The position numbers and the translations under genes are program-made. Positions 1-64,000 of a stretch of DNA of 64,000 nucleotides are shown one piece after another (position 1 is the stretch's first letter; every line of letters begins with the position of its first letter). Origin of the DNA: Nocardioides cavernaquae (GTDB lineage Bacteria > Actinomycetota > Actinomycetes > Propionibacteriales > Nocardioidaceae). Location of the stretch: contig NZ_QYRP01000002.1 in NCBI RefSeq assembly GCF_003600895.1, positions 3,100,001 through 3,164,000 on the forward strand, given 5' to 3'. Below the pieces are notes generated by a model, which ran no database searches, was not told the origin of the DNA, and saw only the letters and a list, made by a program, of their open reading frames with translations.

Positions 1-947
1 AAGGTGGCCAGCACGAGCACGATGCCGACAGTGGTCGGGAGGTCCTGGCCGACGGCAGCACGAACGGCCAACTTGCCCAGGCCCGGGTAGTTGAACACTG
101 ACTCGGTGATGATGGCTCCACCGAGCAGCACTGCGAAGTCGATGCCGGCCATGGAGACGAGCGGCGTGAGGGCAGCGCGCAAGTTGTGCTTGAAGACGAT
201 CTTGCCCGGCGCCAGGCCCTTGGCCTTGGCCGTGCGCATGTAGTCCTCGGTCGTCGACTCGAGTACGTAGGCACGAGTCATGCGGACGTAGGCGGCCATG
301 AAGAAGAGCGCAAGGGTGAGCGATGGGAGCCAGAGTCCCTGGAACCAGGACCAGAGCCCACCATCAAGGATCGAGATGTATTCCGGTGTAGGGACCAGGC
401 CCCACTTGACCGAGACGAACTTGAGAAGCAGCAAGCCGATGAAGAAGGTCGGGAAGGCGTAGAAGAGCAGCGAGATGCCGACGATGGCGCGGTCCAGGAA
501 CGAGCCCTTGCGCAACGCCGCGAGAACGCCGAAGAGCACCCCTCCGGTCATCCAGAGGATGAAGGCAAGGATGGCAAGCGAGATCGAGATCGGCAGCGCG
601 TCCTTGATCAGGTCGGTGACGGGCGCTACCTGCTGTTGGGAGTAGCCAAGGCAGGGAGCCGGGCAGTGTGCGACGAGGTCCGGGTTCTGGGCCGCGATCG
701 CCGGGTCATCGGGGTAGTCGCGTCCGACGAAGACACCCTTGGCGAAGTCGAGCCACTGGGTCGTCACGGGCTCGTCGTAGCCAAGGGCCTTGCGGACCTG
801 CTCCTGCAGTGCAGGAGAGCAGTTCTTGCCACAGGCCTGCCGTGCCGGGTCGATCGGGGACGCGAAGAACAGCAGGAACGTGACCATGCTCATCACCACC
901 AGCATGGCAACGCCCACGAGCGTTCTCCGGACGACGTACGCGAACAC
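1..947 (-). CDS. ABC transporter permease, DppB/OppB type (3' end outside window)
   Basis: Inner-membrane permease of a peptide/oligopeptide importer (binding-protein-dependent transport family). About 315 residues are visible before the window edge cuts the C-terminus. The frame starts with GTG at 947, seven or so bases after an AAGGTGG ribosome-binding site. The protein begins with a basic residue stretch and a first membrane helix (VAMLVVMSMVTFLLFF), has a long periplasmic loop rich in Cys and Pro, then several helices and an EAA-type loop (RTAKAKGLAPGKI) that docks the ATPase. It lies downstream of the binding protein and the second permease on the same strand, so the order is permease-C, binding protein, permease-B; the usual order puts the binding protein first. 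ATPase genes presumably follow beyond position 1. Substrate is not determinable from sequence. Confidence 0.88.
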   Translation of the reverse strand, partial: MFAYVVRRTLVGVAMLVVMSMVTFLLFFASPIDPARQACGKNCSPALQEQVRKALGYDEPVTTQWLDFAKGVFVGRDYPDDPAIAAQNPDLVAHCPAPCLGYSQQQVAPVTDLIKDALPISISLAILAFILWMTGGVLFGVLAALRKGSFLDRAIVGISLLFYAFPTFFIGLLLLKFVSVKWGLVPTPEYISILDGGLWSWFQGLWLPSLTLALFFMAAYVRMTRAYVLESTTEDYMRTAKAKGLAPGKIVFKHNLRAALTPLVSMAGIDFAVLLGGAIITESVFNYPGLGKLAVRAAVGQDLPTTVGIVLVLAT

Positions 948-1008
948 GCTTGACCACCTTGCGGCCCGGTGGGGCCGATCGAGAAACGGACGGAGTTGCT
1001 TCCGGGAT

Positions 1009-1042
1009 GGCCGGGCGGCCCGCTCACGCGGACCACCCGGCC
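1009..1042 (-). terminator. Intercistronic stem-loop (attenuator or partial terminator)
   Basis: Ten-base arms GGCCGGGCGG and CCACCCGGCC (one G-T pair) enclose a second CCGC/GCGG stem with a TCAC loop. It sits 22 bases after the binding-protein stop codon and before the permease. No T-tract follows. Such hairpins after binding-protein genes often lower downstream permease expression or protect the 3' end of the binding-protein message; that role is inferred. Confidence 0.5.
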
Positions 1043-1064
1043 GGTTGGGCCTAGGCCCGGTCGG

Positions 1065-2792
1065 TCACTTGGTGACGCCGACCGGTCCGAGGTCCGGGTA
1101 ACCGTTGGATGCAGCGGTGTTCATGTAGCCGCTGACCTTCGACCCGTGGAGGAAGTTGAAGTTCATGATCTCCAGCGGGATGTAGGCAACGTCCTCACCG
1201 AGGAACGCGTCGAGCTCGGCGTACTTGGCGTTCGCCTCTTCGAGCGTGGCCGCACTCTGCGCCTCGTCGATCAGCTTGTTCGCCTCGTCGCTCTTGTAGT
1301 TGCCGTAGTCCTGGCCGTTGCTTGCGGAGGTCAGGTTGATGCGGCTGTCGAAGAGCGGCGGGATGACGGTGCCGATGGACGGCCAGTCGGCGCCCCAGCC
1401 GCCCCACGTGACGTCGAAGTCCGCGTCGGGCTTCTGGATGACGTCGTAGTAGGTGTCGGTCAGCGGGTCGAGCTGAACGTCGAAGCCAGCCTTCTTCCAA
1501 CCGGCAGCCAGTGCGCTGGCCTGCTTGTCCGAGGTCGGCGTGCCACCCGAGTAGGTGAACTTGATCTTGACCGGCAGGGACACGCCGGCCTTCGTCAGGA
1601 GCGCCTTCGCCGCGTCAGCGTCACCGGCCTGCGGGACATCTGCGAACGCCGGGTTCTTCTCGTAGCCCGGGACAGCCGGGTTCACGATCGAGTACGCCGG
1701 AAGGAAGGCCTTGGGGCCACCACCCGCGTTGATCCACGCGGTCCGGTCGGTCGCCAGGTTGAGTGCCTGGCGGACGTCCTTGTTCTTGAAGACGGGCGAG
1801 TTGAAGTTCGGCAGCACGTAGTCGGTGTACGGCGACGCGACCTGCTTGTAGCGGTCACCGGCGTCAGCGAGCTGCGAGTAGTACGACGGCGGGACACGGC
1901 GGTCGGTCACCGCGAACTTGTCGTTGCCCGCGTCGGCGAACAGGCGGTCGTAGACAGCCTCGTCCTGGTTGCCCTCGGAGAACACGATCTTGTCCGGGAG
2001 CGCCTTGCGGATCTCGGTCGAGTCGGTCTTGGCGTCGTACTCCGTGTTGCGGATGAACGTACCGCCCTTGCCGCTCTTCCAGGCACCGTCGAGCTTGTAG
2101 GGGCCGCTGGCGAAGACCGTGAAGTTGGAGCCGTTGCCCTTGTCCTGGTCCTCACGGAACGGGTTCGCGAAGGCGAGCGACGCAACCGACAGCGGGAAGT
2201 CCGGCCACGGCTTGTTGAAGCGATACGTGATCGTCTGGCCTTCGCAGCTGACGGCCTTGTCGAAGTCCGCCTGGTTGTCGCCCTTGTAGGGGCCGTTGTA
2301 GAGCGGAAGACCGTCCTTGCCCTTGGGCACATCCAGGTAGTTCAGGATGTAGTTCGGGCCACCGGTGATGACGTCGGTCGCGAAGCCGCGCGACAGGCCG
2401 TACTTGAAGTCTTCACACGTGATTGCCTTGCCGTCCTGCCACTTCACGTCGTCCTTGACCGTGAAGGACCAGGTCTTGCCGCCATCGGTGGCGGTGCCGG
2501 TGTCCGTGGCGAGGTCGGCGACGGGCGTCGTCGCCTCCTTCTCGTCCTCGCTCGCCGGGAAGGAGACCAGCGAGCGGTAGATGAGGCGGTTCGCGTTGGT
2601 CAGGTCACGTCCGATGTACATGCGCTGCGGGTCCCAGTGCTCCACCAGTCGCGGACCGGTCACGTAGTACAGCGTGCCGCCCGTCTTGGCGTCGCCGTCG
2701 GATGGCGTGTCGCTCGCGCCACCGCAACTGGCGAGGGACACCGCTACAGCCGCTGCCGCGAGTGCGGCGAGAGGCTTTCGAGTGATGGCCAT
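1065..2792 (-). CDS. Peptide/oligopeptide ABC transporter substrate-binding lipoprotein
   Basis: Extracytoplasmic solute-binding protein family 5 (DppA/OppA-like), 575 residues, normal for the family. The N-terminus has Lys/Arg, a hydrophobic Ala-rich stretch and the lipobox LASC with the lipidated Cys at about residue 23, so the mature protein should be tethered to the outer face of the membrane. Family-typical segments include GGTLYYVTGPRLVEHWDPQ near residue 38 and YIPLEIMNFNFLHGSKVSGY near the C-terminus. The ATG is preceded by AGGAGATCAA. It sits between two permease genes of the same importer. It captures ligand for the permease pair; peptides are the likely ligand but nickel, sugars or other ligands occur in this family. 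Confidence 0.92.
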   Translation of the reverse strand: MAITRKPLAALAAAAVAVSLASCGGASDTPSDGDAKTGGTLYYVTGPRLVEHWDPQRMYIGRDLTNANRLIYRSLVSFPASEDEKEATTPVADLATDTGTATDGGKTWSFTVKDDVKWQDGKAITCEDFKYGLSRGFATDVITGGPNYILNYLDVPKGKDGLPLYNGPYKGDNQADFDKAVSCEGQTITYRFNKPWPDFPLSVASLAFANPFREDQDKGNGSNFTVFASGPYKLDGAWKSGKGGTFIRNTEYDAKTDSTEIRKALPDKIVFSEGNQDEAVYDRLFADAGNDKFAVTDRRVPPSYYSQLADAGDRYKQVASPYTDYVLPNFNSPVFKNKDVRQALNLATDRTAWINAGGGPKAFLPAYSIVNPAVPGYEKNPAFADVPQAGDADAAKALLTKAGVSLPVKIKFTYSGGTPTSDKQASALAAGWKKAGFDVQLDPLTDTYYDVIQKPDADFDVTWGGWGADWPSIGTVIPPLFDSRINLTSASNGQDYGNYKSDEANKLIDEAQSAATLEEANAKYAELDAFLGEDVAYIPLEIMNFNFLHGSKVSGYMNTAASNGYPDLGPVGVTK

Positions 2793-2810
2793 TTGATCTC
2801 CTTTTCAGGT

Positions 2811-2832
2811 GCTTCCGCAGCTCTGCGGAAGC
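2811..2832 (-). other. Short hairpin between permease and binding-protein genes
   Basis: Perfect ten-base arms GCTTCCGCAG and CTGCGGAAGC with a two-base spacer, located between the permease stop (2868) and the binding-protein start (2792). Possible RNA processing or stability element that sets the binding protein apart from the upstream permease; function inferred. Confidence 0.45.
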
Positions 2833-2867
2833 CTCCGGCACCGGGACGGTGTCGGGGTCTATGGGGT

Positions 2868-3878
2868 CTAGCGCCCGGACTTGGGATCGAGTGCGTCCCG
2901 TAGTCCGTCGCCGAGGAGGTTGAAGCTGATGACGATGATCGCGATGAGGAAACCGGGGAAGAAGAAGAAGCTCGGGTCTGCGGTCGAGTAGGACACCGAG
3001 TCGGCCAGGATGTTGCCGAGCGTGGGGGTGGGCGGCTTGACGCCAACCCCGAGGAAGCTGAACGCCGCCTCGGCAGAGACATACGCCGGCAGGAGCAGCG
3101 TGAAGTAGACCAGGAGCGGAGCCCACAGATTGGGCAGGATCTCCTTGAAGTAGATGCGGAAGCGCGAGGCGCCGAAGAGGCGCGCCGCCTCGACGTACTC
3201 CCGCTCGCGAAGCGAGAGCACCTGTCCCCGAACCACACGGGCCACGGGCGGCCACCCGAAGGCTGACAGGATGCCGATGACGAAGACTGCACTCGCCAGG
3301 TCACGGTTGCCGATGTGGAGGTTCTCGGTGAGGAAGATCAGCGCGGCCCCGTAGAGCGCCAGCAGCATCAGCGTCTGGGGGAACGAGAGCGTCAGGTCAA
3401 TGAGACGACCGATGATCGCGTCGACCCAACCTCCTGAGAATCCGGAGACGATGCCGAAGATCGCACCCAGGACCAACGTGAAGATCGTGCCGGTCAGCGC
3501 GATGCCCAGGGACCAGGTGATGCCAAGCATCAGCCGTGAGAGCAGGTCATTGCCTGTGCCCGGAACGACGCCCAGCGGATGGCTCCAGGAGGCGCCGCCC
3601 ATGGCGCCCTCCGGAATGCCGCCAAGGGAGATGTTCAGCAGATCCTGGTGGAAGTCGTTCGGAGTCAGGACTCCGAACTTGTCGAGGATCGGCGCCAGAA
3701 TCGCGGAGATGATGTAGAACGCACAGATGCCCAGCGCGACCATCGACAACTTGTCCTTGCGGAACCGGGCGATGGCCAGCTGCGTCGGTGAACGACCGGC
3801 GACCTTCGCACCCTCGGGCTCGACCTCACCAACGGGAGTCGCCTCGTGGGCCACCACCTCGGAAGCGGGCAGCGTCAT
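2868..3878 (-). CDS. ABC transporter permease, DppC/OppC type
   Basis: Second permease of the importer, 336 residues from the ATG at 3878, chosen because GAGGTGA precedes it by three bases; the frame stays open upstream but that part is not permease-like. The N-terminal 45 residues are hydrophilic (LPASEVVAHEATPVGEVEPEGA), followed by the conserved N-terminal OppC segment (FRKDKLSMVALGICAFYI) and five further helices. The EAA loop reads EYVEAARLFGASRFRIYFKE. It is the first gene of the transcription unit permease-binding protein-permease. A 16-base palindrome lies about 120 bases upstream and could be its operator. Confidence 0.92.
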   Translation of the reverse strand: MTLPASEVVAHEATPVGEVEPEGAKVAGRSPTQLAIARFRKDKLSMVALGICAFYIISAILAPILDKFGVLTPNDFHQDLLNISLGGIPEGAMGGASWSHPLGVVPGTGNDLLSRLMLGITWSLGIALTGTIFTLVLGAIFGIVSGFSGGWVDAIIGRLIDLTLSFPQTLMLLALYGAALIFLTENLHIGNRDLASAVFVIGILSAFGWPPVARVVRGQVLSLREREYVEAARLFGASRFRIYFKEILPNLWAPLLVYFTLLLPAYVSAEAAFSFLGVGVKPPTPTLGNILADSVSYSTADPSFFFFPGFLIAIIVISFNLLGDGLRDALDPKSGR

Positions 3879-3994
3879 TGTCACCTCGTCATTGATCCGT
3901 CTGGACGGACGAGGAGGTCGCGCACCGAAGCCCGAGATCTCCCGTCCCTGATCGGACTCTAAGGACCTGAAGGCGGCGTGGCGATCACCTAGGC

Positions 3995-4038
3995 GTAACG
4001 ATCCGGACACGGCGTGTTGGCTGTGTCCGGATCGTTAC
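3995..4038. promoter_or_regulatory. Perfect 16-base inverted repeat between aspS and the importer operon
   Basis: Arms GTAACGATCCGGACAC and GTGTCCGGATCGTTAC are exact complements, 12-base spacer. It begins 25 bases after the aspS stop codon and ends 117 bases before the permease start, both on the minus strand. It can be a rho-independent-like terminator of hisS-aspS (no T-run follows, which is common in high-GC actinobacteria) or a regulator site for the importer. The sequence alone does not decide. Confidence 0.55.
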
Positions 4039-4062
4039 CCAATGTGAGGTTTGTGCAGGTTT

Positions 4063-5846
4063 TCAGCCCTCGTTGGCCACTTCAGCCTCAGGCGCAGCGG
4101 GCTTTGCGTCGACGCCGGCCTCCTTGCGCTGCTGCGCGGTGATGGGCGCGGGCGCTGCGGTGAGTGGGTCGAAGCCACCACCGGACTTCGGGAACGCGAT
4201 CACGTCGCGGATCGAGTCGACGCCCGCGAGCATCGCCACGATCCGGTCCATGCCGACCGCGATGCCGCCGTGCGGCGGGGCGCCGAACTTGAAGGCGTCG
4301 AGGAGGAAGCCGAACTTCTCCTGCGCCTCCTCGTCGCTGATGCCCATGACGTTGAAGACGCGCTTCTGGACGGCTTCCTGGTGGATACGGATCGACCCGC
4401 CGCCGAGCTCGCTGCCGTTGCAGACGATGTCGTAGGCGTAGGCCAGCGCGCTGCCCGGGTCGGTGTCGAAGGTGTCCGCGAACTCCGGCTTCGGGCCGGT
4501 GAAGGCGTGGTGCACCGCGGTCCAGGCGCCAGCGCCCACAGCGACATCACCCGAGGCGACGGCGTCGGAGGCGGGCTCGAACATCGGGGCGTCGACGACC
4601 CACGTGAACGCGAATGCCTTCTCGTCGATCAGCCCGCCGCGCTTGCCGATCTCCAGGCGGGCAGCACCCAGCAGTGCGCGCGAGGACTTGGTGGCGCCGG
4701 CGGCGAAGAAGATGCAGTCACCGGGGTTGGCGCCGGCGTGCGCGGCCAGGCCCGCGACCTCGGTCTCGGTGAGGTTCTTGGCGACGGGACCGGTCAGCGT
4801 GCCGTCCTCCTGGACCAGCACGTAGGCCAGTCCGCGGGCACCGCGCTGCTTGGCCCACTCCTGCCAGGCGTCGAGCTGCTTGCGCGGCTGGCTGGCGCCA
4901 CCCGGCATGACCACGGCACCGACGTACTCGGCCTGGAAGACGCGGAACGTCGTGTCCTTGAAGAAGTCGGTGAACTCGACCAGCTCCAGGCCCATGCGCA
5001 GGTCCGGCTTGTCGGAGCCGAAGCGACGCATCGCGTCGGCGTACGTCATGCGGGCGATCGGGCGCGGGATCTCGACGTCGATCAGCTTCCACATCGCGGC
5101 GAGGACGCCTTCCATGAGGGCGATGACGTCCTCCTGGTCCACGAAGCTCATCTCGATGTCGAGCTGGGTGAACTCCGGCTGCCGGTCGGCGCGGAAGTCC
5201 TCGTCGCGGTAGCAGCGCGCGATCTGGTAGTAGCGCTCCATGCCGGCGACCATCAGCAGCTGCTTGAAGAGCTGCGGGGACTGCGGCAGGGCGTACCAGG
5301 AACCCGGGTGCAGACGAGCCGGTACGACGAAGTCGCGGGCGCCTTCCGGGGTGGACCGGGTCAGCGTCGGGGTCTCGATCTCGACGAATCCCTGTCCAGC
5401 AAGGACATCGCGGGCAGCCTTGTTGACGTCGCTGCGCAGACGGAGCGCGCGGGCAGGGCCGCTGCGGCGCAGGTCGAGGTAGCGGTGCTTGAGGCGCGCC
5501 TCCTCCCCCACCTCCATGTTGTCGTCGATCGGGAACGGCAGCGGAGCGGAGGCGTTGAGCACCTCGAGGTCGGTGACGACGACCTCGATGTCGCCGGTCG
5601 CCAGGTTCGGGTTGGTGGCGCCGTCCTTGCGCGCGACCACCTCACCGGTGACCTTGATGCAGTACTCGTTGCGCAGGCTGTGGGCAAGCTCCTCGTCACG
5701 GACAACGACCTGCACCACGCCACTGGCCTCGCGGAGGTCGAGGAACGCCACGCCACCGTGATCGCGGCGACGACCGACCCAGCCGGCAAGGGTGACAGTC
5801 TGGCCGACGTTTTCGGCGCGCAGGGCGCCCGCGTCGTGGGTGCGGA

Positions 5847-5850
<4 letters not shown>
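4063..5850 (-). CDS. aspS: Aspartyl-tRNA synthetase
   Basis: Class II aminoacyl-tRNA synthetase charging tRNA-Asp, 595 residues, the bacterial-type length. Residues 1-105 form the OB-fold anticodon-binding domain ([20 protein letters not shown]); the catalytic core shows motif 2 ([15 protein letters not shown]) and motif 3 ([13 protein letters not shown]); the bacterial GAD insertion lies between about 285 and 415. The start is TTG at 5850, which overlaps the hisS stop as TTGA, and AAGGAG lies ten bases upstream; this argues for translational coupling with hisS. The Ala/Pro/Glu-rich tail (residues 575-595) is dispensable-looking. Whether it also charges tRNA-Asn cannot be read here, since no gatCAB is in view. 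Confidence 0.97.
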
Positions 5851-7223
<1,373 letters not shown>

Positions 7224-7225
7224 GT

Positions 7226-7936
7226 TCAGAGTCCTCGGGTGACGCGGTCAGTCTCGCCGGAGCGGGCCAGGTCGAGCAGGTAAGGGTTGGTGACGCGCTC
7301 GCGGCCGATCGAGGTCTGCTCCCCGTGCCCGGGAAGTACGACGATGTCGTCCGCGAGCGGGAGGACCTTGTTGCGCAGGCTGTCGAGCATCCGCGCGTGG
7401 TCGCCACCGGGGAGATCGGTGCGGCCGATCGAGCCGGCAAAGAGCAGGTCGCCGGAGAACATGACCTCGCTGATGTCCTGCAACCCGTAAGGGGTGCGGA
7501 AGGCAACCGATCCCTCGGTGTGGCCGGGTGCGTGGTCGACGACGATCTCCAACCCGGCGATCTCGAGGGTGCCACCGTCGGTCAGGTCGCGGACGTCATC
7601 GGGCTCGGTGAACTCCAGTCCGGTGCCCAGCAGCATCGCTGCGGTGTCACGCGAGATGCCGGCCGCCGGGTTGGTCAGCAGGTGGCGGTCCTTGGGGTGG
7701 ATCCACGCCGTCGCGTCGTACGTGCCGGCGACCGGGGCAACCGACCAGGTGTGGTCGACGTGTCCGTGCGTCAGCAGGACCGCGACGGGCTTGAGGTTGT
7801 GTTCGCGGACCATCTCGTCGATGCCTGCGGCGGCGTCCTTGCCGGGGTCGATGACGATGCACTCGGCACCGGGCTGCGTCGCGACGACGTAGCAATTGGT
7901 GCCCCAGGGACCGGCGGGGAATCCGGCGATGAACAC
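7226..7936 (-). CDS. Metallo-beta-lactamase-fold hydrolase (hydroxyacylglutathione hydrolase-like)
   Basis: 236 residues from the GTG at 7936, selected because GAGGT precedes it by six bases and the protein then opens with the family's typical FIAGFPAGPWGTNCYVV. The metal-binding motif THGHVDHTW is intact, with later ligands in DHAPGHTEGS and FSGDLLF, and the C-terminal PGHGEQTSIGRE. Such small GloB-type proteins hydrolyse thioesters, often S-lactoyl thiols, using two metal ions. A GloB-like gene directly upstream of hisS is a frequent actinobacterial arrangement. Its natural substrate in an organism that uses mycothiol rather than glutathione is unknown. Confidence 0.85.
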   Translation of the reverse strand: MFIAGFPAGPWGTNCYVVATQPGAECIVIDPGKDAAAGIDEMVREHNLKPVAVLLTHGHVDHTWSVAPVAGTYDATAWIHPKDRHLLTNPAAGISRDTAAMLLGTGLEFTEPDDVRDLTDGGTLEIAGLEIVVDHAPGHTEGSVAFRTPYGLQDISEVMFSGDLLFAGSIGRTDLPGGDHARMLDSLRNKVLPLADDIVVLPGHGEQTSIGRERVTNPYLLDLARSGETDRVTRGL

Positions 7937-8023
7937 AGTGACCTCGGATCGGTTGAGCGGAAAAGGACCAGAAAGAGCGCGGGTAGACCGGTAGAGCCTA
8001 CCGAGGGTGGGCGGACCTTTGAC

Positions 8024-8029
8024 TACGAT
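8024..8029 (+). promoter_or_regulatory. Candidate -10 box of a leaderless transcript (DUF349 gene)
   Basis: TACGAT ends eight bases before the ATG at 8038, and no convincing ribosome-binding site is present. This is the TAnnnT spacing seen with leaderless actinobacterial mRNAs and recurs at several genes in this window. No clear -35 box. Confidence 0.45.
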
Positions 8030-8037
8030 GGCTGACC

Positions 8038-9288
8038 ATGAGCGCGCAGCAGGACTCGACCCCCTCAAACGACTGGGGCCGCGTCGCCGAGGACCGCACC
8101 GTTTTCGTCCGTACCGCCGATGGTGAACGCGCCGTCGGGCAGTACCCCGAAGGCTCGCCCGAGGAGGCCCTGAAGTTCTTCACGGACCGCTTCGATGCAC
8201 TCGCCTTCGAGGTGGACCTGCTCGAGCAGCGGATCAAGTCCGGTGCCCTCGGCCCGGACGAGGCCGCCGGTTCGGTGAAGAAGGTCAAGGACCAGGTCGT
8301 CGATGCCCACGCGGTCGGCGACCTCGACTCGCTCGTCGTGCGTCTCGACGCGCTCGGCACCGTGATCGCGGAGGCTCGCGAGGTCCGCAAGGCCGAGCGT
8401 GCCGCGAAGACCGCCGAGTCCCGCGCCCGCAAGGAGCAGATCGTGGCCGAGGCGGAGAAGCTCGCCGAGTCGAGCGACTGGCGCAACGGCGCCAACCGCC
8501 TGCGTGACCTGCTCGAGGAGTGGAAGGGGCTCCCCCGCCTTGACCGCGCCAGCGACGACACCCTGTGGCGCCGGTTCTCGACCGCCCGCACGGCCTACAC
8601 CCGTCACCGCAAGTCGCACTTCGCCGAGCAGAACGAGAAGCGTGACGCCGCGCGCGTCATCAAGGAGAAGCTCGCGACCCAGGCCGAGGCGCTCGCTGGC
8701 TCGACCGAGTGGGGCCCGACCGCGGGCCAGTTCCGCGACCTGATGCAGCAGTGGAAGAACGCCGGTCCCGCGCCGCGCGACGTCGACGACGCGCTCTGGA
8801 AGCGCTTCCGTGGCGCACAGGACACCTTCTTCGCCGCCCGCGATGCCGAGAACGCAGCGCTCGACGAGGAGTTCGCCGCCAACGCTGTGGTCAAGGAGGC
8901 GCTGCTGGTCGAGGCCGAGGCGCTGCTGCCGATCACGGACCTGGACGCGGCCAAGAAGACCTTCCGCGACATCGCCGAGCGCTGGGAAGCGGCCGGCAAG
9001 GTCCCGCGCGACAAGATCAAGGACCTCGAGGGCCGACTGCGCAAGGTCGAGACCGCGCTGCGTGGTGTCGAGGACGAGCAGTGGAAGAAGACCGACCCGG
9101 AGAAGTCCGCGCGCGCTGACGGCATGGTCGCCCAGCTCGAGAAGGCGATCGCCGACCTGCAGGCCGACCTCGCCAAGGCCCGCGCTGCCGGGAACGACAA
9201 GAAGGTCCGCGACCTCGAGGAGAACATCGCCGGCCGCACCCAGTTCCTGGAGATGGCCAAGAAGGTCAGCTCGGAGTTCTCGGGCTGA
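8038..9288 (+). CDS. DUF349-repeat coiled-coil protein
   Basis: 416 residues, strongly charged (Glu/Lys/Arg/Ala), with repeated DUF349 units recognisable by the W-x-x-G...R-L-x-x-L-W-x-x-W/F pattern: SSDWRNGANRLRDLLEEWKG at about 145, STEWGPTAGQFRDLMQQWKN at about 222 and DLDAAKKTFRDIAERWEAAG at about 300. The C-terminus (residues 340-410) is a long coiled coil. Related short DUF349 proteins occur in many actinobacteria; the biochemical role is unknown. It is cytoplasmic by the absence of signal or membrane segments. It heads a plus-strand unit with the AraC-type regulator three bases downstream. Confidence 0.85.
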   Translation: MSAQQDSTPSNDWGRVAEDRTVFVRTADGERAVGQYPEGSPEEALKFFTDRFDALAFEVDLLEQRIKSGALGPDEAAGSVKKVKDQVVDAHAVGDLDSLVVRLDALGTVIAEAREVRKAERAAKTAESRARKEQIVAEAEKLAESSDWRNGANRLRDLLEEWKGLPRLDRASDDTLWRRFSTARTAYTRHRKSHFAEQNEKRDAARVIKEKLATQAEALAGSTEWGPTAGQFRDLMQQWKNAGPAPRDVDDALWKRFRGAQDTFFAARDAENAALDEEFAANAVVKEALLVEAEALLPITDLDAAKKTFRDIAERWEAAGKVPRDKIKDLEGRLRKVETALRGVEDEQWKKTDPEKSARADGMVAQLEKAIADLQADLAKARAAGNDKKVRDLEENIAGRTQFLEMAKKVSSEFSG

Positions 9289-9291
9289 GCC

Positions 9292-9756
9292 GTGGCCCTC
9301 GATCCGGTTGACCTGCGCTCGCTCCGGCGGGCGCGTGACCTGATGGACCGCCGGTACGCCGACCCGCTCGACGTACCAGGGCTCGCGGCGGTGGCCCACA
9401 TGTCTGCGGGCCACTTCCACCGCAGCTTCCGCGAGGCGTTCGGGGACACGCCGTACGGCTATCTGATGACGCGGCGCATCGAGCGCGCCATGACCTTGCT
9501 GCGCCACGGCGACCGGACGGTGACGGACGTCTGCATGGAGGTCGGGTGTACGTCGCTGGGCTCGTTCTCCAGCCGGTTCACCCAGCTCGTCGGTGCGACG
9601 CCCTCTGCCTATCGGGCGGCCGCCATCGCCGGCGACCACGACTGGCTCGACGCGTTGCCCGGCTGCGTCGCGAAGATGGTCACCCGGCCCCTGCCGTCAG
9701 GTGCCGGGTCGGATCGGTCAGGATCGGAGAAGCCCGCGGCTGTCTCCCCCGCCTAG
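9292..9756 (+). CDS. AraC-family transcriptional regulator (DNA-binding domain only)
   Basis: 154 residues starting with GTG three bases after the preceding stop codon. The whole protein is essentially the AraC double helix-turn-helix: DPLDVPGLAAVAHMSAGHFH (first HTH, about residues 20-40) and TVTDVCMEVGCTSLGSFSSR (second HTH, about 70-90), ending the conserved core with FTQLVGATPSAYR. No effector-binding domain is present, so ligand sensing must lie elsewhere or be absent. The gene is followed by a glyoxalase-fold gene, a common pairing in actinobacteria, which suggests the two are functionally linked. Confidence 0.88.
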   Translation: MALDPVDLRSLRRARDLMDRRYADPLDVPGLAAVAHMSAGHFHRSFREAFGDTPYGYLMTRRIERAMTLLRHGDRTVTDVCMEVGCTSLGSFSSRFTQLVGATPSAYRAAAIAGDHDWLDALPGCVAKMVTRPLPSGAGSDRSGSEKPAAVSPA

Positions 9757-9759
9757 GGT
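9754..9759 (+). promoter_or_regulatory. Candidate -10 box overlapping the AraC-type stop codon
   Basis: TAGGGT contains the upstream gene's TAG stop and ends seven bases before the ATG of the glyoxalase-fold gene, matching the leaderless spacing found elsewhere in the window. It would give that gene its own transcript. Confidence 0.4.
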
Positions 9760-9766
9760 CGATCGC

Positions 9767-10174
9767 ATGAAGATCTCACACACGTTCATCACCGTCGACG
9801 ACCACGACAAGGCGCTGGCCTTCTACCGCGACCTGCTCGGCTTCACCGTGACCAAGGACGTCTCCATGGGTGACTTCCGTTGGGTCTCGGTCGCCGCCCC
9901 GGGCACCCCCGACGTCGAGGTCGTCCTCGAGACCGTCGGCGGCTCGCCCGAGACCACGCCTGCCGACCGCGAGGCGCTGGCCGCACTGCTCGCCAAGGGC
10001 CTGCTCCGCGCAATCATCCTCACCGTCGATGATGTTGACGCGATCTTCGGCAAGCTCGAGGCTGCCGGCGCCGATGTCATCCAGGAGCCGTTCGACCAGC
10101 CCTACGGTGTGCGCGACTGCGCCTTCCGCGACCCGGCTGGCAACATGGTGCGGATCAACCAGCCGCTCGCCTGA
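9767..10174 (+). CDS. VOC-family (glyoxalase/bleomycin-resistance fold) protein
   Basis: 135 residues from the ATG at 9767; this start gives the standard VOC opening KISHTFITVDDHDKALAFYR. Two beta-alpha-beta-beta-beta modules: the first with FYRDLLGFTVTKDV, the second with ILTVDDVDAIFGKLEAAGAD and the closing CAFRDPAGNMVRINQPL. Such proteins bind a divalent metal and act as lyases, dioxygenases or drug-binding proteins. The reaction is not deducible. It follows a stand-alone AraC-type regulator and converges on rel. Confidence 0.85.
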   Translation: MKISHTFITVDDHDKALAFYRDLLGFTVTKDVSMGDFRWVSVAAPGTPDVEVVLETVGGSPETTPADREALAALLAKGLLRAIILTVDDVDAIFGKLEAAGADVIQEPFDQPYGVRDCAFRDPAGNMVRINQPLA

Positions 10175-10177
10175 TCC

Positions 10178-10263
10178 GTCGAGACGGCGCAACTCGGACG
10201 TCGAGACGGCGCCGTGTCGACGTCCAAGTTGCGCCGTGTCGACCTCGAAGTTGCGACGTGTCG
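10178..10263. repeat. Near-perfect 32-base hairpin plus a third degenerate copy
   Basis: Left arm 10178-10209 and right arm 10212-10243 are complementary over 32 bases with three mismatches and only two bases between them. Each arm itself contains two GTCGAGACGG/GTCGACACGG units around CGCAACT. A further partial copy (AAGTTGCGACGTGTCG) follows at 10248-10263. It fills the space between the convergent glyoxalase-fold gene and rel and could terminate both. The repeated unit looks like a dispersed intergenic palindromic element. Confidence 0.65.
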
Positions 10264-10265
10264 GC

Positions 10266-12635
10266 TCAGATGCGGTAGGCGTCGAAGACGCCGGGCACCG
10301 AGCGGACGGCACGCAGGACGTTGTCGAGGTGCTTGGCGTCGGCCATCTCGAAGCTGAACTTCGACTTCGCGACACGATCCCGCGACGTGGTCAGCGACGC
10401 CGACAGGATGTTCACGTGGGCGTCGGAGAGCACCATCGTGATGTCGGAGAGCAGGCGGGAGCGGTCGAGGGCCTCGACCTGGATGTTGACGAGGTACGTC
10501 GACTTGGCCGTCGGCTCCCAGTCCACCTCGACCAGGCGCTCGGGCTGGGTGCGCAGCTCCTCGGCGTTGGTGCAGTCGACGCGGTGGACGGAGACCCCGC
10601 CACCCTTGGTCACAAAGCCCAGGATCTCGTCGGGCGGCACCGGGGTGCAGCACTTGGCGAGCTTCACCCAGAGGCCGTCGGCACCCTTGACGATGACCGG
10701 TACGTCGCCGGGCGACGTCCGCGGACCACGGTTGCGGCGACCGGTGATGGTGACACCCTCGGCCAGGTCCTCGGCAGCACCCTCGTCGCCGCCGTGCAGC
10801 TCGATCACACGGCGTACGACGGCGGCAGCTGAGAGCTGGCCTTCACCGACCGAGGCATAGACAGCCGTGACATCGGCGAGCTTGAAGTGATCGGCGACCT
10901 CGCTCAGCGACTCGTGGGACATGAGCCGCTTGAGCGGCAGCCCCTCCTTGCGCATGAGCTTGACGATCTGTTCCTTGCCCTGCTCGATCGCCTCGTCGCG
11001 ACGCTCCTTGGTGAACCAGTGCCGGATCTTGGAGCGGGCGCGGGGCGACTTCACGAAGCCGAGCCAGTCCTGCGACGGGCCGGCATTGGGCGCCTTGGAG
11101 GTGAAGACCTCGACGACGTCGCCGTTGTCCAGCGTGGACTCCAGCGACACCAGGCGACCGTTCACGCGCGAGCCGATGGTGTGGTGGCCGACCTCGGTGT
11201 GGACGGCGTACGCGAAGTCGACCGGGGTCGCACCCGCAGGCAGGGCGATGACGTCGCCGCGCGGTGTGAAGACGTAGACCTCGGCGCGGTTGATCTCGAA
11301 GCGCAGCGACTCCAGGAACTCGCCCGGATCCTCGACCTCGGACTGCCAGTCCAGGAGCTGGCGGACCCAGGTCATGTCCTCCTTGTCGCCCATGCGCTCG
11401 GTGTCGACGCCAGCGCGGCCGTCTTCCTTGTACTTCCAGTGGGCCGCGACGCCGTACTCCGCGCGGCGGTGCTGCGCATAGGTGCGGATCTGCATCTCGA
11501 CGGCCTTGCCGTGCGGACCGATGACCGTCGTGTGCAGCGACTGGTACATGTTGAACTTCGGCATCGCGACGTAGTCCTTGAACCGGCCGAGCACGGGGTT
11601 CCACCGGGCGTGGAGGACACCGAGCACCCCGTAGCAGTCGCGCTCCTCCTCGACGAGCACGCGGATGCCGACCAGGTCGTAGATGTCGGAGAAGTCGCGG
11701 CCGCCGACGATCATCTTCTGGTAGATCGAGTAGTAGTGCTTCGGCCGGCCGGTGACGGTCGCCTTGATCTTGGCGTCACGCAGGTCCTGCTCGACCTGGG
11801 CGATCACCTCGGCCAGGAACTTGTCGCGCGACGGCGCCCGCTCGGCGACCAGCCGGACGATCTCGTCGTAGATCTTCGGGTGCAGGGTCGCGAAGGACAG
11901 GTCCTCCAGCTCCCACTTGATCGTGTTCATGCCGAGGCGGTGGGCCAGCGGAGCAAAGATGTCGAGCGTCTCGCGGGCCTTGCGCTCCTGCGTCTCCTGC
12001 TTGACGAACCGCAGCGTGCGCATGTTGTGCAGCCGGTCGGCGAGCTTGATGACCAGCACGCGGATGTCACGCGACATCGCCACGATCATCTTGCGGATCG
12101 TCTCCGCCTGCGCGGAGTCGCCGTACTTCACCTTGTCGAGCTTGGTGACGCCGTCGACCAGCTCGGCGACCTCGTCGCCGAAGTCGCGCCGCAGCTCCTC
12201 GAGCGTGTATGCCGTGTCCTCGACCGTGTCGTGGAGCAGGGCGGCGCAGAGGGTCGCCTCGGTCATGCCGATGTCAGCGAGGATCGACGTGACTGCGAGC
12301 GGGTGCGTGATGTAGGGGTCGCCGCTCTTGCGGCGCTGCTCGCGGTGGTGGTGCTCGGCGGTCGTGTAGGCGCGCTCGAGCAGCGCCAGGTCCGCCTTCG
12401 GGTGGTTGGCCCTCACCGATCGGAAGAGCGGCTCGAGGACCGGGTTGACGCTCCCCTGCGGACGCGCACCGATGCGGGCGAGCCGGGCGCGCATCCGTCG
12501 CGCGGACTGTGCTCCGATCGGCTCGGGAGCCGCCGAGGACTGCTCCGTGACAGGGACCGCCGCCGCACGCGCCGCAGGCACCGTGGGCGCCTCGGGAGGC
12601 GTGTCGGGTGCGGAAACGGAACGGTCCTCGGTCAC
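10266..12635 (-). CDS. rel: Bifunctional (p)ppGpp synthetase/hydrolase Rel
   Basis: 789 residues. Stringent-response enzyme that makes (p)ppGpp from ATP and GDP/GTP and also hydrolyses it. Domains in order: a variable Ala/Pro-rich N-terminus (1-60), HD hydrolase with intact HDTVEDT (about 140-146), synthetase domain with [14 protein letters not shown] and [14 protein letters not shown] motifs (about 310-420), TGS domain ([19 protein letters not shown], about 455-515), helical and zinc-finger-like region containing [11 protein letters not shown], and a C-terminal ACT domain (about 705-789). Both catalytic halves look intact. Start is GTG at 12635; there is no good ribosome-binding site but TAGGAT lies six bases upstream. 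Confidence 0.96.
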
Positions 12636-12641
12636 CTGCCC

Positions 12642-12647
12642 ATCCTA
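12642..12647 (-). promoter_or_regulatory. Candidate leaderless -10 box of rel
   Basis: On the minus strand TAGGAT ends six bases before the rel GTG start at 12635, and no Shine-Dalgarno sequence is visible between. The spacing matches the other leaderless candidates in this window. Confidence 0.45.
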
Positions 12648-12687
12648 GTCAGGACAAGCAGGCGGCCGAGGACCGTGGCTCCGGCTG

Positions 12688-13179
12688 CTACATGTAGTTG
12701 TCGCAGTCGGCGTAGTACGTGCCGTTCGACTTCACACCCTTGAAGCAGTAGCCGGCGGTCCAGTCGGTCGTCTTCTTGTAGAGCAGGGCGCATCCACCGT
12801 TGTGGCAGTTGAAGTTCACATACTGCTTCTTGTGAACGTTCCGGTCCGGGTACCACACGCGATAGAGATGTCCGGTCTTGCACACGCGCCAGACGTCGGC
12901 GCGCCGGAACGAGTTCTTGTAGTAGATGTCCGTCCGGAGGTTCCCCAGGGCGTCGCGAGTCGAGTTCGTGTACACCCAGGCTCGGTCCCAATCCCAGGGA
13001 TCGACGACGACGTCAGTTCGCACGACCTTCCCCCAAGATCCCGAACACGTCTGGTTGAGGTTGATCCAGCGCGCGGTGGGGTTACTGACCGAATCTGCCG
13101 CCGCGCTCCCCGCAGGCAGGACGGCACTTGAGGCAAAGGCGACGATCATGGTCGCCAGAATTGCAAGGCAACGGCTCAT
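12688..13179 (-). CDS. Small secreted protein of unknown function
   Basis: 163 residues from the ATG at 13179, chosen because GGGAGG lies nine bases upstream. A Sec signal peptide is clear: SRCLAILATMIVAFASSAVL followed by AGSAAADS, cleavage near residue 29. The mature part is about 135 residues, rich in Trp, Tyr and Asn, with six Cys (TCSGSW, WRVCKT, FNCHNGGCAL, GYCFKG, ADCDNYM) likely forming disulfides outside the cell. I do not recognise the family. It is a stand-alone gene between rel and the gapB-like gene. Confidence 0.75.
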   Translation of the reverse strand: MSRCLAILATMIVAFASSAVLPAGSAAADSVSNPTARWINLNQTCSGSWGKVVRTDVVVDPWDWDRAWVYTNSTRDALGNLRTDIYYKNSFRRADVWRVCKTGHLYRVWYPDRNVHKKQYVNFNCHNGGCALLYKKTTDWTAGYCFKGVKSNGTYYADCDNYM

Positions 13180-13246
13180 ACGTTTGGACCCTCCCGAGAA
13201 GTTCACCTGCCCCGAATGACAGTGAGCACAAACGCTAGGGCATCAA

Positions 13247-13284
13247 CGACAAGGAGCCAGCGCCTCAGCGCTGGCTCCTTGTCG
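13247..13284 (-). terminator. Strong hairpin terminator after the gapB-like gene
   Basis: Perfect 17-base arms (CGACAAGGAGCCAGCGC and its complement) with a four-base CTCA loop, starting nine bases after the dehydrogenase stop codon. TTG follows on the minus strand; there is no long T-tract, as usual for high-GC terminators. It also separates the next gene. Confidence 0.85.
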
Positions 13285-13292
13285 AATTGTTA

Positions 13293-14726
13293 TCAGTCCT
13301 GGGGGAAGAGCGGGTACTCCACACCGGAGATGTGCTGGACCACGCGCACGACCTGGCAGGAGTAGCCGAACTCGTTGTCGTACCAGAGGTAGACGATCGC
13401 GTTGCTGCCGTTGACGATGGTCGCGTTGGCGTCGACGATCGAGGCGTGGCGCGAGCCGACGAAGTCGGTCGAGACGGCGTCGTTCGAGGTGGTGAAGTCG
13501 ATCTGACGCTTCAGGCCCGAGTGCAGCGAGACGTTGCGGAGGTACTCGTTGAACTCCTCCTTCGTCGTCTCCTTCTTCAGGGTGAGGTTCAGGATCGCCA
13601 TCGAGACGTCCGGGGTGGGGACGCGGATCGACGAGCCGGAGATGTGTGCCCCGAAGTCCGGCATGGCCTTCTTGATGGCCGACGCAGCACCGGTCTCGGT
13701 GAGCACCATGTTCAGCGGCGCACTGCGGCCACGACGGTCACCCTTGTGGAAGTTGTCCAGGAGGTTCTGGTCGTTGGTGAACGAGTGAACCGTCTCCACG
13801 TGGCCGTGGACGATGCCGAACTCGTCCTCGATCGCCTTGAGCGGCGGCACGATGGCGTTGGTGGTGCAGGACGCGCAGGAGATGACGTCGTCGTCGTCCG
13901 CGATGGTGCCGTGGTTGACGCCGTGGACGATGTTCTTGACGTCGCCCTTGCCGGGCGCGGTCAGGACGACCTTGGCGATGCCGGGGCGCAGGTGCTTCGA
14001 GAGCCCCTCGCGGTCGCGCCAGATGCCGGTGTTGTCGATCAGGATCGCGTCGTCGATGCCGTACTCGGTGTAGTCCACCGTGGTCGGGTCGCTCGAGTAG
14101 ATGACCTGGATCTCGACGCCGTTGGCGATGATGAGGTTGCGCTCTTCGTCGATCGAGATCGAGCCGTTGAACTGGCCGTGGATCGAGTCGCGACGCAGCA
14201 GCGAGGCGCGCTTCTTCAGGTCGTCGTCGGAGCCACGGCGTACGACGACGGCGCGCAGGCGCAGGCCGTTGCCGGAGCCGGACTTCTCGACGAGCAGGCG
14301 GGCCAGCAGGCGACCGATGCGGCCGAAACCGTAGAGGACGACGTCGGTGTGGCCGTCGCGGACCAGCTTGTTCTCACCGGTGGCGCCGGCGACGGCGGCG
14401 GTGACGAACTCCTCGAGCGTCTGGCCGTTGCTGTCCTCGGCGTAGGCGAGCGCGAGCTTGCCGATGTCGATGCGCGACGGACCCAGGTCGAGGTCGGCGA
14501 TGATCTGCAGGATCGGGAACGTATCCACGATGCTGAGCTCACGCGACTCGATCTGGCGCACGTACTTGTGCGTCTTGAGGATGCTGATCACGGACTTGTT
14601 CACCAGCGACCGGCTGTGCACCAGGATGGTGACGTCGCGCTCACGGTAGAGGTGGCCGATGATCGGGATCATCGCCTCGGCCAGCGCCTCGCGGCGCTTC
14701 CAGTCGGCGAAGTGGTCAGACGTCAC
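13293..14726 (-). CDS. Glyceraldehyde-3-phosphate dehydrogenase, long GapB-like form
   Basis: 477 residues, about 140 longer than ordinary GapA. The N-terminal extension (residues 1-125) is alpha-helical (FADWKRREALAEAMIPIIGH) and precedes the Rossmann motif LYGFGRIGRLLARLL. The catalytic Cys is in SCASCTTNA and the enzyme ends with WYDNEFGYSCQVVR, both canonical. Long forms of this type in corynebacteria (GapB/GapX) work mainly in the gluconeogenic direction and prefer NADP; that is family knowledge, not shown here. Start is GTG at 14726 with a purine-rich GAGAG upstream. It appears to be its own unit, ended by the hairpin at 13247-13284. Confidence 0.92.
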   Translation of the reverse strand: MTSDHFADWKRREALAEAMIPIIGHLYRERDVTILVHSRSLVNKSVISILKTHKYVRQIESRELSIVDTFPILQIIADLDLGPSRIDIGKLALAYAEDSNGQTLEEFVTAAVAGATGENKLVRDGHTDVVLYGFGRIGRLLARLLVEKSGSGNGLRLRAVVVRRGSDDDLKKRASLLRRDSIHGQFNGSISIDEERNLIIANGVEIQVIYSSDPTTVDYTEYGIDDAILIDNTGIWRDREGLSKHLRPGIAKVVLTAPGKGDVKNIVHGVNHGTIADDDDVISCASCTTNAIVPPLKAIEDEFGIVHGHVETVHSFTNDQNLLDNFHKGDRRGRSAPLNMVLTETGAASAIKKAMPDFGAHISGSSIRVPTPDVSMAILNLTLKKETTKEEFNEYLRNVSLHSGLKRQIDFTTSNDAVSTDFVGSRHASIVDANATIVNGSNAIVYLWYDNEFGYSCQVVRVVQHISGVEYPLFPQD

Positions 14727-14766
14727 AGCTGAGTTCTCTCTTCTTCGTGTGTGTCAGTTGGGTGGA

Positions 14767-15333
14767 TCAGACGCGCCCGAGGGCAGTGACCGGAAGTCCG
14801 GGCACGGCATCGCGTCCCGGCAGGAACGTGAGCTCGAGCAGGACCGAGAAGGCCTGTGCCACGCCACCGCAGGACTCGACCAGCGTGCGCGTCGCAGCAG
14901 CGGTCCCGCCGGTGGCCAGCACGTCGTCGACGAGCAGCACCCGGTCACCGGGGGCGATCGCGTCCTGATGGATCTCCAGGGTCGCCTCGCCGTACTCCAG
15001 GGCATAGGACACCGCGTGGGTCGCACGCGGCAGCTTGCCAACCTTCCGGACCGGGACGAACCCCGCCCCGAGGGCCAGGGCGACAGGTGCAGCGAGGATG
15101 AACCCGCGCGCTTCCATGCCCACAACCTTGTCAACGATGACGTTGCCGTCACCGTCACGTCCAGCAGATGCGAGAGCCGTCACAACGGCCGTGAAGGCGT
15201 CGTGGTCGGCGAGCAGGGGCGTGATGTCCTTGAACAGCACCCCCGGCTCCGGATAGTCGGGTACGTCGACGACGCACTCTCGCAGGGCCCGCTCGACCTC
15301 GGCGCTCACCTCGGGAGCCGGACGACCGCTCAC
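14767..15333 (-). CDS. apt: Adenine phosphoribosyltransferase
   Basis: 188 residues. Salvages adenine with PRPP to give AMP. The PRPP-binding loop VLLVDDVLATGGTAAA is present at about residues 130-145, and the type I fold shows GVLFKDITPLL and GMEARGFILAAPVA. The GTG start overlaps the secF stop by four bases (GTGA), so apt is coupled to the sec genes. Linkage sec-apt-rel is conserved among actinobacteria and ties purine salvage to (p)ppGpp metabolism in the same neighbourhood. Confidence 0.95.
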   Translation of the reverse strand: MSGRPAPEVSAEVERALRECVVDVPDYPEPGVLFKDITPLLADHDAFTAVVTALASAGRDGDGNVIVDKVVGMEARGFILAAPVALALGAGFVPVRKVGKLPRATHAVSYALEYGEATLEIHQDAIAPGDRVLLVDDVLATGGTAAATRTLVESCGGVAQAFSVLLELTFLPGRDAVPGLPVTALGRV

Positions 15334-16415
15334 CTGCGGCCTTCTGGACGACCCGACTTCTCGTCGTACACCGGCATGTTCTCGCGGTACTCCGGCACGA
15401 CAGCAGCGTAGGGATCAGCAGCGCGGTTGCGTGCGCGGGCCTTCGCCCGGCGGTCCGCCTGGATCACGGCCGTCTCGCCGGACTTCATGTGGACCAGGAC
15501 CCGGGGTGCGACGAAGACCGACGAGAAGACGCCCGCGGCCATGCCGACGAACTGCGACAGCGCGAGGTCCTTGAGCGAGCTCGAGCCGAGCATCGCGGCG
15601 CTGACGAAGAGGATCGCGCCGAGCGGGATCAGCGCGACGATGCCGGTGTTGACGGAGCGGACCAGCGTCTGGTTGACCGCGAGGTTGGTCGCGTCGGCGT
15701 ACGAGAGCCGGGTCTTGCTCATCTCGGCGGTGTTCTCGCGAATCTTGTCGAACACCACGACGGTGTCGTAGAGCGAGAAGCCGAGGATGGCCAGCAGGCC
15801 AGTGACCGCAGCCGGAGTGACCGGGAAGCCGGAGGCTGCGTAGACGCCGATGGTGATCACGATGTCGTGGATCAGGGCGACGATGGCTGCCACCGACATC
15901 TTCCACTCGCGGAAGTAGCTCCAGATGAAGAGCACCACGATGATCAGGAAGACCAGCACGCCGAGCCCGGCCCGCTGGGCCACCTCCTGGCCCCAGCTGG
16001 CGCTGACGTCGCTCTGCGAGACCTGCAGCTGGTCGTCGCCGAGTGCCGCGAGGATCGCTTCCTGAACGGTCTTGCTCTCCTCGGTGGAGAGGTTCTCGAT
16101 CTGGACCAGGAGCGCGTCGTTGTTGACGGTGGTGACCGTCGGCGACGCCGCCTCCGGGAAGCCCGTGTCGGCGACCGCGGCGCGAACCTCATCAGCCGAG
16201 GACTGGCTGGCCTGCGCGGAGCTCAGGTCGCTGATGCGGTACTCGGTGCCGCCGGTGAACTCGATGCCGAAGTGCAGCGGCTTCACGATCACCGAGAGCA
16301 GCGCCACCCCGACGATCAGGCCGGTGATGACGTACCAGAGCGTGCGGCGACCGACGAAGTCGATCGAACGCTTGCCGTTGTAGAGATCGTTGCCGATCCT
16401 CGAGAACTTGCCCAT
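15330..16415 (-). CDS. secF: Protein translocase subunit SecF
   Basis: 361 residues from the ATG at 16415, which overlaps the secD stop by ATGA; an upstream in-frame extension lies inside secD and is not SecF-like. The protein starts FSRIGNDLYNGKRSIDFVGR, has one N-terminal helix, an extracytoplasmic P1-like domain with GIEFTGGTEYRI, then five helices including the family signature GFSLYDTVVVFDKIREN. With SecD it uses proton-motive force to help pull secreted proteins out of the SecYEG channel. Confidence 0.96.
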   Translation of the reverse strand: MGKFSRIGNDLYNGKRSIDFVGRRTLWYVITGLIVGVALLSVIVKPLHFGIEFTGGTEYRISDLSSAQASQSSADEVRAAVADTGFPEAASPTVTTVNNDALLVQIENLSTEESKTVQEAILAALGDDQLQVSQSDVSASWGQEVAQRAGLGVLVFLIIVVLFIWSYFREWKMSVAAIVALIHDIVITIGVYAASGFPVTPAAVTGLLAILGFSLYDTVVVFDKIRENTAEMSKTRLSYADATNLAVNQTLVRSVNTGIVALIPLGAILFVSAAMLGSSSLKDLALSQFVGMAAGVFSSVFVAPRVLVHMKSGETAVIQADRRAKARARNRAADPYAAVVPEYRENMPVYDEKSGRPEGRR

Positions 16416-17959
16416 CAGGCCTTCCCTCCCGCGGTCACGAGGTCCGTGCCCAAGGTCTCGGTGCTGAGTCCGGACATCCGGCCACCACCGTTGAAGAACT
16501 TGTAGTGCGCGAGCCAGGAGACCAGCGGCTTGGTGAACCAGAACAGCACGGCCAGGTCGATCACCGTGGACAGGCCGAGCGCGAAGCCGAAGCCCTTCAC
16601 GACGCCGGTGGCGAAGATGTAGAGGATGAACGCGGAGAGCAGCGAGACCACGCTGGCCGCGATGCGGGTCCGCTTGGCGCGCACCCACCCGGACTCGACC
16701 GCGACCCGCATCGACTTGCCGTCGCGCATCTCGTCACGGATCCGCTCGAAGAAGATGATGAACGAGTCCGCGGTGACACCGACAGCGATGATCAGGCCAG
16801 CGATGCCGGGGAGGGTCAGCGTGAAGCCGGCCGTCTCCGAGAGCAGGAGCACCATGCCGTACGTCGCGATGGCCGCGACAGCGAGCGAGGCAAGGACGAC
16901 GATGCCCAGGCCTCGGTAGTAGACCAGGCAGAAGAGCATCACGAGCCCGAGGCCGATGCCACCCGCGATCAGACCTGCGGTCAGCTGGTCACCGGCGAGC
17001 GAGGGACCGACGGTCTCGGCGTTGGTCTCCTTGTCGAAGGCGACCGGGAGCGCGCCGTACTTCAGGCTGGTGGCGAGCTCGGTCGCCTCAGCCTGGCCCA
17101 TGTTGCCGGTGATGCTCGAGACGCGGCTGAGGCTGCCGCTCTGCATCGACGGCACCGAGATCGGGGCACCGTCGAGGACGATCGCGAACTGCTCCTGGTT
17201 GTTGGCGTTCAGGGCCGCGGAGACCTTGCCGAACTCCTTCGCGCCGGCGTCCTTCAGCCGGATCTCGACAAGCCAGTCGACAGCGTTCGGTTCCTGTCCG
17301 GCCTCGGCCTTGTTCAGGTCCGAGCCCTCGACGACAGCGGCGGTGAGGAGGTACTTCGCGTACGTCTTCTGGCCGGTCGGGTCCTCGATCTCCTGACAGG
17401 TGACCAGCGGCTTGGCCGGGTCGTCGTTCTCCTCCGGCAGCTCGCCGGTGATCGGGCAGGTGGCCGCGTTGTACTTCGCCACCCACTCGGCGGTCGGAGC
17501 CTCACGCCAGGCCAACGCCTTGTCGGCGTCGCCAGCAGGGGTCGGCACCTCCTTGGTGGCGCCCGGGCCGCTGCAGCGCGTCGCCGCGGCGCCTCCCGTG
17601 GCATCGGAGCAAGCGATGACGCGCATGCCGAGGCGGGCCTGGCGCTGCACGACGTCGATCAGGTCGCGCCGGCTCTCGCCGGGGATCTCGACGACGACGT
17701 GCCGGCCCGACTGGATGAAGACATCGGCCTCGTTGACACCCGAGCCGTTGACGCGGTTGTCGATGATCTGACGGGCCTCGTCGAGCTGGGACGCGCTCGG
17801 GTTGCCGATCGCGGTGAGCGTGATGCGGGTGCCGCCCTGGAGGTCAAGTCCGAGGGCGGGCTTCCAGTTGCCGGCGAGGGCAACGAGCCCGAAGAGCACT
17901 CCCAGGCCGAGCAGGAACGCGAGGAGATTGCGCCCCGGACGGTACTTCGGCTGTGCCAT
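16415..17959 (-). CDS. secD: Protein translocase subunit SecD
   Basis: 514 residues. N-terminal helix followed by GLDLQGGTRITL, a large extracytoplasmic region (about residues 55-320, with an actinobacterial-type insertion containing several Cys), then the five-helix membrane domain with FIIFFERIRDEMRDGKSM. The start codon shares one base with the yajC stop (TGATG) and its own stop overlaps secF, so yajC-secD-secF-apt is one coupled unit. Confidence 0.96.
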   Translation of the reverse strand: MAQPKYRPGRNLLAFLLGLGVLFGLVALAGNWKPALGLDLQGGTRITLTAIGNPSASQLDEARQIIDNRVNGSGVNEADVFIQSGRHVVVEIPGESRRDLIDVVQRQARLGMRVIACSDATGGAAATRCSGPGATKEVPTPAGDADKALAWREAPTAEWVAKYNAATCPITGELPEENDDPAKPLVTCQEIEDPTGQKTYAKYLLTAAVVEGSDLNKAEAGQEPNAVDWLVEIRLKDAGAKEFGKVSAALNANNQEQFAIVLDGAPISVPSMQSGSLSRVSSITGNMGQAEATELATSLKYGALPVAFDKETNAETVGPSLAGDQLTAGLIAGGIGLGLVMLFCLVYYRGLGIVVLASLAVAAIATYGMVLLLSETAGFTLTLPGIAGLIIAVGVTADSFIIFFERIRDEMRDGKSMRVAVESGWVRAKRTRIAASVVSLLSAFILYIFATGVVKGFGFALGLSTVIDLAVLFWFTKPLVSWLAHYKFFNGGGRMSGLSTETLGTDLVTAGGKA

Positions 17960-18288
17960 CAGTTGTCTCCCTCAGCGGACTTGTCAACGACCGGCTGGTC
18001 CGCGGGGTGCGCCGAGGCCGGGTGCGCTCCGGGCTGCGGCGCGCCGACGATCGCACCGCGGGCGAGCTCGACGATCACGCCGGGCGCGATCTCGAGACCG
18101 ATGCGGTCGTCATCGAGCCGGGTGACCGTGCCGTAGATGCCACCGCTGGTGACCAGCGTGTCACCGACCGCGATGCCGGCCTGGAGCTCGGCCATCGCGC
18201 GCTGGCGACGACGGGCCGGGAGGACAAGGAGTAGCCAGAGAACGGCGAAGATGCCCAGCATGGGCAGCAACGCGTACAGATCCGTCAC
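17959..18288 (-). CDS. yajC: Preprotein translocase subunit YajC
   Basis: 109 residues. One N-terminal membrane helix (LLPMLGIFAVLWLLLVLP), then the small cytosolic domain MAELQAGIAVGDTLVTSGGIYGTV typical of YajC, and a Pro/Ala-rich tail (residues 80-109). YajC accompanies SecDF at the translocon. GTG start at 18288 with GAGG about ten bases upstream. It leads the yajC-secD-secF-apt unit and follows ruvB after 72 bases. Confidence 0.93.
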   Translation of the reverse strand: MTDLYALLPMLGIFAVLWLLLVLPARRRQRAMAELQAGIAVGDTLVTSGGIYGTVTRLDDDRIGLEIAPGVIVELARGAIVGAPQPGAHPASAHPADQPVVDKSAEGDN

Positions 18289-18360
18289 GGGAACGTGAGC
18301 CTCTCGGAGGGGAACGTCTGCGGGGCCGCTCGCGCGACCGCCGGTGCAGTGTAGCCCGGC

Positions 18361-19449
18361 TCAGGAACCGAAAAGGGTCGACTCCCCTGCCCCTCCTGCG
18401 GGAGCGGTGAGACCGAGGTGCTCCCACGCGGCAGCGGTCGCGACGCGCCCGCGCGGAGTGCGTGCAAGGAATCCGTTGCGGACCAGGAACGGCTCTGCGA
18501 CCTCCTCGACGGTTTCGCGCTCCTCGCCCACCGCGACAGCGAGGGTGGCGAGACCGACGGGGCCACCGCCGAAGCGCCTGCAGAGCGCGTCGAGAACGCC
18601 GCGGTCGAGCCGGTCCAACCCCAGCGCGTCGACCTCGAACAGGTCGAGCGCCCGATGGGCGATGTCGAGGGTCACCACTCCGTCGGCGCGCACCTGGGCG
18701 TAGTCACGAACCCGCCGCAGCAGCCGGTTGGCGATGCGCGGCGTGCCACGCGAGCGCGAAGCGATCTCGGCCGACCCCTCCGGGGTCAGGTGGACGTCGA
18801 GGAGCCCGGCGCTGCGGTGCACGATCTTGTCCAGCTCATGCGCCTCGTAGAACTCGAGGTGGCCCGTGAACCCGAAACGGTCGCGCAGCGGCCCGGGCAG
18901 CAGGCCGGCGCGGGTCGTGGCGCCGACCAGCGTGAACGGCGGGATCTCCAGCGGGATCGCGGTGGCGCCCGGTCCCTTGCCGATGACGACGTCGACCCGG
19001 AAGTCCTCCATCGCCATGTAGAGCATCTCCTCGGCGGGGCGCGACATCCGGTGGATCTCGTCGACGAAGAGCACGTCTCCCTCGTTGAGGCCGGACAGGA
19101 TCGCCGCCAGGTCTCCGGCATGCGTGATCGCCGGGCCGCTGGTCAGGCGCAACGGCGCCGAGACCTCGGCCGCGATGATCATCGCCAGCGTCGTCTTGCC
19201 CAGACCGGGCGGGCCGGAGAGGAGCACGTGGTCGGGCACCCGACCGCGCGCCTTGGCGGCGTCGAGCACCAGCCCGAGCTGCTCGCGGACCCGCTCCTGG
19301 CCGATCACCTCGTCGAGGGACTTGGGACGGAGCGCCGCCTCGACGACGCGCTCGTCCGCCTCGGCGTCAGCCGCGGTGAGCCGGCCCTCCATCCGGGCCA
19401 GGTGCGCGGCTTCGGCGGGGGTCAGCTCGTCGAGCTCGTCGTCGTACAC
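18361..19449 (-). CDS. ruvB: Holliday junction branch-migration helicase RuvB
   Basis: 362 residues, AAA+ motor of branch migration. Walker [12 protein letters not shown] (about 65-75), Walker [10 protein letters not shown] (about 117-125), sensor/arginine-finger region [18 protein letters not shown], and a C-terminal winged-helix domain ([20 protein letters not shown] onward). It is separated from ruvA by three bases. Together with RuvA and RuvC it resolves recombination intermediates during DNA repair. Confidence 0.97.
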
Positions 19450-19452
19450 GGA

Positions 19453-20049
19453 TCAGGCCTTCCGCAGCATCTGCAGCGCGGCACGCAGCAGCACCGCGAC
19501 ATCGGGAGACGGTCCGGCCTGCGGGGCGACCTCGTCCACCGCGCGATCGGCCTCGCGTGCCGACCAGCCGAGCCCGACCAGGCCGTCGGCGACCTGGGAG
19601 CGCCACGCATCGACAACGGGTGCGGCGGTCCGACCGCCGATGCCGGTAGGCGCACCGATGCGGTCCTTGAGCTCGAGGATGATGCGCTGGGCGCCCTTCT
19701 GACCGATGCCCGGCACGCGAGTGAGCGTCTTGACGTCCTCCCCCGCAATGGCAACGCGCAGCTCATCGGGACCGAGCACCGCCAGGATCGCCTGGGCCAG
19801 CTTGGGCCCGACGCCGCTGGCCGTCTGCACCAGCTCGAAGCAGACCTTCTCGTCGTCGTCGAGGAAGCCGAACAGGGTCAGGGAGTCCTCGCGCACGACC
19901 AGGCTCGTCGGGAGGGTCGCTGTCGCACCGAGTCGGAGCGTGGCCAGCGTGCCGGGCGTGCACATGAGCTCGAGCCCGACCCCGCCGACCTCGAGGACTG
20001 CGCTGGTCAGGCTGACGTCGGCGACCGTGCCCCGGACGTGTGCGATCAC
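19453..20049 (-). CDS. ruvA: Holliday junction DNA-binding subunit RuvA
   Basis: 198 residues. N-terminal OB-fold (IAHVRGTVADVSLTSAVLEV), two helix-hairpin-helix units (FELVQTASGVGPKLAQAIL and LTRVPGIGQKGAQRIILEL) and a C-terminal three-helix domain that contacts RuvB (QVADGLVGLGWSAREADRAV). Its ATG overlaps the ruvC stop by four bases. Confidence 0.96.
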   Translation of the reverse strand: MIAHVRGTVADVSLTSAVLEVGGVGLELMCTPGTLATLRLGATATLPTSLVVREDSLTLFGFLDDDEKVCFELVQTASGVGPKLAQAILAVLGPDELRVAIAGEDVKTLTRVPGIGQKGAQRIILELKDRIGAPTGIGGRTAAPVVDAWRSQVADGLVGLGWSAREADRAVDEVAPQAGPSPDVAVLLRAALQMLRKA

Positions 20050-20579
20050 TTGTGTGCTCCGACCTTCAGGGCCTGGGCGGCGACGGCCGCCTCCAGACGG
20101 TTCTGTGCGCCACCGCGCCAGATGTGGGTGATGGCCAGGGCGAGCGCGTCGGCCGCGTCCGCCGGCTTGGGCATGGCATCGAGGCGGAGCAGCCGGGTGA
20201 CCATCAGGCCCACCTGCGCCTTGTCCGCGCGACCGTTGCCGGAGACGGCCGCCTTGACCTCGGAGGGCGTGTGCAGCGCGACGGGTACGCCGCGGCGCGC
20301 GGCGCAGACCATGGCAATGCCGGCCGCCTGCGCGGTGCCCATGATCGTGCTGACGTCGGACCGGGCGAAGATCCGCTCGATGGCGACGGCGTCGGGCTGG
20401 TGCTCGTCGAGCCAGGCGTCGACGCCCTTCTCGATGGTGACCAGGCGCTCCCAGACGGGCAGGCTCGACGTGGTCCGCAGGACACCGACATCGACCAGCG
20501 ACAACGGCCGGCCGATCGAGCCGTCAACCACGCCCATGCCGCAGCGGGTCAGGCCGGGGTCGATCCCGAGCACACGCAC
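20046..20579 (-). CDS. ruvC: Crossover junction endonuclease RuvC
   Basis: 177 residues from the GTG at 20579, which has GGAG six to seven bases upstream and gives the canonical opening VRVLGIDPGLTRCGMG; an ATG at 20591 (four residues longer) is the alternative. Catalytic acidic residues are visible in LGIDPG, AIERIF, and the C-terminal ADAADALALAITH. It cuts Holliday junctions. First gene of ruvCAB; a palindrome fitting an actinobacterial LexA site lies just upstream. Confidence 0.95.
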   Translation of the reverse strand: MRVLGIDPGLTRCGMGVVDGSIGRPLSLVDVGVLRTTSSLPVWERLVTIEKGVDAWLDEHQPDAVAIERIFARSDVSTIMGTAQAAGIAMVCAARRGVPVALHTPSEVKAAVSGNGRADKAQVGLMVTRLLRLDAMPKPADAADALALAITHIWRGGAQNRLEAAVAAQALKVGAHK

Positions 20580-20593
20580 TGTCGTCTCCATCC

Positions 20594-20613
20594 GTCCGAA
20601 CACCTGTTCGGAC
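20594..20613. promoter_or_regulatory. lexA box: Putative LexA (SOS) box upstream of ruvCAB
   Basis: The 20-base palindrome GTCCGAAC-ACCT-GTTCGGAC contains CGAAC-N4-GTTCG, the core of actinobacterial and Bacillus-type SOS boxes. It lies 15 bases before the chosen ruvC start. ruvCAB is a classical SOS operon, so damage-inducible control by LexA is the natural reading; no lexA gene is in the window. Confidence 0.75.
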
Positions 20614-20685
20614 GCAACGTTAGCCCGGTGCCTCGACGGGTCGGGCCGCGACACGCGGCGACGCAGGAGTCAGCCGCCGAAGGAC

Positions 20686-21837
20686 TCAGCCGCCGAAGGT
20701 GCGGGCGGGCGCGATCTCGACCCAGGTGCGGCCGCCGTCCTCGCTGCGGGTCAGCTGACCGTCCTCGCCGAGGATGTGGCCGACCTTCGCCGTGACGAAC
20801 CCGACGGCGCCCGGATAGCCGCCGCGCCTCAGCCCGACCACACCTTCCAGGTCGCCGGCTGCGTCGACGCGCAGCACTCCGCTTGCGGTGCCGAGCAGGA
20901 ACGTCTGGTCATCGTCCACGGCGACGACCCACTGGACCTGGTGCTTCTCCCCCACGCCCGGCCGGGCCAGGTCGCGCCACGGCTGGCCATCGGTGCTGAT
21001 GCGCACCACGTCGGTCCAGGAGTCACCGGTCATGCAGCGCGCCACGGTGGCGTGGGTGCCCGTGGGGTACGGCGTGCAGGTGCCGCTGCAGCCGGCGCAG
21101 GGGTTGGGTTCGGGCGTGACGCGCGTCCACGTCGCACCGCGATCGGTCGACCGCAGCAGTGACTCGCCCTCCGGACTGACCGCGATCCCGTTGAGAGCCC
21201 CGGCCCGCGCGCGCAGGTCGAAGAGACCCTCTCCCGTGCGCAGCGGCACGGTCACCTCCTGCCAGTCGACGCTGCCGAGCCGGGCGCGCCAGAGCTTGTC
21301 GGCGCAGTCAGCGCCGCCACAGTCGTCGAGCATCGAGAGCAGGACCTGGCCGCCGTCGATGACGGCGCTCCCCCTGGCCCGGGCGCCGTCGGGGCCCGTG
21401 ACCGGGAGCCAGGTGCGGCCCCCGTCGCCGGTGGCCAACAGGCCGTCCGTGTCCCAGGCGAGGTAGCCGTGCTTGCCGTCAGGCGCCATCGCCAGAGCGG
21501 TGGCGTTGACCGGCGGGAACGGGCCCGCCCCGTCGTCGTACCCGGCCTTCTCCGGCCGGGGCAGCGTCGCGACCGGCGCCCACGCGCTCGCGGTGCTCGT
21601 GCGACGCCACAGGCTCACGCAGGAGGGGCAACCCTTGACCCCGTCTGTCACCGCAAAGACCACGTCGGCCTGCGGTGCCGAGTGGCTGAGCACGGTGCCG
21701 AATTTCGTGGGCACCGCCGCGGGCGAGGACGCCGCACGCGGGGCGGAGCTGTCCGGAGACGAGCATCCACCCAGGGCCAGGACCACAGCGACAACGGTGG
21801 CCGTCAGCACGGCACACAGGTGATTCGGGGACCCCAT
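20686..21837 (-). CDS. Secreted lipoprotein with Asp-box (BNR-like) beta-propeller repeats
   Basis: 383 residues. N-terminal signal with lipobox LGGC (Cys at about residue 25), so the protein should sit on the outer face of the membrane. Three Asp-box motifs of the S-x-D-x-G-x-T-W type are seen: TGDGGRTWLPV, STDRGATWTRV and SEDGGRTWVEI. These mark sialidase-like or photosynthesis-stability-factor-like beta-propellers. Cys-rich loops (CPSCV, DCGGADCAD, NPCAGCSGTC) probably form disulfides. No catalytic sialidase residues can be claimed. The function is unknown; a ligand-binding role is possible. Confidence 0.8.
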   Translation of the reverse strand: MGSPNHLCAVLTATVVAVVLALGGCSSPDSSAPRAASSPAAVPTKFGTVLSHSAPQADVVFAVTDGVKGCPSCVSLWRRTSTASAWAPVATLPRPEKAGYDDGAGPFPPVNATALAMAPDGKHGYLAWDTDGLLATGDGGRTWLPVTGPDGARARGSAVIDGGQVLLSMLDDCGGADCADKLWRARLGSVDWQEVTVPLRTGEGLFDLRARAGALNGIAVSPEGESLLRSTDRGATWTRVTPEPNPCAGCSGTCTPYPTGTHATVARCMTGDSWTDVVRISTDGQPWRDLARPGVGEKHQVQWVVAVDDDQTFLLGTASGVLRVDAAGDLEGVVGLRRGGYPGAVGFVTAKVGHILGEDGQLTRSEDGGRTWVEIAPARTFGG

Positions 21838-21865
21838 GCGCCGATGATGCCCGACGCAGACGCAT

Positions 21866-22228
21866 TCAGCGACGACGGGCCAGCGCGGCGTCGATGTGGT
21901 TGCGGGACCACTCCACCATCAGCACGTACGCCGCGTCCGGGACGAGGCGGTCCGCAGTGAACTGAACGCCACCCCGCGTCGTCGGCAGCCCGCCGAGCAG
22001 TGGCCGCGCCAGCGCCACCGGCTCCGAGCCGAACGGGAACATCGAGAACCCGGCCTCCGTGCGGATCACCGAGATCAGGCCGCGACCGCGGTAGGTCAGG
22101 CAGGCCATCGCGTACTTGGAGCCGTCCTCCGCCTCGGGCACCAGCTCGCGGGCGCGGTCGTAGTAGCCGCGGATCACCGCAGCGGTCACCGGAGGCAGTC
22201 CCTCCAGATACGCGTCGACCTCGGTCAT
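21866..22228 (-). CDS. DUF1801/YdhG-like small protein
   Basis: 120 residues, cytoplasmic. Pattern VDAYLEGLPP...ARELVPEAEDGSKYAMACLTYRGRGLISVI...GFSMFPFGSEPV...GGVQFTADRLVP matches the DUF1801 fold (similar to YdhG and frataxin-like proposed iron chaperones). No catalytic residues are defined for the family. It stands between the Asp-box lipoprotein gene and yebC on the same strand. Confidence 0.65.
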   Translation of the reverse strand: MTEVDAYLEGLPPVTAAVIRGYYDRARELVPEAEDGSKYAMACLTYRGRGLISVIRTEAGFSMFPFGSEPVALARPLLGGLPTTRGGVQFTADRLVPDAAYVLMVEWSRNHIDAALARRR

Positions 22229-22285
22229 GGAGCCAACATGGCACCCACGGCCCCGCTTGTCACCCGTGCCGTCGAGCAGGCGATC

Positions 22286-23056
<771 letters not shown>

Positions 23057-23079
23057 GCGCTCTCTTCCTTGCTGGGTGA

Positions 23080-23697
23080 CTACGAACGGACGAGCTCGAC
23101 GAAGAGCTCGTGAATGCGGGTGTCACCGGTGATCTCGGGGTGGAACGACGTGGCGAGCAGGCGCCCCTGTCGGACCGCGACGATCCTATCGCCCGCGCCG
23201 GCGCCGCTGATGCTGGCGACGACTTCGACGCCGTCGCCGACCTTCTCGACGTAGGGCGCGCGGATGAAGGTCGCGGGATAGGTGAACTTTTCTGCCCACG
23301 AAGGCGTGAACTCCACGACTGCCTCGAAGGAGTCGACCTGGCGCCCGAACGCATTGCGGCGCACGACGACGTCGAGTCCCCCCAGGGTCTCCTGGCCCGC
23401 GATGCCGGACTCGATGTGGTCGGCCAGCATGATCATGCCCGCGCACGTCCCGAAGGCGGGCAGACCATCGGCGATCGCGGCACGCAGCGGTTCGAAGAGG
23501 TCGAAGTGCCGCGCCAGCTTGTACATCGTCGTCGACTCGCCACCGGGAAGGACGATGCCGTCGAGGCCGGCCAGCTCGGAGGCACGGCGTACGCCGGTCG
23601 TGGCGACGCCGCAGGACTCGAGCATGGCCCGGTGCTCGCGGACGTCTCCCTGCAGGGCAAGGACGCCGATGGTCAGGTCGCGGGTGGGGCTGCTCAC
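23080..23697 (-). CDS. pdxT: Pyridoxal 5'-phosphate synthase glutaminase subunit PdxT
   Basis: 205 residues. Class I glutamine amidotransferase that feeds ammonia to PdxS for vitamin B6 synthesis. The nucleophile Cys is in [11 protein letters not shown], the oxyanion region in [12 protein letters not shown] and the catalytic His/Glu pair in [10 protein letters not shown]. The start is GTG at 23697. Unlike the usual adjacent arrangement, PdxS is encoded 2.3 kb upstream, with three other genes between. Confidence 0.95.
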
Positions 23698-23706
23698 CCG
23701 ACGAGT

Positions 23707-24468
23707 CTAGTTTTCGGGTGACTCCGCGCCTGCACCGGTCCCGAAGACCTGACCGTCGAGGCGGGCCACGATCTCCGAGAACGGCAGAGCGGGATCGAGG
23801 ACAGCGCCCCGCTTGCGGGCCATCCCGTCGAGTTGATACCAGAGCACCTCGGCCAGTCGCGTGGCCAGTGCCTCCGGCGCCGGCTTCCGGTCGTCGCCAC
23901 GCGCGAGCCAGAGCCGCACGGCCGACACGATCTGCGACGCGGTGCCGAAGACGATCAGGTCCACGGTCGCCTCGTCGTCCTCGTCGAGGGCAGCGCCGAT
24001 GGCCTCGGCCCCGCTGAGAAGGACCGGCCGCATGCCCACGGACATGCCCCGGATCGCGTTGCGCAGGGGGTTGTCGATGCGGCCCGGAAGCTCGCGGACG
24101 GCGAGCCGGTGCAGCGCGCGGTGGGCGTGGGCCCACTCGACGTAGCGGCGGATCGCGCGGTGGATGACCTCGTGCACGGAGCCGTCGAAGGCGTCCGGCT
24201 CCGCGACTGCTTCGTAGAGCATCTCGAGTGCACGCTTCTGCACGGCGCGATCCAGGTCGGCGCGATCCTCGAAGTGGCGGTAGACCGCGGGGCGCCCGAT
24301 GCCCGCACGGCGTGCGATCAGGTGGACGTGGATGTCCGTGGCCGGCGGATGCTCCTCGGTGACCTCGATCGCGGCCTGGATGATCTTGGCCCGACGCTCA
24401 CGCTTGTGCTGCTCCCAGCGCACGCTGCGGCCGTCGACCGGCGGCGTCTCACGGGAGGAATCAGTCAC
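23707..24468 (-). CDS. TetR-family transcriptional regulator
   Basis: 253 residues. HTH at about 25-75: REAKIIQAAIEV-type start (RRAKIIQAAIEVTEEHPPAT), IARRAGIGRPAVYRHFEDRADL. The C-terminal ligand domain is helical and unassigned. GTG start at 24468. It is nine bases upstream of pdxT and two bases or so from the acyltransferase gene, so it may regulate that neighbour. Its presence between pdxS and pdxT is unusual. Confidence 0.9.
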   Translation of the reverse strand: MTDSSRETPPVDGRSVRWEQHKRERRAKIIQAAIEVTEEHPPATDIHVHLIARRAGIGRPAVYRHFEDRADLDRAVQKRALEMLYEAVAEPDAFDGSVHEVIHRAIRRYVEWAHAHRALHRLAVRELPGRIDNPLRNAIRGMSVGMRPVLLSGAEAIGAALDEDDEATVDLIVFGTASQIVSAVRLWLARGDDRKPAPEALATRLAEVLWYQLDGMARKRGAVLDPALPFSEIVARLDGQVFGTGAGAESPEN

Positions 24469-24477
24469 GGGATGACC

Positions 24478-25359
24478 CTAAGGCACGAGCGCGACCTGAC
24501 GCTCGACGGCACGCGCAGGTGCGGGCTGCCGCCGCGGCCAGCTGAACAGCCAGCGCCAGCCGGGCCGGTGCTGCACTCCTGCCAGGGCGCGCCCCACGAT
24601 GAGCGCCACTGCCACTGCCGAAGCCCACAGCACCCCCGGATGCGTGACGCCCGCGGCGTGGAGCAACGGGACGGCGTACACGATGACGAGCATGTGCGAG
24701 GCGTAGTAGACCAGCGAGCTCCGGCCGACCGCCGCGAGCGCCGGCACGCGAAGGTGCCGGGACACGCGGACGACCGGCGCCGGCACGCGACCGGTCAGCA
24801 GCCGCGCCAGCACGTCACCGACCAGGAACCACCCGAACAGCCACAGGAACTTCTCGGCCGAGGAGTGGTCGACCTGGGTGTGCGCCCAGAAGACCGCGGG
24901 CATCGCGAGCGCCGGCGCCAGTGGACCGGCCAGGCTCAGCACGCCAGCGAGCAGGTGGAAGCAGAAGAGGTAGGCAAGGAACCACAGATAGGTGTGGGGG
25001 TCGTAGAAGACCTGCGCTGCCAGGTGCCAGGGCAGTCCCTTGCCGAGGACGAGGCAGTCGACGAACACGTGCACCAGGTCGAAGGTCACCCACACGGCGT
25101 ACGGCCAGAGGATGTGGTGGACCTTGCCGCGCAGGTGACTGCGGAAGCCCTTCGCGACCGACCGCGGGACGAGCACACCCGAGAGCAGCACGAGCACCGG
25201 CATCCGGTAGTCGCCGAGCAGGTGGTTGAACGCGTGGACGAGCGGGAGGTCGTGCCCCGTCGCCGACACCGCGCTCAGCTCGGCGTGCATGATCACCACG
25301 CCTACGACGGCCCCGCCCCGAAGCGTGTCCATCCAGTCCATCCGTGCCATGTCGGCCAC
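24478..25359 (-). CDS. Membrane acyltransferase (acyltransferase family 3)
   Basis: 293 residues with about eight to ten hydrophobic helices. The family 3 signature is at the N-terminus: MDWMDTLRGGAVVGVVIMHA (D-x-L-R-G followed by H) and the later HLLGDYRMPVLVLLSGVL. Such integral membrane enzymes transfer acetyl or other acyl groups to carbohydrates, lipids or antibiotics at the cell surface. Substrate unknown. GTG start at 25359; a slightly later ATG is possible. It is followed by the TetR gene, which may control it. Confidence 0.82.
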   Translation of the reverse strand: MADMARMDWMDTLRGGAVVGVVIMHAELSAVSATGHDLPLVHAFNHLLGDYRMPVLVLLSGVLVPRSVAKGFRSHLRGKVHHILWPYAVWVTFDLVHVFVDCLVLGKGLPWHLAAQVFYDPHTYLWFLAYLFCFHLLAGVLSLAGPLAPALAMPAVFWAHTQVDHSSAEKFLWLFGWFLVGDVLARLLTGRVPAPVVRVSRHLRVPALAAVGRSSLVYYASHMLVIVYAVPLLHAAGVTHPGVLWASAVAVALIVGRALAGVQHRPGWRWLFSWPRRQPAPARAVERQVALVP

Positions 25360-25444
25360 CGTGCCCCACGAAATCCGGGATCAGGTGACGCCGCAACGAC
25401 TGCAGGGTGAACTCCGGCTCAGGCGATTCCGACGGCCCGGGCCC

Positions 25445-25993
25445 TCAGGAGAGGCGCCGCCGCCAGCGCGCGACGACCTCGATGCGCCCCTCGTCGAAGT
25501 GCGCCGAGAGGCCGTGGCGGGTCAGGCAGCTGAGTACGCCGTCGAGCAGGGCGTCGCCGGGGGCGGCGTTCGCGCCCGACGCGTGCCAGAGGTTGAGCTC
25601 GAGCATGCCGTTGTCGATCGCGTGCCACACGTCCGTCGGCAGGAACCAGATGACGCCCTGGAGGCTGCTGCCCTCGTTGTCGAGGAGCTTGCGCGCCGCC
25701 CAGTGGTCCTCGGCACCTGCGAGCACCTTCACCCCGTGCTGCTGGCACTCGACGAAGGCCGCCCGGAGGCGGTCGACATCGGTCGTCTCCGGCCAGGTTG
25801 CCTGCTCGGCGAGCAGCTCCTGACGGGCTGCAGCAATCCACGCGCGAGCGAGGATCGCCGCATCGATGCCGGGCATCTCGGCCGCCACCGCCTCGGCGAC
25901 CTCGGCGAGCTGCTCAGCCTCGGTCAGCAGGCCCGACCGCACCTGGAGCCGCGCGTAGTCGCGCAGCTCCTCCTCAGGCGTGCGACGTGCCAT
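25445..25993 (-). CDS. Hypothetical protein, DUF6891-like
   Basis: 182 residues, soluble, acidic and Ala/Leu rich. The opening EEELRDYARLQVRSGLLTEAEQLAEVAEAV and central DVDRLRAAFVECQQHGVKVLAGAED and VIWFLPTDVWHAI resemble small actinobacterial proteins annotated DUF6891; I assign this from memory of the pattern only. The C-terminus HGLSAHFDEGRIEVVARWRRR is also typical. No catalytic motif is apparent. It lies nine bases downstream of pdxS and probably shares its transcript. Confidence 0.6.
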   Translation of the reverse strand: MARRTPEEELRDYARLQVRSGLLTEAEQLAEVAEAVAAEMPGIDAAILARAWIAAARQELLAEQATWPETTDVDRLRAAFVECQQHGVKVLAGAEDHWAARKLLDNEGSSLQGVIWFLPTDVWHAIDNGMLELNLWHASGANAAPGDALLDGVLSCLTRHGLSAHFDEGRIEVVARWRRRLS

Positions 25994-26002
25994 TGACTCC
26001 GT

Positions 26003-26917
26003 TCACCAGCCGCGTTCGGCGAGGCGGTGCGCGACGGGGATGTCGTCGACGTTGATGCCGACCATCGCCTCGCCCAGTCCGCGGGAGACCTTGGCGATGA
26101 CATCAGCGTCGTCGTAGAAGGTGGTGGCCTTCACGATCGCCTCGGCGCGCTGGGCGGGGTTGCCGGACTTGAAGATGCCGGAGCCCACGAAGACGCCTTC
26201 GGCACCGAGCTGCATCATCAACGCAGCATCCGCGGGGGTGGCGATGCCACCAGCGGTGAAGAGCACGACGGGGAGCTTGCCCGTCTGCGCGACCTCGGCG
26301 ACGAGCTCGTAGGGGGCCTGGAGTTCCTTGGCGGCGACGTAGAGCTCGTCGGGGGCGAGGGTGGTGAGGCGGCGGATCTGCGAGCGCAGGGTCCGCATGT
26401 GCGTCACCGCGTTGGACGCATCACCGGTGCCGGCCTCGCCCTTGGAGCGGATCATCGCCGCACCCTCGGTGATACGGCGCAGCGCCTCACCCAGGTTGGT
26501 GGCACCACACACGAACGGGACCGTGAAGGCCCACTTGTCGATGTGGTTCTCATAATCCACGGGGGTGAGGACCTCGGACTCGTCGATGTAGTCCACACCG
26601 AGGGACTGCAGGATCTGGGCCTCGACGAAGTGACCGATGCGGGCCTTGGCCATCACCGGGATCGAGACCGAGGCGATGATGGAGTCGATCATGTCGGGGT
26701 CGGAGGCGCGCGAGACGCCGCCCTGGGCGCGGATGTCGGCCGGGACCCGTTCGAGGGCCATGACCGCGACGGCGCCGGCGTCCTCGGCGATCTTGGCCTG
26801 CTCGGCGTTGACGACGTCCATGATCACGCCGCCCTTGAGCATCTCGGCCATGCCGCGCTTCACGTGCGAGGTGCCGGTGGCGGCCGAGGTGGACTGAACG
26901 GGCTGCTGCTGGGTCAC
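26003..26917 (-). CDS. pdxS: Pyridoxal 5'-phosphate synthase lyase subunit PdxS
   Basis: 304 residues. TIM-barrel synthase that makes PLP from ribose 5-phosphate, glyceraldehyde 3-phosphate and PdxT-derived ammonia. Family signatures: [20 protein letters not shown], catalytic lysines in MAKARIGHF and [13 protein letters not shown], phosphate binding at [19 protein letters not shown] and [14 protein letters not shown] start at 26917 with AGGA upstream. It heads a run that continues with the DUF6891-like, acyltransferase and TetR genes before reaching pdxT. Confidence 0.96.
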
Positions 26918-27035
26918 TGCGGGTCCTGTCGTGGATCGATCCGGGCGCGCCGAGGAGGCTGGCCGGAAGTCTTTGCCGGAAGATGCGGAGAGCGCACCAA
27001 GCCTACCGCTCGGGAGGTGCGCGGGAGCTCCGCGG

Positions 27036-27641
27036 TCAGGCAGCGAGAGCCTGGGTGCGAACCGCCCAGATCCGCTGGCCGACCGTGATGGTGCTGGCCG
27101 CTGCGAGCACCCACAGGGTCACGTGCAGCAGGATCGGCAGGTCGAGCAGGCCGGAGAGGCCGGTCGCCACCAGGATCGCCACGAGCCGGTCGGCGCGCTC
27201 GGCGATGCCGACCTTGGCGTCGAAGCCCAGGGTCTCGGCACGCGAGCGGGCGTAGGACGTCACGCTGCCCATCACCAGGCAGACCAGGCTCAGGGCCGTG
27301 TAGAGCGTGTCGTCGCCCGGCCCGGCGAAGTAGAGCACCAGGCCGCCGAAGATCGCGCCGTCGCCGACCCGGTCCAGCGTCGAGTCCAGGAAGGCGCCGA
27401 ACTTCGAGGTCCTCCCCGAGAGCCGCGCCATGGTGCCGTCGAGCAGGTCGCTGAAGACGAATGCCGTGATCACCAGGACTCCGGTGAGCAGCATCCCCTG
27501 GGGGAAGAAGACCAGCGCACCGGCCACGACACCGAGGGTGCCGACGAAGGTGACTGCGTCCGGGCTGACCCCGAGGCGGAGCAGGAGCCGGGCAACTGGG
27601 GTGAAGATGGCCGTGAAGAGGCCGCGGAATCGTTCAAGCAT
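27036..27641 (-). CDS. pgsA: CDP-alcohol phosphatidyltransferase (phosphatidylinositol phosphate synthase-like)
   Basis: 201 residues, six hydrophobic helices. The CDP-alcohol phosphotransferase motif is complete: [20 protein letters not shown] followed by FLDSTLD (D-x2-D-G-x2-A-R-x8-G-x3-D-x3-D). The enzyme joins CDP-diacylglycerol with an alcohol head group at the inner membrane. In actinobacteria the copy near thrS-HIT is generally the phosphatidylinositol phosphate synthase, and the adjacent inositol-phosphatase-like gene fits that. Genes for mannosylation of phosphatidylinositol, which follow in mycobacteria, are absent here. Confidence 0.88.
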
Positions 27642-27653
27642 GATGGCCGAAGG

Positions 27654-28415
27654 CTATCCCGGCAGCGCCGCCGCGACGTCACGAACAGGCGTGGGCAGGC
27701 CCATGACGTTCCACGTCACACCGCCGGCCTCCACGCAGACCCGTTCGCCGCCGAGGGAGCGCAGGATCGCCTCACCGGGCAGACGGTCCCAGTCCGGCAC
27801 GCTGTGCTGGAAGCTCACCCCGATGGTGCCCTGCGCCACGGCGGTCGCGTCCATGCTCCCGCTGCCCAGGAACCGGAGTGTCGCCACCTGCGCGGCGGCC
27901 CGGAAGAACGCACTGGCCACCTCGCCGCCCAGGCTCGTCGGATGGAGGTACGTCGTCGCGCCGACGCTCTCGGTGGGCCGGTCGACCAGGGGCGGGATCG
28001 GCACTCCGTTGCGGGTGGCCGGGAGCCCCGGCCCGCCGGCGTACGTCGCGTCCCCCGCGGGGTGGTGGATCGCGCCGAGGATGACGTCGTCCGGGCCGGT
28101 CAACGCGATGGCGGAGCACCACCAGTCGAGCCCGTGGAAGAAGTTCCAGGTGCCGTCGACCGGATCGATCACCCAGGTCCGCCCCGACGTGCCCACGTGC
28201 TCGGCGCCCTCCTCCCCCACGATGCTGTCGTCGGGGCGCAGCGCGCGGAGACGCTCGACCACGAGTGCCTCCGCGGCGTGGTCGGCGGCGGTGACGATGT
28301 CGGAGATCGATGTCTTGTGCTCGGCGTCCAGGTCCATCTGGCCGCCGGCACGCATCTGGGCAGCGAGGGTGCCCGCCGCGCGCACCAAGGAGGCAGCCAG
28401 CTCGAGGTCGTCCAT
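27654..28415 (-). CDS. Inositol monophosphatase family phosphatase
   Basis: 253 residues from the ATG at 28415; a TAGCCT box seven bases upstream supports this start over an upstream in-frame one. Metal-binding motifs are intact: GEEGAEH, VIDPVDGTWNF and PDWDRLPGEAIL. The family removes phosphate from inositol phosphate, fructose 1,6-bisphosphate, PAP or histidinol phosphate. Position next to pgsA makes inositol or phosphatidylinositol-phosphate metabolism plausible. Its stop is 12 bases before pgsA. Confidence 0.87.
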   Translation of the reverse strand: MDDLELAASLVRAAGTLAAQMRAGGQMDLDAEHKTSISDIVTAADHAAEALVVERLRALRPDDSIVGEEGAEHVGTSGRTWVIDPVDGTWNFFHGLDWWCSAIALTGPDDVILGAIHHPAGDATYAGGPGLPATRNGVPIPPLVDRPTESVGATTYLHPTSLGGEVASAFFRAAAQVATLRFLGSGSMDATAVAQGTIGVSFQHSVPDWDRLPGEAILRSLGGERVCVEAGGVTWNVMGLPTPVRDVAAALPG

Positions 28416-28422
28416 GCCGCGG

Positions 28423-28428
28423 AGGCTA
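28423..28428 (-). promoter_or_regulatory. Candidate leaderless -10 box of the inositol-phosphatase-like gene
   Basis: TAGCCT on the minus strand ends seven bases before the ATG at 28415. No ribosome-binding site lies between. Confidence 0.35.
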
Positions 28429-28518
28429 CCGGCCGCCGACGACGGGCAGGAGTCGAGTGCGCAGCCATGTGGCAAACACGGCCACCTGCGCACTCAACTC
28501 CAGCGATCAGACCAGCGA

Positions 28519-29139
28519 TCAGACGAGCGACGGCACCCTGAGGTGGGCCATCACCAGCTCGAACTCGGCCGCGTCGATCACGTCGACACCGGCATCACGT
28601 ACGCCGCGCTCCCGGATCGCCCAGGCCTGCTCACGGCTGGCCGCCATCGTCTCCATGCTGGCGAACGACGTGGTCGCGCAGGCGCGCTGGGTGTCCCGGT
28701 TGACCAGGAGGCTGGCACTGCAGAAGCCCGGGAGCTCGCGCAGCATCGGCAGCAGGACGTCGCGATAGATCCCGATGCCGTGGTCGAGGTCGGTCTGGTT
28801 CGTGCGGAGCCAGACGGCACGAGCACAGGAGCCGGGAGCGGACAGGTGGTCACGGTGCATGGCCGCGATCTCCCACTCCTCGACCTGGCGCTTGCCGCCC
28901 ATGATCTCGGTGGCGCGGGAGCGAACCGCGGCGAGGTCTTCGAAGCTTCCGTGGAGGGCTTCCTCGTCCTGCCACGAGGTCGTCGCGATGCAGGTGCCCT
29001 GCTCGCGGTCGACCATGAGCGACAGGCCGAGGCAGCCGTCCATGTGCTGGAGCATCGGGTAGACGTCGTCGCGGACGTAGGCGATGCCCGCGTCGAGCTG
29101 GGACGGCTCTCCCTGAATGGTGGTGGAGCGTGCGAACAC
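28519..29139 (-). CDS. Tandem ABM-like (dimeric alpha-beta barrel) protein
   Basis: 206 residues from the GTG at 29139, which has GGGAGA at a good distance. Two ferredoxin-like halves resemble each other: the first with AGIAYVRDDVYPMLQHMDGCLGLSL and ATTSWQDEEAL, the second with HGIGIYRDVLLPMLRELPGF and ATTSFASMETMAASREQAW. This is the pattern of antibiotic-biosynthesis-monooxygenase-type domains fused in tandem. Function unknown; such proteins can be heme-degrading, oxygenases or structural. It is divergent from the ECF sigma gene. Confidence 0.65.
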   Translation of the reverse strand: MFARSTTIQGEPSQLDAGIAYVRDDVYPMLQHMDGCLGLSLMVDREQGTCIATTSWQDEEALHGSFEDLAAVRSRATEIMGGKRQVEEWEIAAMHRDHLSAPGSCARAVWLRTNQTDLDHGIGIYRDVLLPMLRELPGFCSASLLVNRDTQRACATTSFASMETMAASREQAWAIRERGVRDAGVDVIDAAEFELVMAHLRVPSLV

Positions 29140-29275
29140 GTTGGTCTCCCTCGATCGGGGGTGGCGCCCCGGCGGCGCCGCCGCTCCTCCCACACTCCGC
29201 CCGACTCACGGGTAACACAAGAGCGCGGCAGCACGGGTCTGGAGCACTCGACCCCAGAAAGTCTGACCAGAAAGT

Positions 29276-29307
29276 TGCAAGGTCCCGGGACGCCCGCGCC
29301 TCCCACT
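29276..29307 (+). promoter_or_regulatory. ECF-type promoter candidate P1 of the membrane-anchored sigma gene
   Basis: TGCAAGG (29276-29282), 17 bases, CTCCCACT (29300-29307). The same two blocks with the same 17-base spacing recur before the sortase and surface-protein genes. It lies 84 bases before the sigma start, so the sigma factor may activate its own gene. Confidence 0.7.
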
Positions 29308-29378
29308 GGTGAATGCCTGCAACCTCCGGGAGGAAGTGATGATGTCGTGGAACGCCGGAACCGCGTCGTGCACAGCCG

Positions 29379-29384
29379 TAGGAT
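29379..29384 (+). promoter_or_regulatory. Candidate second, start-proximal promoter of the sigma gene
   Basis: TAGGAT ends six bases before the GTG at 29391, fitting leaderless spacing; GGAAC occurs 17 bases upstream of it (29357-29361). It could supply basal sigma independent of the TGCAAGG promoter. Weak evidence. Confidence 0.3.
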
Positions 29385-29390
29385 CCGATC

Positions 29391-31079
29391 GTGACTGCCC
29401 CCTCCGGGCCCCTCGGACCCACCGACGCCGTGCTGGTCGAGCGCGTCCTGGCGGCCGATCGGGAGGCATTCGCGCAGGTCTACGACCGCTACGGCGGCAA
29501 GCTCTTCGACTTCGCCTACTCCATGCTGCGGCATCGCGAGGACGCCTCGGATGCGGTGGCGGACAGCTTCATCCTCTTCGCGGAACGACTCCCCCAGCTG
29601 CGCGAACCCGACCGTCTGCGGCCGTGGCTCTACGCGATCGTGCGCAGCGAGTGCCTCCGGCGGCTGAAGGCCCGCAAGCGGGTCGCCTACGGCGGCGAGG
29701 AGCAGCTGATCGAGATGGCTGACGACGCGATCTCCCCCGACCAGTACGCCGAGCAGTCAGCGCTGCGCGACCTCGTCTGGGACGCGGCCGCCGGTCTGGC
29801 CGAGCGTGACCGGGCACTGCTCGACCTTCACCTGCGCCAGGGCCTCGAGGGCGCAGAGCTGGGCGAGGCGATGGGCACGACCGCAGCCAACGCCTACGTG
29901 ATGCTCAACCGGCTGCGCGCGCAGGTCGAGCGGTCCCTCGGCGCCCTGCTGATCGCGCGCCTCGGCCGCGACGACTGCCCTGATCTCTCCGAGCTGTTGC
30001 GCGACTGGGACGGCTCCTTCTCCGTGCTGGTGCGCAAGCGGGTCGCACGTCACGTCGACAACTGCTCCGTCTGCGCCGTCCTGCGGCGCACGATGGTCAG
30101 CCCGTGGGCGCTGCTTGCCTCGGTGCCCGTCTTCGTCGCACCCGCTGCCCTGCGCGACCGGGTCCTGGAGACCCGGCTCGTTGCCCACACGGCGCCGGCC
30201 GACGGAAGCGCCGCGGCCGGGGTCCCGGCTGCGGGCCCGGACGCCACCGCGCGACGGGGCGGATGGCTCTCGGATGCACGGTTCCCGGCACTCGTCGGTG
30301 CACTCGGCATCCTGCTGCTCCTCGGCGGAGTGATCCGTTGGGCCTGGGCCGAGGACGCCCTGCCCGGGCTCGCCCCGGCGCCGTCGCTCTCCGCCCAGGG
30401 CCTCGCCGTCGAGCCGACGCTCTTCCCGAAGGGCACGCCCACTGGGGCAGCCTCGACGAGCGCAACGCCCACGCCGTCCGCCACCTCGATCGCACCGGCC
30501 CCGGCAGTGCTGACCGTCTCGACCGGTTCGATCGACCTCGGGCGCCGCGCCACCAGCGGATCGGTCGTCGTCGGCAACGACGGAGGCGAGCCGCTGTCGT
30601 GGACCGCCACGACCTCCGTCGACTGGATCAGCGTCGCGCCTGCCTCGGGCGAGCTCGACGGCGGCGCGACGGCCACCCTCGCGATCACCGCCGACCGGAG
30701 CCGTCTGCCCGAGGGCAGGTCCACCGGGTCCGTCGTGATCTCGGGTGCCGACCAGAGCCGCACCGTGACGATCACCGCCACCGAGGAGCACAACCCCGTC
30801 GTGGGCGCACCGACGACCGGCGCCAACCCCTCCTGCCAGGTGCCCGTCACGGCCTCCGTCTCCGACGAGAGCGGTCTCGACTCGGTCACGCTCTTCTGGT
30901 CCGGGCCGAGCGGCAAGGGCCAGGTCGCGATGAGCGGCTCGGGCAGCCGGTGGTCGGCCGAGATCAGTCCCGTCAACGTGGGCGGCAACATCACGATGTA
31001 CGTCGTCGCGCGCGACACCCGCGGCAACACGGCCACCGGTCCATCGCGCACGATCTACGTGAATCCCTGCCCTGGCTGA
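29391..31079 (+). CDS. Membrane-anchored ECF sigma factor with zinc motif and BACON/Ig-like ectodomain
   Basis: 562 residues. Residues 10-95 are sigma region 2 (YDRYGGKLFDFAYSMLRHRE, RPWLYAIVRSECLRRL), 125-185 sigma region 4 (LAERDRALLDLHLRQGLEGA). Then H221-x3-C225-x2-C228 resembles the zinc-binding centre of anti-sigma factors. One transmembrane helix lies at about 298-316. The outside part has a Pro/Ser/Thr linker (320-372), a BACON-like beta-sandwich (about 390-463, DWISVAPASGELDGGATATL) and a second beta domain with C482 and C560. It is thus sigma, tether and sensor in one chain. How it would reach RNA polymerase (release by proteolysis, or action while tethered) is unknown. GTG start; an in-frame TAG nine bases upstream fixes it. 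Sortase and surface-protein genes follow. Confidence 0.85.
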   Translation: MTAPSGPLGPTDAVLVERVLAADREAFAQVYDRYGGKLFDFAYSMLRHREDASDAVADSFILFAERLPQLREPDRLRPWLYAIVRSECLRRLKARKRVAYGGEEQLIEMADDAISPDQYAEQSALRDLVWDAAAGLAERDRALLDLHLRQGLEGAELGEAMGTTAANAYVMLNRLRAQVERSLGALLIARLGRDDCPDLSELLRDWDGSFSVLVRKRVARHVDNCSVCAVLRRTMVSPWALLASVPVFVAPAALRDRVLETRLVAHTAPADGSAAAGVPAAGPDATARRGGWLSDARFPALVGALGILLLLGGVIRWAWAEDALPGLAPAPSLSAQGLAVEPTLFPKGTPTGAASTSATPTPSATSIAPAPAVLTVSTGSIDLGRRATSGSVVVGNDGGEPLSWTATTSVDWISVAPASGELDGGATATLAITADRSRLPEGRSTGSVVISGADQSRTVTITATEEHNPVVGAPTTGANPSCQVPVTASVSDESGLDSVTLFWSGPSGKGQVAMSGSGSRWSAEISPVNVGGNITMYVVARDTRGNTATGPSRTIYVNPCPG

Positions 31080-31095
31080 GGATTCGCCGAGTTAC

Positions 31096-31127
31096 TGCAA
31101 GGTTGAGGGGCGCATCGCACTCCTACT
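31096..31127 (+). promoter_or_regulatory. ECF-type promoter candidate of the sortase gene
   Basis: TGCAAGG (31096-31102), 17 bases, CTCCTACT (31120-31127), 17 bases after the sigma stop codon and 31 bases before the sortase ATG. Identical blocks and spacing to the sites at 29276 and 31850. A small CGTGA/TCACG dyad follows directly. Confidence 0.78.
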
Positions 31128-31158
31128 CGTGAACCCTCACGAGAACGGGAGAACCGCG

Positions 31159-31809
31159 ATGCGCCCCTCAACTGTCACCCTGCGTCACCAAGTCCAGCTG
31201 GCCCTGTCGGCCGCCGTCTTCCTGGTCGGCATCGGCATCGTCCTGCTGGTCTTCTTCCTGGCCGGGCTGAGCCGCTCCGGCTCCCCCGGCATCCTCGGCT
31301 CGCCTGCAGCAGTCGCCCCGGGTGCGGCAGCCGACCCCGTCGTACTCCGGTCGCCGGAGGCGGCCCGCGCCGTCGGGCTTCCGACGGAGGTCGTGATCCC
31401 GGCGATCGGGGTGCGCGAGCGACTCCATCCCGTCGGGCTCAAGCCGGACGGCGCGATGCAGACGCCCGCGTCCGGCGACGCCGGCTGGTTCAGCCGCGGC
31501 CCGCGTCCTGGTGCACCCGGTCCAGCGGTCGTCCTGGCCCACGTGCACGGCCGCTACGGCGACGACGTCTTCACCCGGCTGCACGAGCTCCGAGCGGGCG
31601 ACCGGGTGACTGTCCGGCGCACGGACGGCACCTCGACCTTCGTCGTCACCGGCCAGGAGCTGGTGGCCAAGGAGGCCCTTCCCTACGACCGGATCTGGAA
31701 CGACACCGACGACCCGGTCCTCCGTCTGATCACGTGCGGCGGGACGCCCGACCCGGCCACCGGCCGCTACCCGGCCAACACGATCGTCTACGCCCGACTG
31801 GCCCGCTGA
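31159..31809 (+). CDS. Sortase, class F-like
   Basis: 216 residues from the ATG at 31159; GGGAG lies about eight bases upstream, and the in-frame GTG at 31129 lies at the promoter, so it is rejected. N-terminal membrane helix (ALSAAVFLVGIGIVLLVFFL, about 14-36), extracytoplasmic catalytic domain with His128 in LAHVHG, Cys193 in RLITCGG and a C-terminal Arg (NTIVYAR). These are the catalytic triad residues of sortases. Length and ITCGG pattern fit class F, widespread in actinobacteria. It should cleave a sorting signal and attach the protein to the envelope; the neighbouring Pro-rich protein is the obvious substrate candidate. Confidence 0.9.
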   Translation: MRPSTVTLRHQVQLALSAAVFLVGIGIVLLVFFLAGLSRSGSPGILGSPAAVAPGAAADPVVLRSPEAARAVGLPTEVVIPAIGVRERLHPVGLKPDGAMQTPASGDAGWFSRGPRPGAPGPAVVLAHVHGRYGDDVFTRLHELRAGDRVTVRRTDGTSTFVVTGQELVAKEALPYDRIWNDTDDPVLRLITCGGTPDPATGRYPANTIVYARLAR

Positions 31810-31849
31810 CCTGCGGAAACAACTTCCGAAAAAACTTTCCGGAAAAAGG

Positions 31850-31881
31850 TGCAAGGACTCGAGGGGCCTGTTGCTCCTACT
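31850..31881 (+). promoter_or_regulatory. ECF-type promoter candidate of the Pro-rich surface-protein gene
   Basis: TGCAAGG (31850-31856), 17 bases, CTCCTACT (31874-31881), 40 bases before the ATG at 31922. Third copy of the shared motif. Just upstream (31812-31848) is an A/T-richer stretch with TTCCG/CGGAA dyads that may end sortase transcription. Confidence 0.78.
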
Positions 31882-31921
31882 TCCGAAGCCACCAAACCAG
31901 CCCCCTCAAGGAGAACCAGCC

Positions 31922-32509
31922 ATGAAGACCATGATCCGCAACCTCGCCGTCGCCGCCCCGCTCGCCTTCGCCACCCTGACGATGGCTCCGGTCCCCGCCT
32001 TCGCCACCGACCCGGTGATCGTCCTCCCGCCGTCCGAGCCCGACCCGGCCCCGATGGACATCGCGATCCCGAAGCCCGAGCCGGTCCAGCCGCAGGGTCC
32101 CGACCAGGTCGCGCAGCCGGAGCCCGGCCCGGTCCAGCCCGACGGCCCGGACGAGATCGCCCAGCCCGAGCCCGGCCCCGTGCAGCCTGACGGCCCCGAC
32201 GACATCGCCCAGCCCGAGCCCGGCCCGGTCCAGCCCGACGGCCCGGACGACCTGACCAACCCGGAGCCGGAGCCGACCCACCCGACGGACCCGTCCGGCG
32301 ACGACAGCACCGACGAGGCGCCCAGCAGCGCCGACGAGCCGACCTTCGAGCAGGTGGACGTCCCCACCCGGATCGACACCGGCGCCGCAGCCGTCGACAG
32401 CAACGACAACCAGGACCTGGCCCTCGCGTTCCTGCTCGCCGGTGGCGCGCTGGTCACCGTCTCCGGCGCCGCCTTCGTGGCCCGCAACCGGGCGCGTCGT
32501 ACCTCCTGA
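31922..32509 (+). CDS. Pro-rich repeat surface protein with non-canonical sorting signal
   Basis: 195 residues from the ATG at 31922 (AAGGAG nine bases upstream). Signal peptide 1-28 (RNLAVAAPLAFATLTMAPVP, AFA cleavage). Residues 51-112 contain three identical-length 16-residue repeats of the type QPEPGPVQPDGPDDIA plus a degenerate first copy: an acidic, extended stalk. Residues 120-148 are Asp/Ser/Thr rich. The end has RIDTG (150-154), a hydrophobic helix (about 167-187) and the basic tail RNRARR: the layout of a sortase substrate, but with RIDTG instead of LPxTG or LAxTG. Without cleavage it would remain a membrane-anchored protein. Function unknown; adjacent to the sortase and preceded by the same promoter motif. 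Confidence 0.82.
   Translation: MKTMIRNLAVAAPLAFATLTMAPVPAFATDPVIVLPPSEPDPAPMDIAIPKPEPVQPQGPDQVAQPEPGPVQPDGPDEIAQPEPGPVQPDGPDDIAQPEPGPVQPDGPDDLTNPEPEPTHPTDPSGDDSTDEAPSSADEPTFEQVDVPTRIDTGAAAVDSNDNQDLALAFLLAGGALVTVSGAAFVARNRARRTS
32114..32257 (+). repeat. 48-base coding tandem repeat (three units)
   Basis: Three consecutive 48-base units encode residues 65-112 of the Pro-rich surface protein (unit QPEPGPVQPDGPD followed by three variable residues). Units differ at synonymous and a few coding positions. In-frame length allows copy-number change without loss of the reading frame. Confidence 0.8.
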
Positions 32510-32532
32510 GGCACGCCACCTCGACACCGCAC

Positions 32533-32577
32533 CCGAAGCCCCGCGCCCCAGCAAACCCCTGGGGCGCGGGGCTTCGG
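32533..32577 (+). terminator. Strong hairpin terminator of the sortase/surface-protein unit
   Basis: Perfect 19-base arms (CCGAAGCCCCGCGCCCCAG and complement) with a seven-base loop CAAACCC, 24 bases after the surface-protein stop codon. No T-run follows, but the stem is very stable. Confidence 0.85.
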
Positions 32578-32626
32578 CGTACTGTCGAAGCACGGAGCCA
32601 ATCAGGCTCTCAATCTGGGAGTCCCC

Positions 32627-32755
32627 ATGGGTGACAAGTCACCGCGTCAGACAGCGTCGAAGAAGTCCGCGAAGTCCATCAAGGAAAAGCGTGCCGAGAA
32701 GCGTGACAAGGGGACCACGGTGAGCGGCATGGAGTCGCTCACCAAGAAGCGCTGA
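32627..32755 (+). CDS. Small basic conserved actinobacterial protein (42 residues)
   Basis: ATG at 32627 with GGGAG six bases upstream. The product opens GDKSPRQTASKKSAKSIKEK and ends MESLTKKR, with 14 Lys/Arg and no hydrophobic segment. I recall close relatives (GDKSP...SKKSGKSIKEKR) scattered through actinobacteria as uncharacterised small proteins; this is from memory. The charge suggests nucleic-acid or ribosome binding, which is inference. Its last 17 bases overlap the end of the convergent HIT gene. Confidence 0.7.
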   Translation: MGDKSPRQTASKKSAKSIKEKRAEKRDKGTTVSGMESLTKKR

Positions 32756-33281
32756 GCAGGTCGCGGGTGTCGGTCATCAGTTGAGGCAGCACCTTGGTGC
32801 GACCGATGATCGGCATGAAGTTCTGGTCGCCCGCCCAGCGGGGCACGACGTGCTGGTGCAGGTGCGCCGCGATGCCGGCGCCCGCGATCGCGCCCTGGTT
32901 CATGCCGATGTTGAACCCCTGCGCGCCCGAGACCGAGCGGATCACCGTCATCGCCTTCTTCGTCAGGTCGGCGATCTCGACCGCCTCCTCCACCGTCGTG
33001 TCGGCGTAGTCCGCGACATGGCGGTAGGGGCAGACCATCAGGTGCCCGGGCGCGTACGGATAGAGATTGAGTACGACGTAGGCGAGCTCGCCGCGGTGGA
33101 CGATCAGCCCGGCCTCGTCGTCCAGAGCCGGGATCCGGCAGAACGGGCACTGCTGCTCCGTGGCGTCATCGGGCTTGGACTCGCCCTTGATGTAGGCCAT
33201 CCGGTGCGGCGTCCACAGCCGTTCGAGGCCGTCCGACTCCCCCACGCCGTCCTGGCGGTGCTCCGCGCCCGAGCCCTCCAT
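32739..33281 (-). CDS. HIT-family nucleotide hydrolase/phosphorylase
   Basis: 180 residues. The histidine-triad motif reads HLHQHVVPRW (about 140-149). An N-terminal CPFCRIP motif with a later His could bind zinc. The family acts on AP4A, AMP-lysine or similar nucleotides. The gene begins five bases after the thrS stop; thrS-HIT-pgsA is a common actinobacterial order, but here pgsA lies 5 kb further on. Its 3' end overlaps the small basic gene. Confidence 0.88.
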   Translation of the reverse strand: MEGSGAEHRQDGVGESDGLERLWTPHRMAYIKGESKPDDATEQQCPFCRIPALDDEAGLIVHRGELAYVVLNLYPYAPGHLMVCPYRHVADYADTTVEEAVEIADLTKKAMTVIRSVSGAQGFNIGMNQGAIAGAGIAAHLHQHVVPRWAGDQNFMPIIGRTKVLPQLMTDTRDLLSASW

Positions 33282-33286
33282 CCGGA

Positions 33287-35296
33287 TCAGACCTGCTCGC
33301 GGCTCGCGACGGCGGCCTGGACGCGGGCGATCGCCTCGTCGATCGGCACGCCGTTGTCCTGGCGGCCGTCGCGGTAACGGAAGGACACCGCACCTGCGGC
33401 GACGTCGTCGTCACCGGCGATCATCATGAACGGCACTTTCTGCAGCTGCGCGTTGCGGATCTTCTTCTGCATCCGGTCGTCGGAGTCGTCGACCTCGACC
33501 CGCAGGCCGAGCGGCGCCATGCGGCGAGCCACGTCGTACAGGTAGTCGACGTGGCGCTCGGCGATCGGGATCGCCTCGACCTGGACCGGCGCGAGCCACG
33601 GCGGCATGGCACCGGCGTAGTGCTCGATGAGCACGCCGAAGAACCGCTCGATGGAGCCGAACTTCGCCGCGTGGATCATCACCGGGCGCTGCTTGGTGCC
33701 GTCGCTGGCGCTGTACTCGAGGCCGAATCGCTCGGGCTGGTTGAAGTCGTACTGGACGGTGCCCATCTGCCAGGTGCGGCCGATGGCGTCCTTCGCCTGG
33801 ACCGAGACCTTGGGGCCGTAGAACGCCGCGCCGCCCGGGTCCGGGACGAGCTCGAGGCCGGTCTCCGCACAGACGTCGGCCAGGACCGCAGTCGCAACGG
33901 CCCAGTCCTCGTCGGAGCCGACGAACTTGTCCGGCTTCGCGTCGTCACGCGTCGAGAGCTCCAGGTAGAAGTCCGTCATGCCGAAGTCGCGGAGCACGCT
34001 GAGCATGAAGTTCAGCAGGTGCTTGACCTCGGCCGGCGCCTGCTCCTTGGTGCAGTAGGAGTGCGAGTCGTCCTGCGCGAAGCCACGCACGCGGGTGAGG
34101 CCGTGGACGACGCCCGACTTCTCGTAGCGGTAGACGTGACCGAACTCGAACAGCCGCAGCGGCAGCTCGCGGTAGGAGCGTCCGCGCGAGGAGAAGATCA
34201 GGTTGTGCATCGGGCAGTTCATCGCCTTGAGCTGGTAGTTCGTGCCCTCGAACTCCATCGGCGGGAACATCGTGTCGGCGTAGTAGGGCAGGTGGCCCGA
34301 GGTGTGGAAGAGGCCGTCCTTGGAGATGTGCGGCGTGCCGACGTAGGAGAAGCCCTCGTCGATGTGGCGCTGGCGGACGTAGTCCTCCATGACCCGCTTG
34401 ATCACGCCGCCCTTGGGGTGGAACACCGGCAGGCCGGAGCCGATCTCGTCCGGGAACGAGAAGAGGTCGAGCTCCTTGCCGAGCTTGCGGTGGTCGCGTC
34501 GCTCAGCCTCCTCGATCATGTGCAGGTGGGCCTCGAGCGCCTCGGCACTCTCCCACGCGGTGCCGTAGACGCGCTGCAGCTGCTTGTTCTTCTCGTCGCC
34601 TCGCCAGTACGCCGCGGCGGAGCGCATCAGCTTGAAGGCCGGGATCCGCTTCGTGGTCGGCAGGTGAGGACCCCGGCAGAGGTCCTTCCAGACGACTCCG
34701 CCGTTGCGGTCGAGGTTGTCGTAGATGGTCAGCTCGCCGGCGCCGACCTCGGCGTCGGCGCCGTCAGCCGCCTCAGCAGCCGAACCCTTGAGGCCGATCA
34801 GCTCGAGCTTGTAGGGCTCGTCGGCCAGCTCGACGCGGGCGTCGTCGTCGTTGGTGACCCGGCGGGAGAACTTCTGGTTCTCCTTGACGATCTTGCGCAT
34901 CCGGGTCTCGAGCTTCTCGAGGTCGGCCGGGGTGAACGGGATCTCGACGTCGAAGTCGTAGTAGAAGCCGTTCTCGATCGGCGGGCCGATGCCGAGCTTC
35001 GCGTCCGGGAAGATGTCCTGCGCGGCCTGCGCGAGCACGTGCGCGGTCGAGTGGCGCAGGATGTCGCGGCCGTCCTTGCTGGCCATCTCGACACCCTCGA
35101 CGACATCACCCTCAGCGAGCTCGTAGGCGAGGTCCTTCAGCGTGGAATCGGTCGGGGCACTGCCTGCCCGGTGACCGATGCGCGCGGCGATGACGTCGGG
35201 CGCATCGGCGAAGAGCTGCCACGCCTTGGTGCCCGTCTCGACGGTCCGCTCCTCCGTCCCGCTTGCGGTGACGATGCTGACCTTGACCTCGGACAC
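33287..35296 (-). CDS. thrS: Threonyl-tRNA synthetase
   Basis: 669 residues. N-terminal TGS domain (about 1-65), editing domain region with [18 protein letters not shown] (His-x3-His, about 82-100) and a later [10 protein letters not shown], catalytic core with the zinc-ligand segment [10 protein letters not shown], motif 2 [15 protein letters not shown] region and a C-terminal anticodon-binding domain from about 565 ([20 protein letters not shown]). GTG start at 35296 with GAGGGAG upstream. No T-box leader is seen, in line with direct initiation. Confidence 0.97.
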
Positions 35297-35374
35297 GAGA
35301 ACTCCCTCGACTGCAGACGTGCGGGATACGGCCCCGCCTCGGTCGGCGATCCTACCGAGGTCTGCGCTCGCCGC

Positions 35375-36055
35375 TCACAGGTCGGGCAGCGTGCGCGTGC
35401 TCACCAGGAGCCGGGCGACCTCGTTGAGCTTGGTGTTGGTCGTCTGCGAGTAGCGGCGGAGCACGTCGAAGGCCTTGCGGTCGTCGAGGTCGAAGCGCTC
35501 CATCAGGATCCCTTGCGCCTGGCCGACCAGCTTGCGCGCATCGATCGCCTGGCTGAGGGACTCCTCCTGACGGGCGGCGGCGAGCGCCACCGACGCGTGC
35601 CGGCCCAGGATCTCCGCGATCGCGACCGAGTCGGGGTCGAAGGCGCGCGGCCGCTCGGCGTACAGGGTGATGACGCCGAGCGTGTGTGCCGCCGTCCAGA
35701 GGCGCACCGAGAGGACACTCCCGACGCCGATCACCGACACCGCCGGCGCCCACTGGGTCCACCTCTTGTCGGAGCTCAGGTCAACCGAGACGATCGTGCG
35801 CTGCTCGCTCACAGCATTGAACGCGGGACCCTCACCGAGGGCAATCTGCAGGCTGTCCGCCTTGTCCGCCAGCACACTCGTCCCGGGGTCGGACTCCTCC
35901 AGCCGGCCGTGGCGTGCCATCAGCACCGAGGCACAGTCACTGCCGACGAGCGCTGGCGCGGACTCCACGAGCAGGTCAACGGTCTCTTCAAATCCGTCCT
36001 GGTCGTGCAGGTCGCGAGCGAGGTGCGCAAACCTCAAAGCCTCGGGTGTGTCCAC
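35375..36055 (-). CDS. GAF-ANTAR sensor/antitermination regulator
   Basis: 226 residues. GAF domain at about 15-155 (ALVGSDCASVLMARHGRLEE, GVGSVLSVRLWTAAHTLGVI) and ANTAR domain at about 165-226 (AIDARKLVGQAQGILMERFD, EVARLLVSTRTL). ANTAR domains bind paired RNA hairpins and prevent transcription termination, so this protein probably links a small-molecule or redox signal to RNA-level control. GTG start at 36055 with AAGGA eight bases upstream. It stands at the border of a stress-response gene cluster. Confidence 0.9.
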   Translation of the reverse strand: MDTPEALRFAHLARDLHDQDGFEETVDLLVESAPALVGSDCASVLMARHGRLEESDPGTSVLADKADSLQIALGEGPAFNAVSEQRTIVSVDLSSDKRWTQWAPAVSVIGVGSVLSVRLWTAAHTLGVITLYAERPRAFDPDSVAIAEILGRHASVALAAARQEESLSQAIDARKLVGQAQGILMERFDLDDRKAFDVLRRYSQTTNTKLNEVARLLVSTRTLPDL

Positions 36056-36180
36056 CGAAGATCCTTCCTGCCTCAGGGAAACATCTCTCTTCCATCATGT
36101 TGCCCTGCGCAAGGAAAGAGCGGTAGACGCCTCACCGGGCCACAGGCGTGAAGGACCGTTTCCGTGGGTACGTGCCTTCC

Positions 36181-36660
36181 ATGACCACGCAGCAGCCCGA
36201 CGCCACGCGCCTCGACCGCAACTGGGACGAACTGCTGCAGGAGCTACGCGTGACGCAGACGGGTGTGCAGCTTCTCTCCGGCTTCCTGCTGACCGTGCCC
36301 TTCTCGAGCCGGTTCGAGGACCTCGACCGGGTCCAGCACGCCACATTCCTCGCGGTGTTCAGCGGTTCGGTGCTCGCCACGGCCCTGCTGGTCGCACCGG
36401 TCGCCTTCCACCGTCTGCTCTTCCGCCAGCACCAGCGGCGCTGGCTGGTCGAGGCGGCCAACCTCTGCGCAAGGGCCGGGCTCACGGTCCTCGCGCTCAC
36501 CACGAGCGGGGTGCTCTTCCTGGTCTACGACCTGGTCGTCCCCCGCGAACTCGCGGCCAGCGCCGGAGCGCTGACCGCGAGCCTGTTCGTGATGCTGTGG
36601 GTTGTCCTGCCGCTGCTGGTGGTCCGCTCACGCGGCGTCGATGCGCTCACGGAGGAGTGA
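36181..36660 (+). CDS. DUF6328-like four-helix membrane protein
   Basis: 159 residues from the ATG at 36181; a GTG at 36148 would add 11 residues, but the family normally begins shortly before the conserved LDRNWDELLQELRVTQTGVQ segment. Four hydrophobic helices follow: LLSGFLLTVPF, FLAVFSGSVLATALLVAPVA, LCARAGLTVLALTTSGVLFL and LFVMLWVVLPLLVV. Function unknown; common in actinobacterial stress loci. Its last 33 bases overlap a convergent small gene. Confidence 0.75.
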   Translation: MTTQQPDATRLDRNWDELLQELRVTQTGVQLLSGFLLTVPFSSRFEDLDRVQHATFLAVFSGSVLATALLVAPVAFHRLLFRQHQRRWLVEAANLCARAGLTVLALTTSGVLFLVYDLVVPRELAASAGALTASLFVMLWVVLPLLVVRSRGVDALTEE

Positions 36661-36864
36661 CTTGGCCTCCTCCGCTCCACGGATCGAGTTCTCCTGGGCA
36701 CGCCTGAACAGGTCGGCGATCTCCTGGTCGCCCGACCTCCGGGCGTCCTCGATGTAGGTCTCGAGGCGGAGCGCATTGCTCAGGCAGACCTCGGTGAACC
36801 AGATCAGGTTGTAGTCCTTGTCTGCCGTTCCGGTCACGATGCCAGCTTCGGTGAGTTGAGCCAT
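36628..36864 (-). CDS. Small helical protein of unknown function (78 residues)
   Basis: ATG at 36864 preceded by AAGGGAAGAG. The product is acidic and fully helical (EAGIVTGTADKDYNLIWFTE, LETYIEDARRSGDQEIADLF, SIRGAEEAKSLLRERI). No membrane segment. Relatives seem to occur next to stress regulators in actinobacteria, from memory. It is last in a minus-strand run with two tiny membrane-protein genes and overlaps the DUF6328-like gene by 33 bases. Confidence 0.7.
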   Translation of the reverse strand: MAQLTEAGIVTGTADKDYNLIWFTEVCLSNALRLETYIEDARRSGDQEIADLFRRAQENSIRGAEEAKSLLRERIDAA

Positions 36865-36899
36865 TGCTCTTCCCTTCATCGACGTGCGGGCTGCATGAG

Positions 36900-37046
36900 T
36901 CACCTGCTGAAGAGGCTCACGCCACCCGGCCCGACGAGCAGGCCGACCACGATCAGGACGATGCCAGCAAGAATCTGGCCCCGGACGAGCGAGACGATCC
37001 CAGCGATCACCAACACCACCGCAATGATCCACAACAACGTATACAT
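36900..37046 (-). CDS. GPGG-motif small membrane protein (48 residues)
   Basis: ATG at 37046 with a strong AGGAGGT eight bases upstream. Two hydrophobic segments (LLWIIAVVLVIAGIVSLVRG and LAGIVLIVVGLLV) end in GPGGVSLF, the hallmark of a family of tiny actinobacterial membrane proteins. Function unknown; likely membrane stress related given the neighbours. Too short to be predicted by many gene finders. Confidence 0.78.
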   Translation of the reverse strand: MYTLLWIIAVVLVIAGIVSLVRGQILAGIVLIVVGLLVGPGGVSLFSR

Positions 37047-37102
37047 GCAAGTACCTCCTGGTTGGAGCGCTTCGGTTCCCCCTGGGTCGCAGGCGCAAAC
37101 CC

Positions 37103-37261
37103 TCAGACCTGCCCGGGCCCGTCCGGCTCCTGCGTGGTGCGCTCGTCGAGGTCCTCGACGAGCTCCTGACCGCGCTCGCGGTCGCGGAACGCGGCCCACA
37201 ACAGGCCCAGCCCGATGAAGGCGGCGACGAGAATTCCAGCGGTGACGATGATCCAGGTCAT
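37103..37261 (-). CDS. Small single-helix membrane protein (52 residues)
   Basis: ATG at 37261, TGA at 37103. The product starts with a membrane helix (TWIIVTAGILVAAFIGLGLL) followed by a charged cytosolic tail (FRDRERGQELVEDLDER, TTQEPDGPGQV). No strong ribosome-binding site. Coding bias and the helix support a real gene, though moderately. It is the first of three small minus-strand genes, divergent from the SigB-like gene. Confidence 0.55.
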   Translation of the reverse strand: MTWIIVTAGILVAAFIGLGLLWAAFRDRERGQELVEDLDERTTQEPDGPGQV

Positions 37262-37401
37262 GGCTGTCAGGTACCCGGAACCCTGAGTTTCATGCCGCCC
37301 TTGGCACTCGCGTCCGGAAAGCGCTACGGTCGAATGGCAGTCAAGGTGTCACCGCCTGCTTGAGACGAAGGCAGGCCCGCACTAGTCCCCCAGGGGTCGA
37401 C

Positions 37402-38223
37402 ATGCGAAGCAACACCACCATCAGCACTGCCCTTCCCGCCCGCCTCATCCGTAGGCAGCGCACACGGGCACTTCTCCACGAGATCAGCGAGACGACGTCG
37501 ATCGAGGCTCGTGAAGCAGCGATCGACGAGGCCATCCGCATCAACATGGACGTCGCGCGCACGCTCGCGGCGCCGTACCGCGGCCGAGGCATCCCGTCCG
37601 AGGACCTGGAACAGGTCGCGTACACCGCGTTGGTGCGCGCGGTCCGGGGCTACAAGCCCGGGCTCGCGGGCGACTTCCTGGCGTACGCCGTGCCGACGAT
37701 CCGGGGGGAGGTGAAGAAGCACTTCCGTGATCACGGCTGGACAGTGCGTCCCCCGCGCCGGATCCAGGACCTCCAGGCTGCGGCCGCGCGGACGCGCGCC
37801 GAGCTCGAACAGGAGTCCGGAGTCACCCCCGACCTGTCGACGCTGGCGGCGGCGATGGGCGAGCCCAGGGCCGAGGTCGAGGAGGCCCTCGCGGCCGATG
37901 GCTGTTTCCGTCCGTCGTCACTGGACCGACCGCTCGGCCCCGAGTCGACGACCACCATTGGCGAGACGATTCCGGTCACCGAGGACGGGTTCGAAGCAGC
38001 AGAGGCCCGGGCGATGCTCGCTCATGCCATGCGGCGGCTGGAGCGTCGTGACCGGCGCATCCTGCAGCTGCGCTTCTTCGACGGCCTCACCCAGCAGGAG
38101 ATCGGCGAAGAGATCGGCGTGACGCAGATGCAGGTGTCTCGGCTGCTGACCCGCATCCTGCGTGACCTGCGCTCCGATCTCGTCGACACGTGCATCACTC
38201 GCCCGATGCAGAAGACCGGCTGA
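37402..38223 (+). CDS. SigB/SigF-type alternative sigma factor
   Basis: 273 residues. Group 3 sigma with region 2 (EDLEQVAYTALVRAVRGYKP, FLAYAVPTIRGEVKKHFRDH), region 3 (ELEQESGVTPDLSTLAAAMG) and region 4 (DRRILQLRFFDGLTQQEIGE, GVTQMQVSRLLTRILRDLR). The ATG at 37402 has AGGGG upstream. Such sigma factors drive general stress, osmotic or developmental regulons and are held by RsbW-like anti-sigma kinases; a STAS antagonist and a PP2C-HATPase protein are encoded 1 kb downstream on the other strand. Confidence 0.93.
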   Translation: MRSNTTISTALPARLIRRQRTRALLHEISETTSIEAREAAIDEAIRINMDVARTLAAPYRGRGIPSEDLEQVAYTALVRAVRGYKPGLAGDFLAYAVPTIRGEVKKHFRDHGWTVRPPRRIQDLQAAAARTRAELEQESGVTPDLSTLAAAMGEPRAEVEEALAADGCFRPSSLDRPLGPESTTTIGETIPVTEDGFEAAEARAMLAHAMRRLERRDRRILQLRFFDGLTQQEIGEEIGVTQMQVSRLLTRILRDLRSDLVDTCITRPMQKTG

Positions 38224-38253
38224 TGGCCGGGTTCCCGTTCCAGGAGGTGCGCC

Positions 38254-38439
38254 ATGTACGTCGGTCTCGGCATCGTGCTTGCCACCATCGGTCTGATCGC
38301 GCTGGCGATCAGCGGAGTGAGCCCGTGGATCGGCGCCGCGCTGATCCTGCTCGGCGCGCTCGCCCTGATCGCGGCGGAGCTGCTCCCCGACCCGCTCCGC
38401 CGGCTGTCCCGGCGCAACGACATCCCGACGCTGGGCTGA
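38254..38439 (+). CDS. Tiny two-helix membrane protein (61 residues)
   Basis: ATG at 38254 with AGGAGGTG seven bases upstream. Helices: GLGIVLATIGLIALAISGV and IGAALILLGALALIAAELL, then the basic tail LPDPLRRLSRRNDIPTLG. It follows the sigma gene by 30 bases and is likely co-transcribed. Similar in design to the GPGG protein nearby. Function unknown. Confidence 0.75.
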   Translation: MYVGLGIVLATIGLIALAISGVSPWIGAALILLGALALIAAELLPDPLRRLSRRNDIPTLG

Positions 38440-38446
38440 CGGGCCC

Positions 38447-38452
38447 TACGAT
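38447..38452 (+). promoter_or_regulatory. Candidate leaderless -10 box of the methyltransferase gene
   Basis: TACGAT ends six bases before the GTG at 38459; no Shine-Dalgarno sequence between. Same spacing as the other leaderless candidates here. Confidence 0.42.
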
Positions 38453-38458
38453 CGCGGG

Positions 38459-39061
38459 GTGAGCGACGAACGGGACCGTGCCTCCGCGCGTGCGTTCTTC
38501 GCCGAGCGCGCCGCCGACTGGGAGGAGCGCTTCCCCGACGACGGCCCGAAGTACGCCGAGGCGGTCGCTGCGCTGTCACTCGCTGCTGGCGCAACCGTCG
38601 TCGACCTCGCCTGCGGGACCGGGCGCGCCCTCCCGTTGCTGCGCGAAGCTGTCGGCCCCTCCGGCGTGGTCGTGGCTGTCGACTACGTGCCCGAGATGCT
38701 CGGTGAAGCCGCTCGGCGCGGGCGCGATCGCCTGGCCTCATTGGTGATCGCCGATGCGATGGCCCTCCCCCTGGCATCAGGGAGCGTTGATGCGGTGTTC
38801 GCTGCCGGGCTGATCTCGCACCTGCCTGCGCCGCTCGAGGCTCTGGCCGGCATGGCCCGGGTCTGCCGGCCCGGCGGACGGCTGGCGATCTTCCACCCGA
38901 TCGGACGTGCCGCACTCGCGGCCCGTCACGGACGCACCCTCACCGGCGACGAGCTCCACGCGCCCGCCAACATCGTGCCCGGACTTGCGTCCGTCGGCTG
39001 GCAGGCTGATCTCGTCGACGACGCCGACGATCGCTACCTGGTAGTCGCCACGCGCCTGTGA
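38459..39061 (+). CDS. Class I SAM-dependent methyltransferase
   Basis: 200 residues. Motif I TVVDLACGTGRALPLL (about 47-62), motif II-like VVVAVDYVPEMLGEAARRGR, and post-motif GLISHLPAPLEALAGMARVC followed by RPGGRLAIFHPIGRAA. This is the UbiE/Methyltransf_11 pattern. Substrate unknown. The GTG start at 38459 is supported by the upstream TACGAT box. Confidence 0.85.
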   Translation: MSDERDRASARAFFAERAADWEERFPDDGPKYAEAVAALSLAAGATVVDLACGTGRALPLLREAVGPSGVVVAVDYVPEMLGEAARRGRDRLASLVIADAMALPLASGSVDAVFAAGLISHLPAPLEALAGMARVCRPGGRLAIFHPIGRAALAARHGRTLTGDELHAPANIVPGLASVGWQADLVDDADDRYLVVATRL

Positions 39062-39083
39062 AGACGCCTGAGGTCCGGCTTCT

Positions 39084-39416
39084 CTAGCCGTCGAGCGACT
39101 CGTGGAGCGGGATCACGTCGGAGATCCGGGTCAGCTCGAGCACCCGACGGATGGGCGAGGCCAGTGGCACCACCAGGCGCAGCTCCTGCCGGCTGTAGCC
39201 GATCCGCTCGTGCAGCCGGAACAGCATCGAGATCCCGGAGCTGTCCAGGAACGTGACGCCGCTCAGGTCGACGACGATCGCCGTGGCCCCGCTGCGGACG
39301 GCTTCGCCGATCGACTCCAGCACGTCGTGTGCGTTCGACAGGTCGATCTCGCCACTGACCCGCACGACCCGCACGTTGTCCAGGTCCGCTGCCTCGACCT
39401 CCGCCAGCTCGTTCAT
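39084..39416 (-). CDS. STAS-domain anti-sigma factor antagonist
   Basis: 110 residues. Single STAS domain (RsbV/SpoIIAA-like) with the phosphorylatable Ser in VTFLDSSGISMLFRL. Its ATG overlaps the stop codon of the upstream MASE1-PP2C-HATPase gene (ATGA). In partner-switching systems the unphosphorylated protein sequesters the anti-sigma kinase and frees sigma. The kinase (HATPase) and phosphatase (PP2C) domains are both in the coupled gene, and the likely sigma is the SigB-like factor at 37.4 kb. Confidence 0.92.
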   Translation of the reverse strand: MNELAEVEAADLDNVRVVRVSGEIDLSNAHDVLESIGEAVRSGATAIVVDLSGVTFLDSSGISMLFRLHERIGYSRQELRLVVPLASPIRRVLELTRISDVIPLHESLDG

Positions 39417-41494
39417 GGCCCGCCTCCGATCCCCACTGCTCGACGCATCACGACCTGGGTGCCCTTCTTGCGAGCGCGGACATCGACGCTGTCCATCAGC
39501 GCCCGGGTGAGGTCGAGTCCCCAGCCACCGCCACGGTCCGCCTCGGGTCGCCAGGTCCCGTAGTCGCGGACAGCGATCTCCACCGAACCGCCCACCATCC
39601 GCAGGTCGACCTCCAGCGGCCCCGGCGCCGCGCCGTACGCATGCTCGACGACGTTGTTGCAGGCCTCGCCGCAGGCCACCAGGATCTCCTCAGCGATCGA
39701 GTGGCTGACTCCGAGGTCCCGCAGCCAGTGACGGCAGGCGCTGCGGATCTGGACCAGGACCTGCGGCTCGGCGAGCACGTCGATGTGCAGCGGGCTGCCG
39801 TCGGAGTGCGCGGTCCGGAGGACCAGCAGGGCGACGTCATCCTCGACGGGTCCCTGGTCGAGCAGCGAGCCGAGGAGCACGTCGCACAGCTCGTCGAGGT
39901 CGGTGTCACCCAGTGTCAGGGACAACGCCTGCAGGCGGTCGAGGCCATCCTGGATCGACACCCCGCGGCGTTCGATGAGGCCGTCGGTGTAGAGCAGGAG
40001 CGTGGTGCCGGGTGCGAGCTCGACGCTCGACTCGCCATGCGTGCCGGCCGTGGAGACGCCGAGGGGCGGCGACGTCGCCTCGCCGAGGTACGCCGCGTCC
40101 CCGGCGCTGACGCGGAGGGCGGGCGGATGGCCGGCGTTCGCGAAGGTGAGGATCCGTGAGTCCGGGTCGAAGACGAGGTAGAGCAGCGTCGTCATCGTCG
40201 CCGCCGGCGGCTGCGACGCGAGCTGGTGCAGCCGTGCCATCACCGACGCCGGGGCGGAGTCCTGCAGCGCGTAGGCACGCACCGCCATCCGGAGCTGGCC
40301 CATGGTTGCTGCGGCCGCGAGCCCGTGTCCGGCGACGTCACCGATCGCCAGCCCGATCAAGCCCTGGGGCAGCTGCACCACGTCGTACCAGTCACCGCCC
40401 ACCTGCATGTCCGACGATGCCGGGATGTAGCGGGCGGCGATCCCGACACCGGGGATCGCGGGCAGGTGCCCCGGGAGCAGCGTCCGCTGAAGCGTCACCG
40501 CGATCTCGTGCTCACGCTCGGAGCGCGCTGCTTCCTTGCTCAGCTCCACCAGCGCGTCGGAGCGGCCCTGGGTCTCGTAACGCACGCGATCCTCGAGCGC
40601 CCGCGCCGTCTGCTCCAGCACCTCGGCGGTCCGGATCCGCTCGCTGACAAGGGCAGCGAGGAAGAACGACGTGAGCGCGACACATGCGTTGAACCCTTGC
40701 AGCGTCAGCATCTGCTCGAACAGGCTGCCCGGCGCGAACAGGGCCGAATCATGGGTCACCGACCAGGTGATCGCGACAGAGGCCACCAGCGCTGCCGGCG
40801 CCGCCCCACGCAGCTGGAGCCGCCACGCCGCCCACCCGAGGATCGGGAGCACCGGGAACAGGACGGGGATGTCGGCGCGCATGCCGACGAGGGCGACCCC
40901 GGCAACACAGACGGCCACGACAACCGCCTCGACCCACTGCCCCACGTGCCAGCGCGGCAGCTCCCGGAACAGCGGAATCGCCAGGAAGAACGGAGCGACC
41001 AGGATCACGCCCATCGTGTCCCCGGTCCACCACACGGCCCACGCCTCCACGAAGCTGTTGGCGTCGATCGCCCCCGAGACGACAAGGGTCACGGCGCCGA
41101 TCGTGGCGCTGACCAGCATGCTCACGAGCGCGACGACGACGATCAGGTGCGCGTCCCGCTGCCGGTCGAGCTGCCTGCGGAAGCCGAACCGCTCCAGCAG
41201 CACCACGGCGACGTACGGCGCCAGCACGTTGCCGACCGCGGTCGTCCCCGCAGCCAGGGCGTTCTCGCTGATCGGCAGGTTGACCAGGAACGCAGCCGCG
41301 GCCACCGCCGGCCACATCGACCGACCCAGCAGCACGAACGCCGCCACCGCGATGCCTGTCGGCGGCCACAGCGGAGTGACGTTGTGCTCGACCAGTGACA
41401 GCCGAAGGCCCAGGCGGGCGCCGACGTAGTAGGCAATGCCGACCGCGAGCAACAGTCCCGCCCGTCGCGCCAACCCGTCGACCGCATCAGGCAT
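39413..41494 (-). CDS. MASE1-PP2C (SpoIIE)-HATPase partner-switching regulator
   Basis: 693 residues. N-terminal MASE1 membrane sensor with about eight helices (1-300: YYVGARLGLRLSLVEHNVTP, LWPPTGIAVAAFVLLG), a short coiled coil (310-345), SpoIIE-type PP2C phosphatase (about 345-560: ARYIPASSDMQVGGDWYDVV, GDVAGHGLAAAATMGQLRM, FANAGHPP, LLLYTDGLIERRG) and a C-terminal HATPase kinase domain (about 575-690: ACGEACNNVVEHAYG, WGLDLTRALMDSV). It combines sensing, dephosphorylation of the STAS antagonist and anti-sigma kinase activity in one membrane protein. Coupled to the STAS gene. Confidence 0.93.
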   Translation of the reverse strand: MPDAVDGLARRAGLLLAVGIAYYVGARLGLRLSLVEHNVTPLWPPTGIAVAAFVLLGRSMWPAVAAAAFLVNLPISENALAAGTTAVGNVLAPYVAVVLLERFGFRRQLDRQRDAHLIVVVALVSMLVSATIGAVTLVVSGAIDANSFVEAWAVWWTGDTMGVILVAPFFLAIPLFRELPRWHVGQWVEAVVVAVCVAGVALVGMRADIPVLFPVLPILGWAAWRLQLRGAAPAALVASVAITWSVTHDSALFAPGSLFEQMLTLQGFNACVALTSFFLAALVSERIRTAEVLEQTARALEDRVRYETQGRSDALVELSKEAARSEREHEIAVTLQRTLLPGHLPAIPGVGIAARYIPASSDMQVGGDWYDVVQLPQGLIGLAIGDVAGHGLAAAATMGQLRMAVRAYALQDSAPASVMARLHQLASQPPAATMTTLLYLVFDPDSRILTFANAGHPPALRVSAGDAAYLGEATSPPLGVSTAGTHGESSVELAPGTTLLLYTDGLIERRGVSIQDGLDRLQALSLTLGDTDLDELCDVLLGSLLDQGPVEDDVALLVLRTAHSDGSPLHIDVLAEPQVLVQIRSACRHWLRDLGVSHSIAEEILVACGEACNNVVEHAYGAAPGPLEVDLRMVGGSVEIAVRDYGTWRPEADRGGGWGLDLTRALMDSVDVRARKKGTQVVMRRAVGIGGGP

Positions 41495-41568
41495 TTGCCC
41501 AGAATGCCCGAGTCACGCAGCAGCAGTGCCCGGTTCGGCGGAACTCAGCGAGTTTCACCGCGTCGGCG

Positions 41569-42036
41569 TCACGAACCGACGTTCCCTCTCCTGATCGGCA
41601 CCTGAACGCTGCGGCTCCGGGAGTCCGTCCAGCTCAACGTCAGCACGAACCGGCGCTCGTCGCTCCGCGCGAGGCCGTCCTCCCCCAACGCCCACGGGAT
41701 CGGGTAGCGGGCACCGGGGTCGAGCTGCGCCAGCGGGAGCTCACCCGGCGCGACGTCGGTCAGGCGAAGCGTTTCCGCCTCCTCCCCATCCATGAAGTGG
41801 ACCTCCACATCGACGAGCCGGGCACGGGCCGGGCCCCTGTTCCACAGGACCAGGTGGTAGCCCACCGACACGTCATCGCACCCGTCGACGCTGATGTAGG
41901 CCCGCGCCGGGAGCCAGTGCAGGAACGCCGTGACATCCGCTCGACGCAGAGAGATCCAGCGCCAGCTCAGCGTGAAGATGGCGGTGCCCACCGAAACGAT
42001 CAGCGCGGACAAGGCGATCCAGTCGCTCGTGACCAT
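41569..42036 (-). CDS. Hypothetical single-pass membrane protein
   Basis: 155 residues. N-terminal helix (WIALSALIVSVGTAIFTLSW), then a mixed beta domain (YHLVLWNRGPARARLVDVEV, ERRFVLTLSWTDSRSRSVQV) that looks like an immunoglobulin-type sandwich. I do not recognise a family. Start ATG at 42036. It lies between the PP2C regulator and the response regulator, on the same strand but with gaps of about 75-95 bases on each side, so it is probably a separate unit. Confidence 0.65.
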   Translation of the reverse strand: MVTSDWIALSALIVSVGTAIFTLSWRWISLRRADVTAFLHWLPARAYISVDGCDDVSVGYHLVLWNRGPARARLVDVEVHFMDGEEAETLRLTDVAPGELPLAQLDPGARYPIPWALGEDGLARSDERRFVLTLSWTDSRSRSVQVPIRRGNVGS

Positions 42037-42131
42037 CCCTCAGCAAAGCGCGTGAACGCACACGGAGGCAATCCTCTCGGCGCCACATCCAGCGTGCGAG
42101 CTGCGTGGACGCGACCGGAGGTCAGCCAGCC

Positions 42132-42824
42132 CTATCCCTTGACGCGCCTGGTCTCGTAGGCCCACATCGCGACCTCGACGCGGTTGCGGGCACCGAGCTT
42201 GTTCATCAGCGCGGCGACGTGGGTCTTCACCGTGCTCAGGGTGATGTGCAGCTCGTCGGCGATCTCGGCGTTGGTGCGACCGCGGGCGACGGTGAGCAGC
42301 ACCTCTTCCTCGCGTTCGGTGAGCGGCTCGATCGGCTGGGTCGGCGGGGAGGTCCGCTCCAGGCCAGCCAGCGTGGTGAGCAGGCGGCGGGTGATGTCGG
42401 GCGAGATGAGCGCGTCGCCGTTCGCGGCTGCGTGGATCGCCTGGACCAGCAGCTCGGGCCCGGCGTCCTTGAGGAGGAAGCCTCGGGCGCCGGCCTTGAG
42501 GGCGCCGTGGACGTACTCGTCGAGATCGAAGGTCGTGATGATCACGACGGCCAGGGGGTTCTCGACGCTTGGGCCAGCGAGCTGGCGGGTGGCCTCGACG
42601 CCGTCGATGCCGGGCATCCGGATGTCGAAGAGGCAGACGTCGGGACGCAGCTCGCGCGCCACGGCCACCGCCTCGAGGCCGTCCGTTGCCTCGCCGACGA
42701 CCTCGATCCCGGGCTGCGCATTGAGGATCATGGTGAGCCCGGTCCGGACCAGGAGCTGGTCGTCGGCGACCACCACCCGGATGGTCCCCTCGCTGGTCCC
42801 CTCGCTGGTCCCTTCGCTGGTCAC
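42132..42824 (-). CDS. NarL/LuxR-type response regulator
   Basis: 230 residues. Receiver domain from about 15 with VVVADDQLLVRTGL, phospho-acceptor Asp in CLFDIRMPG and Lys in GFLLKDAGPEL; C-terminal LuxR HTH (LTEREEEVLLTVARGRTNAE, LHITLSTVKTHVAALMNKLG). The first 13 residues are a TSEG triplicate encoded by a 12-base repeat. GTG start at 42824 has GGGAGGTG upstream and overlaps the histidine-kinase stop (GTGA). The pair is divergent from an MMPL transporter gene, the likely target. Confidence 0.93.
   Translation of the reverse strand: MTSEGTSEGTSEGTIRVVVADDQLLVRTGLTMILNAQPGIEVVGEATDGLEAVAVARELRPDVCLFDIRMPGIDGVEATRQLAGPSVENPLAVVIITTFDLDEYVHGALKAGARGFLLKDAGPELLVQAIHAAANGDALISPDITRRLLTTLAGLERTSPPTQPIEPLTEREEEVLLTVARGRTNAEIADELHITLSTVKTHVAALMNKLGARNRVEVAMWAYETRRVKG
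42783..42818 (-). repeat. 12-base tandem repeat in the response-regulator start region
   Basis: Three copies of a 12-base unit (GGTCCCCTCGCT on the plus strand, one C-to-T change) encode the TSEG repeats just after the GTG start. The repeated units also lie close to the ribosome-binding site, so unit changes would alter the N-terminus without a frameshift. Confidence 0.75.
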
Positions 42825-43969
42825 TGCGGCACCTCCCGCGGGAGAGTCGCCTCGACGGTCCAGCCGCCGGCCGGGTCAGGTCCGGCCTGACAGGCCCCGC
42901 CGAGCAGCTTGGCCCGTTCCGCCATGCCGAGCAGGCCGTAGCCCACGCTGGTCGCGGGGCGGGCTGCCTCTCCGTCGTCGTGCACACGCAACCGTATGAC
43001 GCCGGGGTCGCCGGTGACCTCCACGGTGACCGCCGTGGCGTTCAGCGAATGCCGGATCGCGTTGGTGACCGCCTCCTGACAGATCCGGTAGACCGCCATC
43101 TCCACCGGTTGCGGCAGGCCCGCGAGGTCGCCGCCGCGGTGCACCTGCACCACGGGGCTCATCCGGGCCAGCTCGTCCAGGTCTCCGATGCCCCGCTGCG
43201 GCGCGTAGTCGGCCGCCTCGCCGGCGCCCGCCTCACCATGGCGAAGCACCCGGACCATCGTGCGCATCTCGTACAACGTCCGCGACGCCTCCGCCTCGAT
43301 CACTGCCAGCGCCTCGAGGGCCGCAGCCGGGTCGGTGGCTGCCACCGCCCGCCCCGCCTGGGCCTGGATCGCGATGGCCGACACGTGGTGCGCGACGGTG
43401 TCGTGCAGCTCGCGGGCGAGCTCACCGCGCTCGAGCGTCCGGACCTGCTCCACCTCGCGCCGGCGCGCCACCGCGCGGTAGCGCATCGCGGCCCCGAGGG
43501 CGAAGGAGGCGACCAGCACGGTGATGCCGCCGATCACCTCACCGAAGGGGGTCTCGGTGGTCGCGAGAGACAGGGTCGCGGGGACGGCGACGATCGCCGT
43601 CCCGACCAGCGCCTCGGGCCCGGAAGCCCAGCGGTACAAGGCGTAGGGCAGCAGCAGGACGCTGGCCATGGCGTACAACCCCACATCGGGGTTGTCGTCG
43701 ACGACCGCGGGGATGTGCAGCACCATCCCGCCGCCGAAGCCGACCGCGGTCGCCAGCAGTGGATGGGTACGCCGCCAGAGCAGGGCCGGGATCACCAGAA
43801 GCGCGACCACGGTGGCCAGGGGGCGCCACGGCACGTCGTCGCGGAAGAGAGCCTCGCCCGCGGCCGTGACCAGCAAGGCGCCCACCAGGACCCAGTCCCG
43901 CCACACCCGCGCTGGCGGGTCCGGGGCACGGGGCTCGGCAAGGATCGAGCGGATGAGGGCGGCGAACAC
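42821..43969 (-). CDS. Sensor histidine kinase, NarL-partner (HisKA_3) type
   Basis: 382 residues. Five or six N-terminal helices (about 25-165), then the dimerisation/phosphotransfer motif ELARELHDTVAHHVSAIAIQ with the phospho-accepting His, and HATPase with ICQEAVTNAIRHSLNATAV (N box) and VGYGLLGMAERAKLLGGACQ (G box). GTG start at 43969; TAGGGT lies six bases upstream. Stop overlaps the response regulator start. It senses an unknown envelope or membrane signal. Confidence 0.92.
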   Translation of the reverse strand: MFAALIRSILAEPRAPDPPARVWRDWVLVGALLVTAAGEALFRDDVPWRPLATVVALLVIPALLWRRTHPLLATAVGFGGGMVLHIPAVVDDNPDVGLYAMASVLLLPYALYRWASGPEALVGTAIVAVPATLSLATTETPFGEVIGGITVLVASFALGAAMRYRAVARRREVEQVRTLERGELARELHDTVAHHVSAIAIQAQAGRAVAATDPAAALEALAVIEAEASRTLYEMRTMVRVLRHGEAGAGEAADYAPQRGIGDLDELARMSPVVQVHRGGDLAGLPQPVEMAVYRICQEAVTNAIRHSLNATAVTVEVTGDPGVIRLRVHDDGEAARPATSVGYGLLGMAERAKLLGGACQAGPDPAGGWTVEATLPREVPQ

Positions 43970-43975
43970 CTCTCC

Positions 43976-43981
43976 ACCCTA
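43976..43981 (-). promoter_or_regulatory. Candidate leaderless -10 box of the histidine-kinase gene
   Basis: TAGGGT on the minus strand ends six bases before the GTG at 43969. The intervening GGAGAG could also serve as a close ribosome-binding site. Located in the 132-base divergent region with the MMPL gene. Confidence 0.4.
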
Positions 43982-44101
43982 GAGAGCGGACGCGCTCGTC
44001 GTACGGGGCACAAGCATGAGTCGCTTCTCGTCCTTTCGGCCGAGGAGTCCCCCACTCCTGCGCCCGATGTACGCCGCGCGCCGCCGCGCCACCGTGGAGG
44101 C

Positions 44102-46243
44102 ATGTCGAATCTCCTCTACCGGCTCGGCCGGTCTGCTGCCACCCGGCCCTGGGCCGCCATCGGCGCCTGGGTCGTCCTCGCGCTCGTCGTCATCGCCTCC
44201 TCCGTTGCCTTCGGGCGTGATCTCGAGGAGAGCTTCGAGGCACCCGGCCTCGACTCCTACCTGGCTGCGGAGCTGCTCGCCGAGGCCCAGGCTGACGAGG
44301 GCGGGATCACCGCTCACGTCGTACTCGAAGCCCGGGACGCGGCCGCGCAGCTGGCGCCGGTGGAGGCCGCTCTCGAGGCACTCCCGCGCGTGCTCACGAC
44401 GACCAGCAACGTCTCGCCGGACGGCACGGTCGCACTCGTGCGTGTGCAGTACCCCGCGGTCGAGCACCTCGATGCCTCCGACCTGGACCACCTCAAGGAC
44501 GCCGTCGCCGACCTGCGTGACGAGTCGTCGCTGACCCTGGAGAGCGGAGGCGACCTGTTCTTCGCGTTCGAGGAGCCACCCACCGGGATCGGCGAGGTCG
44601 CGGGGCTCGTCGTCGCGATGATCGTCCTGCTGATCGCCTTCGGCTCGTTCGTCGCGATGGGGCTGCCGATCGGGATGGCGCTGTTCGGTCTGGTCATCGG
44701 CATCACCTCGATGAAGCTGGTGACCTACCTGGTCGACATCCCGGCGTGGGCGCCGCAGCTTGCGGCCATGGTCGGGCTGGGCGTCGGTATCGACTACGCG
44801 CTCTTCCTGGTCACCCGGCACCGCGAGAACCTGGCCCTGGGGATGCCGGTCGCCGAATCGGTCGGCCGGGCTCTGGCAACAGCAGGACAGGCAGTGATCT
44901 TCGCCGGCGGCACGGTCGTCGTGGCGATCCTCGGGTTGCTCGTCGCGGGGATCCCGTTCGTGACCGGTGGTGGGGTCGCCATCTCCGCGATGGTGCTCGT
45001 GATGGTGCTCGCTTCGGTCACCTTGCTGCCCGCACTTCTCGGGCTGGCGGGGCACCGGATCAACGGACGCCGCCGCACGCCCCACCGGCCGAGCACTGGC
45101 TGGACCCGGTGGGGTGCTCACGTGACCCGCAACGCGACGGCGTACCTCGTCGGAGGCGCGGTCCTCATGATCGCCCTGGCCGCACCCGTCCTCGCGCTCA
45201 ACCTGGGCTTCCCGGACGACGGGACCAAGCCCGAGTCGAGGACCGAACGCCGGGCCTACGACCTGATCGCCGACGGCTTTGGCCCCGGCGCCAACGGGCC
45301 GCTGGTGATCGCGGTCGACATCTCCCAGGGCGCCGGGTCCTCGGATCAACAGAGTGTCGTGGCGCCGCTGGCCGCCGCGATCGCAGCCGATCCGGGCATC
45401 ACCTCGGTCGGCGACCCGGCCATCGATCGCGCCGCAGGCGTGGCGACCCTGGTCGCGCAGCCGATCACGTCGCCCCAGGACGTTGCCACCCAGGAAACCG
45501 TCGAGAGACTCCGCAGCGAGGTCTTCCCGACGGTGCTGGACGGCACCGCGGCGACCGCCCACGTCGGCGGCCAGACGGCCACCTTCGCCGACCTCGGTGA
45601 CCGAGTGCAGGAGCGGATGCCACGCTTCGTGGTGGCCGTGCTGCTGCTGTCGTTCCTCCTGCTCACGGTGCTGTTCCGGTCGGTGCTGGTGCCCCTGAAG
45701 GCAGTCCTGATGAACCTGCTGAGCGTCGGCGCGGCGTACGGCGTGCTGGTGATGGTTTTCCAGTGGGGCTGGGCCGCCGGCCTGATCGGCGTGGAGTCGA
45801 CGGTGCCGATCGTGTCGTTCATCCCGCTGTTCATGTTCGCGATCCTGTTCGGGCTCTCCATGGACTACGAGGTGTTCCTGCTGTCGCGGGTGCGCGAGGA
45901 GTACCGCCGCCACGGCGACAACACCCGCGCAGTCATCGCCGGGATCGCCAACACCGGGCGCACCATCACCGCAGCCGCGCTGATCATGGTGGCGGTCTTC
46001 TCCGGCTTCATCCTGGGCAGCGACCCGGCGATCAAGATGATGGGGCTGGGACTGGCCACCGCGATCTTCCTCGACGCGACCGTCGTGCGCCTGGTACTCG
46101 TCCCGGCCACCATGAAGCTTCTGGGCGATGCGAACTGGTGGCTGCCCGCGTGGCTGGATCGGCTGCTGCCGGAGCTGGACCATGAGACGGCGGAGTCGCA
46201 GCCAGTGGAGGTCGCAGTAGGCCCACCGCCGCTGACTTCCTAG
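44102..46243 (+). CDS. MMPL/RND-family transporter
   Basis: 713 residues from the ATG at 44102, preceded by GGAGG at a short distance of one base. Two six-helix halves, each with a leading helix and an extracytoplasmic domain. Family motifs: GVGIDYALFLVTRHRENL in the first half and ILFGLSMDYEVFLLSRVREE in the second, both carrying the conserved GxDY/MDY proton-relay Asp. MMPL proteins export lipids, siderophores or antibiotics in actinobacteria. Divergent from the NarL-type two-component system, which may control it in response to membrane-active compounds. Confidence 0.92.
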   Translation: MSNLLYRLGRSAATRPWAAIGAWVVLALVVIASSVAFGRDLEESFEAPGLDSYLAAELLAEAQADEGGITAHVVLEARDAAAQLAPVEAALEALPRVLTTTSNVSPDGTVALVRVQYPAVEHLDASDLDHLKDAVADLRDESSLTLESGGDLFFAFEEPPTGIGEVAGLVVAMIVLLIAFGSFVAMGLPIGMALFGLVIGITSMKLVTYLVDIPAWAPQLAAMVGLGVGIDYALFLVTRHRENLALGMPVAESVGRALATAGQAVIFAGGTVVVAILGLLVAGIPFVTGGGVAISAMVLVMVLASVTLLPALLGLAGHRINGRRRTPHRPSTGWTRWGAHVTRNATAYLVGGAVLMIALAAPVLALNLGFPDDGTKPESRTERRAYDLIADGFGPGANGPLVIAVDISQGAGSSDQQSVVAPLAAAIAADPGITSVGDPAIDRAAGVATLVAQPITSPQDVATQETVERLRSEVFPTVLDGTAATAHVGGQTATFADLGDRVQERMPRFVVAVLLLSFLLLTVLFRSVLVPLKAVLMNLLSVGAAYGVLVMVFQWGWAAGLIGVESTVPIVSFIPLFMFAILFGLSMDYEVFLLSRVREEYRRHGDNTRAVIAGIANTGRTITAAALIMVAVFSGFILGSDPAIKMMGLGLATAIFLDATVVRLVLVPATMKLLGDANWWLPAWLDRLLPELDHETAESQPVEVAVGPPPLTS

Positions 46244-46309
46244 TTCAGGGACTGTCCTGGCCGATCCTCACAACAAGGAAACCTCGGCGCGACCCGGATC
46301 CGATCGACG

Positions 46310-47278
46310 TCACCTTCCGCGCGGAGAACCCGCCACTGACGTCGCTAACGCCGCGAGCCCTTCTCCACCCATCGATGGCCACCCGTGGATCAACTCGATC
46401 CAATCCTTGGGGATTCTGCCGACTCCCCAGCGTGCGCCCAACAGGGCGCCGGTGATTGCGGCCACCGTGTCGGTGTCGTTACCAATCCGAACGGCCGCGT
46501 GGAGGCCGCGTTGAAACTGCCCTTCCTCCTCCGGCGAGTGGGCGATGACCGAGGCCGCTGCTTGGAGGGCAGACACCGTCCAGCCATTCGGGGTGAAGGT
46601 CGACGGCGGGCGCGACACCGCCTCGCTCAGCCACGCGCGCCACTGCTCGTGGCGTTCAGTTGGCAGCAGGTCGACGCCGGCGTAGAGGTCGATCCGCTCC
46701 TCGACCGCGGCGACGCGGATTGCTTCGTTCCACAAGACGCAGGAATCGCCCGCCAGCGGGTGCATGTGGGTGAGCTCGGCGATCGCGCGGCCCCGGGCTG
46801 CGAGCAACGTTCGGTCATGGAGACAGCCGACAGCCACCGCCGCGCTGCGCATCAGCGCGCCGTTGCCGGCCGCATCAGGGCTGCGTCGGTGGAATTCTGC
46901 GGCCGACGCCCGAAACTCGGCGGACCCCGGGGCATCCAAGTGCCGCTCCTTGGCCAGCTTTTGTGCCGCCAGGAGAACGTTGAAAGTCAGATTGCCGATA
47001 CCCCGGCCATCCTCAGTCGCCCAGCGCAGGAAGGTCCGCGCGACAGCGTCTTGCCCGATCGGTGTTTCCAGCTCGGGCAACTCGAGTGCGCCCAAGAGAA
47101 CAGCGACAGCCATGGCCGTGTCGTCGGTCCACGTGCCAGCTTCGCCCCACCCACGGGGCGCATGAAAGTCCGCATCGCCGGCTCCCTGACCGGGGCCGAA
47201 CTCGTACGGTGCGCCGAGCGCGTCTCCACATGCGAGGCCGACGATTGCGCCAATCGCGCGGTCAGTCCGTGTTGCCAT
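46310..47278 (-). CDS. ADP-ribosylglycohydrolase (DraG-like)
   Basis: 322 residues from the ATG at 47278; a TACGTT box six bases upstream supports it. The fold's metal-binding residues are present: GLACGDALGAPYEF, GTWTDDTAMAVAV, AAGNGALMRSAAVAVG and the C-terminal IGNDTDTVAAITGALLG. Enzymes of this family remove ADP-ribose from Arg, other amino acids or nucleic acids. It sits at the edge of a defence-like region, so reversal of ADP-ribosylation by a toxin or phage factor is possible, but it may be metabolic. Confidence 0.9.
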   Translation of the reverse strand: MATRTDRAIGAIVGLACGDALGAPYEFGPGQGAGDADFHAPRGWGEAGTWTDDTAMAVAVLLGALELPELETPIGQDAVARTFLRWATEDGRGIGNLTFNVLLAAQKLAKERHLDAPGSAEFRASAAEFHRRSPDAAGNGALMRSAAVAVGCLHDRTLLAARGRAIAELTHMHPLAGDSCVLWNEAIRVAAVEERIDLYAGVDLLPTERHEQWRAWLSEAVSRPPSTFTPNGWTVSALQAAASVIAHSPEEEGQFQRGLHAAVRIGNDTDTVAAITGALLGARWGVGRIPKDWIELIHGWPSMGGEGLAALATSVAGSPRGR

Positions 47279-47284
47279 GGCCTG

Positions 47285-47290
47285 AACGTA
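47285..47290 (-). promoter_or_regulatory. Candidate leaderless -10 box of the ADP-ribosylglycohydrolase gene
   Basis: TACGTT on the minus strand ends six bases before the ATG at 47278; no ribosome-binding site lies between. Confidence 0.4.
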
Positions 47291-47342
47291 GAGGGCAGGG
47301 CCGACAAATCCGCCGCGCGCGGGGCACGGCACATGCCGGTGT

Positions 47343-49772
47343 TCAGTCGTCAGCGGCGAGCAGGACGGCCAGCGCTTCGCTGTCCAAGCGGTGTTGAACG
47401 TCCGCGAGGCCGTTCACGAATGTCACTCCCTCCTCGCGGAGTAACAGCTCCGGATCCCGGTCGTCCGCTGGATCAGCCCACGCAAACCCTGAAGCCACGC
47501 GTCCGTCGGAACCAAGCACTCGCCAGGCGTTGGCACATTGCCGACATCGGGCAATGTGGGTGCCAAGGGGCTGCGGAGCGGTGCCTACGGCATCGGCGAG
47601 GTCGCTGTAGGAGGTCCAGTGTCCAGCCGGGAGTGCTTCGAGAATTTCGTGCATCCGCGACCAATCGAAGCCCGCAGGCTTGTCCGCCGACTGACCCCTG
47701 TACTGAGCACGAACGTCCTTGAGCTGCCCGCCGTTCGGCAGGCGCCAGAACGTCCAGCCGTTTGCTGCCTTGCCGCCCTTGACGTGATATCCCGCGCTGG
47801 ACGGGGAGGCGTACAGCTTGCCGTCAACTTCGATCTGACCATCGGCCGTGACAATGCCCTCGACAGCGTCCCACTGGCCGGGCCTCGGGCGTAGGACAGT
47901 TCCGGCCGGTAGGAGTCCGGCAGCCACGAGGTGTTTCAACTCGACCCATGCCGCCTCCTTCTGAGGTGCGTCGCTGATCGAGCCAACATGGCCAGCAGGA
48001 ATGGGCCAGACCGCCAACAACAGTTCGGTGAGAAGGGCCGTCCGCTCATCGATAGCAGCCTCGTCCCAGCTCGCCTTGTCATGGAAGTGGCGATTGAGGA
48101 GCATCACGTCGTGCTTCAAGAGACGCTCGCGCTTCCCACCCTGTCCGCCCCACGGACCATTTGAAACGGTGCTGTTCAAACTGGTCGTGAGGAGCGTCAG
48201 GTTCCCGATTCGATGGACGTGCTCGCTCCGTGCAAGCTCCGCCTCGAGGCCCACGACGTTCCAGTTGTTTTGCCACTTCTGCGGCAGAACGTGCTCGATC
48301 GGATAACCCGCGCGTGCGACCTGCGGGTATTTGTGAACGCCGCGCAGGTGGTCCTCTACTGCTTCCAGGTAGAGGCGCATTCGTCCACGGGTATAGCGTC
48401 GGTACGCCTGCTCAGTGCGGAGGTGTGCACGGATCTCGTCATCGCCGGGCCAGTAGTTGGAAGCCACGTTCAGGCGCGTGAGGTTTCCACGGACCCGCTC
48501 CACGAGCAGCGACGCGTCGGTGTCGCGGTTAACGCGGATGATCTCCGCAACGATGCGTCCAAGGTCAGCCGAGGTCAGCCGAAGGAGCTGTCGTCGCACG
48601 ACCCACGACTCGAGCATCGCAATGACTTCGTCGGCGACATCCCGTGGGATCGCCATTTCTGGGTCGTACAGCCAGATGATTGCGGGCTTGAGCAGCTCGA
48701 CACCTCCGGCGCTCATTCGGTAGAAGGCCATCTCAGGGCGCGTAAGGATCCGGGACGTCTCGGCCGCGTGCTCGGTCCACCCCCGGTAGAGACCGGCTTG
48801 GGCCTTGATGGCCAGAAGCAGGTCGCCCATCTTGCTGCCAGACTCGTAGTCGACGTACGTCTTGAACCTGATGAAAGTCTGGCGAGGGCTGACCTCCTCT
48901 CCCAGTCGGCTCCCGAGCCATTGGCTGAGGAACAGTGAGCTCCGACTCATGCTGTAGCGGCCGACGCTGACCTCGACCTCCCAGAACGGTTCCTCGAACG
49001 GCCAGTCCTCGGCATAGGCGCGCCTCGTATCGGCGCCCTCGGCTTCGAGCCTCTGGAATACAAAGTTCTTGATGAGATCGGCTGCCGTCAGCGGAGTTCC
49101 ACGTGCGTTGAGGGTCTCGAAGATCTCCTGCGAGTTCTCCTGGGCTTGAAGGTCGATGACGACGAGCTGCAGCCCCTGGCTGATCGAGTGGGCGAGGGCA
49201 TCAGCGCGCGCACGAACGTCGTCGCCCTCCCCGAGCCACTGCTCGACCCGGTCAACGAAGAACGCGTGCGCCCGTACGATCCTGGCGCCGGTGTGCTTGA
49301 GCAATTCGTGCACAACCGGGGGCTCGGCATCCATGACTTCGCCGAACGCCACGCCGTCCTGATTCGTGTGCTGCAGCTTCAGGCTCGCGCCCACGACATC
49401 GCTGTATGCGCGATTGTGCGTGAGGTCCCTGAACTGAGCTGCGAGTCCATCGAGCCCTCGTCCTTCGAAGACCGCCGCGGACGCGTCAATGAGGACCTGA
49501 AGCGTGGTGAGGCGCTGCTGACCATCGATCACGTTCTTGGCGGGCACCACGCCGTGCTGACTCTCCAGCGCCTGGAGGACAACAGCACCCAGGAAGTGGG
49601 TTGGGGTTGAGTACGGGTCTCGAAGCCGCAGCTCTGCGAGGCGCGAGATGTCCTGCCACAGCGGCAGCCACTGCTCCGCCTCGTCCCAGACGTACGGCCG
49701 CTGGAACAGTGGAACCACAAGGTGCTGCGGAAGGTAAAACACAGCCTGTGGAGTCAGGACGTCGGTTCTCAC
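47343..49772 (-). CDS. GmrSD-type (DUF262-DUF1524) nuclease fused to RAMA and alkyltransferase-like domains
   Basis: 809 residues from the GTG at 49772 (TATCGT seven bases upstream; a GTG at 49781 is the alternative). N-terminal DUF262 ParB-like NTPase domain with VPLFQRPYVWDEAEQWLPLW and VIDGQQRLTTLQVLIDA, then SQEIFETLNARGTPLTAADL. The DUF1524 HNH-like nuclease follows at about 490-570 (YPIEHVLPQKW, HRIGNLTLLTTSLNSTVSN). Residues about 630-705 fit RAMA, a predicted modified-base reader (DGQIEVDGKLYASPSSAGYH). Residues 715-790 resemble the DNA-binding half of O6-alkylguanine transferases (LPAGHWTSYSDLADAVGTAP, CRQCANAWRVLGSDGRV). It should be a modification-dependent (type IV) restriction protein whose two C-terminal domains recognise unusual bases. 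Confidence 0.85.
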   Translation of the reverse strand: MRTDVLTPQAVFYLPQHLVVPLFQRPYVWDEAEQWLPLWQDISRLAELRLRDPYSTPTHFLGAVVLQALESQHGVVPAKNVIDGQQRLTTLQVLIDASAAVFEGRGLDGLAAQFRDLTHNRAYSDVVGASLKLQHTNQDGVAFGEVMDAEPPVVHELLKHTGARIVRAHAFFVDRVEQWLGEGDDVRARADALAHSISQGLQLVVIDLQAQENSQEIFETLNARGTPLTAADLIKNFVFQRLEAEGADTRRAYAEDWPFEEPFWEVEVSVGRYSMSRSSLFLSQWLGSRLGEEVSPRQTFIRFKTYVDYESGSKMGDLLLAIKAQAGLYRGWTEHAAETSRILTRPEMAFYRMSAGGVELLKPAIIWLYDPEMAIPRDVADEVIAMLESWVVRRQLLRLTSADLGRIVAEIIRVNRDTDASLLVERVRGNLTRLNVASNYWPGDDEIRAHLRTEQAYRRYTRGRMRLYLEAVEDHLRGVHKYPQVARAGYPIEHVLPQKWQNNWNVVGLEAELARSEHVHRIGNLTLLTTSLNSTVSNGPWGGQGGKRERLLKHDVMLLNRHFHDKASWDEAAIDERTALLTELLLAVWPIPAGHVGSISDAPQKEAAWVELKHLVAAGLLPAGTVLRPRPGQWDAVEGIVTADGQIEVDGKLYASPSSAGYHVKGGKAANGWTFWRLPNGGQLKDVRAQYRGQSADKPAGFDWSRMHEILEALPAGHWTSYSDLADAVGTAPQPLGTHIARCRQCANAWRVLGSDGRVASGFAWADPADDRDPELLLREEGVTFVNGLADVQHRLDSEALAVLLAADD

Positions 49773-49779
49773 CCTTGGC

Positions 49780-49785
49780 ACGATA
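49780..49785 (-). promoter_or_regulatory. Candidate leaderless -10 box of the GmrSD-type gene
   Basis: TATCGT on the minus strand ends seven bases before the GTG at 49772. It overlaps the alternative GTG start at 49781, favouring the shorter protein. Confidence 0.35.
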
Positions 49786-50101
49786 GTGATGGCGTCCGAG
49801 TGAGGTCGCCGAACAGCTCAACTTCCGCAATCTAGGGATCGATCGCGTTCGGGGAGGCCGTGCTGAGCGGCAGACCGTCAGTGAGTCGGGAGCGAGGATG
49901 GTCGCATCAGCCGTCGACAGACGAGACTGGTGCCGCTACGAGCGAGGTCGAGATCACCAATCGAAGTGGGTGCGTCGAAGCGCTCACCTGCCGAGCAACT
50001 CGACGACGCGGGGGGTTGAGCGAGCGCATTGACAAACTCGCATCTCCACGTCACCAGAGCATCCACCGTGGCTGCCGAGATCTGCCTCTACGCTTGCGGA
50101 C
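49786..50101. other. Divergent intergenic region without a gene
   Basis: About 315 bases between the GmrSD-type gene and the next plus-strand gene. No convincing open frame, RNA or repeat was seen. It contains a TTGACA hexamer at 50029-50034 without a matching -10 box at normal spacing, and the TACGCT box described separately. Confidence 0.5.
50089..50094 (+). promoter_or_regulatory. Candidate leaderless -10 box of the 50.1-kb membrane-protein gene
   Basis: TACGCT ends seven bases before the GTG at 50102, with no ribosome-binding site visible. Confidence 0.38.
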
Positions 50102-50950
50102 GTGTCGACCGAAGAATCGGGGCAACGCCCCCAGCCGCAGTACCCCCGACTGACCAGCACCGAGCGGGCGATCTACCGGCGCGAGCACAAGCAGAGCTCG
50201 TGGGTCGGTGGTCCGGCCGCACTCAAGAAGATCCAGCAGACCGTCGAAGACCTGCTGGAGCGCGAGTTCCTCAAGGAGGTCGCGGCCCTTGGGCCAGCGC
50301 CGACCGAGAATGATTACGGCGTGCACGAGCGCGCGCTTGAGCGGATCGTCCAGAAGCACAAGTTGTCGGTGCGCGTCTCTGGCAGGGGCGACCGCTGGAC
50401 AAACACTGGCGACATCGCCTCATCGCTCGAGGGCGTGAAACTTGATGAGATCGACCGCATCACGATCCAGACCTCGTGGTCGAGTCATTCGCCGCAGATC
50501 GACATTACCCTCCGGGACACGACCGTGCGAGACGGCGCAAAGCTCGTCGTGTCGGGCACGGATGAACACTGGGTCGCGGGGGCCTTCGACCAACTCAAGG
50601 AACAGCTGCTTGACCAGCGTCCGAAGTGGGCGCCGTTCCGACACTTCACTTGGCCAACCCTCATACTGGCGATCGTCTTCAACTTTGGCATCCAGCTGGT
50701 CGCTCTAGCGCTACCCGACGGGAAGTGGGAAGCCTCCTCAGTGGCCCTCGCTGTGCTGCTCGCGGTCGTGGTCTACGCGGGTTCGCTCTGGCTGCTGGAG
50801 AGGGCCCGGCGCTGGGCCCTTCCGTCCCTCGACGTCCATCGCGATGGCGATCCCAGCCGTTCGCACCGGCGGATCAAGACGGTAGGAGCGACCGTCACTT
50901 TCCTGCTGGCAAGCGTGATCATCCCTGCCGTGTTCTTGCTCCTGGATTAA
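50102..50950 (+). CDS. Hypothetical membrane protein with soluble N-terminal domain
   Basis: 282 residues. Residues 1-185 are soluble and charged (RLTSTERAIYRREHKQSSWV, GVHERALERIVQKHKLSVRV, ITLRDTTVRDGAKLVVSGTD, FDQLKEQLLDQRP). Three helices follow: LILAIVFNFGIQLVALAL, SVALAVLLAVVVYAGSLWLL and VTFLLASVIIPAVFLLL. No known family is recognised. It lies among defence-like genes and is divergent from the GmrSD-type nuclease, so a defence-related membrane effector is possible but unsupported. A small hairpin follows its stop. Confidence 0.65.
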   Translation: MSTEESGQRPQPQYPRLTSTERAIYRREHKQSSWVGGPAALKKIQQTVEDLLEREFLKEVAALGPAPTENDYGVHERALERIVQKHKLSVRVSGRGDRWTNTGDIASSLEGVKLDEIDRITIQTSWSSHSPQIDITLRDTTVRDGAKLVVSGTDEHWVAGAFDQLKEQLLDQRPKWAPFRHFTWPTLILAIVFNFGIQLVALALPDGKWEASSVALAVLLAVVVYAGSLWLLERARRWALPSLDVHRDGDPSRSHRRIKTVGATVTFLLASVIIPAVFLLLD

Positions 50951-50959
50951 GGAGTGAAT

Positions 50960-50977
50960 TGCTGCTTTCAGGCAGCA
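50960..50977 (+). terminator. Small hairpin after the 50.1-kb gene
   Basis: TGCTGC and GCAGCA arms with the six-base loop TTTCAG, ten bases after the stop codon. Only six base pairs and no T-tract, so a weak candidate. Confidence 0.4.
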
Positions 50978-51191
50978 GACACCACACCTGCGGAATTCGA
51001 GGTGATGGTTGCGAACGCACTGGGCCAGAACCAGACCGGTCGACTTCGGACCAGACCGACGCCGGGACCATGACGTTCCCAGGCGTGGCCGATTTCGGTC
51101 CGGGGTAACTGCGAGCATCTGACCGGGCGATTGCATTCCGGTACGGACCGATTCGGGTGGCCACGGCGTCCGCCGCCCATGCAAGGCACTG

Positions 51192-52901
51192 CTAGAAGAA
51201 CTTGCGCAGGTGTTCGCGGAGCGAGTCGTCGCAGACGTAGACGTAGGTCCCGCGCATGCCCCGCGTCAGCAGCACGGCGTAGATGTTCCGCACGAGCCCG
51301 AGTACGTCGTCGTCGGTGAACCGGATCCCCCGCCGCGGCATGTTGTTCGCGGCTGTCGGGTCGAAGTAGTTCGTCCGGTCGAAGTACATCCGCCCGAGCT
51401 TGGCGTCGTAACGCAGGTCCTTGCCGATGATCACGCCGGCGTAGTTGAGGTCATAGCCTTGGATGGTGTGGATGACGCCGACCTCGTCGGCCGACGTTTT
51501 CGAGCTGACCCAGTCCAGGTCGGTCTGGTTCCACCGCAGCTTCACACCGTCGATGACGATGTCGTAGGCGCTCTTGTCGTTCTTGGTGACCCACTTCCAC
51601 GCGAACCCAGCCACCAGCCGCGCAAGGCCGTGCTCCGCATCCTTCACCCGAATCGCCTCGCGCATCTCGCCGAGATCGTCGAAGAAGCGCAGGTCGTAGT
51701 CGGCGAAGGCCCGCGGCTCGGGAGGGAGGTCGCTCAGGATCTCGCGCACGTAGCCGACGTAGTCCTCACCCGCCCGGACGCGCATCTGCGAGGTCAGCCG
51801 GTACTTCCGCTGCAGCTCCCCCGTTGCCGCCACGAGCTCGTCGAGCAGTCGCATCGGTACGTCGGCGGTGTGGACGCTCTGCGCGGCATCGAGCAGGAAG
51901 ATCTGGTGGGAGCTCTTCTCCTTGATCCAGTCCAGCTGGGTCAGGTCCTGGTCGTCGCGCCCGAAGAGCTTGATGTTGATGTCGGAGAACATCTTGTAGA
52001 GCGGCCCAGCGGGCTGGTTGCCGGCCTGCCGGAGCCGGTGCGTCTCGTCGACGATCAGCAGGTCGAAATGGCCCTCGCGATTGCCGACCTCGAAGGGCGA
52101 CATCACCATCGCCGGGTGCAGGCCGGGCGTCTTCTTGAAGACCCGCTGGATCGTCTTGCGGAGCGACATCTGCGGCACAACGAACCCCATCCGGAAGTCC
52201 TGCAGCAGCTCGGGATAGCCCTCGACGAAGTAGTCCGCCATCACCGAGTCGCTCTCAAGCTGGCTGCCGTCCCAAGCCTTGATGTCGCTCAGCAACTTCA
52301 TCAGATAGACCGCCACGATCGTCTTCCCCGTGCCGGGGTCGCCCTGTACGACGATCTGGCTGCCGCGCTTCGCTTCGAGGTCGTCGAAGAGCCCGTCGAG
52401 AATGTCCTCGACGACAGCCTCCTGGTCCTTGCTCAGCGCCTTGAACGGCGAGAGCTTGAAGAGGTCAGAGTTCTCGATCTCGCGGATCGTGCCCTCGAAG
52501 AGCCCGTCGTCGCGCAGTGCCTCGAAGATCTCGACGAACACCTGCTGGTAGTCAGCCCGCGCGTAGTACTCCGCGTTGGTGATGCCCTCGTTGCGGTTCA
52601 GCACCGTCAGCCGGCCATCGCCAGCGAGCAGCCGGATCAGATACGACTCCAGGTCCAGGCACACCGACTTGTTGAAGGTCTCATCGAGTACGACGCGTGC
52701 ACCGTGCAAAGCAGCCTTCTCCGCGGTCTCGAGGTGCTGGCGGAAGCGAGCCACGACGTTGCGCGACTCCCCCACGTAGACCCGGCTGTCGCCGTCGAGG
52801 GCATAGACCACCGGCCAGTTCTTGAAGCGCCTGTCGCCGGTCGCCCACTCATCGATCTGCCGGCTCGCGAAGGGCCCGCTCTCAATCCGGAAGCTGGTCA
52901 T
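51192..52901 (-). CDS. GIY-YIG/DUF2075 helicase-nuclease fusion
   Basis: 569 residues from the ATG at 52901 (GGAG eight bases upstream). Residues 25-100 carry a GIY-YIG nuclease-like domain (VVYALDGDSRVYVGESRNVV followed by RFRQHL). From about 160 a DUF2075-type superfamily 1 helicase core follows: Walker A QGDPGTGKTIVAVYLMKLL, Walker B LLIVDETHRLR, motif III-like FLLDAAQSV, and C-terminal VIHTIQGYDLNYAGVIIGKD plus VLLTRGMRGTYVYV. Such proteins are seen in defence islands; related cores occur in Schlafen-like and phage-exclusion proteins. The 5' end overlaps the MazG-like gene by 20 bases, so the two are translated together. Confidence 0.85.
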   Translation of the reverse strand: MTSFRIESGPFASRQIDEWATGDRRFKNWPVVYALDGDSRVYVGESRNVVARFRQHLETAEKAALHGARVVLDETFNKSVCLDLESYLIRLLAGDGRLTVLNRNEGITNAEYYARADYQQVFVEIFEALRDDGLFEGTIREIENSDLFKLSPFKALSKDQEAVVEDILDGLFDDLEAKRGSQIVVQGDPGTGKTIVAVYLMKLLSDIKAWDGSQLESDSVMADYFVEGYPELLQDFRMGFVVPQMSLRKTIQRVFKKTPGLHPAMVMSPFEVGNREGHFDLLIVDETHRLRQAGNQPAGPLYKMFSDINIKLFGRDDQDLTQLDWIKEKSSHQIFLLDAAQSVHTADVPMRLLDELVAATGELQRKYRLTSQMRVRAGEDYVGYVREILSDLPPEPRAFADYDLRFFDDLGEMREAIRVKDAEHGLARLVAGFAWKWVTKNDKSAYDIVIDGVKLRWNQTDLDWVSSKTSADEVGVIHTIQGYDLNYAGVIIGKDLRYDAKLGRMYFDRTNYFDPTAANNMPRRGIRFTDDDVLGLVRNIYAVLLTRGMRGTYVYVCDDSLREHLRKFF

Positions 52902-53217
52902 ACTTCTCGCTCCGGCCGCGGGCACGGTCGACCGGGTACTTCGCCTTCGTCACCTCGAGCTTGTCGAGCACGATCTGGTCGAGGTCGACTCCGAGCTTGT
53001 CGGCGAGGAGATGGCAGTAGGTCACGACGTCGGCCAGCTCGTGGGCGACCTTCTCAGCGTCGGCTTCCACGTTCCATTGGAAGCACTCGAGCAACTCGGC
53101 CGCCTCGATCACGATGCTCTTGGCGAGGTTCTCGGGAGTGTGGAACTGGCCCCAGTCCCGCTCCGCGACGAACTCGCGCAATGCCTCCCGGACCGCCTCA
53201 CTCGCCATGCCCGCCAC
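52882..53217 (-). CDS. MazG-like nucleotide pyrophosphohydrolase
   Basis: 111 residues, all-alpha NTP-PPase of the MazG/dCTPase type. Metal-binding acidic residues are visible in IVIEAAELLECFQW (E-x2-E/E-x-E pattern) and HELADVVTYCHLLAD (E-x2-D). It should hydrolyse NTPs or dNTPs to monophosphates. Overlap with the downstream GIY-YIG/DUF2075 gene marks a two-gene operon. In defence settings MazG-type enzymes can deplete nucleotides or (p)ppGpp, so it could be the metabolic effector or a safety module of the pair; this is inference. Confidence 0.85.
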   Translation of the reverse strand: MAGMASEAVREALREFVAERDWGQFHTPENLAKSIVIEAAELLECFQWNVEADAEKVAHELADVVTYCHLLADKLGVDLDQIVLDKLEVTKAKYPVDRARGRSEKYDQLPD

Positions 53218-53399
53218 CCTAGCTAGCCAACCTCACGCAGGCTGCCGGTTCAACAAGAAGGAGCCCGCGCAACTCTGCCCACGCTGTTGCATCGCTCATT
53301 GCAGCACCGTCGCATCGATAGTCCTGCGGAAATGCACAGTTCGATGCGGTCGATAAGTAGCGCGTGGCACGTAATCCGAGTGCCAGCGCCAGACCGAAC

Positions 53400-54083
53400 T
53401 CATGATTCCGATTTCTGTTCGGCGGCGTCGCGTGAAACTAGGTAACGCTTCGATCGCACCTGACCAATGAGAACATCGCGCATCGACTCCATGAGTCCTA
53501 AGACTTCGGTGCACAACTCGAGGCTCTGGTCAGGAGGAACGAACAGTGCACGACCATGGGCAACGCCGTTGCGTCTGTCGCAGAGAAGAACGTCAATCAA
53601 ATTGGCTTTGAGTTCGAAAGCATCCAACGGGATGCATCCTCGCTCAAACAACTGCGCCAGCACTGAATAGCGGAGATTGGCTTTCGTGTCAGCCAGCAGC
53701 GACTTGTCAACCTTGATCCGTTCGTCTGAGTCTCCGCGGATGGCAGCGGCCAAGGACGTTCTTGCTTCCCGGTCCCCCGACGCTATTCGCTTCATCAGCC
53801 GGTGAACATGCTCAAGCACGAAACCGTCGCTTACCTCCGAGATACGAGGCTTTCGACGTGACACCAACTTCGCGTAATGCTCTAGGCCATTCTTGGAATA
53901 CCCTTCCCAGTGGGCGTAGCACATCGCGACCATGGCTCTGCTGAGTCCGCGACTGGCAGGGCTATCTGTACTCTTCGCCGCGGCGTCGGCGAGTGCCTTC
54001 TTGAGATGCACCAACTCCATCCGACGCCACCCCAAGTCATCTGTGAGCGCTTCCTCAAACGCATCATCAGTTAGGGACGTCAC
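53400..54083 (-). CDS. MAE_28990/MAE_18760-type HEPN nuclease
   Basis: 227 residues. N-terminal helical half (RRMELVHLKKALADAAAKST, LSRAMVAMCYAHWEGYSKNG) and C-terminal half with the HEPN catalytic motif R-x4-H in CDRRNGVAHGRAL. HEPN proteins of this type are RNases acting as toxins or defence effectors. GTG start at 54083, three bases after the stop of the DUF262 gene. The lower GC here compared with the flanking chromosome fits acquired DNA. Likely functions with the DUF262 partner as an inhibitor/sensor-effector pair. Confidence 0.82.
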   Translation of the reverse strand: MTSLTDDAFEEALTDDLGWRRMELVHLKKALADAAAKSTDSPASRGLSRAMVAMCYAHWEGYSKNGLEHYAKLVSRRKPRISEVSDGFVLEHVHRLMKRIASGDREARTSLAAAIRGDSDERIKVDKSLLADTKANLRYSVLAQLFERGCIPLDAFELKANLIDVLLCDRRNGVAHGRALFVPPDQSLELCTEVLGLMESMRDVLIGQVRSKRYLVSRDAAEQKSES

Positions 54084-54086
54084 GGC

Positions 54087-55268
<1,182 letters not shown>

Positions 55269-55335
55269 TGAAGTCCTCCCGTTGCTAGCTCATCGCCGAG
55301 CGTAGTCCCAGGCCGAGGAACTCCGCGTACGGCAC

Positions 55336-55561
55336 TCGGCAAACAGCTACCGATATGTTGTCGTCCTCGCGACCGCTCCCATGTCGGCGTGCGGGAGCGA
55401 CGGAGGCCACGCACCTCGTCGCCTTCGGGCTCTTCGAGGAAATTGCGGTCCAACCCGGCGCGGTGCGCGCGGTGCGGTCCCTGGCGTTGGCCCAGGAGAC
55501 GTGCCCGCCGATGCTGCCCTGCAGCAGGCGCTCAGCCGAGTGGGACCGTCGTTCATGGTCA
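55336..55561 (-). pseudogene. Decayed small gene with two frame changes
   Basis: On the minus strand, three frames successively carry pieces that fit one small actinobacterial family: SAERLLQGSIGGHVSWANAR and DRTARTAP, then LDRNFLEEPEGDEV after a frame change near the APAG/LDR junction, then PPSLPHADMGAVAR in a third frame. Intact relatives, as I remember them, read SIGAHxSWAxTxDRSARTAPARAAxxxRFExxxDP...RRAEHARKAY. No single open frame covers the region. Function of the family is unknown; it is common on mobile elements. This identification rests on pattern memory. Confidence 0.45.
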
Positions 55562-56101
55562 TCCCACCGAGCCTGGTGCCGATGCAAGGATGCGCGCAGC
55601 TTCCCAGATCTGCTCCGGAGTAAGCGGCGGCATGTCTGCAGCTGCCAGCGCGCCACCCTCGCGCGGCGTGAGCCGGAGCGCTTCGCCCGCGACGCGCCGC
55701 CAGTCGGCTGCACTCAGGTCATTGGGGACCAGCACGAGAGTGTCGGTCTTGAAGACGTGCCAGCTGTCCAGGTCGGCGCGCCTGACCACGTCGGAGCCGG
55801 CCTCTGTGAGCATCGTCCAGACCGCCCGCTCAGTGCCCGACGATGCGTCGTTGGGCACGCACTCGTCTTCGGAGAAGTAGATGCCCGCGCCCTTCCCGAT
55901 CTCGAGAATCAGCTCAGCTGGGTCTTGGCTGCTCTCCGGTGCGAGGTTGGCGACGTAGTCCCAGGTCGAGTCGGTCGGGAGGCCGTGCCTCACGGCCAAT
56001 GTTTCCCAGAGAGCGCGCGCCCGAATGTGCTGCGTGATCCAAGGCTTCGTGTTCTTCTGATTGCCCCTTACCGGTGAGGTGAGGCGGCGCAGCTGGGGCA
56101 C
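55559..56101 (-). CDS. Hypothetical protein near the tRNA attachment site
   Basis: About 180 residues if started at the GTG at 56101; the frame stays open to a GTG at 56152, which lies inside the tRNA-distal hairpin. The product is soluble: KPWITQHIRARALWETLAVR, DSTWDYVANLAPESSQDPAE, TERAVWTMLTEAGSDVVRRA, LTPEQIWEAARILASAPGS. Codon use is coding-like. I do not recognise a family. There is no ribosome-binding site, so the N-terminus may have been replaced or lost. Confidence 0.5.
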   Translation of the reverse strand: MPQLRRLTSPVRGNQKNTKPWITQHIRARALWETLAVRHGLPTDSTWDYVANLAPESSQDPAELILEIGKGAGIYFSEDECVPNDASSGTERAVWTMLTEAGSDVVRRADLDSWHVFKTDTLVLVPNDLSAADWRRVAGEALRLTPREGGALAAADMPPLTPEQIWEAARILASAPGSVG

Positions 56102-56124
56102 ATTGGGTGCACGGAGCCGAAATG

Positions 56125-56169
56125 AGAACCGCCTCTGATCTGCTGTTCTCACAGGTCAGAGGCGGTTCT
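56125..56169 (-). terminator. Hairpin following the Val tRNA fragment
   Basis: Perfect 14-base arms AGAACCGCCTCTGA and TCAGAGGCGGTTCT with a 17-base loop, starting five bases after the CCA end of the tRNA fragment on the minus strand. This is where a tRNA gene's own terminator would lie, which supports the left side as the original chromosomal tRNA-downstream sequence. Confidence 0.75.
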
Positions 56170-56173
56170 GTGG

Positions 56174-56218
56174 TGGTGGGCGATACTGGGTTTGAACCAG
56201 TGACCTCTTCCGTGTCAG
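56174..56218 (-). other. 3' fragment of a Val tRNA (GAC) gene: attachment-site half
   Basis: Read on the minus strand, the 45 bases start at CTGACAC (anticodon loop with GAC), continue GGAAGAGGTCAC (anticodon stem 3' strand and variable loop), TGGTTCAAACCCA (T arm) and end ATCGCCCACCA (acceptor strand with encoded CCA). The 5' half (which should begin GGGCGAT and contain the D arm) is missing: the sequence upstream bears no resemblance to a tRNA. Integrases often use the 3' part of a tRNA gene, from the anticodon loop onward, as the crossover core. Geometry puts the inserted element at higher coordinates, with an intact tRNA expected at its far end. Confidence 0.8.
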
Positions 56219-56414
56219 CTACTTCTGGGCCGCCTGAACACGAGTGCCCTGGTCCCCCCGAGGCGCGCTGACCGTTCACAACGTGGCAGTCGACGCGAAG
56301 CAGGGTGGGACCGATAGTCCCTCACTTAGTCCCTCACTCAGGCGCGAACTGATCAATAGCGCCAACCATCCCTGGGATCTGCGCGCACCTACGCTCAGAC
56401 CGTTGGCAGGGCAC

Positions 56415-56609
56415 TCACCGCCCCATGTAGCCAGACGGGATCACCCGCACGAGTTTCTGATCGACCTCCTCGGGGTCGACCATGATCAGGCGGCCGATCC
56501 GGTAACCGACGATCGTCCCGTCGGAGATCCTGCGTCGGAGCGTCTTCGGGTTGATGCACAGCCGCTCGGCGGCGTCGTTGAGGCGTTCGTACCGTCTCGG
56601 CCTGGTCAT
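56415..56609 (-). CDS. Excisionase-like helix-turn-helix protein
   Basis: 64 residues from the ATG at 56609 with GAGGGTG upstream. Winged HTH of the excisionase/MerR-like type: RYERLNDAAERLCINPKTLR followed by ISDGTIVGYRIGRLIMVDPE. Such genes usually sit beside an integrase and att site; here the tRNA fragment is 200 bases away but no integrase is seen in the window, so the integrase may be at the other end or lost. Confidence 0.8.
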   Translation of the reverse strand: MTRPRRYERLNDAAERLCINPKTLRRRISDGTIVGYRIGRLIMVDPEEVDQKLVRVIPSGYMGR

Positions 56610-56665
56610 GCGAACACCCTCGCCGACGGCGACCCGGAAAGCCGTAACCACCCGCCCGAGGTGGG

Positions 56666-56708
56666 GCTTCGGGGCGGCCCCAGAGATTGTGACGACGTCT
56701 CCACCGTG
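56666..56708. repeat. 43-base dispersed repeat, copy 1
   Basis: Begins GCTTCGGGGCGGCCCC and ends ACGTCTCCACCGTG; matches 59603-59645 at 39 of 43 positions, with weaker similarity extending about 20 bases before and 40 after. It lies between the excisionase-like gene and the Nmad2-like gene. Confidence 0.7.
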
Positions 56709-56830
56709 GCGATGGAGTCAGCCGTGATCGCTGGTGCGAGACCGCCGCGACCATCGTCGCTTCGCACCCTTCTTGTCGCATCTGTCGGATGTCAGGTCTA
56801 CCGTGACGGTCACTTGCAGACTCCATATGA

Positions 56831-57754
56831 ATGGTGACAGTGATGATTGCGTGCCCCGAGTGCACCGAGGACGAGGACCTGTACGGCGTGCCGCTCGAGG
56901 ACGGCCGGCGGCAGATCAGTTGCGAGTCGTGCGGACATACCTGGGCGCGCGGCGAGGCGACCCGCTCTAGACCCTCCCCGGCTGGCACTCTGCGGCACGC
57001 ACCTGCAGCCGACTCCTGCGGCCCGAAGTGGTCGGACCCGCCGTTTGGCGCAATCGATGCGCTTCCGCTTGGTAGCACTGAGACATCTGCCGCGGCCGTC
57101 GCCTTTCGTCCCGACGAGCACCAGCCGGCTTGGGTTCGGGGCGATCCCGTCGAAACGAACCGCGTCTTCTCCTACATCGTTGTCCACGACTCCGGGTTCT
57201 CCCCCAATCCATTCCACGGCCTCTTGACCCTCGCATGCTGCAAGCCTCTTATCCGACGCACGGCCGGTGTGGGCGACATCCTCGTCGGGCTCTCTAGCCG
57301 CAGCGAGCGCGTTGTCTACGCCGTTCAAGTGGCCAAGGTCATCGGCTTCGAGGAGTACTGGGAGGACCCGAGGTACCTTCCGCGTCGCCCAGTTCGGTGG
57401 TCGCCACGCATCATCGAACGCGCTGGCGACAACATCTACGAGCCCGTCGGTCGCGACTTCCACCAGCTCCCCTCCTTCCACTCGCGGCCGGATGGGTCGG
57501 AAGACGCCGAGCGTAAGCGCGTCGATCTCGGTGGCGAACGTGTCCTCGTCGGCGAGCGGTTCACATATTGGGGAAAGCGCGGACCGGATCTGCCAGAGGA
57601 ACTTGAGTTCCTCGCGGTTGGGCGTGGCCACCGGTCGCACTTCACACCTGACCAGATCTCGACGGCAGCGAACTGGTTCTCGAACCTTCCGGGCGGGGTG
57701 CTTGGTGCACCAGCCCAGTGGAAGGTCGGCGACCCCAGTTGGCGTCAGGAATGA
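56831..57754 (+). CDS. Nmad2-like protein with N-terminal zinc ribbon
   Basis: 307 residues. Residues 1-45 contain CPECT and CESCGHTW, a two-CxxC zinc ribbon. From about 110 the sequence fits the nucleotide-modification-associated domain 2 pattern as I remember it: VFSYIVVHDSGFSPNPFHGL, LTLACCKPLIRRTAGVGDIL, VVYAVQVAKVIGFEEYWEDP, GDNIYEP, HFTPDQISTAANWF. These domains are known mainly from phage and defence-linked modification operons; biochemical activity is not established. ATG at 56831 (an ATG at 56843 is possible). The stop overlaps the next gene by ATGA, so the two products are made together. Confidence 0.6.
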   Translation: MVTVMIACPECTEDEDLYGVPLEDGRRQISCESCGHTWARGEATRSRPSPAGTLRHAPAADSCGPKWSDPPFGAIDALPLGSTETSAAAVAFRPDEHQPAWVRGDPVETNRVFSYIVVHDSGFSPNPFHGLLTLACCKPLIRRTAGVGDILVGLSSRSERVVYAVQVAKVIGFEEYWEDPRYLPRRPVRWSPRIIERAGDNIYEPVGRDFHQLPSFHSRPDGSEDAERKRVDLGGERVLVGERFTYWGKRGPDLPEELEFLAVGRGHRSHFTPDQISTAANWFSNLPGGVLGAPAQWKVGDPSWRQE

Positions 57755-58617
57755 AGATCATTCTGAGCCGGAAGGCGTTCGACTCGGGAGCGGGCAAAGT
57801 CGCCAACCCGATCCTCGACGACGGCACCCTGATTCCAATGCCAATCCCGGACAAGCAGTCGTCAATCCGATACCAGGACATCGTGGTCGGCGGCGAGAAC
57901 CTGGGCATCGTTGCATCCGACTTGACCCGCGGCCGGACGCGCCGGGACCACTTTGCGCACCTGGACCCTGACCTGGATCCGGGTGCGTACCCACGGGAGG
58001 CGGGATGGCGTCCCCTCTTCGGGCAGACTGACGCCGCACAATCAGTGCTGTCCCGTGAGTCTGTCGGGCCTGGAGATCTCTTCCTCTTCTTTGGCTGGTT
58101 CCGTCGCGTCACGCGTATCGGTGGACGCCTTTCCTATGTCCCCCGCTCTCCGGATGTCCACGTGATCTGGGGCTGGATGCAGGTCGGCGAAATGGTGCCC
58201 GTCAACGGGTCTCCCCTGCCGGACTGGATGAGCTATCACCCGCACCTAGTGCCCGGGTCCCGAGGTTCCAACAACACTCTGTACGTCGGCCAGGACAAGT
58301 TGGAGCTCGCGGGCACCACCGTCGATCTGCCGGGCGCGGGCGTCTGCGGCACGTACGACGATCGGAGGCGACTGACAAAGCCGGGAAGCAGCCGATCGCT
58401 CTGGGAACTGCCCGCATGGTTTGCACCAACTGACACTCGCCCGCCGTTGGGCTATCACAGCGACCCCGGCCGGTGGCAGATCAATGGCGACCGGGTGGAG
58501 CTCACGAGTGCAGCGCGCGGTCAGGAGTTTGTACTGGACACCGCGTCGTATCCCGAAGCGATTCCGTGGGTGGCCGACTTGCTGATTGGGTCCAGCGCCA
58601 ACGGCCCGCGCACGTGA
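57751..58617 (+). CDS. Nmad3-like protein
   Basis: 288 residues from the ATG at 57751. The opening KIILSRKAFDSGAGKVANPI and DDGTLIPMPIPDKQSSIRYQ, the central FAHLDPDLDPG, GWRPLFGQTDAAQSVL and GPGDLFLFFGWFRRV, and the tail LGYHSDPGRWQINGDRVELT follow the nucleotide-modification-associated domain 3 family pattern. This fold is predicted to act on modified nucleotides or DNA bases. Translationally coupled to the zinc-ribbon/Nmad2-like gene. A third component (for example a modifying enzyme) would be expected but is not seen in the window. Confidence 0.62.
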   Translation: MKIILSRKAFDSGAGKVANPILDDGTLIPMPIPDKQSSIRYQDIVVGGENLGIVASDLTRGRTRRDHFAHLDPDLDPGAYPREAGWRPLFGQTDAAQSVLSRESVGPGDLFLFFGWFRRVTRIGGRLSYVPRSPDVHVIWGWMQVGEMVPVNGSPLPDWMSYHPHLVPGSRGSNNTLYVGQDKLELAGTTVDLPGAGVCGTYDDRRRLTKPGSSRSLWELPAWFAPTDTRPPLGYHSDPGRWQINGDRVELTSAARGQEFVLDTASYPEAIPWVADLLIGSSANGPRT

Positions 58618-58691
58618 CTCAACGGCCCATTTGGAGTAGTCCGATGAGCCCAGATTGATTCGAATCGTCTCGAAGCGTCGGCTCTTGTCAC

Positions 58692-58697
58692 TAGGGT
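58692..58697 (+). promoter_or_regulatory. Candidate leaderless -10 box of the HNH gene
   Basis: TAGGGT ends seven bases before the ATG at 58705. AGGGTGAG also lies there and could be a ribosome-binding site instead, so the transcript may or may not be leaderless. Confidence 0.35.
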
Positions 58698-58704
58698 GAG
58701 CCGC

Positions 58705-59532
58705 ATGTCCGCCCCTGACGTGGCGGTCTTGCTTGTCACCTGGAGTGCGCTGCTGGCGGCTGTCGTTTGGATCAGCATCGGACTCCACCGCCGCAAGATC
58801 GTGAAGACCACCAGTGAAGCCTTGGCCGCGCTGCGCGATCTCAACGGATCGGTCGCGGGCCAACTCACGTCGGAGCCCATGCTCAAGCAACGGTTCGTAG
58901 ATGCCGTCAGCTCGAAGTCCAAATTCGATCGCTACTCGCTGCGCGACTACTTCCTGAGGTCAGTCCTCGAGTACGAGGCCTACTTCGATGGCTATGTGTC
59001 GCGCCGACTTCAGGTGCTCGACATCTACACGGACTACGCAAAGCGCGCCGACTACCTTGGCCTGACCCTGCTCGGAATGACCACACCTGAGCGGATGGCT
59101 CAGACGCGGTACGCCAAGGTCGAACAGCGGCTCTTCACGAAGACGAAGCTGGCCGAGCCACGCCGCCAGGCACGCGTGGAGTGCGTCGTCACCTACCGCA
59201 GCCCCAAGGGGCAGAACTCCTACAGCCAGAGCATGACCTGGGACTTCGAATCATTGCGGCTTGCGATCGCGGAAGTGCGCCAGATTCAGGCGACCAAGCA
59301 GACGACTCAGTTTCTCAGGAAGCTCGAGCGCAGCAAGATGACCGATCGGCTGCGGGCCGACATACTGCGGCGCGATGGCTACCGATGCCGGATGTGTGGC
59401 ACTTCTGCGCAACACGGAGCTGTCCTTCACGTTGACCACATCGTCGCGGTGAGTCGAGGTGGGCAGACCGTGTCCGAGAACCTTCAGGCCCTCTGCCAGG
59501 CATGCAATCTGGGCAAGAGCAATCGGTTCTGA
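58705..59532 (+). CDS. Membrane-anchored HNH endonuclease
   Basis: 275 residues from the ATG at 58705. N-terminal transmembrane helix (VAVLLVTWSALLAAVVWISI), a long helical middle (LRDYFLRSVLEYEAYFDGYV, LGLTLLGMTTPERMAQ), and a complete HNH zinc-nuclease domain at the C-terminus: RRDGYRCRMCGTSAQHGAVL, HVDHIVAVSRGGQ, NLQALCQACNLGKSNRF (two CxxC pairs and the H-x-DH motif). A nuclease tethered at the membrane suggests attack on incoming DNA or a guard role; this is inference. It is 87 bases downstream of the Nmad-like pair. Confidence 0.85.
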   Translation: MSAPDVAVLLVTWSALLAAVVWISIGLHRRKIVKTTSEALAALRDLNGSVAGQLTSEPMLKQRFVDAVSSKSKFDRYSLRDYFLRSVLEYEAYFDGYVSRRLQVLDIYTDYAKRADYLGLTLLGMTTPERMAQTRYAKVEQRLFTKTKLAEPRRQARVECVVTYRSPKGQNSYSQSMTWDFESLRLAIAEVRQIQATKQTTQFLRKLERSKMTDRLRADILRRDGYRCRMCGTSAQHGAVLHVDHIVAVSRGGQTVSENLQALCQACNLGKSNRF

Positions 59533-59602
59533 GCCACCCACGGCCAGCGACGTCTGCGAGGTCCGGGACCACTGACGCCCCGCAACCACGCACGACGGTG
59601 AC

Positions 59603-59645
59603 GCTTCGGGGCGGCCCCGGAGATCGTGGCTACGTCTCCACCGTG
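59603..59645. repeat. 43-base dispersed repeat, copy 2
   Basis: GCTTCGGGGCGGCCCC...ACGTCTCCACCGTG, 39 of 43 identical to 56666-56708 in the same orientation, with related flanks. It lies between the HNH gene and the frameshifted membrane-protein gene. The two copies bracket the Nmad-like pair and the HNH gene. Confidence 0.7.
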
Positions 59646-59826
59646 AGTGATCGGAGCGGACTGTGACCGCCGGGGCGACACGGCCCGGGGCCAGAGCCCG
59701 CCCTCCGTCGTCAGTGCGCCGACTGGGATCACAGGATCCGGTCATTCCAACGGATCGACGTACGGCGCGCGTTGCCCGCCACTACGTTTGCGTCGCTGTG
59801 TCGATCCGAGAGTTGGGGAGTTCTAC

Positions 59827-60838
59827 GTGGCCGGCGAGATCAAGTACGAGAAGAAGACTGTCCAGACCGTTCGCGGTACCGAGGGAGTCATCGTCTCGAA
59901 GCTGGCCAAGGACGGTTGGGAGCTCGTCGACCAGGAGACCGGTCGCATCAAGGCGACACCGAACTTCCGACGCCCGAAGAAGCCGGTAAACATGCTGCTC
60001 GTCGGTGGCGGCATTGCAGCCGCTGTGCTTCTGGTCGCCGTGATCGGCATCGGTTCCGCACTCGGAGGCGATGACAAGAAGACGGACGGGGTCAAGCCGG
60101 AGCCGACTGCCGTTTCGGCGAGCGAGTCGCCCTCCGAGGAACCTGCGAAGGCTCCAACAAAGATCACGGTCGACGAGCTCCTCGACAGGCTCAATTCACC
60201 GAGCACAAGCGGCATCAAGACCGGTGACCGGTTCGAGGTCATCGGGGAAATGATCGCGTCGGATATCTGGGGCGTCGGCGCGTCGGGCGACTACGCGGTG
60301 AATCTGAAGGCCAAGGGCGGCGCGCAGGACCTTCAGGTCTTGCTGGAGAACGAAGGCCAGGCGGGCGCTCTACAGAACGGCACCAAGGTCCAGATGGTTC
60401 TGGAGGCCTCGGAGGTCCACCATCAACGACGAGAAGTCCGACGGCTGGATGCGCGCGGTTTCGGTGAAGGTCCTCTCGGGCGGTACGACGTCCGAGGCGA
60501 AGGCGGCAGGCACGGAGGATCAGACGTTTAAGGATCTTGCGGACCTCGCGAAGACCTTCAACACAGCCTTCGGCGACCCGCCGATGATTTCGAGTATTGA
60601 GCCGGGCAGTGCACCAGGCGTCGTTTACGTGCAACTGCACGCTGGCCTCCTCGGCGTCGACGTAGATGTCGCTCAGCAGGCAGTCATGAAAATCAACGAG
60701 CAGATCGTCGAGACGGTGGGCGACAACGATGCGTTCAGCGGGATGGTCAAGTACTTCGTTGGCAGCGAACTGGTTGGCCAAAACCGCTCGATCATGGACC
60801 CGTATGCCGTGTCCTTCAGGGGTGGGCTCGAGGACTAG
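59827..60838 (+). pseudogene. Membrane-anchored DUF protein, frameshifted by one inserted base
   Basis: The GTG at 59827 has GGGGAG upstream. Frame 1 gives a small N-terminal domain (VRGTEGVIVSKLAKDGWELV), a helix (NMLLVGGGIAAAVLLVAVIG), a Pro/Ser/Glu linker and an OB-like domain (GIKTGDRFEVIGEMIASDIW) up to LEASEV. At about 60417 the coding sense moves to the next frame: INDEKSDGWMRAVSVKVLSG, ending at 60838. GAGGTCCACC where GAGGTCACC would keep the frame points to one extra C; removing it gives exactly 336 residues. Either a real frameshift or a sequencing error. Function unknown. Confidence 0.75.
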
Positions 60839-60931
60839 GTAGCTGGATTCCGTGGCGCCCCGCTTAGCCCGCGCGGGGTGCGCAGAGGGACCGGCCGCTA
60901 GGCCGCAGCCCGGAGCGCGGGGCCCCGCGGC

Positions 60932-60952
60932 GGCGCCGGCGGAGCCGGCGCC
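60932..60952 (+). terminator. GC hairpin terminator before the IS element
   Basis: GGCGCCGGC, loop GGA, GCCGGCGCC, followed by CTTGATTT. Adjacent upstream is the 14-base palindrome CGCGGGGCCCCGCG (60916-60929). Probably ends the frameshifted gene's transcript. Confidence 0.65.
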
Positions 60953-60984
60953 CTTGATTTCCTAAGAGCCGGAATCGGCAGAGC

Positions 60985-61001
60985 GCTTCGTCAAGACATG
61001 T
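60985..61001 (+). repeat. 17-base direct repeat flanking the IS element, left copy
   Basis: GCTTCGTCAAGACATGT, identical and in the same orientation at 63009-63025. It lies outside the subterminal inverted repeats, on both sides of the transposase gene. Confidence 0.75.
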
Positions 61002-61010
61002 CCTGTCCCG

Positions 61011-61050
61011 GTACGTGCTTGACACCGGAGTGTCAGTACCTGCTTGACAC
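61011..61050 (+). repeat. IS subterminal inverted repeat, left
   Basis: Begins GTACGTGCTTGAC and ends ACCTGCTTGACAC; pairs with 62957-62996 over 40 bases with eight mismatches. Confidence 0.7.
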
Positions 61051-61115
61051 CTTGCCGCGATGGCGGGCTTTCGCTCGACGATGTTCCGTGGTCGTCGTCG
61101 GGCGGGAGGCTGGGA

Positions 61116-62951
61116 TTGGCACTGATTGCGTTGTCGGTTGTCGAGCAGCGGTTGGACGCGGTTCGCGCGGTGTTGGCAGGTGCCTCGGTCACCGAGGTTG
61201 CTGCCCAGGTCGGGGTTTCCCGTCAGTCGGTCCACACGTGGGTGGGCAGGTATCTGTCTGAGGGCGTCGCCGGTCTGGCGGACCGGTCGTCGCGGCCGCG
61301 GTCGTGCCCGCATCAGGCAGCGCAGGCCGTGGAACGGGCGGTCCTCGAGTTGCGCCGCGAGCATGCCCGGTGGGGCGCGAAGCGGATCCGACTCGAGTTG
61401 CTCCGCAAACCACCGGAGTACTTCACCGGCCCGGTGCCGTCGACCTCGACGATCAACCGGATCCTGCGGCGGCACCAGCTGCTCAAGGAACGCCCACGGA
61501 AGCGGGCGCGGGATTCCTACATCCGGTTCGAGCGGCCTGGGCCGATGCAGTTGTGGGGCATCGACATCGTCGGTGGCATCACCCTGGTCAACACTGTCAC
61601 TGGTGAGCTGCGGGAGGCGAAGATCGTCACCGGAATCGACGACCACTCGAGGTTCTGCGTGATGGCTGCGGTGGTCGAGCGGGCCACCGCCAGATCGGTG
61701 TGCCTGGCGTTCGCCCAGGCACTGGCGAAGTACGGGGTGCCGGAGGAGGTGATCACCGACAACGGCAAGCAGTTCACCGACCGGTTCAGTCGGCACGGAC
61801 CGTCCCGTGGTGAGGTGCTGTTCGACAAGCTCTGCCGCCGCAACGGCATCACCCACCGGCTGACGGCGCCGGCATCGCCGAACCAGAACGGCAAGGTCGA
61901 GCGGTTCCACGGCACCTTCCGTCCCGAGATCAGCGAGCTGGGCCCGTTCACGTCGGTGACGCAGGCGCAGGCGGCGGTGGACGTGTGGGTGGCCGACTAC
62001 AACCGGGAGAGGCCGCACCAGGCACTCGATGACCGCGTGCCGGTCGTGCCAGCGGACCGGTTCGCACCAGCCCCGACGAGCGAGCTCGAGTTGTGGGTGC
62101 CGCCCGCGTTGGAGGTCGCTCCCCCACCACCGGCTGAGGTGCCAGGTTCAGATCCTGTCCCCGCTACCGCCCAGCAGAAAGCGACGATGCGTAGGGAGCC
62201 GGGTGGGCCGATCGAGCTGGAGAAGTCGGTGCCGCCGTCGGGGAACATGAGCCTGACGGGCCATCAGTTCTGGCTGGGTCCCGAGCGGGCCGGGCAAGTG
62301 ATCAGGTTCTGGATCGATCGCGACTGGGTGCACCTGTCGACCGGCGGACACCGGTTCAAGTCGGTGCGGTCGCGGTTCACCGCCGCGGAGATGGACAGGC
62401 TCGTGGCCCAGGGCGCGGCCCCAGCTGGTCCCCCGCCCGCACCGTCGCAGCGGCAGCCCCGCCATGGGGTCGTCGAAGTCGAGCGGACCGTGTCGATGGG
62501 CGGCACGGTGTCGCTGGGCAGACGGGTGATCCTGGCGGCGTGGATGCTGGGTGGGCGCAAGGTCGGGATCTGGATCGAGGACGACGCCCCGTTGCTGTTC
62601 TTCGACCCCGAGACCCGCGAGCTGCTGCGCACCCGTCCGAACCCGCTCGAGCCCGGCGAGCAGTGGACGTTGCAGCGCCGCAAGCCCGTCGGCGAAAGGC
62701 CGCGGCCGTCGACCGAGCCGATCACCGTGGAACGTCGCTCGGACAACTCCGGCGGCATCATGGTGGCCGGTCAGCGGGTCGCGTTGGGCAGGCAGTTCAA
62801 GCACGCCGTGGTCACCGTGCACGTGTCCGAGTCAACGCTGGCCATCGATCTGCCCGACGGCGACACCAAGGTCGTCCGGCGGACCACGGACCAGGCCGTC
62901 CGTAACATCAGGACCATGCGGCCACGGACCGCAGCTACCTCAATTTCCTAG
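61116..62951 (+). CDS. IS481-family transposase with triple C-terminal repeat extension
   Basis: 611 residues from the TTG at 61116, which has GGGAGG upstream and gives the family opening ALIALSVVEQRLDAVRAVLA; an in-frame ATG at 61044 lies in the inverted repeat. HTH (TEVAAQVGVSRQSVHTWVGR) at about 25-45. DDE catalytic residues are intact: MQLWGIDIVGG, VPEEVITDNGKQF and SPNQNGKVERFHGT. After about residue 330, where ordinary IS481 transposases stop, three units of 84-88 residues follow (starting near 362, 450 and 534), each with a V/IELE-R-x-V...GG.VxLG pattern and WI-D beta strands, like Mu-type C-terminal beta-barrels. Their role is unknown. Confidence 0.88.
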   Translation: MALIALSVVEQRLDAVRAVLAGASVTEVAAQVGVSRQSVHTWVGRYLSEGVAGLADRSSRPRSCPHQAAQAVERAVLELRREHARWGAKRIRLELLRKPPEYFTGPVPSTSTINRILRRHQLLKERPRKRARDSYIRFERPGPMQLWGIDIVGGITLVNTVTGELREAKIVTGIDDHSRFCVMAAVVERATARSVCLAFAQALAKYGVPEEVITDNGKQFTDRFSRHGPSRGEVLFDKLCRRNGITHRLTAPASPNQNGKVERFHGTFRPEISELGPFTSVTQAQAAVDVWVADYNRERPHQALDDRVPVVPADRFAPAPTSELELWVPPALEVAPPPPAEVPGSDPVPATAQQKATMRREPGGPIELEKSVPPSGNMSLTGHQFWLGPERAGQVIRFWIDRDWVHLSTGGHRFKSVRSRFTAAEMDRLVAQGAAPAGPPPAPSQRQPRHGVVEVERTVSMGGTVSLGRRVILAAWMLGGRKVGIWIEDDAPLLFFDPETRELLRTRPNPLEPGEQWTLQRRKPVGERPRPSTEPITVERRSDNSGGIMVAGQRVALGRQFKHAVVTVHVSESTLAIDLPDGDTKVVRRTTDQAVRNIRTMRPRTAATSIS

Positions 62952-62956
62952 GCAGA

Positions 62957-62996
62957 GCGTCAAGCAGGTCCTGACACAACTCCGTCAAGGACGTAC
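62957..62996 (-). repeat. IS subterminal inverted repeat, right
   Basis: Reads on the minus strand GTACGTCCTTGAC to ACCTGCTTGACGC, complementary to the left repeat at 61011-61050. It begins six bases after the transposase stop. Confidence 0.7.
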
Positions 62997-63008
62997 TGAG
63001 CCAAGACA

Positions 63009-63025
63009 GCTTCGTCAAGACATGT
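63009..63025 (+). repeat. 17-base direct repeat flanking the IS element, right copy
   Basis: GCTTCGTCAAGACATGT, identical to 60985-61001. A further degenerate copy (GGTTCGTCAAAACA) follows at 63039-63052. Confidence 0.75.
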
Positions 63026-63179
63026 GCAACTGACAGAGGTTCGTCAAAACACAGCGCATCAACCATGCGCACCAACCCCCGCTGCCTAGCCTGAAAAACT
63101 CACACGGCGTCAGGACGCAGCAGTGACATCTCCCAGCAAGACCGATGTGCGCCCGACCCATTCGAATCTGGCCGTACCG

Positions 63180-63482
63180 TTACCAGGTCCCGGCCCAGAT
63201 CACCCCCGCCATCGTCAGCGCGGCGACGAGGCCACATCCATATGCACCCGCTGTCGGAATCACTTTCAGCCCGAAGGTATTGGATCCAGTTCGGCGAAAC
63301 ATGTACCAGCAGAGCGCAATTCCCGAAGCCACGGGCAACGATGGCAACCAGATGAGCATGCCTGGCGTCGTGTACCGAATCTCTTTTCCAACAGCATGGT
63401 CGATGAGGACCAGGAAGATCCCCCCCAGTGCCCAAACCACCCCCGCGTCCCCGAAGCCGCGAATTCCGTCCGCCCAATACAT
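63180..63482 (-). CDS. Small membrane protein, possible immunity partner
   Basis: 100 residues from the ATG at 63482, with AGGGA upstream; longer in-frame extensions are not protein-like. Three hydrophobic helices: GDAGVVWALGGIFLVLIDHA, TPGMLIWLPSLPVASGIALC and GCGLVAALTMAGVIWAG. Small multi-helix proteins downstream of toxin genes are often immunity proteins; the gene just upstream on the same strand has a toxin-like tail. Otherwise unrecognised. Confidence 0.6.
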   Translation of the reverse strand: MYWADGIRGFGDAGVVWALGGIFLVLIDHAVGKEIRYTTPGMLIWLPSLPVASGIALCWYMFRRTGSNTFGLKVIPTAGAYGCGLVAALTMAGVIWAGTW

Positions 63483-63621
63483 TGAGACGTCCCTCGGCTG
63501 TGGGTGCGGTTGCGAAAGTGCCGCTAGGACCGCCCTGTGCTCGTAGCGCGGCGATGTCCGCTTCCGGATCGCGCGGCTGAGCGCAACCACCCAGGTGGTC
63601 GTTCTCCCGCCAGGCTGGCGG

Positions 63622-64000
63622 CTACCGATAACTGTATGCATAGTGGAGAGAGTCGTAGCCAAAGGCGGCCCTGTCGAGTGCCGGTGCCGCACGGCGCTTG
63701 ATCGTATAGGCGCGGGCCAAAGGCTTCTGAAGGGCACGGCGTGCCTTGCCAGTCGTCGCCGCGCGGTGAGCTGCCCTAACGCGCGCGACGTTGGCCGTCG
63801 CTGCCAGTCGACCCCCGACTGGGATGAAGCTTGCTGCACCTCCGAGCGCGCCCCTGACCCCTCCGCGTCGATAGCCCTGCACGGTCTTATAGCCAGCGAT
63901 CCCATATGAGATTGCTGCAGCCGCGGTACAAATGGCGCACACACCCAAGGCCACGAGGCCGATGCCCAGTTGGACTGCTCCGACAATCTTCTTATGGTCG
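63622..64000 (-). CDS. C-terminal part of a large gene, toxin-delivery-like tail (5' end outside window)
   Basis: The frame is open from the window edge to the TAG at 63622, 126 codons. It starts inside a hydrophobic stretch (VGAVQLGIGLVALGVCAICT, AAAISYGIAGYKTVQGYRRG), then GVRGALGGAASFIPVGGRLA and a basic, helical end (AAHRAATTGKARRALQKPLA, RAYTIKRRAAPALDRAAFGY, DSLHYAYSYR). The Gly/Ala-rich ALGGAASFIPVGGR type sequence is common just before the toxin domain of RHS-like and other polymorphic toxins. The short basic end could be the toxin tip. This is inference from composition; no domain is identified. Confidence 0.5.
   Translation of the reverse strand, partial: DHKKIVGAVQLGIGLVALGVCAICTAAAAISYGIAGYKTVQGYRRGGVRGALGGAASFIPVGGRLAATANVARVRAAHRAATTGKARRALQKPLARAYTIKRRAAPALDRAAFGYDSLHYAYSYR

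Follow-up and report, generated by a model that had tools for sequence, protein, structure and literature searches.

What governs a class F-like sortase, and on which protein does it act? A 2026 paper (PMC13251363), in which a quadruple class F deletion gave no phenotypic change, states that the physiological role of class F enzymes is unknown. The window (the whole stretch of 64,000 nucleotides that was analysed) holds a cassette in which a sortase gene of this kind lies between a gene for an ECF sigma factor and one for a Pro-rich surface protein. The host of the cassette is a soil actinobacterium. From sequence analysis, it is quite probable that the three genes make up a regulon run by a single membrane-held sigma protein, with a sortase and its candidate substrate as output. 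The preliminary description had already read the locus as a sigma/sortase/surface-protein circuit, and the co-occurrence of the motif, the sigma gene and the surface genes across species and genera supports this reading. The features of the cassette are as follows:

29276..29307, + strand, predicted ECF-type promoter before the sigma gene (exact match; TGCAAGG-N17-CTCCCACT)
29391..31079, + strand, ECF sigma factor, 562 aa (Pfam Sigma70_r2 and BACON_2; TIGR02937; alignments; hydropathy; AlphaFold model)
31096..31127, + strand, predicted ECF-type promoter before the sortase gene (exact match)
31159..31809, + strand, class F-like sortase, 216 aa (PF04203, 71.9 bits; NF033748, 144.7 bits; alignment; structure model)
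31850..31881, + strand, predicted ECF-type promoter before the Pro-rich surface-protein gene (exact match)
31922..32509, + strand, Pro-rich surface protein, 195 aa (ortholog alignment; hydropathy)
32533..32577, + strand, 19-bp perfect inverted repeat with a 7-nt loop, candidate terminator closing the cassette (inverted-repeat search)

The sortase and its candidate substrate

The N-terminus of the sortase is a membrane anchor, and GTG 31129 is unlikely to be the start codon because it lies too close to the promoter. At E<=0.001, 117 PDB chains are hit by the structure model, the best 50 of which are sortases, and the fold is accompanied by the catalytic His and Cys (H128 and C193, the latter within LITC), both invariant in 50 aligned sequences. 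The strand following the Cys reads YP(D/A)NT(I/V)V with an invariant N207, and the alignment has no invariant Arg after C193. Among NCBIfam models, NF033748 (class F) beats every other sortase class by far for these sortases. Strict assignment to class F was rejected, as the scores (144.7, 141.1 and 135.6 bits) are all below the cut-off of 166; since class F is the best class all the same, the enzyme is named class F-like. The class F sortases of Propionibacterium acnes and Actinoplanes missouriensis (SrtF1-4) are the closest known enzymes by this match but differ from the present case, where the genome itself names a predicted regulator and candidate substrates.

The Pro-rich protein has a signal peptide-like N-terminus, acidic Pro-rich repeats, the stretch VPTRIDTG, a membrane helix and an RNRARR tail. 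Alignment and hydropathy recover all parts of a sortase substrate (signal peptide, C-terminal motif, helix and basic tail). The LPXTG/LAXTG pentapeptide was sought and is absent from the surface proteins; the conserved stretch is P-x-R-[IV]-[DH]-[AT]-G, which precedes the C-terminal helix in 30 of 32 proteins of the Pro-rich class and is absent from the other two. This stretch is a probable sorting signal and the Pro-rich protein a likely substrate of the neighbouring sortase. The GVDTG sorting domain NF058571 (GVDTG_CTERM) resembles it, judging from its name and one weak match, in that a short motif with D-[TA]-G at its end lies near the C-terminus. The window protein does not match this model at E<=1, and the best score among five orthologs (13.8 bits, in one of them) is under the cut-off of 29, which leaves them outside that family.

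Alternatively, the sortase might act on other proteins, the Pro-rich protein being simply membrane-anchored and its RIDAG stretch having another role. The lack of LPXTG, the score below the class F cut-off, the Arg expected in the last sortase strand, which is not obvious, and the two Pro-rich class proteins devoid of the RIDAG stretch all speak for this possibility. It is nevertheless unlikely, given the tripartite sorting-type C-terminus of the 30 others, the adjacency of the Pro-rich and sortase genes and the promoter type common to both. Furthermore, the degenerate signal pattern has nine matches in this genome, and only that of the window protein (1/9) precedes a C-terminal helix, so that no second such C-terminus is found among them.

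The sigma protein and known systems

The sigma protein carries sigma2 (residues ~12-100) and sigma4 (~116-191) domains, whose helices are also seen in the AlphaFold model, and it scores 70.7 bits against TIGR02937 (cut-off 42.9, residues 25-181); it thus belongs to the ECF sigma factors (group 4). These domains are followed by a zinc-finger-like segment, a membrane helix (298-320), a low-complexity linker, a BACON Ig-like domain (374-465) and a second Ig-like domain (~469-561) with conserved C482/C560. In the HxxxCxxC anti-sigma-like segment, H221, C225 and C228 are invariant across 64 aligned sequences, and the Pfam search of the protein reported no zinc-finger family for this segment. For the extension, Pfam gives BACON_2/BACON, a putative binding domain, and no named carbohydrate module; the second Ig-like domain received no family assignment.

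Such a fusion of a sigma factor to a zinc finger, a membrane helix and an extracytoplasmic extension is a described architecture, that of ECF48/52/53, including SCO4117 (PMC5826349, PMC8999054), and by its sequence features the present protein is ECF52-like. Like it, SCO4117 of Streptomyces coelicolor (ECF52) joins a sigma domain, a zinc finger, a membrane helix, a Pro-rich linker and an extracytoplasmic domain; its activation by proteolysis and its positive autoregulation have been proposed (PMC5826349, PMC8999054). This shared order could mean that the cassette is the characterised SCO4117 system under a different name, which appears very unlikely on several grounds. SCO4117 has a carbohydrate-binding module (smart00776) where BACON/Ig-like domains are found here. 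Its regulon is pleiotropic, developmental and antibiotic-related, the word "sortase" being absent from its paper (PMC5826349), whereas a sortase/surface-protein regulon is seen here. Its own putative signature, CSGYN-17-SRHA (PMC5826349), is not matched, by eye, by the conserved sites TGCAAGG-N17-CTCCTAC. Finally, the full protein was found in none of the 21 same-order genomes searched outside the family.

Two other systems share some traits with the cassette. IutY (ECF243) of Pseudomonas putida also combines sigma and anti-sigma parts in one membrane polypeptide, which is freed by Prc and RseP proteolysis, but it serves aerobactin/iron signalling and its description, in the portion available, mentions no sortase (PMC8999054). 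In the Bacteroidetes PorU system, an ECF sigma factor likewise governs surface export by a machinery with a sortase among its parts, but the input is a two-component system and the PorU sortase attaches anionic lipopolysaccharide (PMC7712824, PMC8545088).

The preliminary description knew of no described system with this composition. This no longer applies to the fused sigma architecture; it does apply to the coupling of such a sigma factor with a class F-like sortase whose candidate substrates lack LPXTG, which was not found described in the literature searched. The regulon and the sorting signal look new. In Streptomyces, the ECF sigma factor BldN controls sortase-anchored surface proteins (chaplins, with class E sortases). 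Unlike the cassette, the BldN system has a separate anti-sigma factor, LAXTG substrates and a sortase encoded outside a single cassette.

The promoter motif in the genome and in relatives

A bipartite motif with exactly 17 bases between its blocks had been reported before the sigma, sortase and Pro-rich genes, and all three sites are indeed exact. They lie 83 bases (sigma, GTG 29391), 31 bases (sortase, ATG 31159) and 40 bases (Pro-rich, ATG 31922) from the start codons. TGCAAGG-N17-CTCCYACT occurs exactly at these three sites in the window, with a mean of 0.00 in 100 shuffles. Across the genome (3.47 Mb), with spacings of 15 to 19, the three cassette sites are the only exact TGCAAGG/CTCCYACT matches. 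With N17 and up to two mismatches, seven genomic matches were obtained (three exact, none with one mismatch, four with two), against 18 for the reversed control pattern. TGCAAGG alone occurs eight times in the window, so that five copies, and not two as first counted, lack the second block; this number does not stand out clearly, as 4.69 copies are expected and 10 of 100 shuffles contain as many as 8. A-rich DNA (31829-31849) precedes the Pro-rich-gene site, an upstream pattern common to relatives; the sortase site of the window is devoid of this part.

In relatives, the first block continues upstream into A-rich sequence; the consensus, once refined, reads approximately gAAAa(c)-TGCAAG(G/A)T-N14/15-GCTCCTAC. 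A scan of 215 same-genus genomes for this refined motif gave 43 sites, spread over 17 of the genomes, against 8 for the reversed control. All 43 precede genes of the regulon: 1 sigma, 9 sortase, 12 Pro-rich, 19 encoding secreted proteins of ~635 aa (one of them truncated at the end of a contig), 1 RTX-like and 1 remnant. The ~635-aa proteins have no C-terminal helix and are therefore unlikely sortase substrates. All 17 genomes encode the sigma factor, in two pieces in two of them (G208 and G060); the pieces lie in different frames and the G060 locus contains Ns, so that these genes may be broken or misassembled. Orthologous loci without the motif, or with unrelated spacing, had been named beforehand as evidence against the circuit; the circuit withstood this test, all 43 sites being placed in this way and all 17 genomes encoding the sigma factor.

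A further count points the same way: the sigma factor is present in 25 of the 28 motif-hit genomes examined, and the other three have no motif match before any regulon gene. The genomes behind both counts (17/17 and 25/28) had been picked by their motif hits, and genomes that are related do not count as independent. In a search of 37 same-genus genomes that were not picked by motif, the sigma factor was found in five; four of these carry the strict motif, the fifth being the window's genome with the original form, and the refined motif occurs in none of the 32 sigma-less ones. A looser family pattern gave 33 raw matches against about 51 in the reversed control; for it, only placement is informative, not the raw count.

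A PWM built from 33 surface-gene sites detected the motif (p<0.01) before the sigma gene of 30 out of 31 genomes, the exception being G216, whose sigma gene has no significant site (p=0.025). It also found the motif before the neighbouring sortase in 21/21 loci having one; at the other 10 of the 31 sigma loci, a same-strand sortase is absent from the stretch read. In the window, the sigma-gene site scores 18.5 (p=0.0001) with a PWM whose training set contained no site from the window or from any sigma or sortase gene, and the sortase-gene site 27.7 (p400 printed as 0.0000). The site before the sigma gene predicts autoregulation.

The motif could instead be bound by an activator distinct from the sigma protein, or serve as promoter for a different sigma factor, the membrane sigma protein being merely a member of the regulon; every genome searched has further sigma-like matches. 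We give this explanation little probability: two blocks at near-fixed spacing stand before unrelated genes, the motif genomes are the sigma genomes (17/17, with 0/32 sigma-less genomes for the strict motif), and the sigma gene itself has a site. Chance or compositional coincidence, which could only appeal to the unclear enrichment of TGCAAGG alone, is practically excluded by the shuffles, the genome-wide uniqueness and the conservation before the same genes in other species.

Proposed circuit and gene neighbourhood

Taken together, the following model of control by the membrane-held sigma protein can be drawn. The fused zinc-finger anti-sigma-like segment and the membrane helix would hold the sigma part at the membrane, while the two extracytoplasmic Ig-like domains would take in an envelope signal. 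Proteolysis, by analogy with ECF52 and IutY, would then release the sigma part. The free sigma factor would recognise TGCAAG(G/A)-N17-CTCCTAC, a step strongly supported by the sequence comparisons and probably aided by A-rich upstream DNA, and would transcribe three genes: its own, that of the class F-like sortase and that of the Pro-rich protein. This last protein would probably be cleaved by the sortase at P-x-R-[IV]-D-[AT]-G and anchored to the wall, as suggested by the linkage of the two genes, their common promoter type and the conserved signal. The regulon of this sigma factor would be larger in relatives and include unlinked secreted proteins. The term "self-contained", first applied to the regulon, thus holds for this genome only, where the regulon is the trio alone; in relatives, the promoter also marks unlinked secreted-protein genes.

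What the sigma protein senses might be wall anchoring itself: a PapD-chaperone-like Ig domain would bind unanchored surface protein, and the released sigma factor would adjust both the class F-like sortase and the dedicated substrates that carry P-x-R-[IV]-D-[AT]-G. This idea is tentative and rather unlikely as it stands; were it true, a regulator of their own and a sorting signal could be assigned to class F-like sortases, and with them a function. The locus offers a predicted regulator, a genome-wide promoter code for candidate substrates and a candidate non-LPXTG sorting signal, and the question of class F roles therefore becomes testable. For a fused sigma/anti-sigma protein, a regulon of as few as three genes is unusually small and has sharp limits, so that signal, proteolysis and output could be traced end to end.

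The stem described as the terminator of the cassette is present as a perfect hairpin; it has no T-run and is unlisted by a T-run terminator scan. The cassette had also been said to interrupt a conserved thrS-HIT-pgsA order. Of 30 HIT loci, for which no more than some 1.5 kb on either side was read, 9 do have HIT flanked by thrS and pgsA, and neither sigma nor sortase genes were seen within this distance of HIT in the 29 loci other than the window's. The trio was probably acquired horizontally in this genome. The window's HIT-pgsA interval also holds two other genes, one with an ABM domain and one inositol-phosphatase-like; a gene of this second kind is found at that place in 4 of these loci as well (L172, L174, L175 and L190).

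Layout of the cassette and of its promoter motif

The cassette of the window comprises three genes.

29391-32509, + strand: three-gene cassette, between the HIT gene and the ABM-domain gene
29391-31079: gene 1, ECF sigma factor
31159-31809: gene 2, class F-like sortase
31922-32509: gene 3, Pro-rich surface protein

As proposed in the preliminary description, TGCAAGG-N17-CTCCYACT lies upstream of each of these genes (29276-29307, 31096-31127 and 31850-31881). When a spacing of 15-19 is allowed, the 3.47 Mb genome still has no exact match besides these three, all of them in the cassette; N17 matches over the whole genome number none with one mismatch and four with two (reversed control, 18). The TGCAAGG occurrences of the window that lack the second block are five and not two, as previously counted. 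The 19-bp hairpin that closes the cassette, a candidate terminator, is indeed an exact inverted repeat but has no T-run. An antibiotic biosynthesis monooxygenase (ABM) domain protein is encoded divergently from the sigma gene (28519-29193, - strand), and a Lys-rich open frame of 42 aa (MGDKSPRQTASKKSAKSIKEKRAEKRDKGTT...) is found 3' of the hairpin (32627-32755, + strand).

The three proteins

Gene 1 codes for a sigma factor of the ECF type (70.7 bits with TIGR02937). Its long C-terminal extension carries a zinc-finger-like segment, then a membrane helix and a low-complexity linker, and lastly two outer domains: a BACON domain and, after it, a second Ig-like domain. The HxxxCxxC of the zinc-finger-like segment and two Cys of the second Ig-like domain are invariant across 64 aligned sigma sequences. 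In the AlphaFold model (mean pLDDT 72, pTM 0.38), sigma2 and the two outer domains are confident, sigma4 is middling (blocks of about 54-71) and the zinc-finger region and linker are poor. An Ig-like outer domain resembles, among others, the folds of pilus chaperones. Proteins 82-98% identical to this sigma factor are present in the protein database (P0001-P0006), and the gene therefore circulates in close relatives.

The product of gene 2 is a sortase, nearest to class F in profile searches yet under the cut-off of the class F model. On the strand following the catalytic Cys, the alignment reveals an invariant N207 and no invariant Arg past the Cys. This residue would lie about where class A sortases carry their catalytic Arg; the catalytic set may differ.

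No Pfam or NCBIfam family was found for the Pro-rich product of gene 3. In thirty distinct Pro-rich proteins, P-x-R-[IV]-[DH]-[AT]-G is conserved, with D in 29 of them; after it come a stretch of variable sequence, a hydrophobic helix and a tail that is mostly basic. Because R[IV][DH][ATS]G near the end was demanded by the regular expression itself, R and G are invariant by construction, whereas the preceding Pro (30/30) was not imposed. Two proteins placed in the Pro-rich class (at loci L110 and L124) lack this candidate sorting signal. A degenerate DNA pattern of the signal occurs at nine places in the genome (reversed control, five); of these, the one in the window protein alone lies at a C-terminus with a helix. 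The NCBIfam GVDTG sorting domain is of a broadly similar kind, but the window protein gives no match to it.

Motif and sigma factor in relatives

The preliminary description called for a motif search in relatives, and this search revealed that the motif, the sigma gene and the sortase or surface-protein genes do co-occur. A refined pattern, TGCAAGRT-N14/15-GCTCCYAC, has 43 sites in 17 of 215 same-genus genomes (reversed control, 8). Reading of the DNA after each site identified 1 sigma gene, 9 sortase genes, 12 Pro-rich genes, 19 members of a secreted family of about 635 aa (one of them truncated where its contig ends), 1 secreted protein with RTX repeats recognized by eye and 1 remnant in which just the two ends of an RTX-like gene are left. 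A crude script score served to pick start codons in relatives. The window's own genome is not matched by this strict pattern, as its sites deviate slightly. Among 149 genomes of the family, a looser pattern has 33 matches in 18 genomes; as it is no commoner by raw count than its control (about 51), its evidence lies in placement: 28 matches precede genes assigned to the regulon (L110 solely by its signal-peptide/helix layout, L127 as RTX-like on visual inspection), 4 lie elsewhere and 1 was unread. A-rich DNA tends to stand directly 5' of the first block and again some 12 nt farther upstream, and might act as an UP element; the sortase site of the window has no such DNA.

The family of about 635 aa is the commonest motif target in same-genus relatives (19/43 sites; L045:7240-11447, L079, L085, L095, L100 and others) and is often found in tandem. 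Its members end in a ...DG(L/V/I)V(A/V)(A/T)K-like sequence without a terminal membrane helix, and the two members scanned have no significant Pfam family. At L080 and L127, the motif precedes genes for secreted proteins whose repeats look RTX-like by eye; at L089, it is followed by a short open frame in which only the two ends of such a gene remain.

A search blind to the motif found a full-length sigma factor in 5 of 37 same-genus genomes. Four of these five carry the strict pattern versus none of the remaining 32 (Fisher p 7.6e-5), although kinship among genomes means that such co-occurrence counts overstate the number of independent events; in the fifth, that of the window itself, the sites match the original pattern. 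Conversely, the sigma factor is encoded in every one of the 17 same-genus genomes with the motif and in 25 of 28 motif-match genomes searched, the other three (G082, G115 and G273) having no match ahead of any regulon gene. The full sigma protein was found in none of 21 same-order genomes outside the family. The sigma factor matches as two pieces in different frames in genomes G060, where the locus contains Ns, and G208, where it contains none. In G208 (L152/L155), the two pieces overlap, and a frameshift or an assembly error is possible.

A matrix was trained on 33 sites ahead of Pro-rich and secreted genes, leaving out window, sigma and sortase sites, and used to scan the 170 nt ahead of each sigma gene, with 10,000 background stretches as reference. 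Of the 32 loci, which represent 31 distinct genomes because one occurs twice, 31 (30 genomes) had a site at p<0.01 and 26 had one at p<=0.001; the only miss was the sigma gene of G216 (p=0.025). The same matrix detected a sortase promoter site (p400<=0.01) in all 21 loci with a neighbouring sortase. No same-strand sortase was found in the stretch read at 10 of 31 sigma loci.

Proposed circuit and origin

Gene content, architecture, motif and co-occurrence are established at the level of sequence, and the following model can be drawn. The sigma factor would recognize the motif and would be restrained by its fused zinc finger until proteolysis frees it, by analogy with ECF52, for which activation by proteolysis is proposed, and with IutY, for which it is reported (PMC8999054 and PMC5826349). 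The conserved signal would be where the sortase anchors the Pro-rich protein, and the resemblance of an Ig-like outer domain to chaperone folds leaves room for a possible role in sensing unanchored surface protein. The claim that no such system had been described does not hold for the sigma architecture, which is already known; a search limited to open-licence PMC papers found no account of its coupling to a class F-like sortase, a substrate family without LPXTG and a sharply defined promoter.

The cassette interrupts the thrS-HIT-pgsA order, as initially noted. In a tree built from 28 sigma proteins, with G060, G068 and G208 omitted, the window protein stands apart from the 14 others of its genus and groups with proteins from two further genera in the family (support 100/100). 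This grouping and the interrupted gene order suggest that the cassette was acquired horizontally. One of the two other genera is Aeromicrobium and the second is probably Marmoricola.
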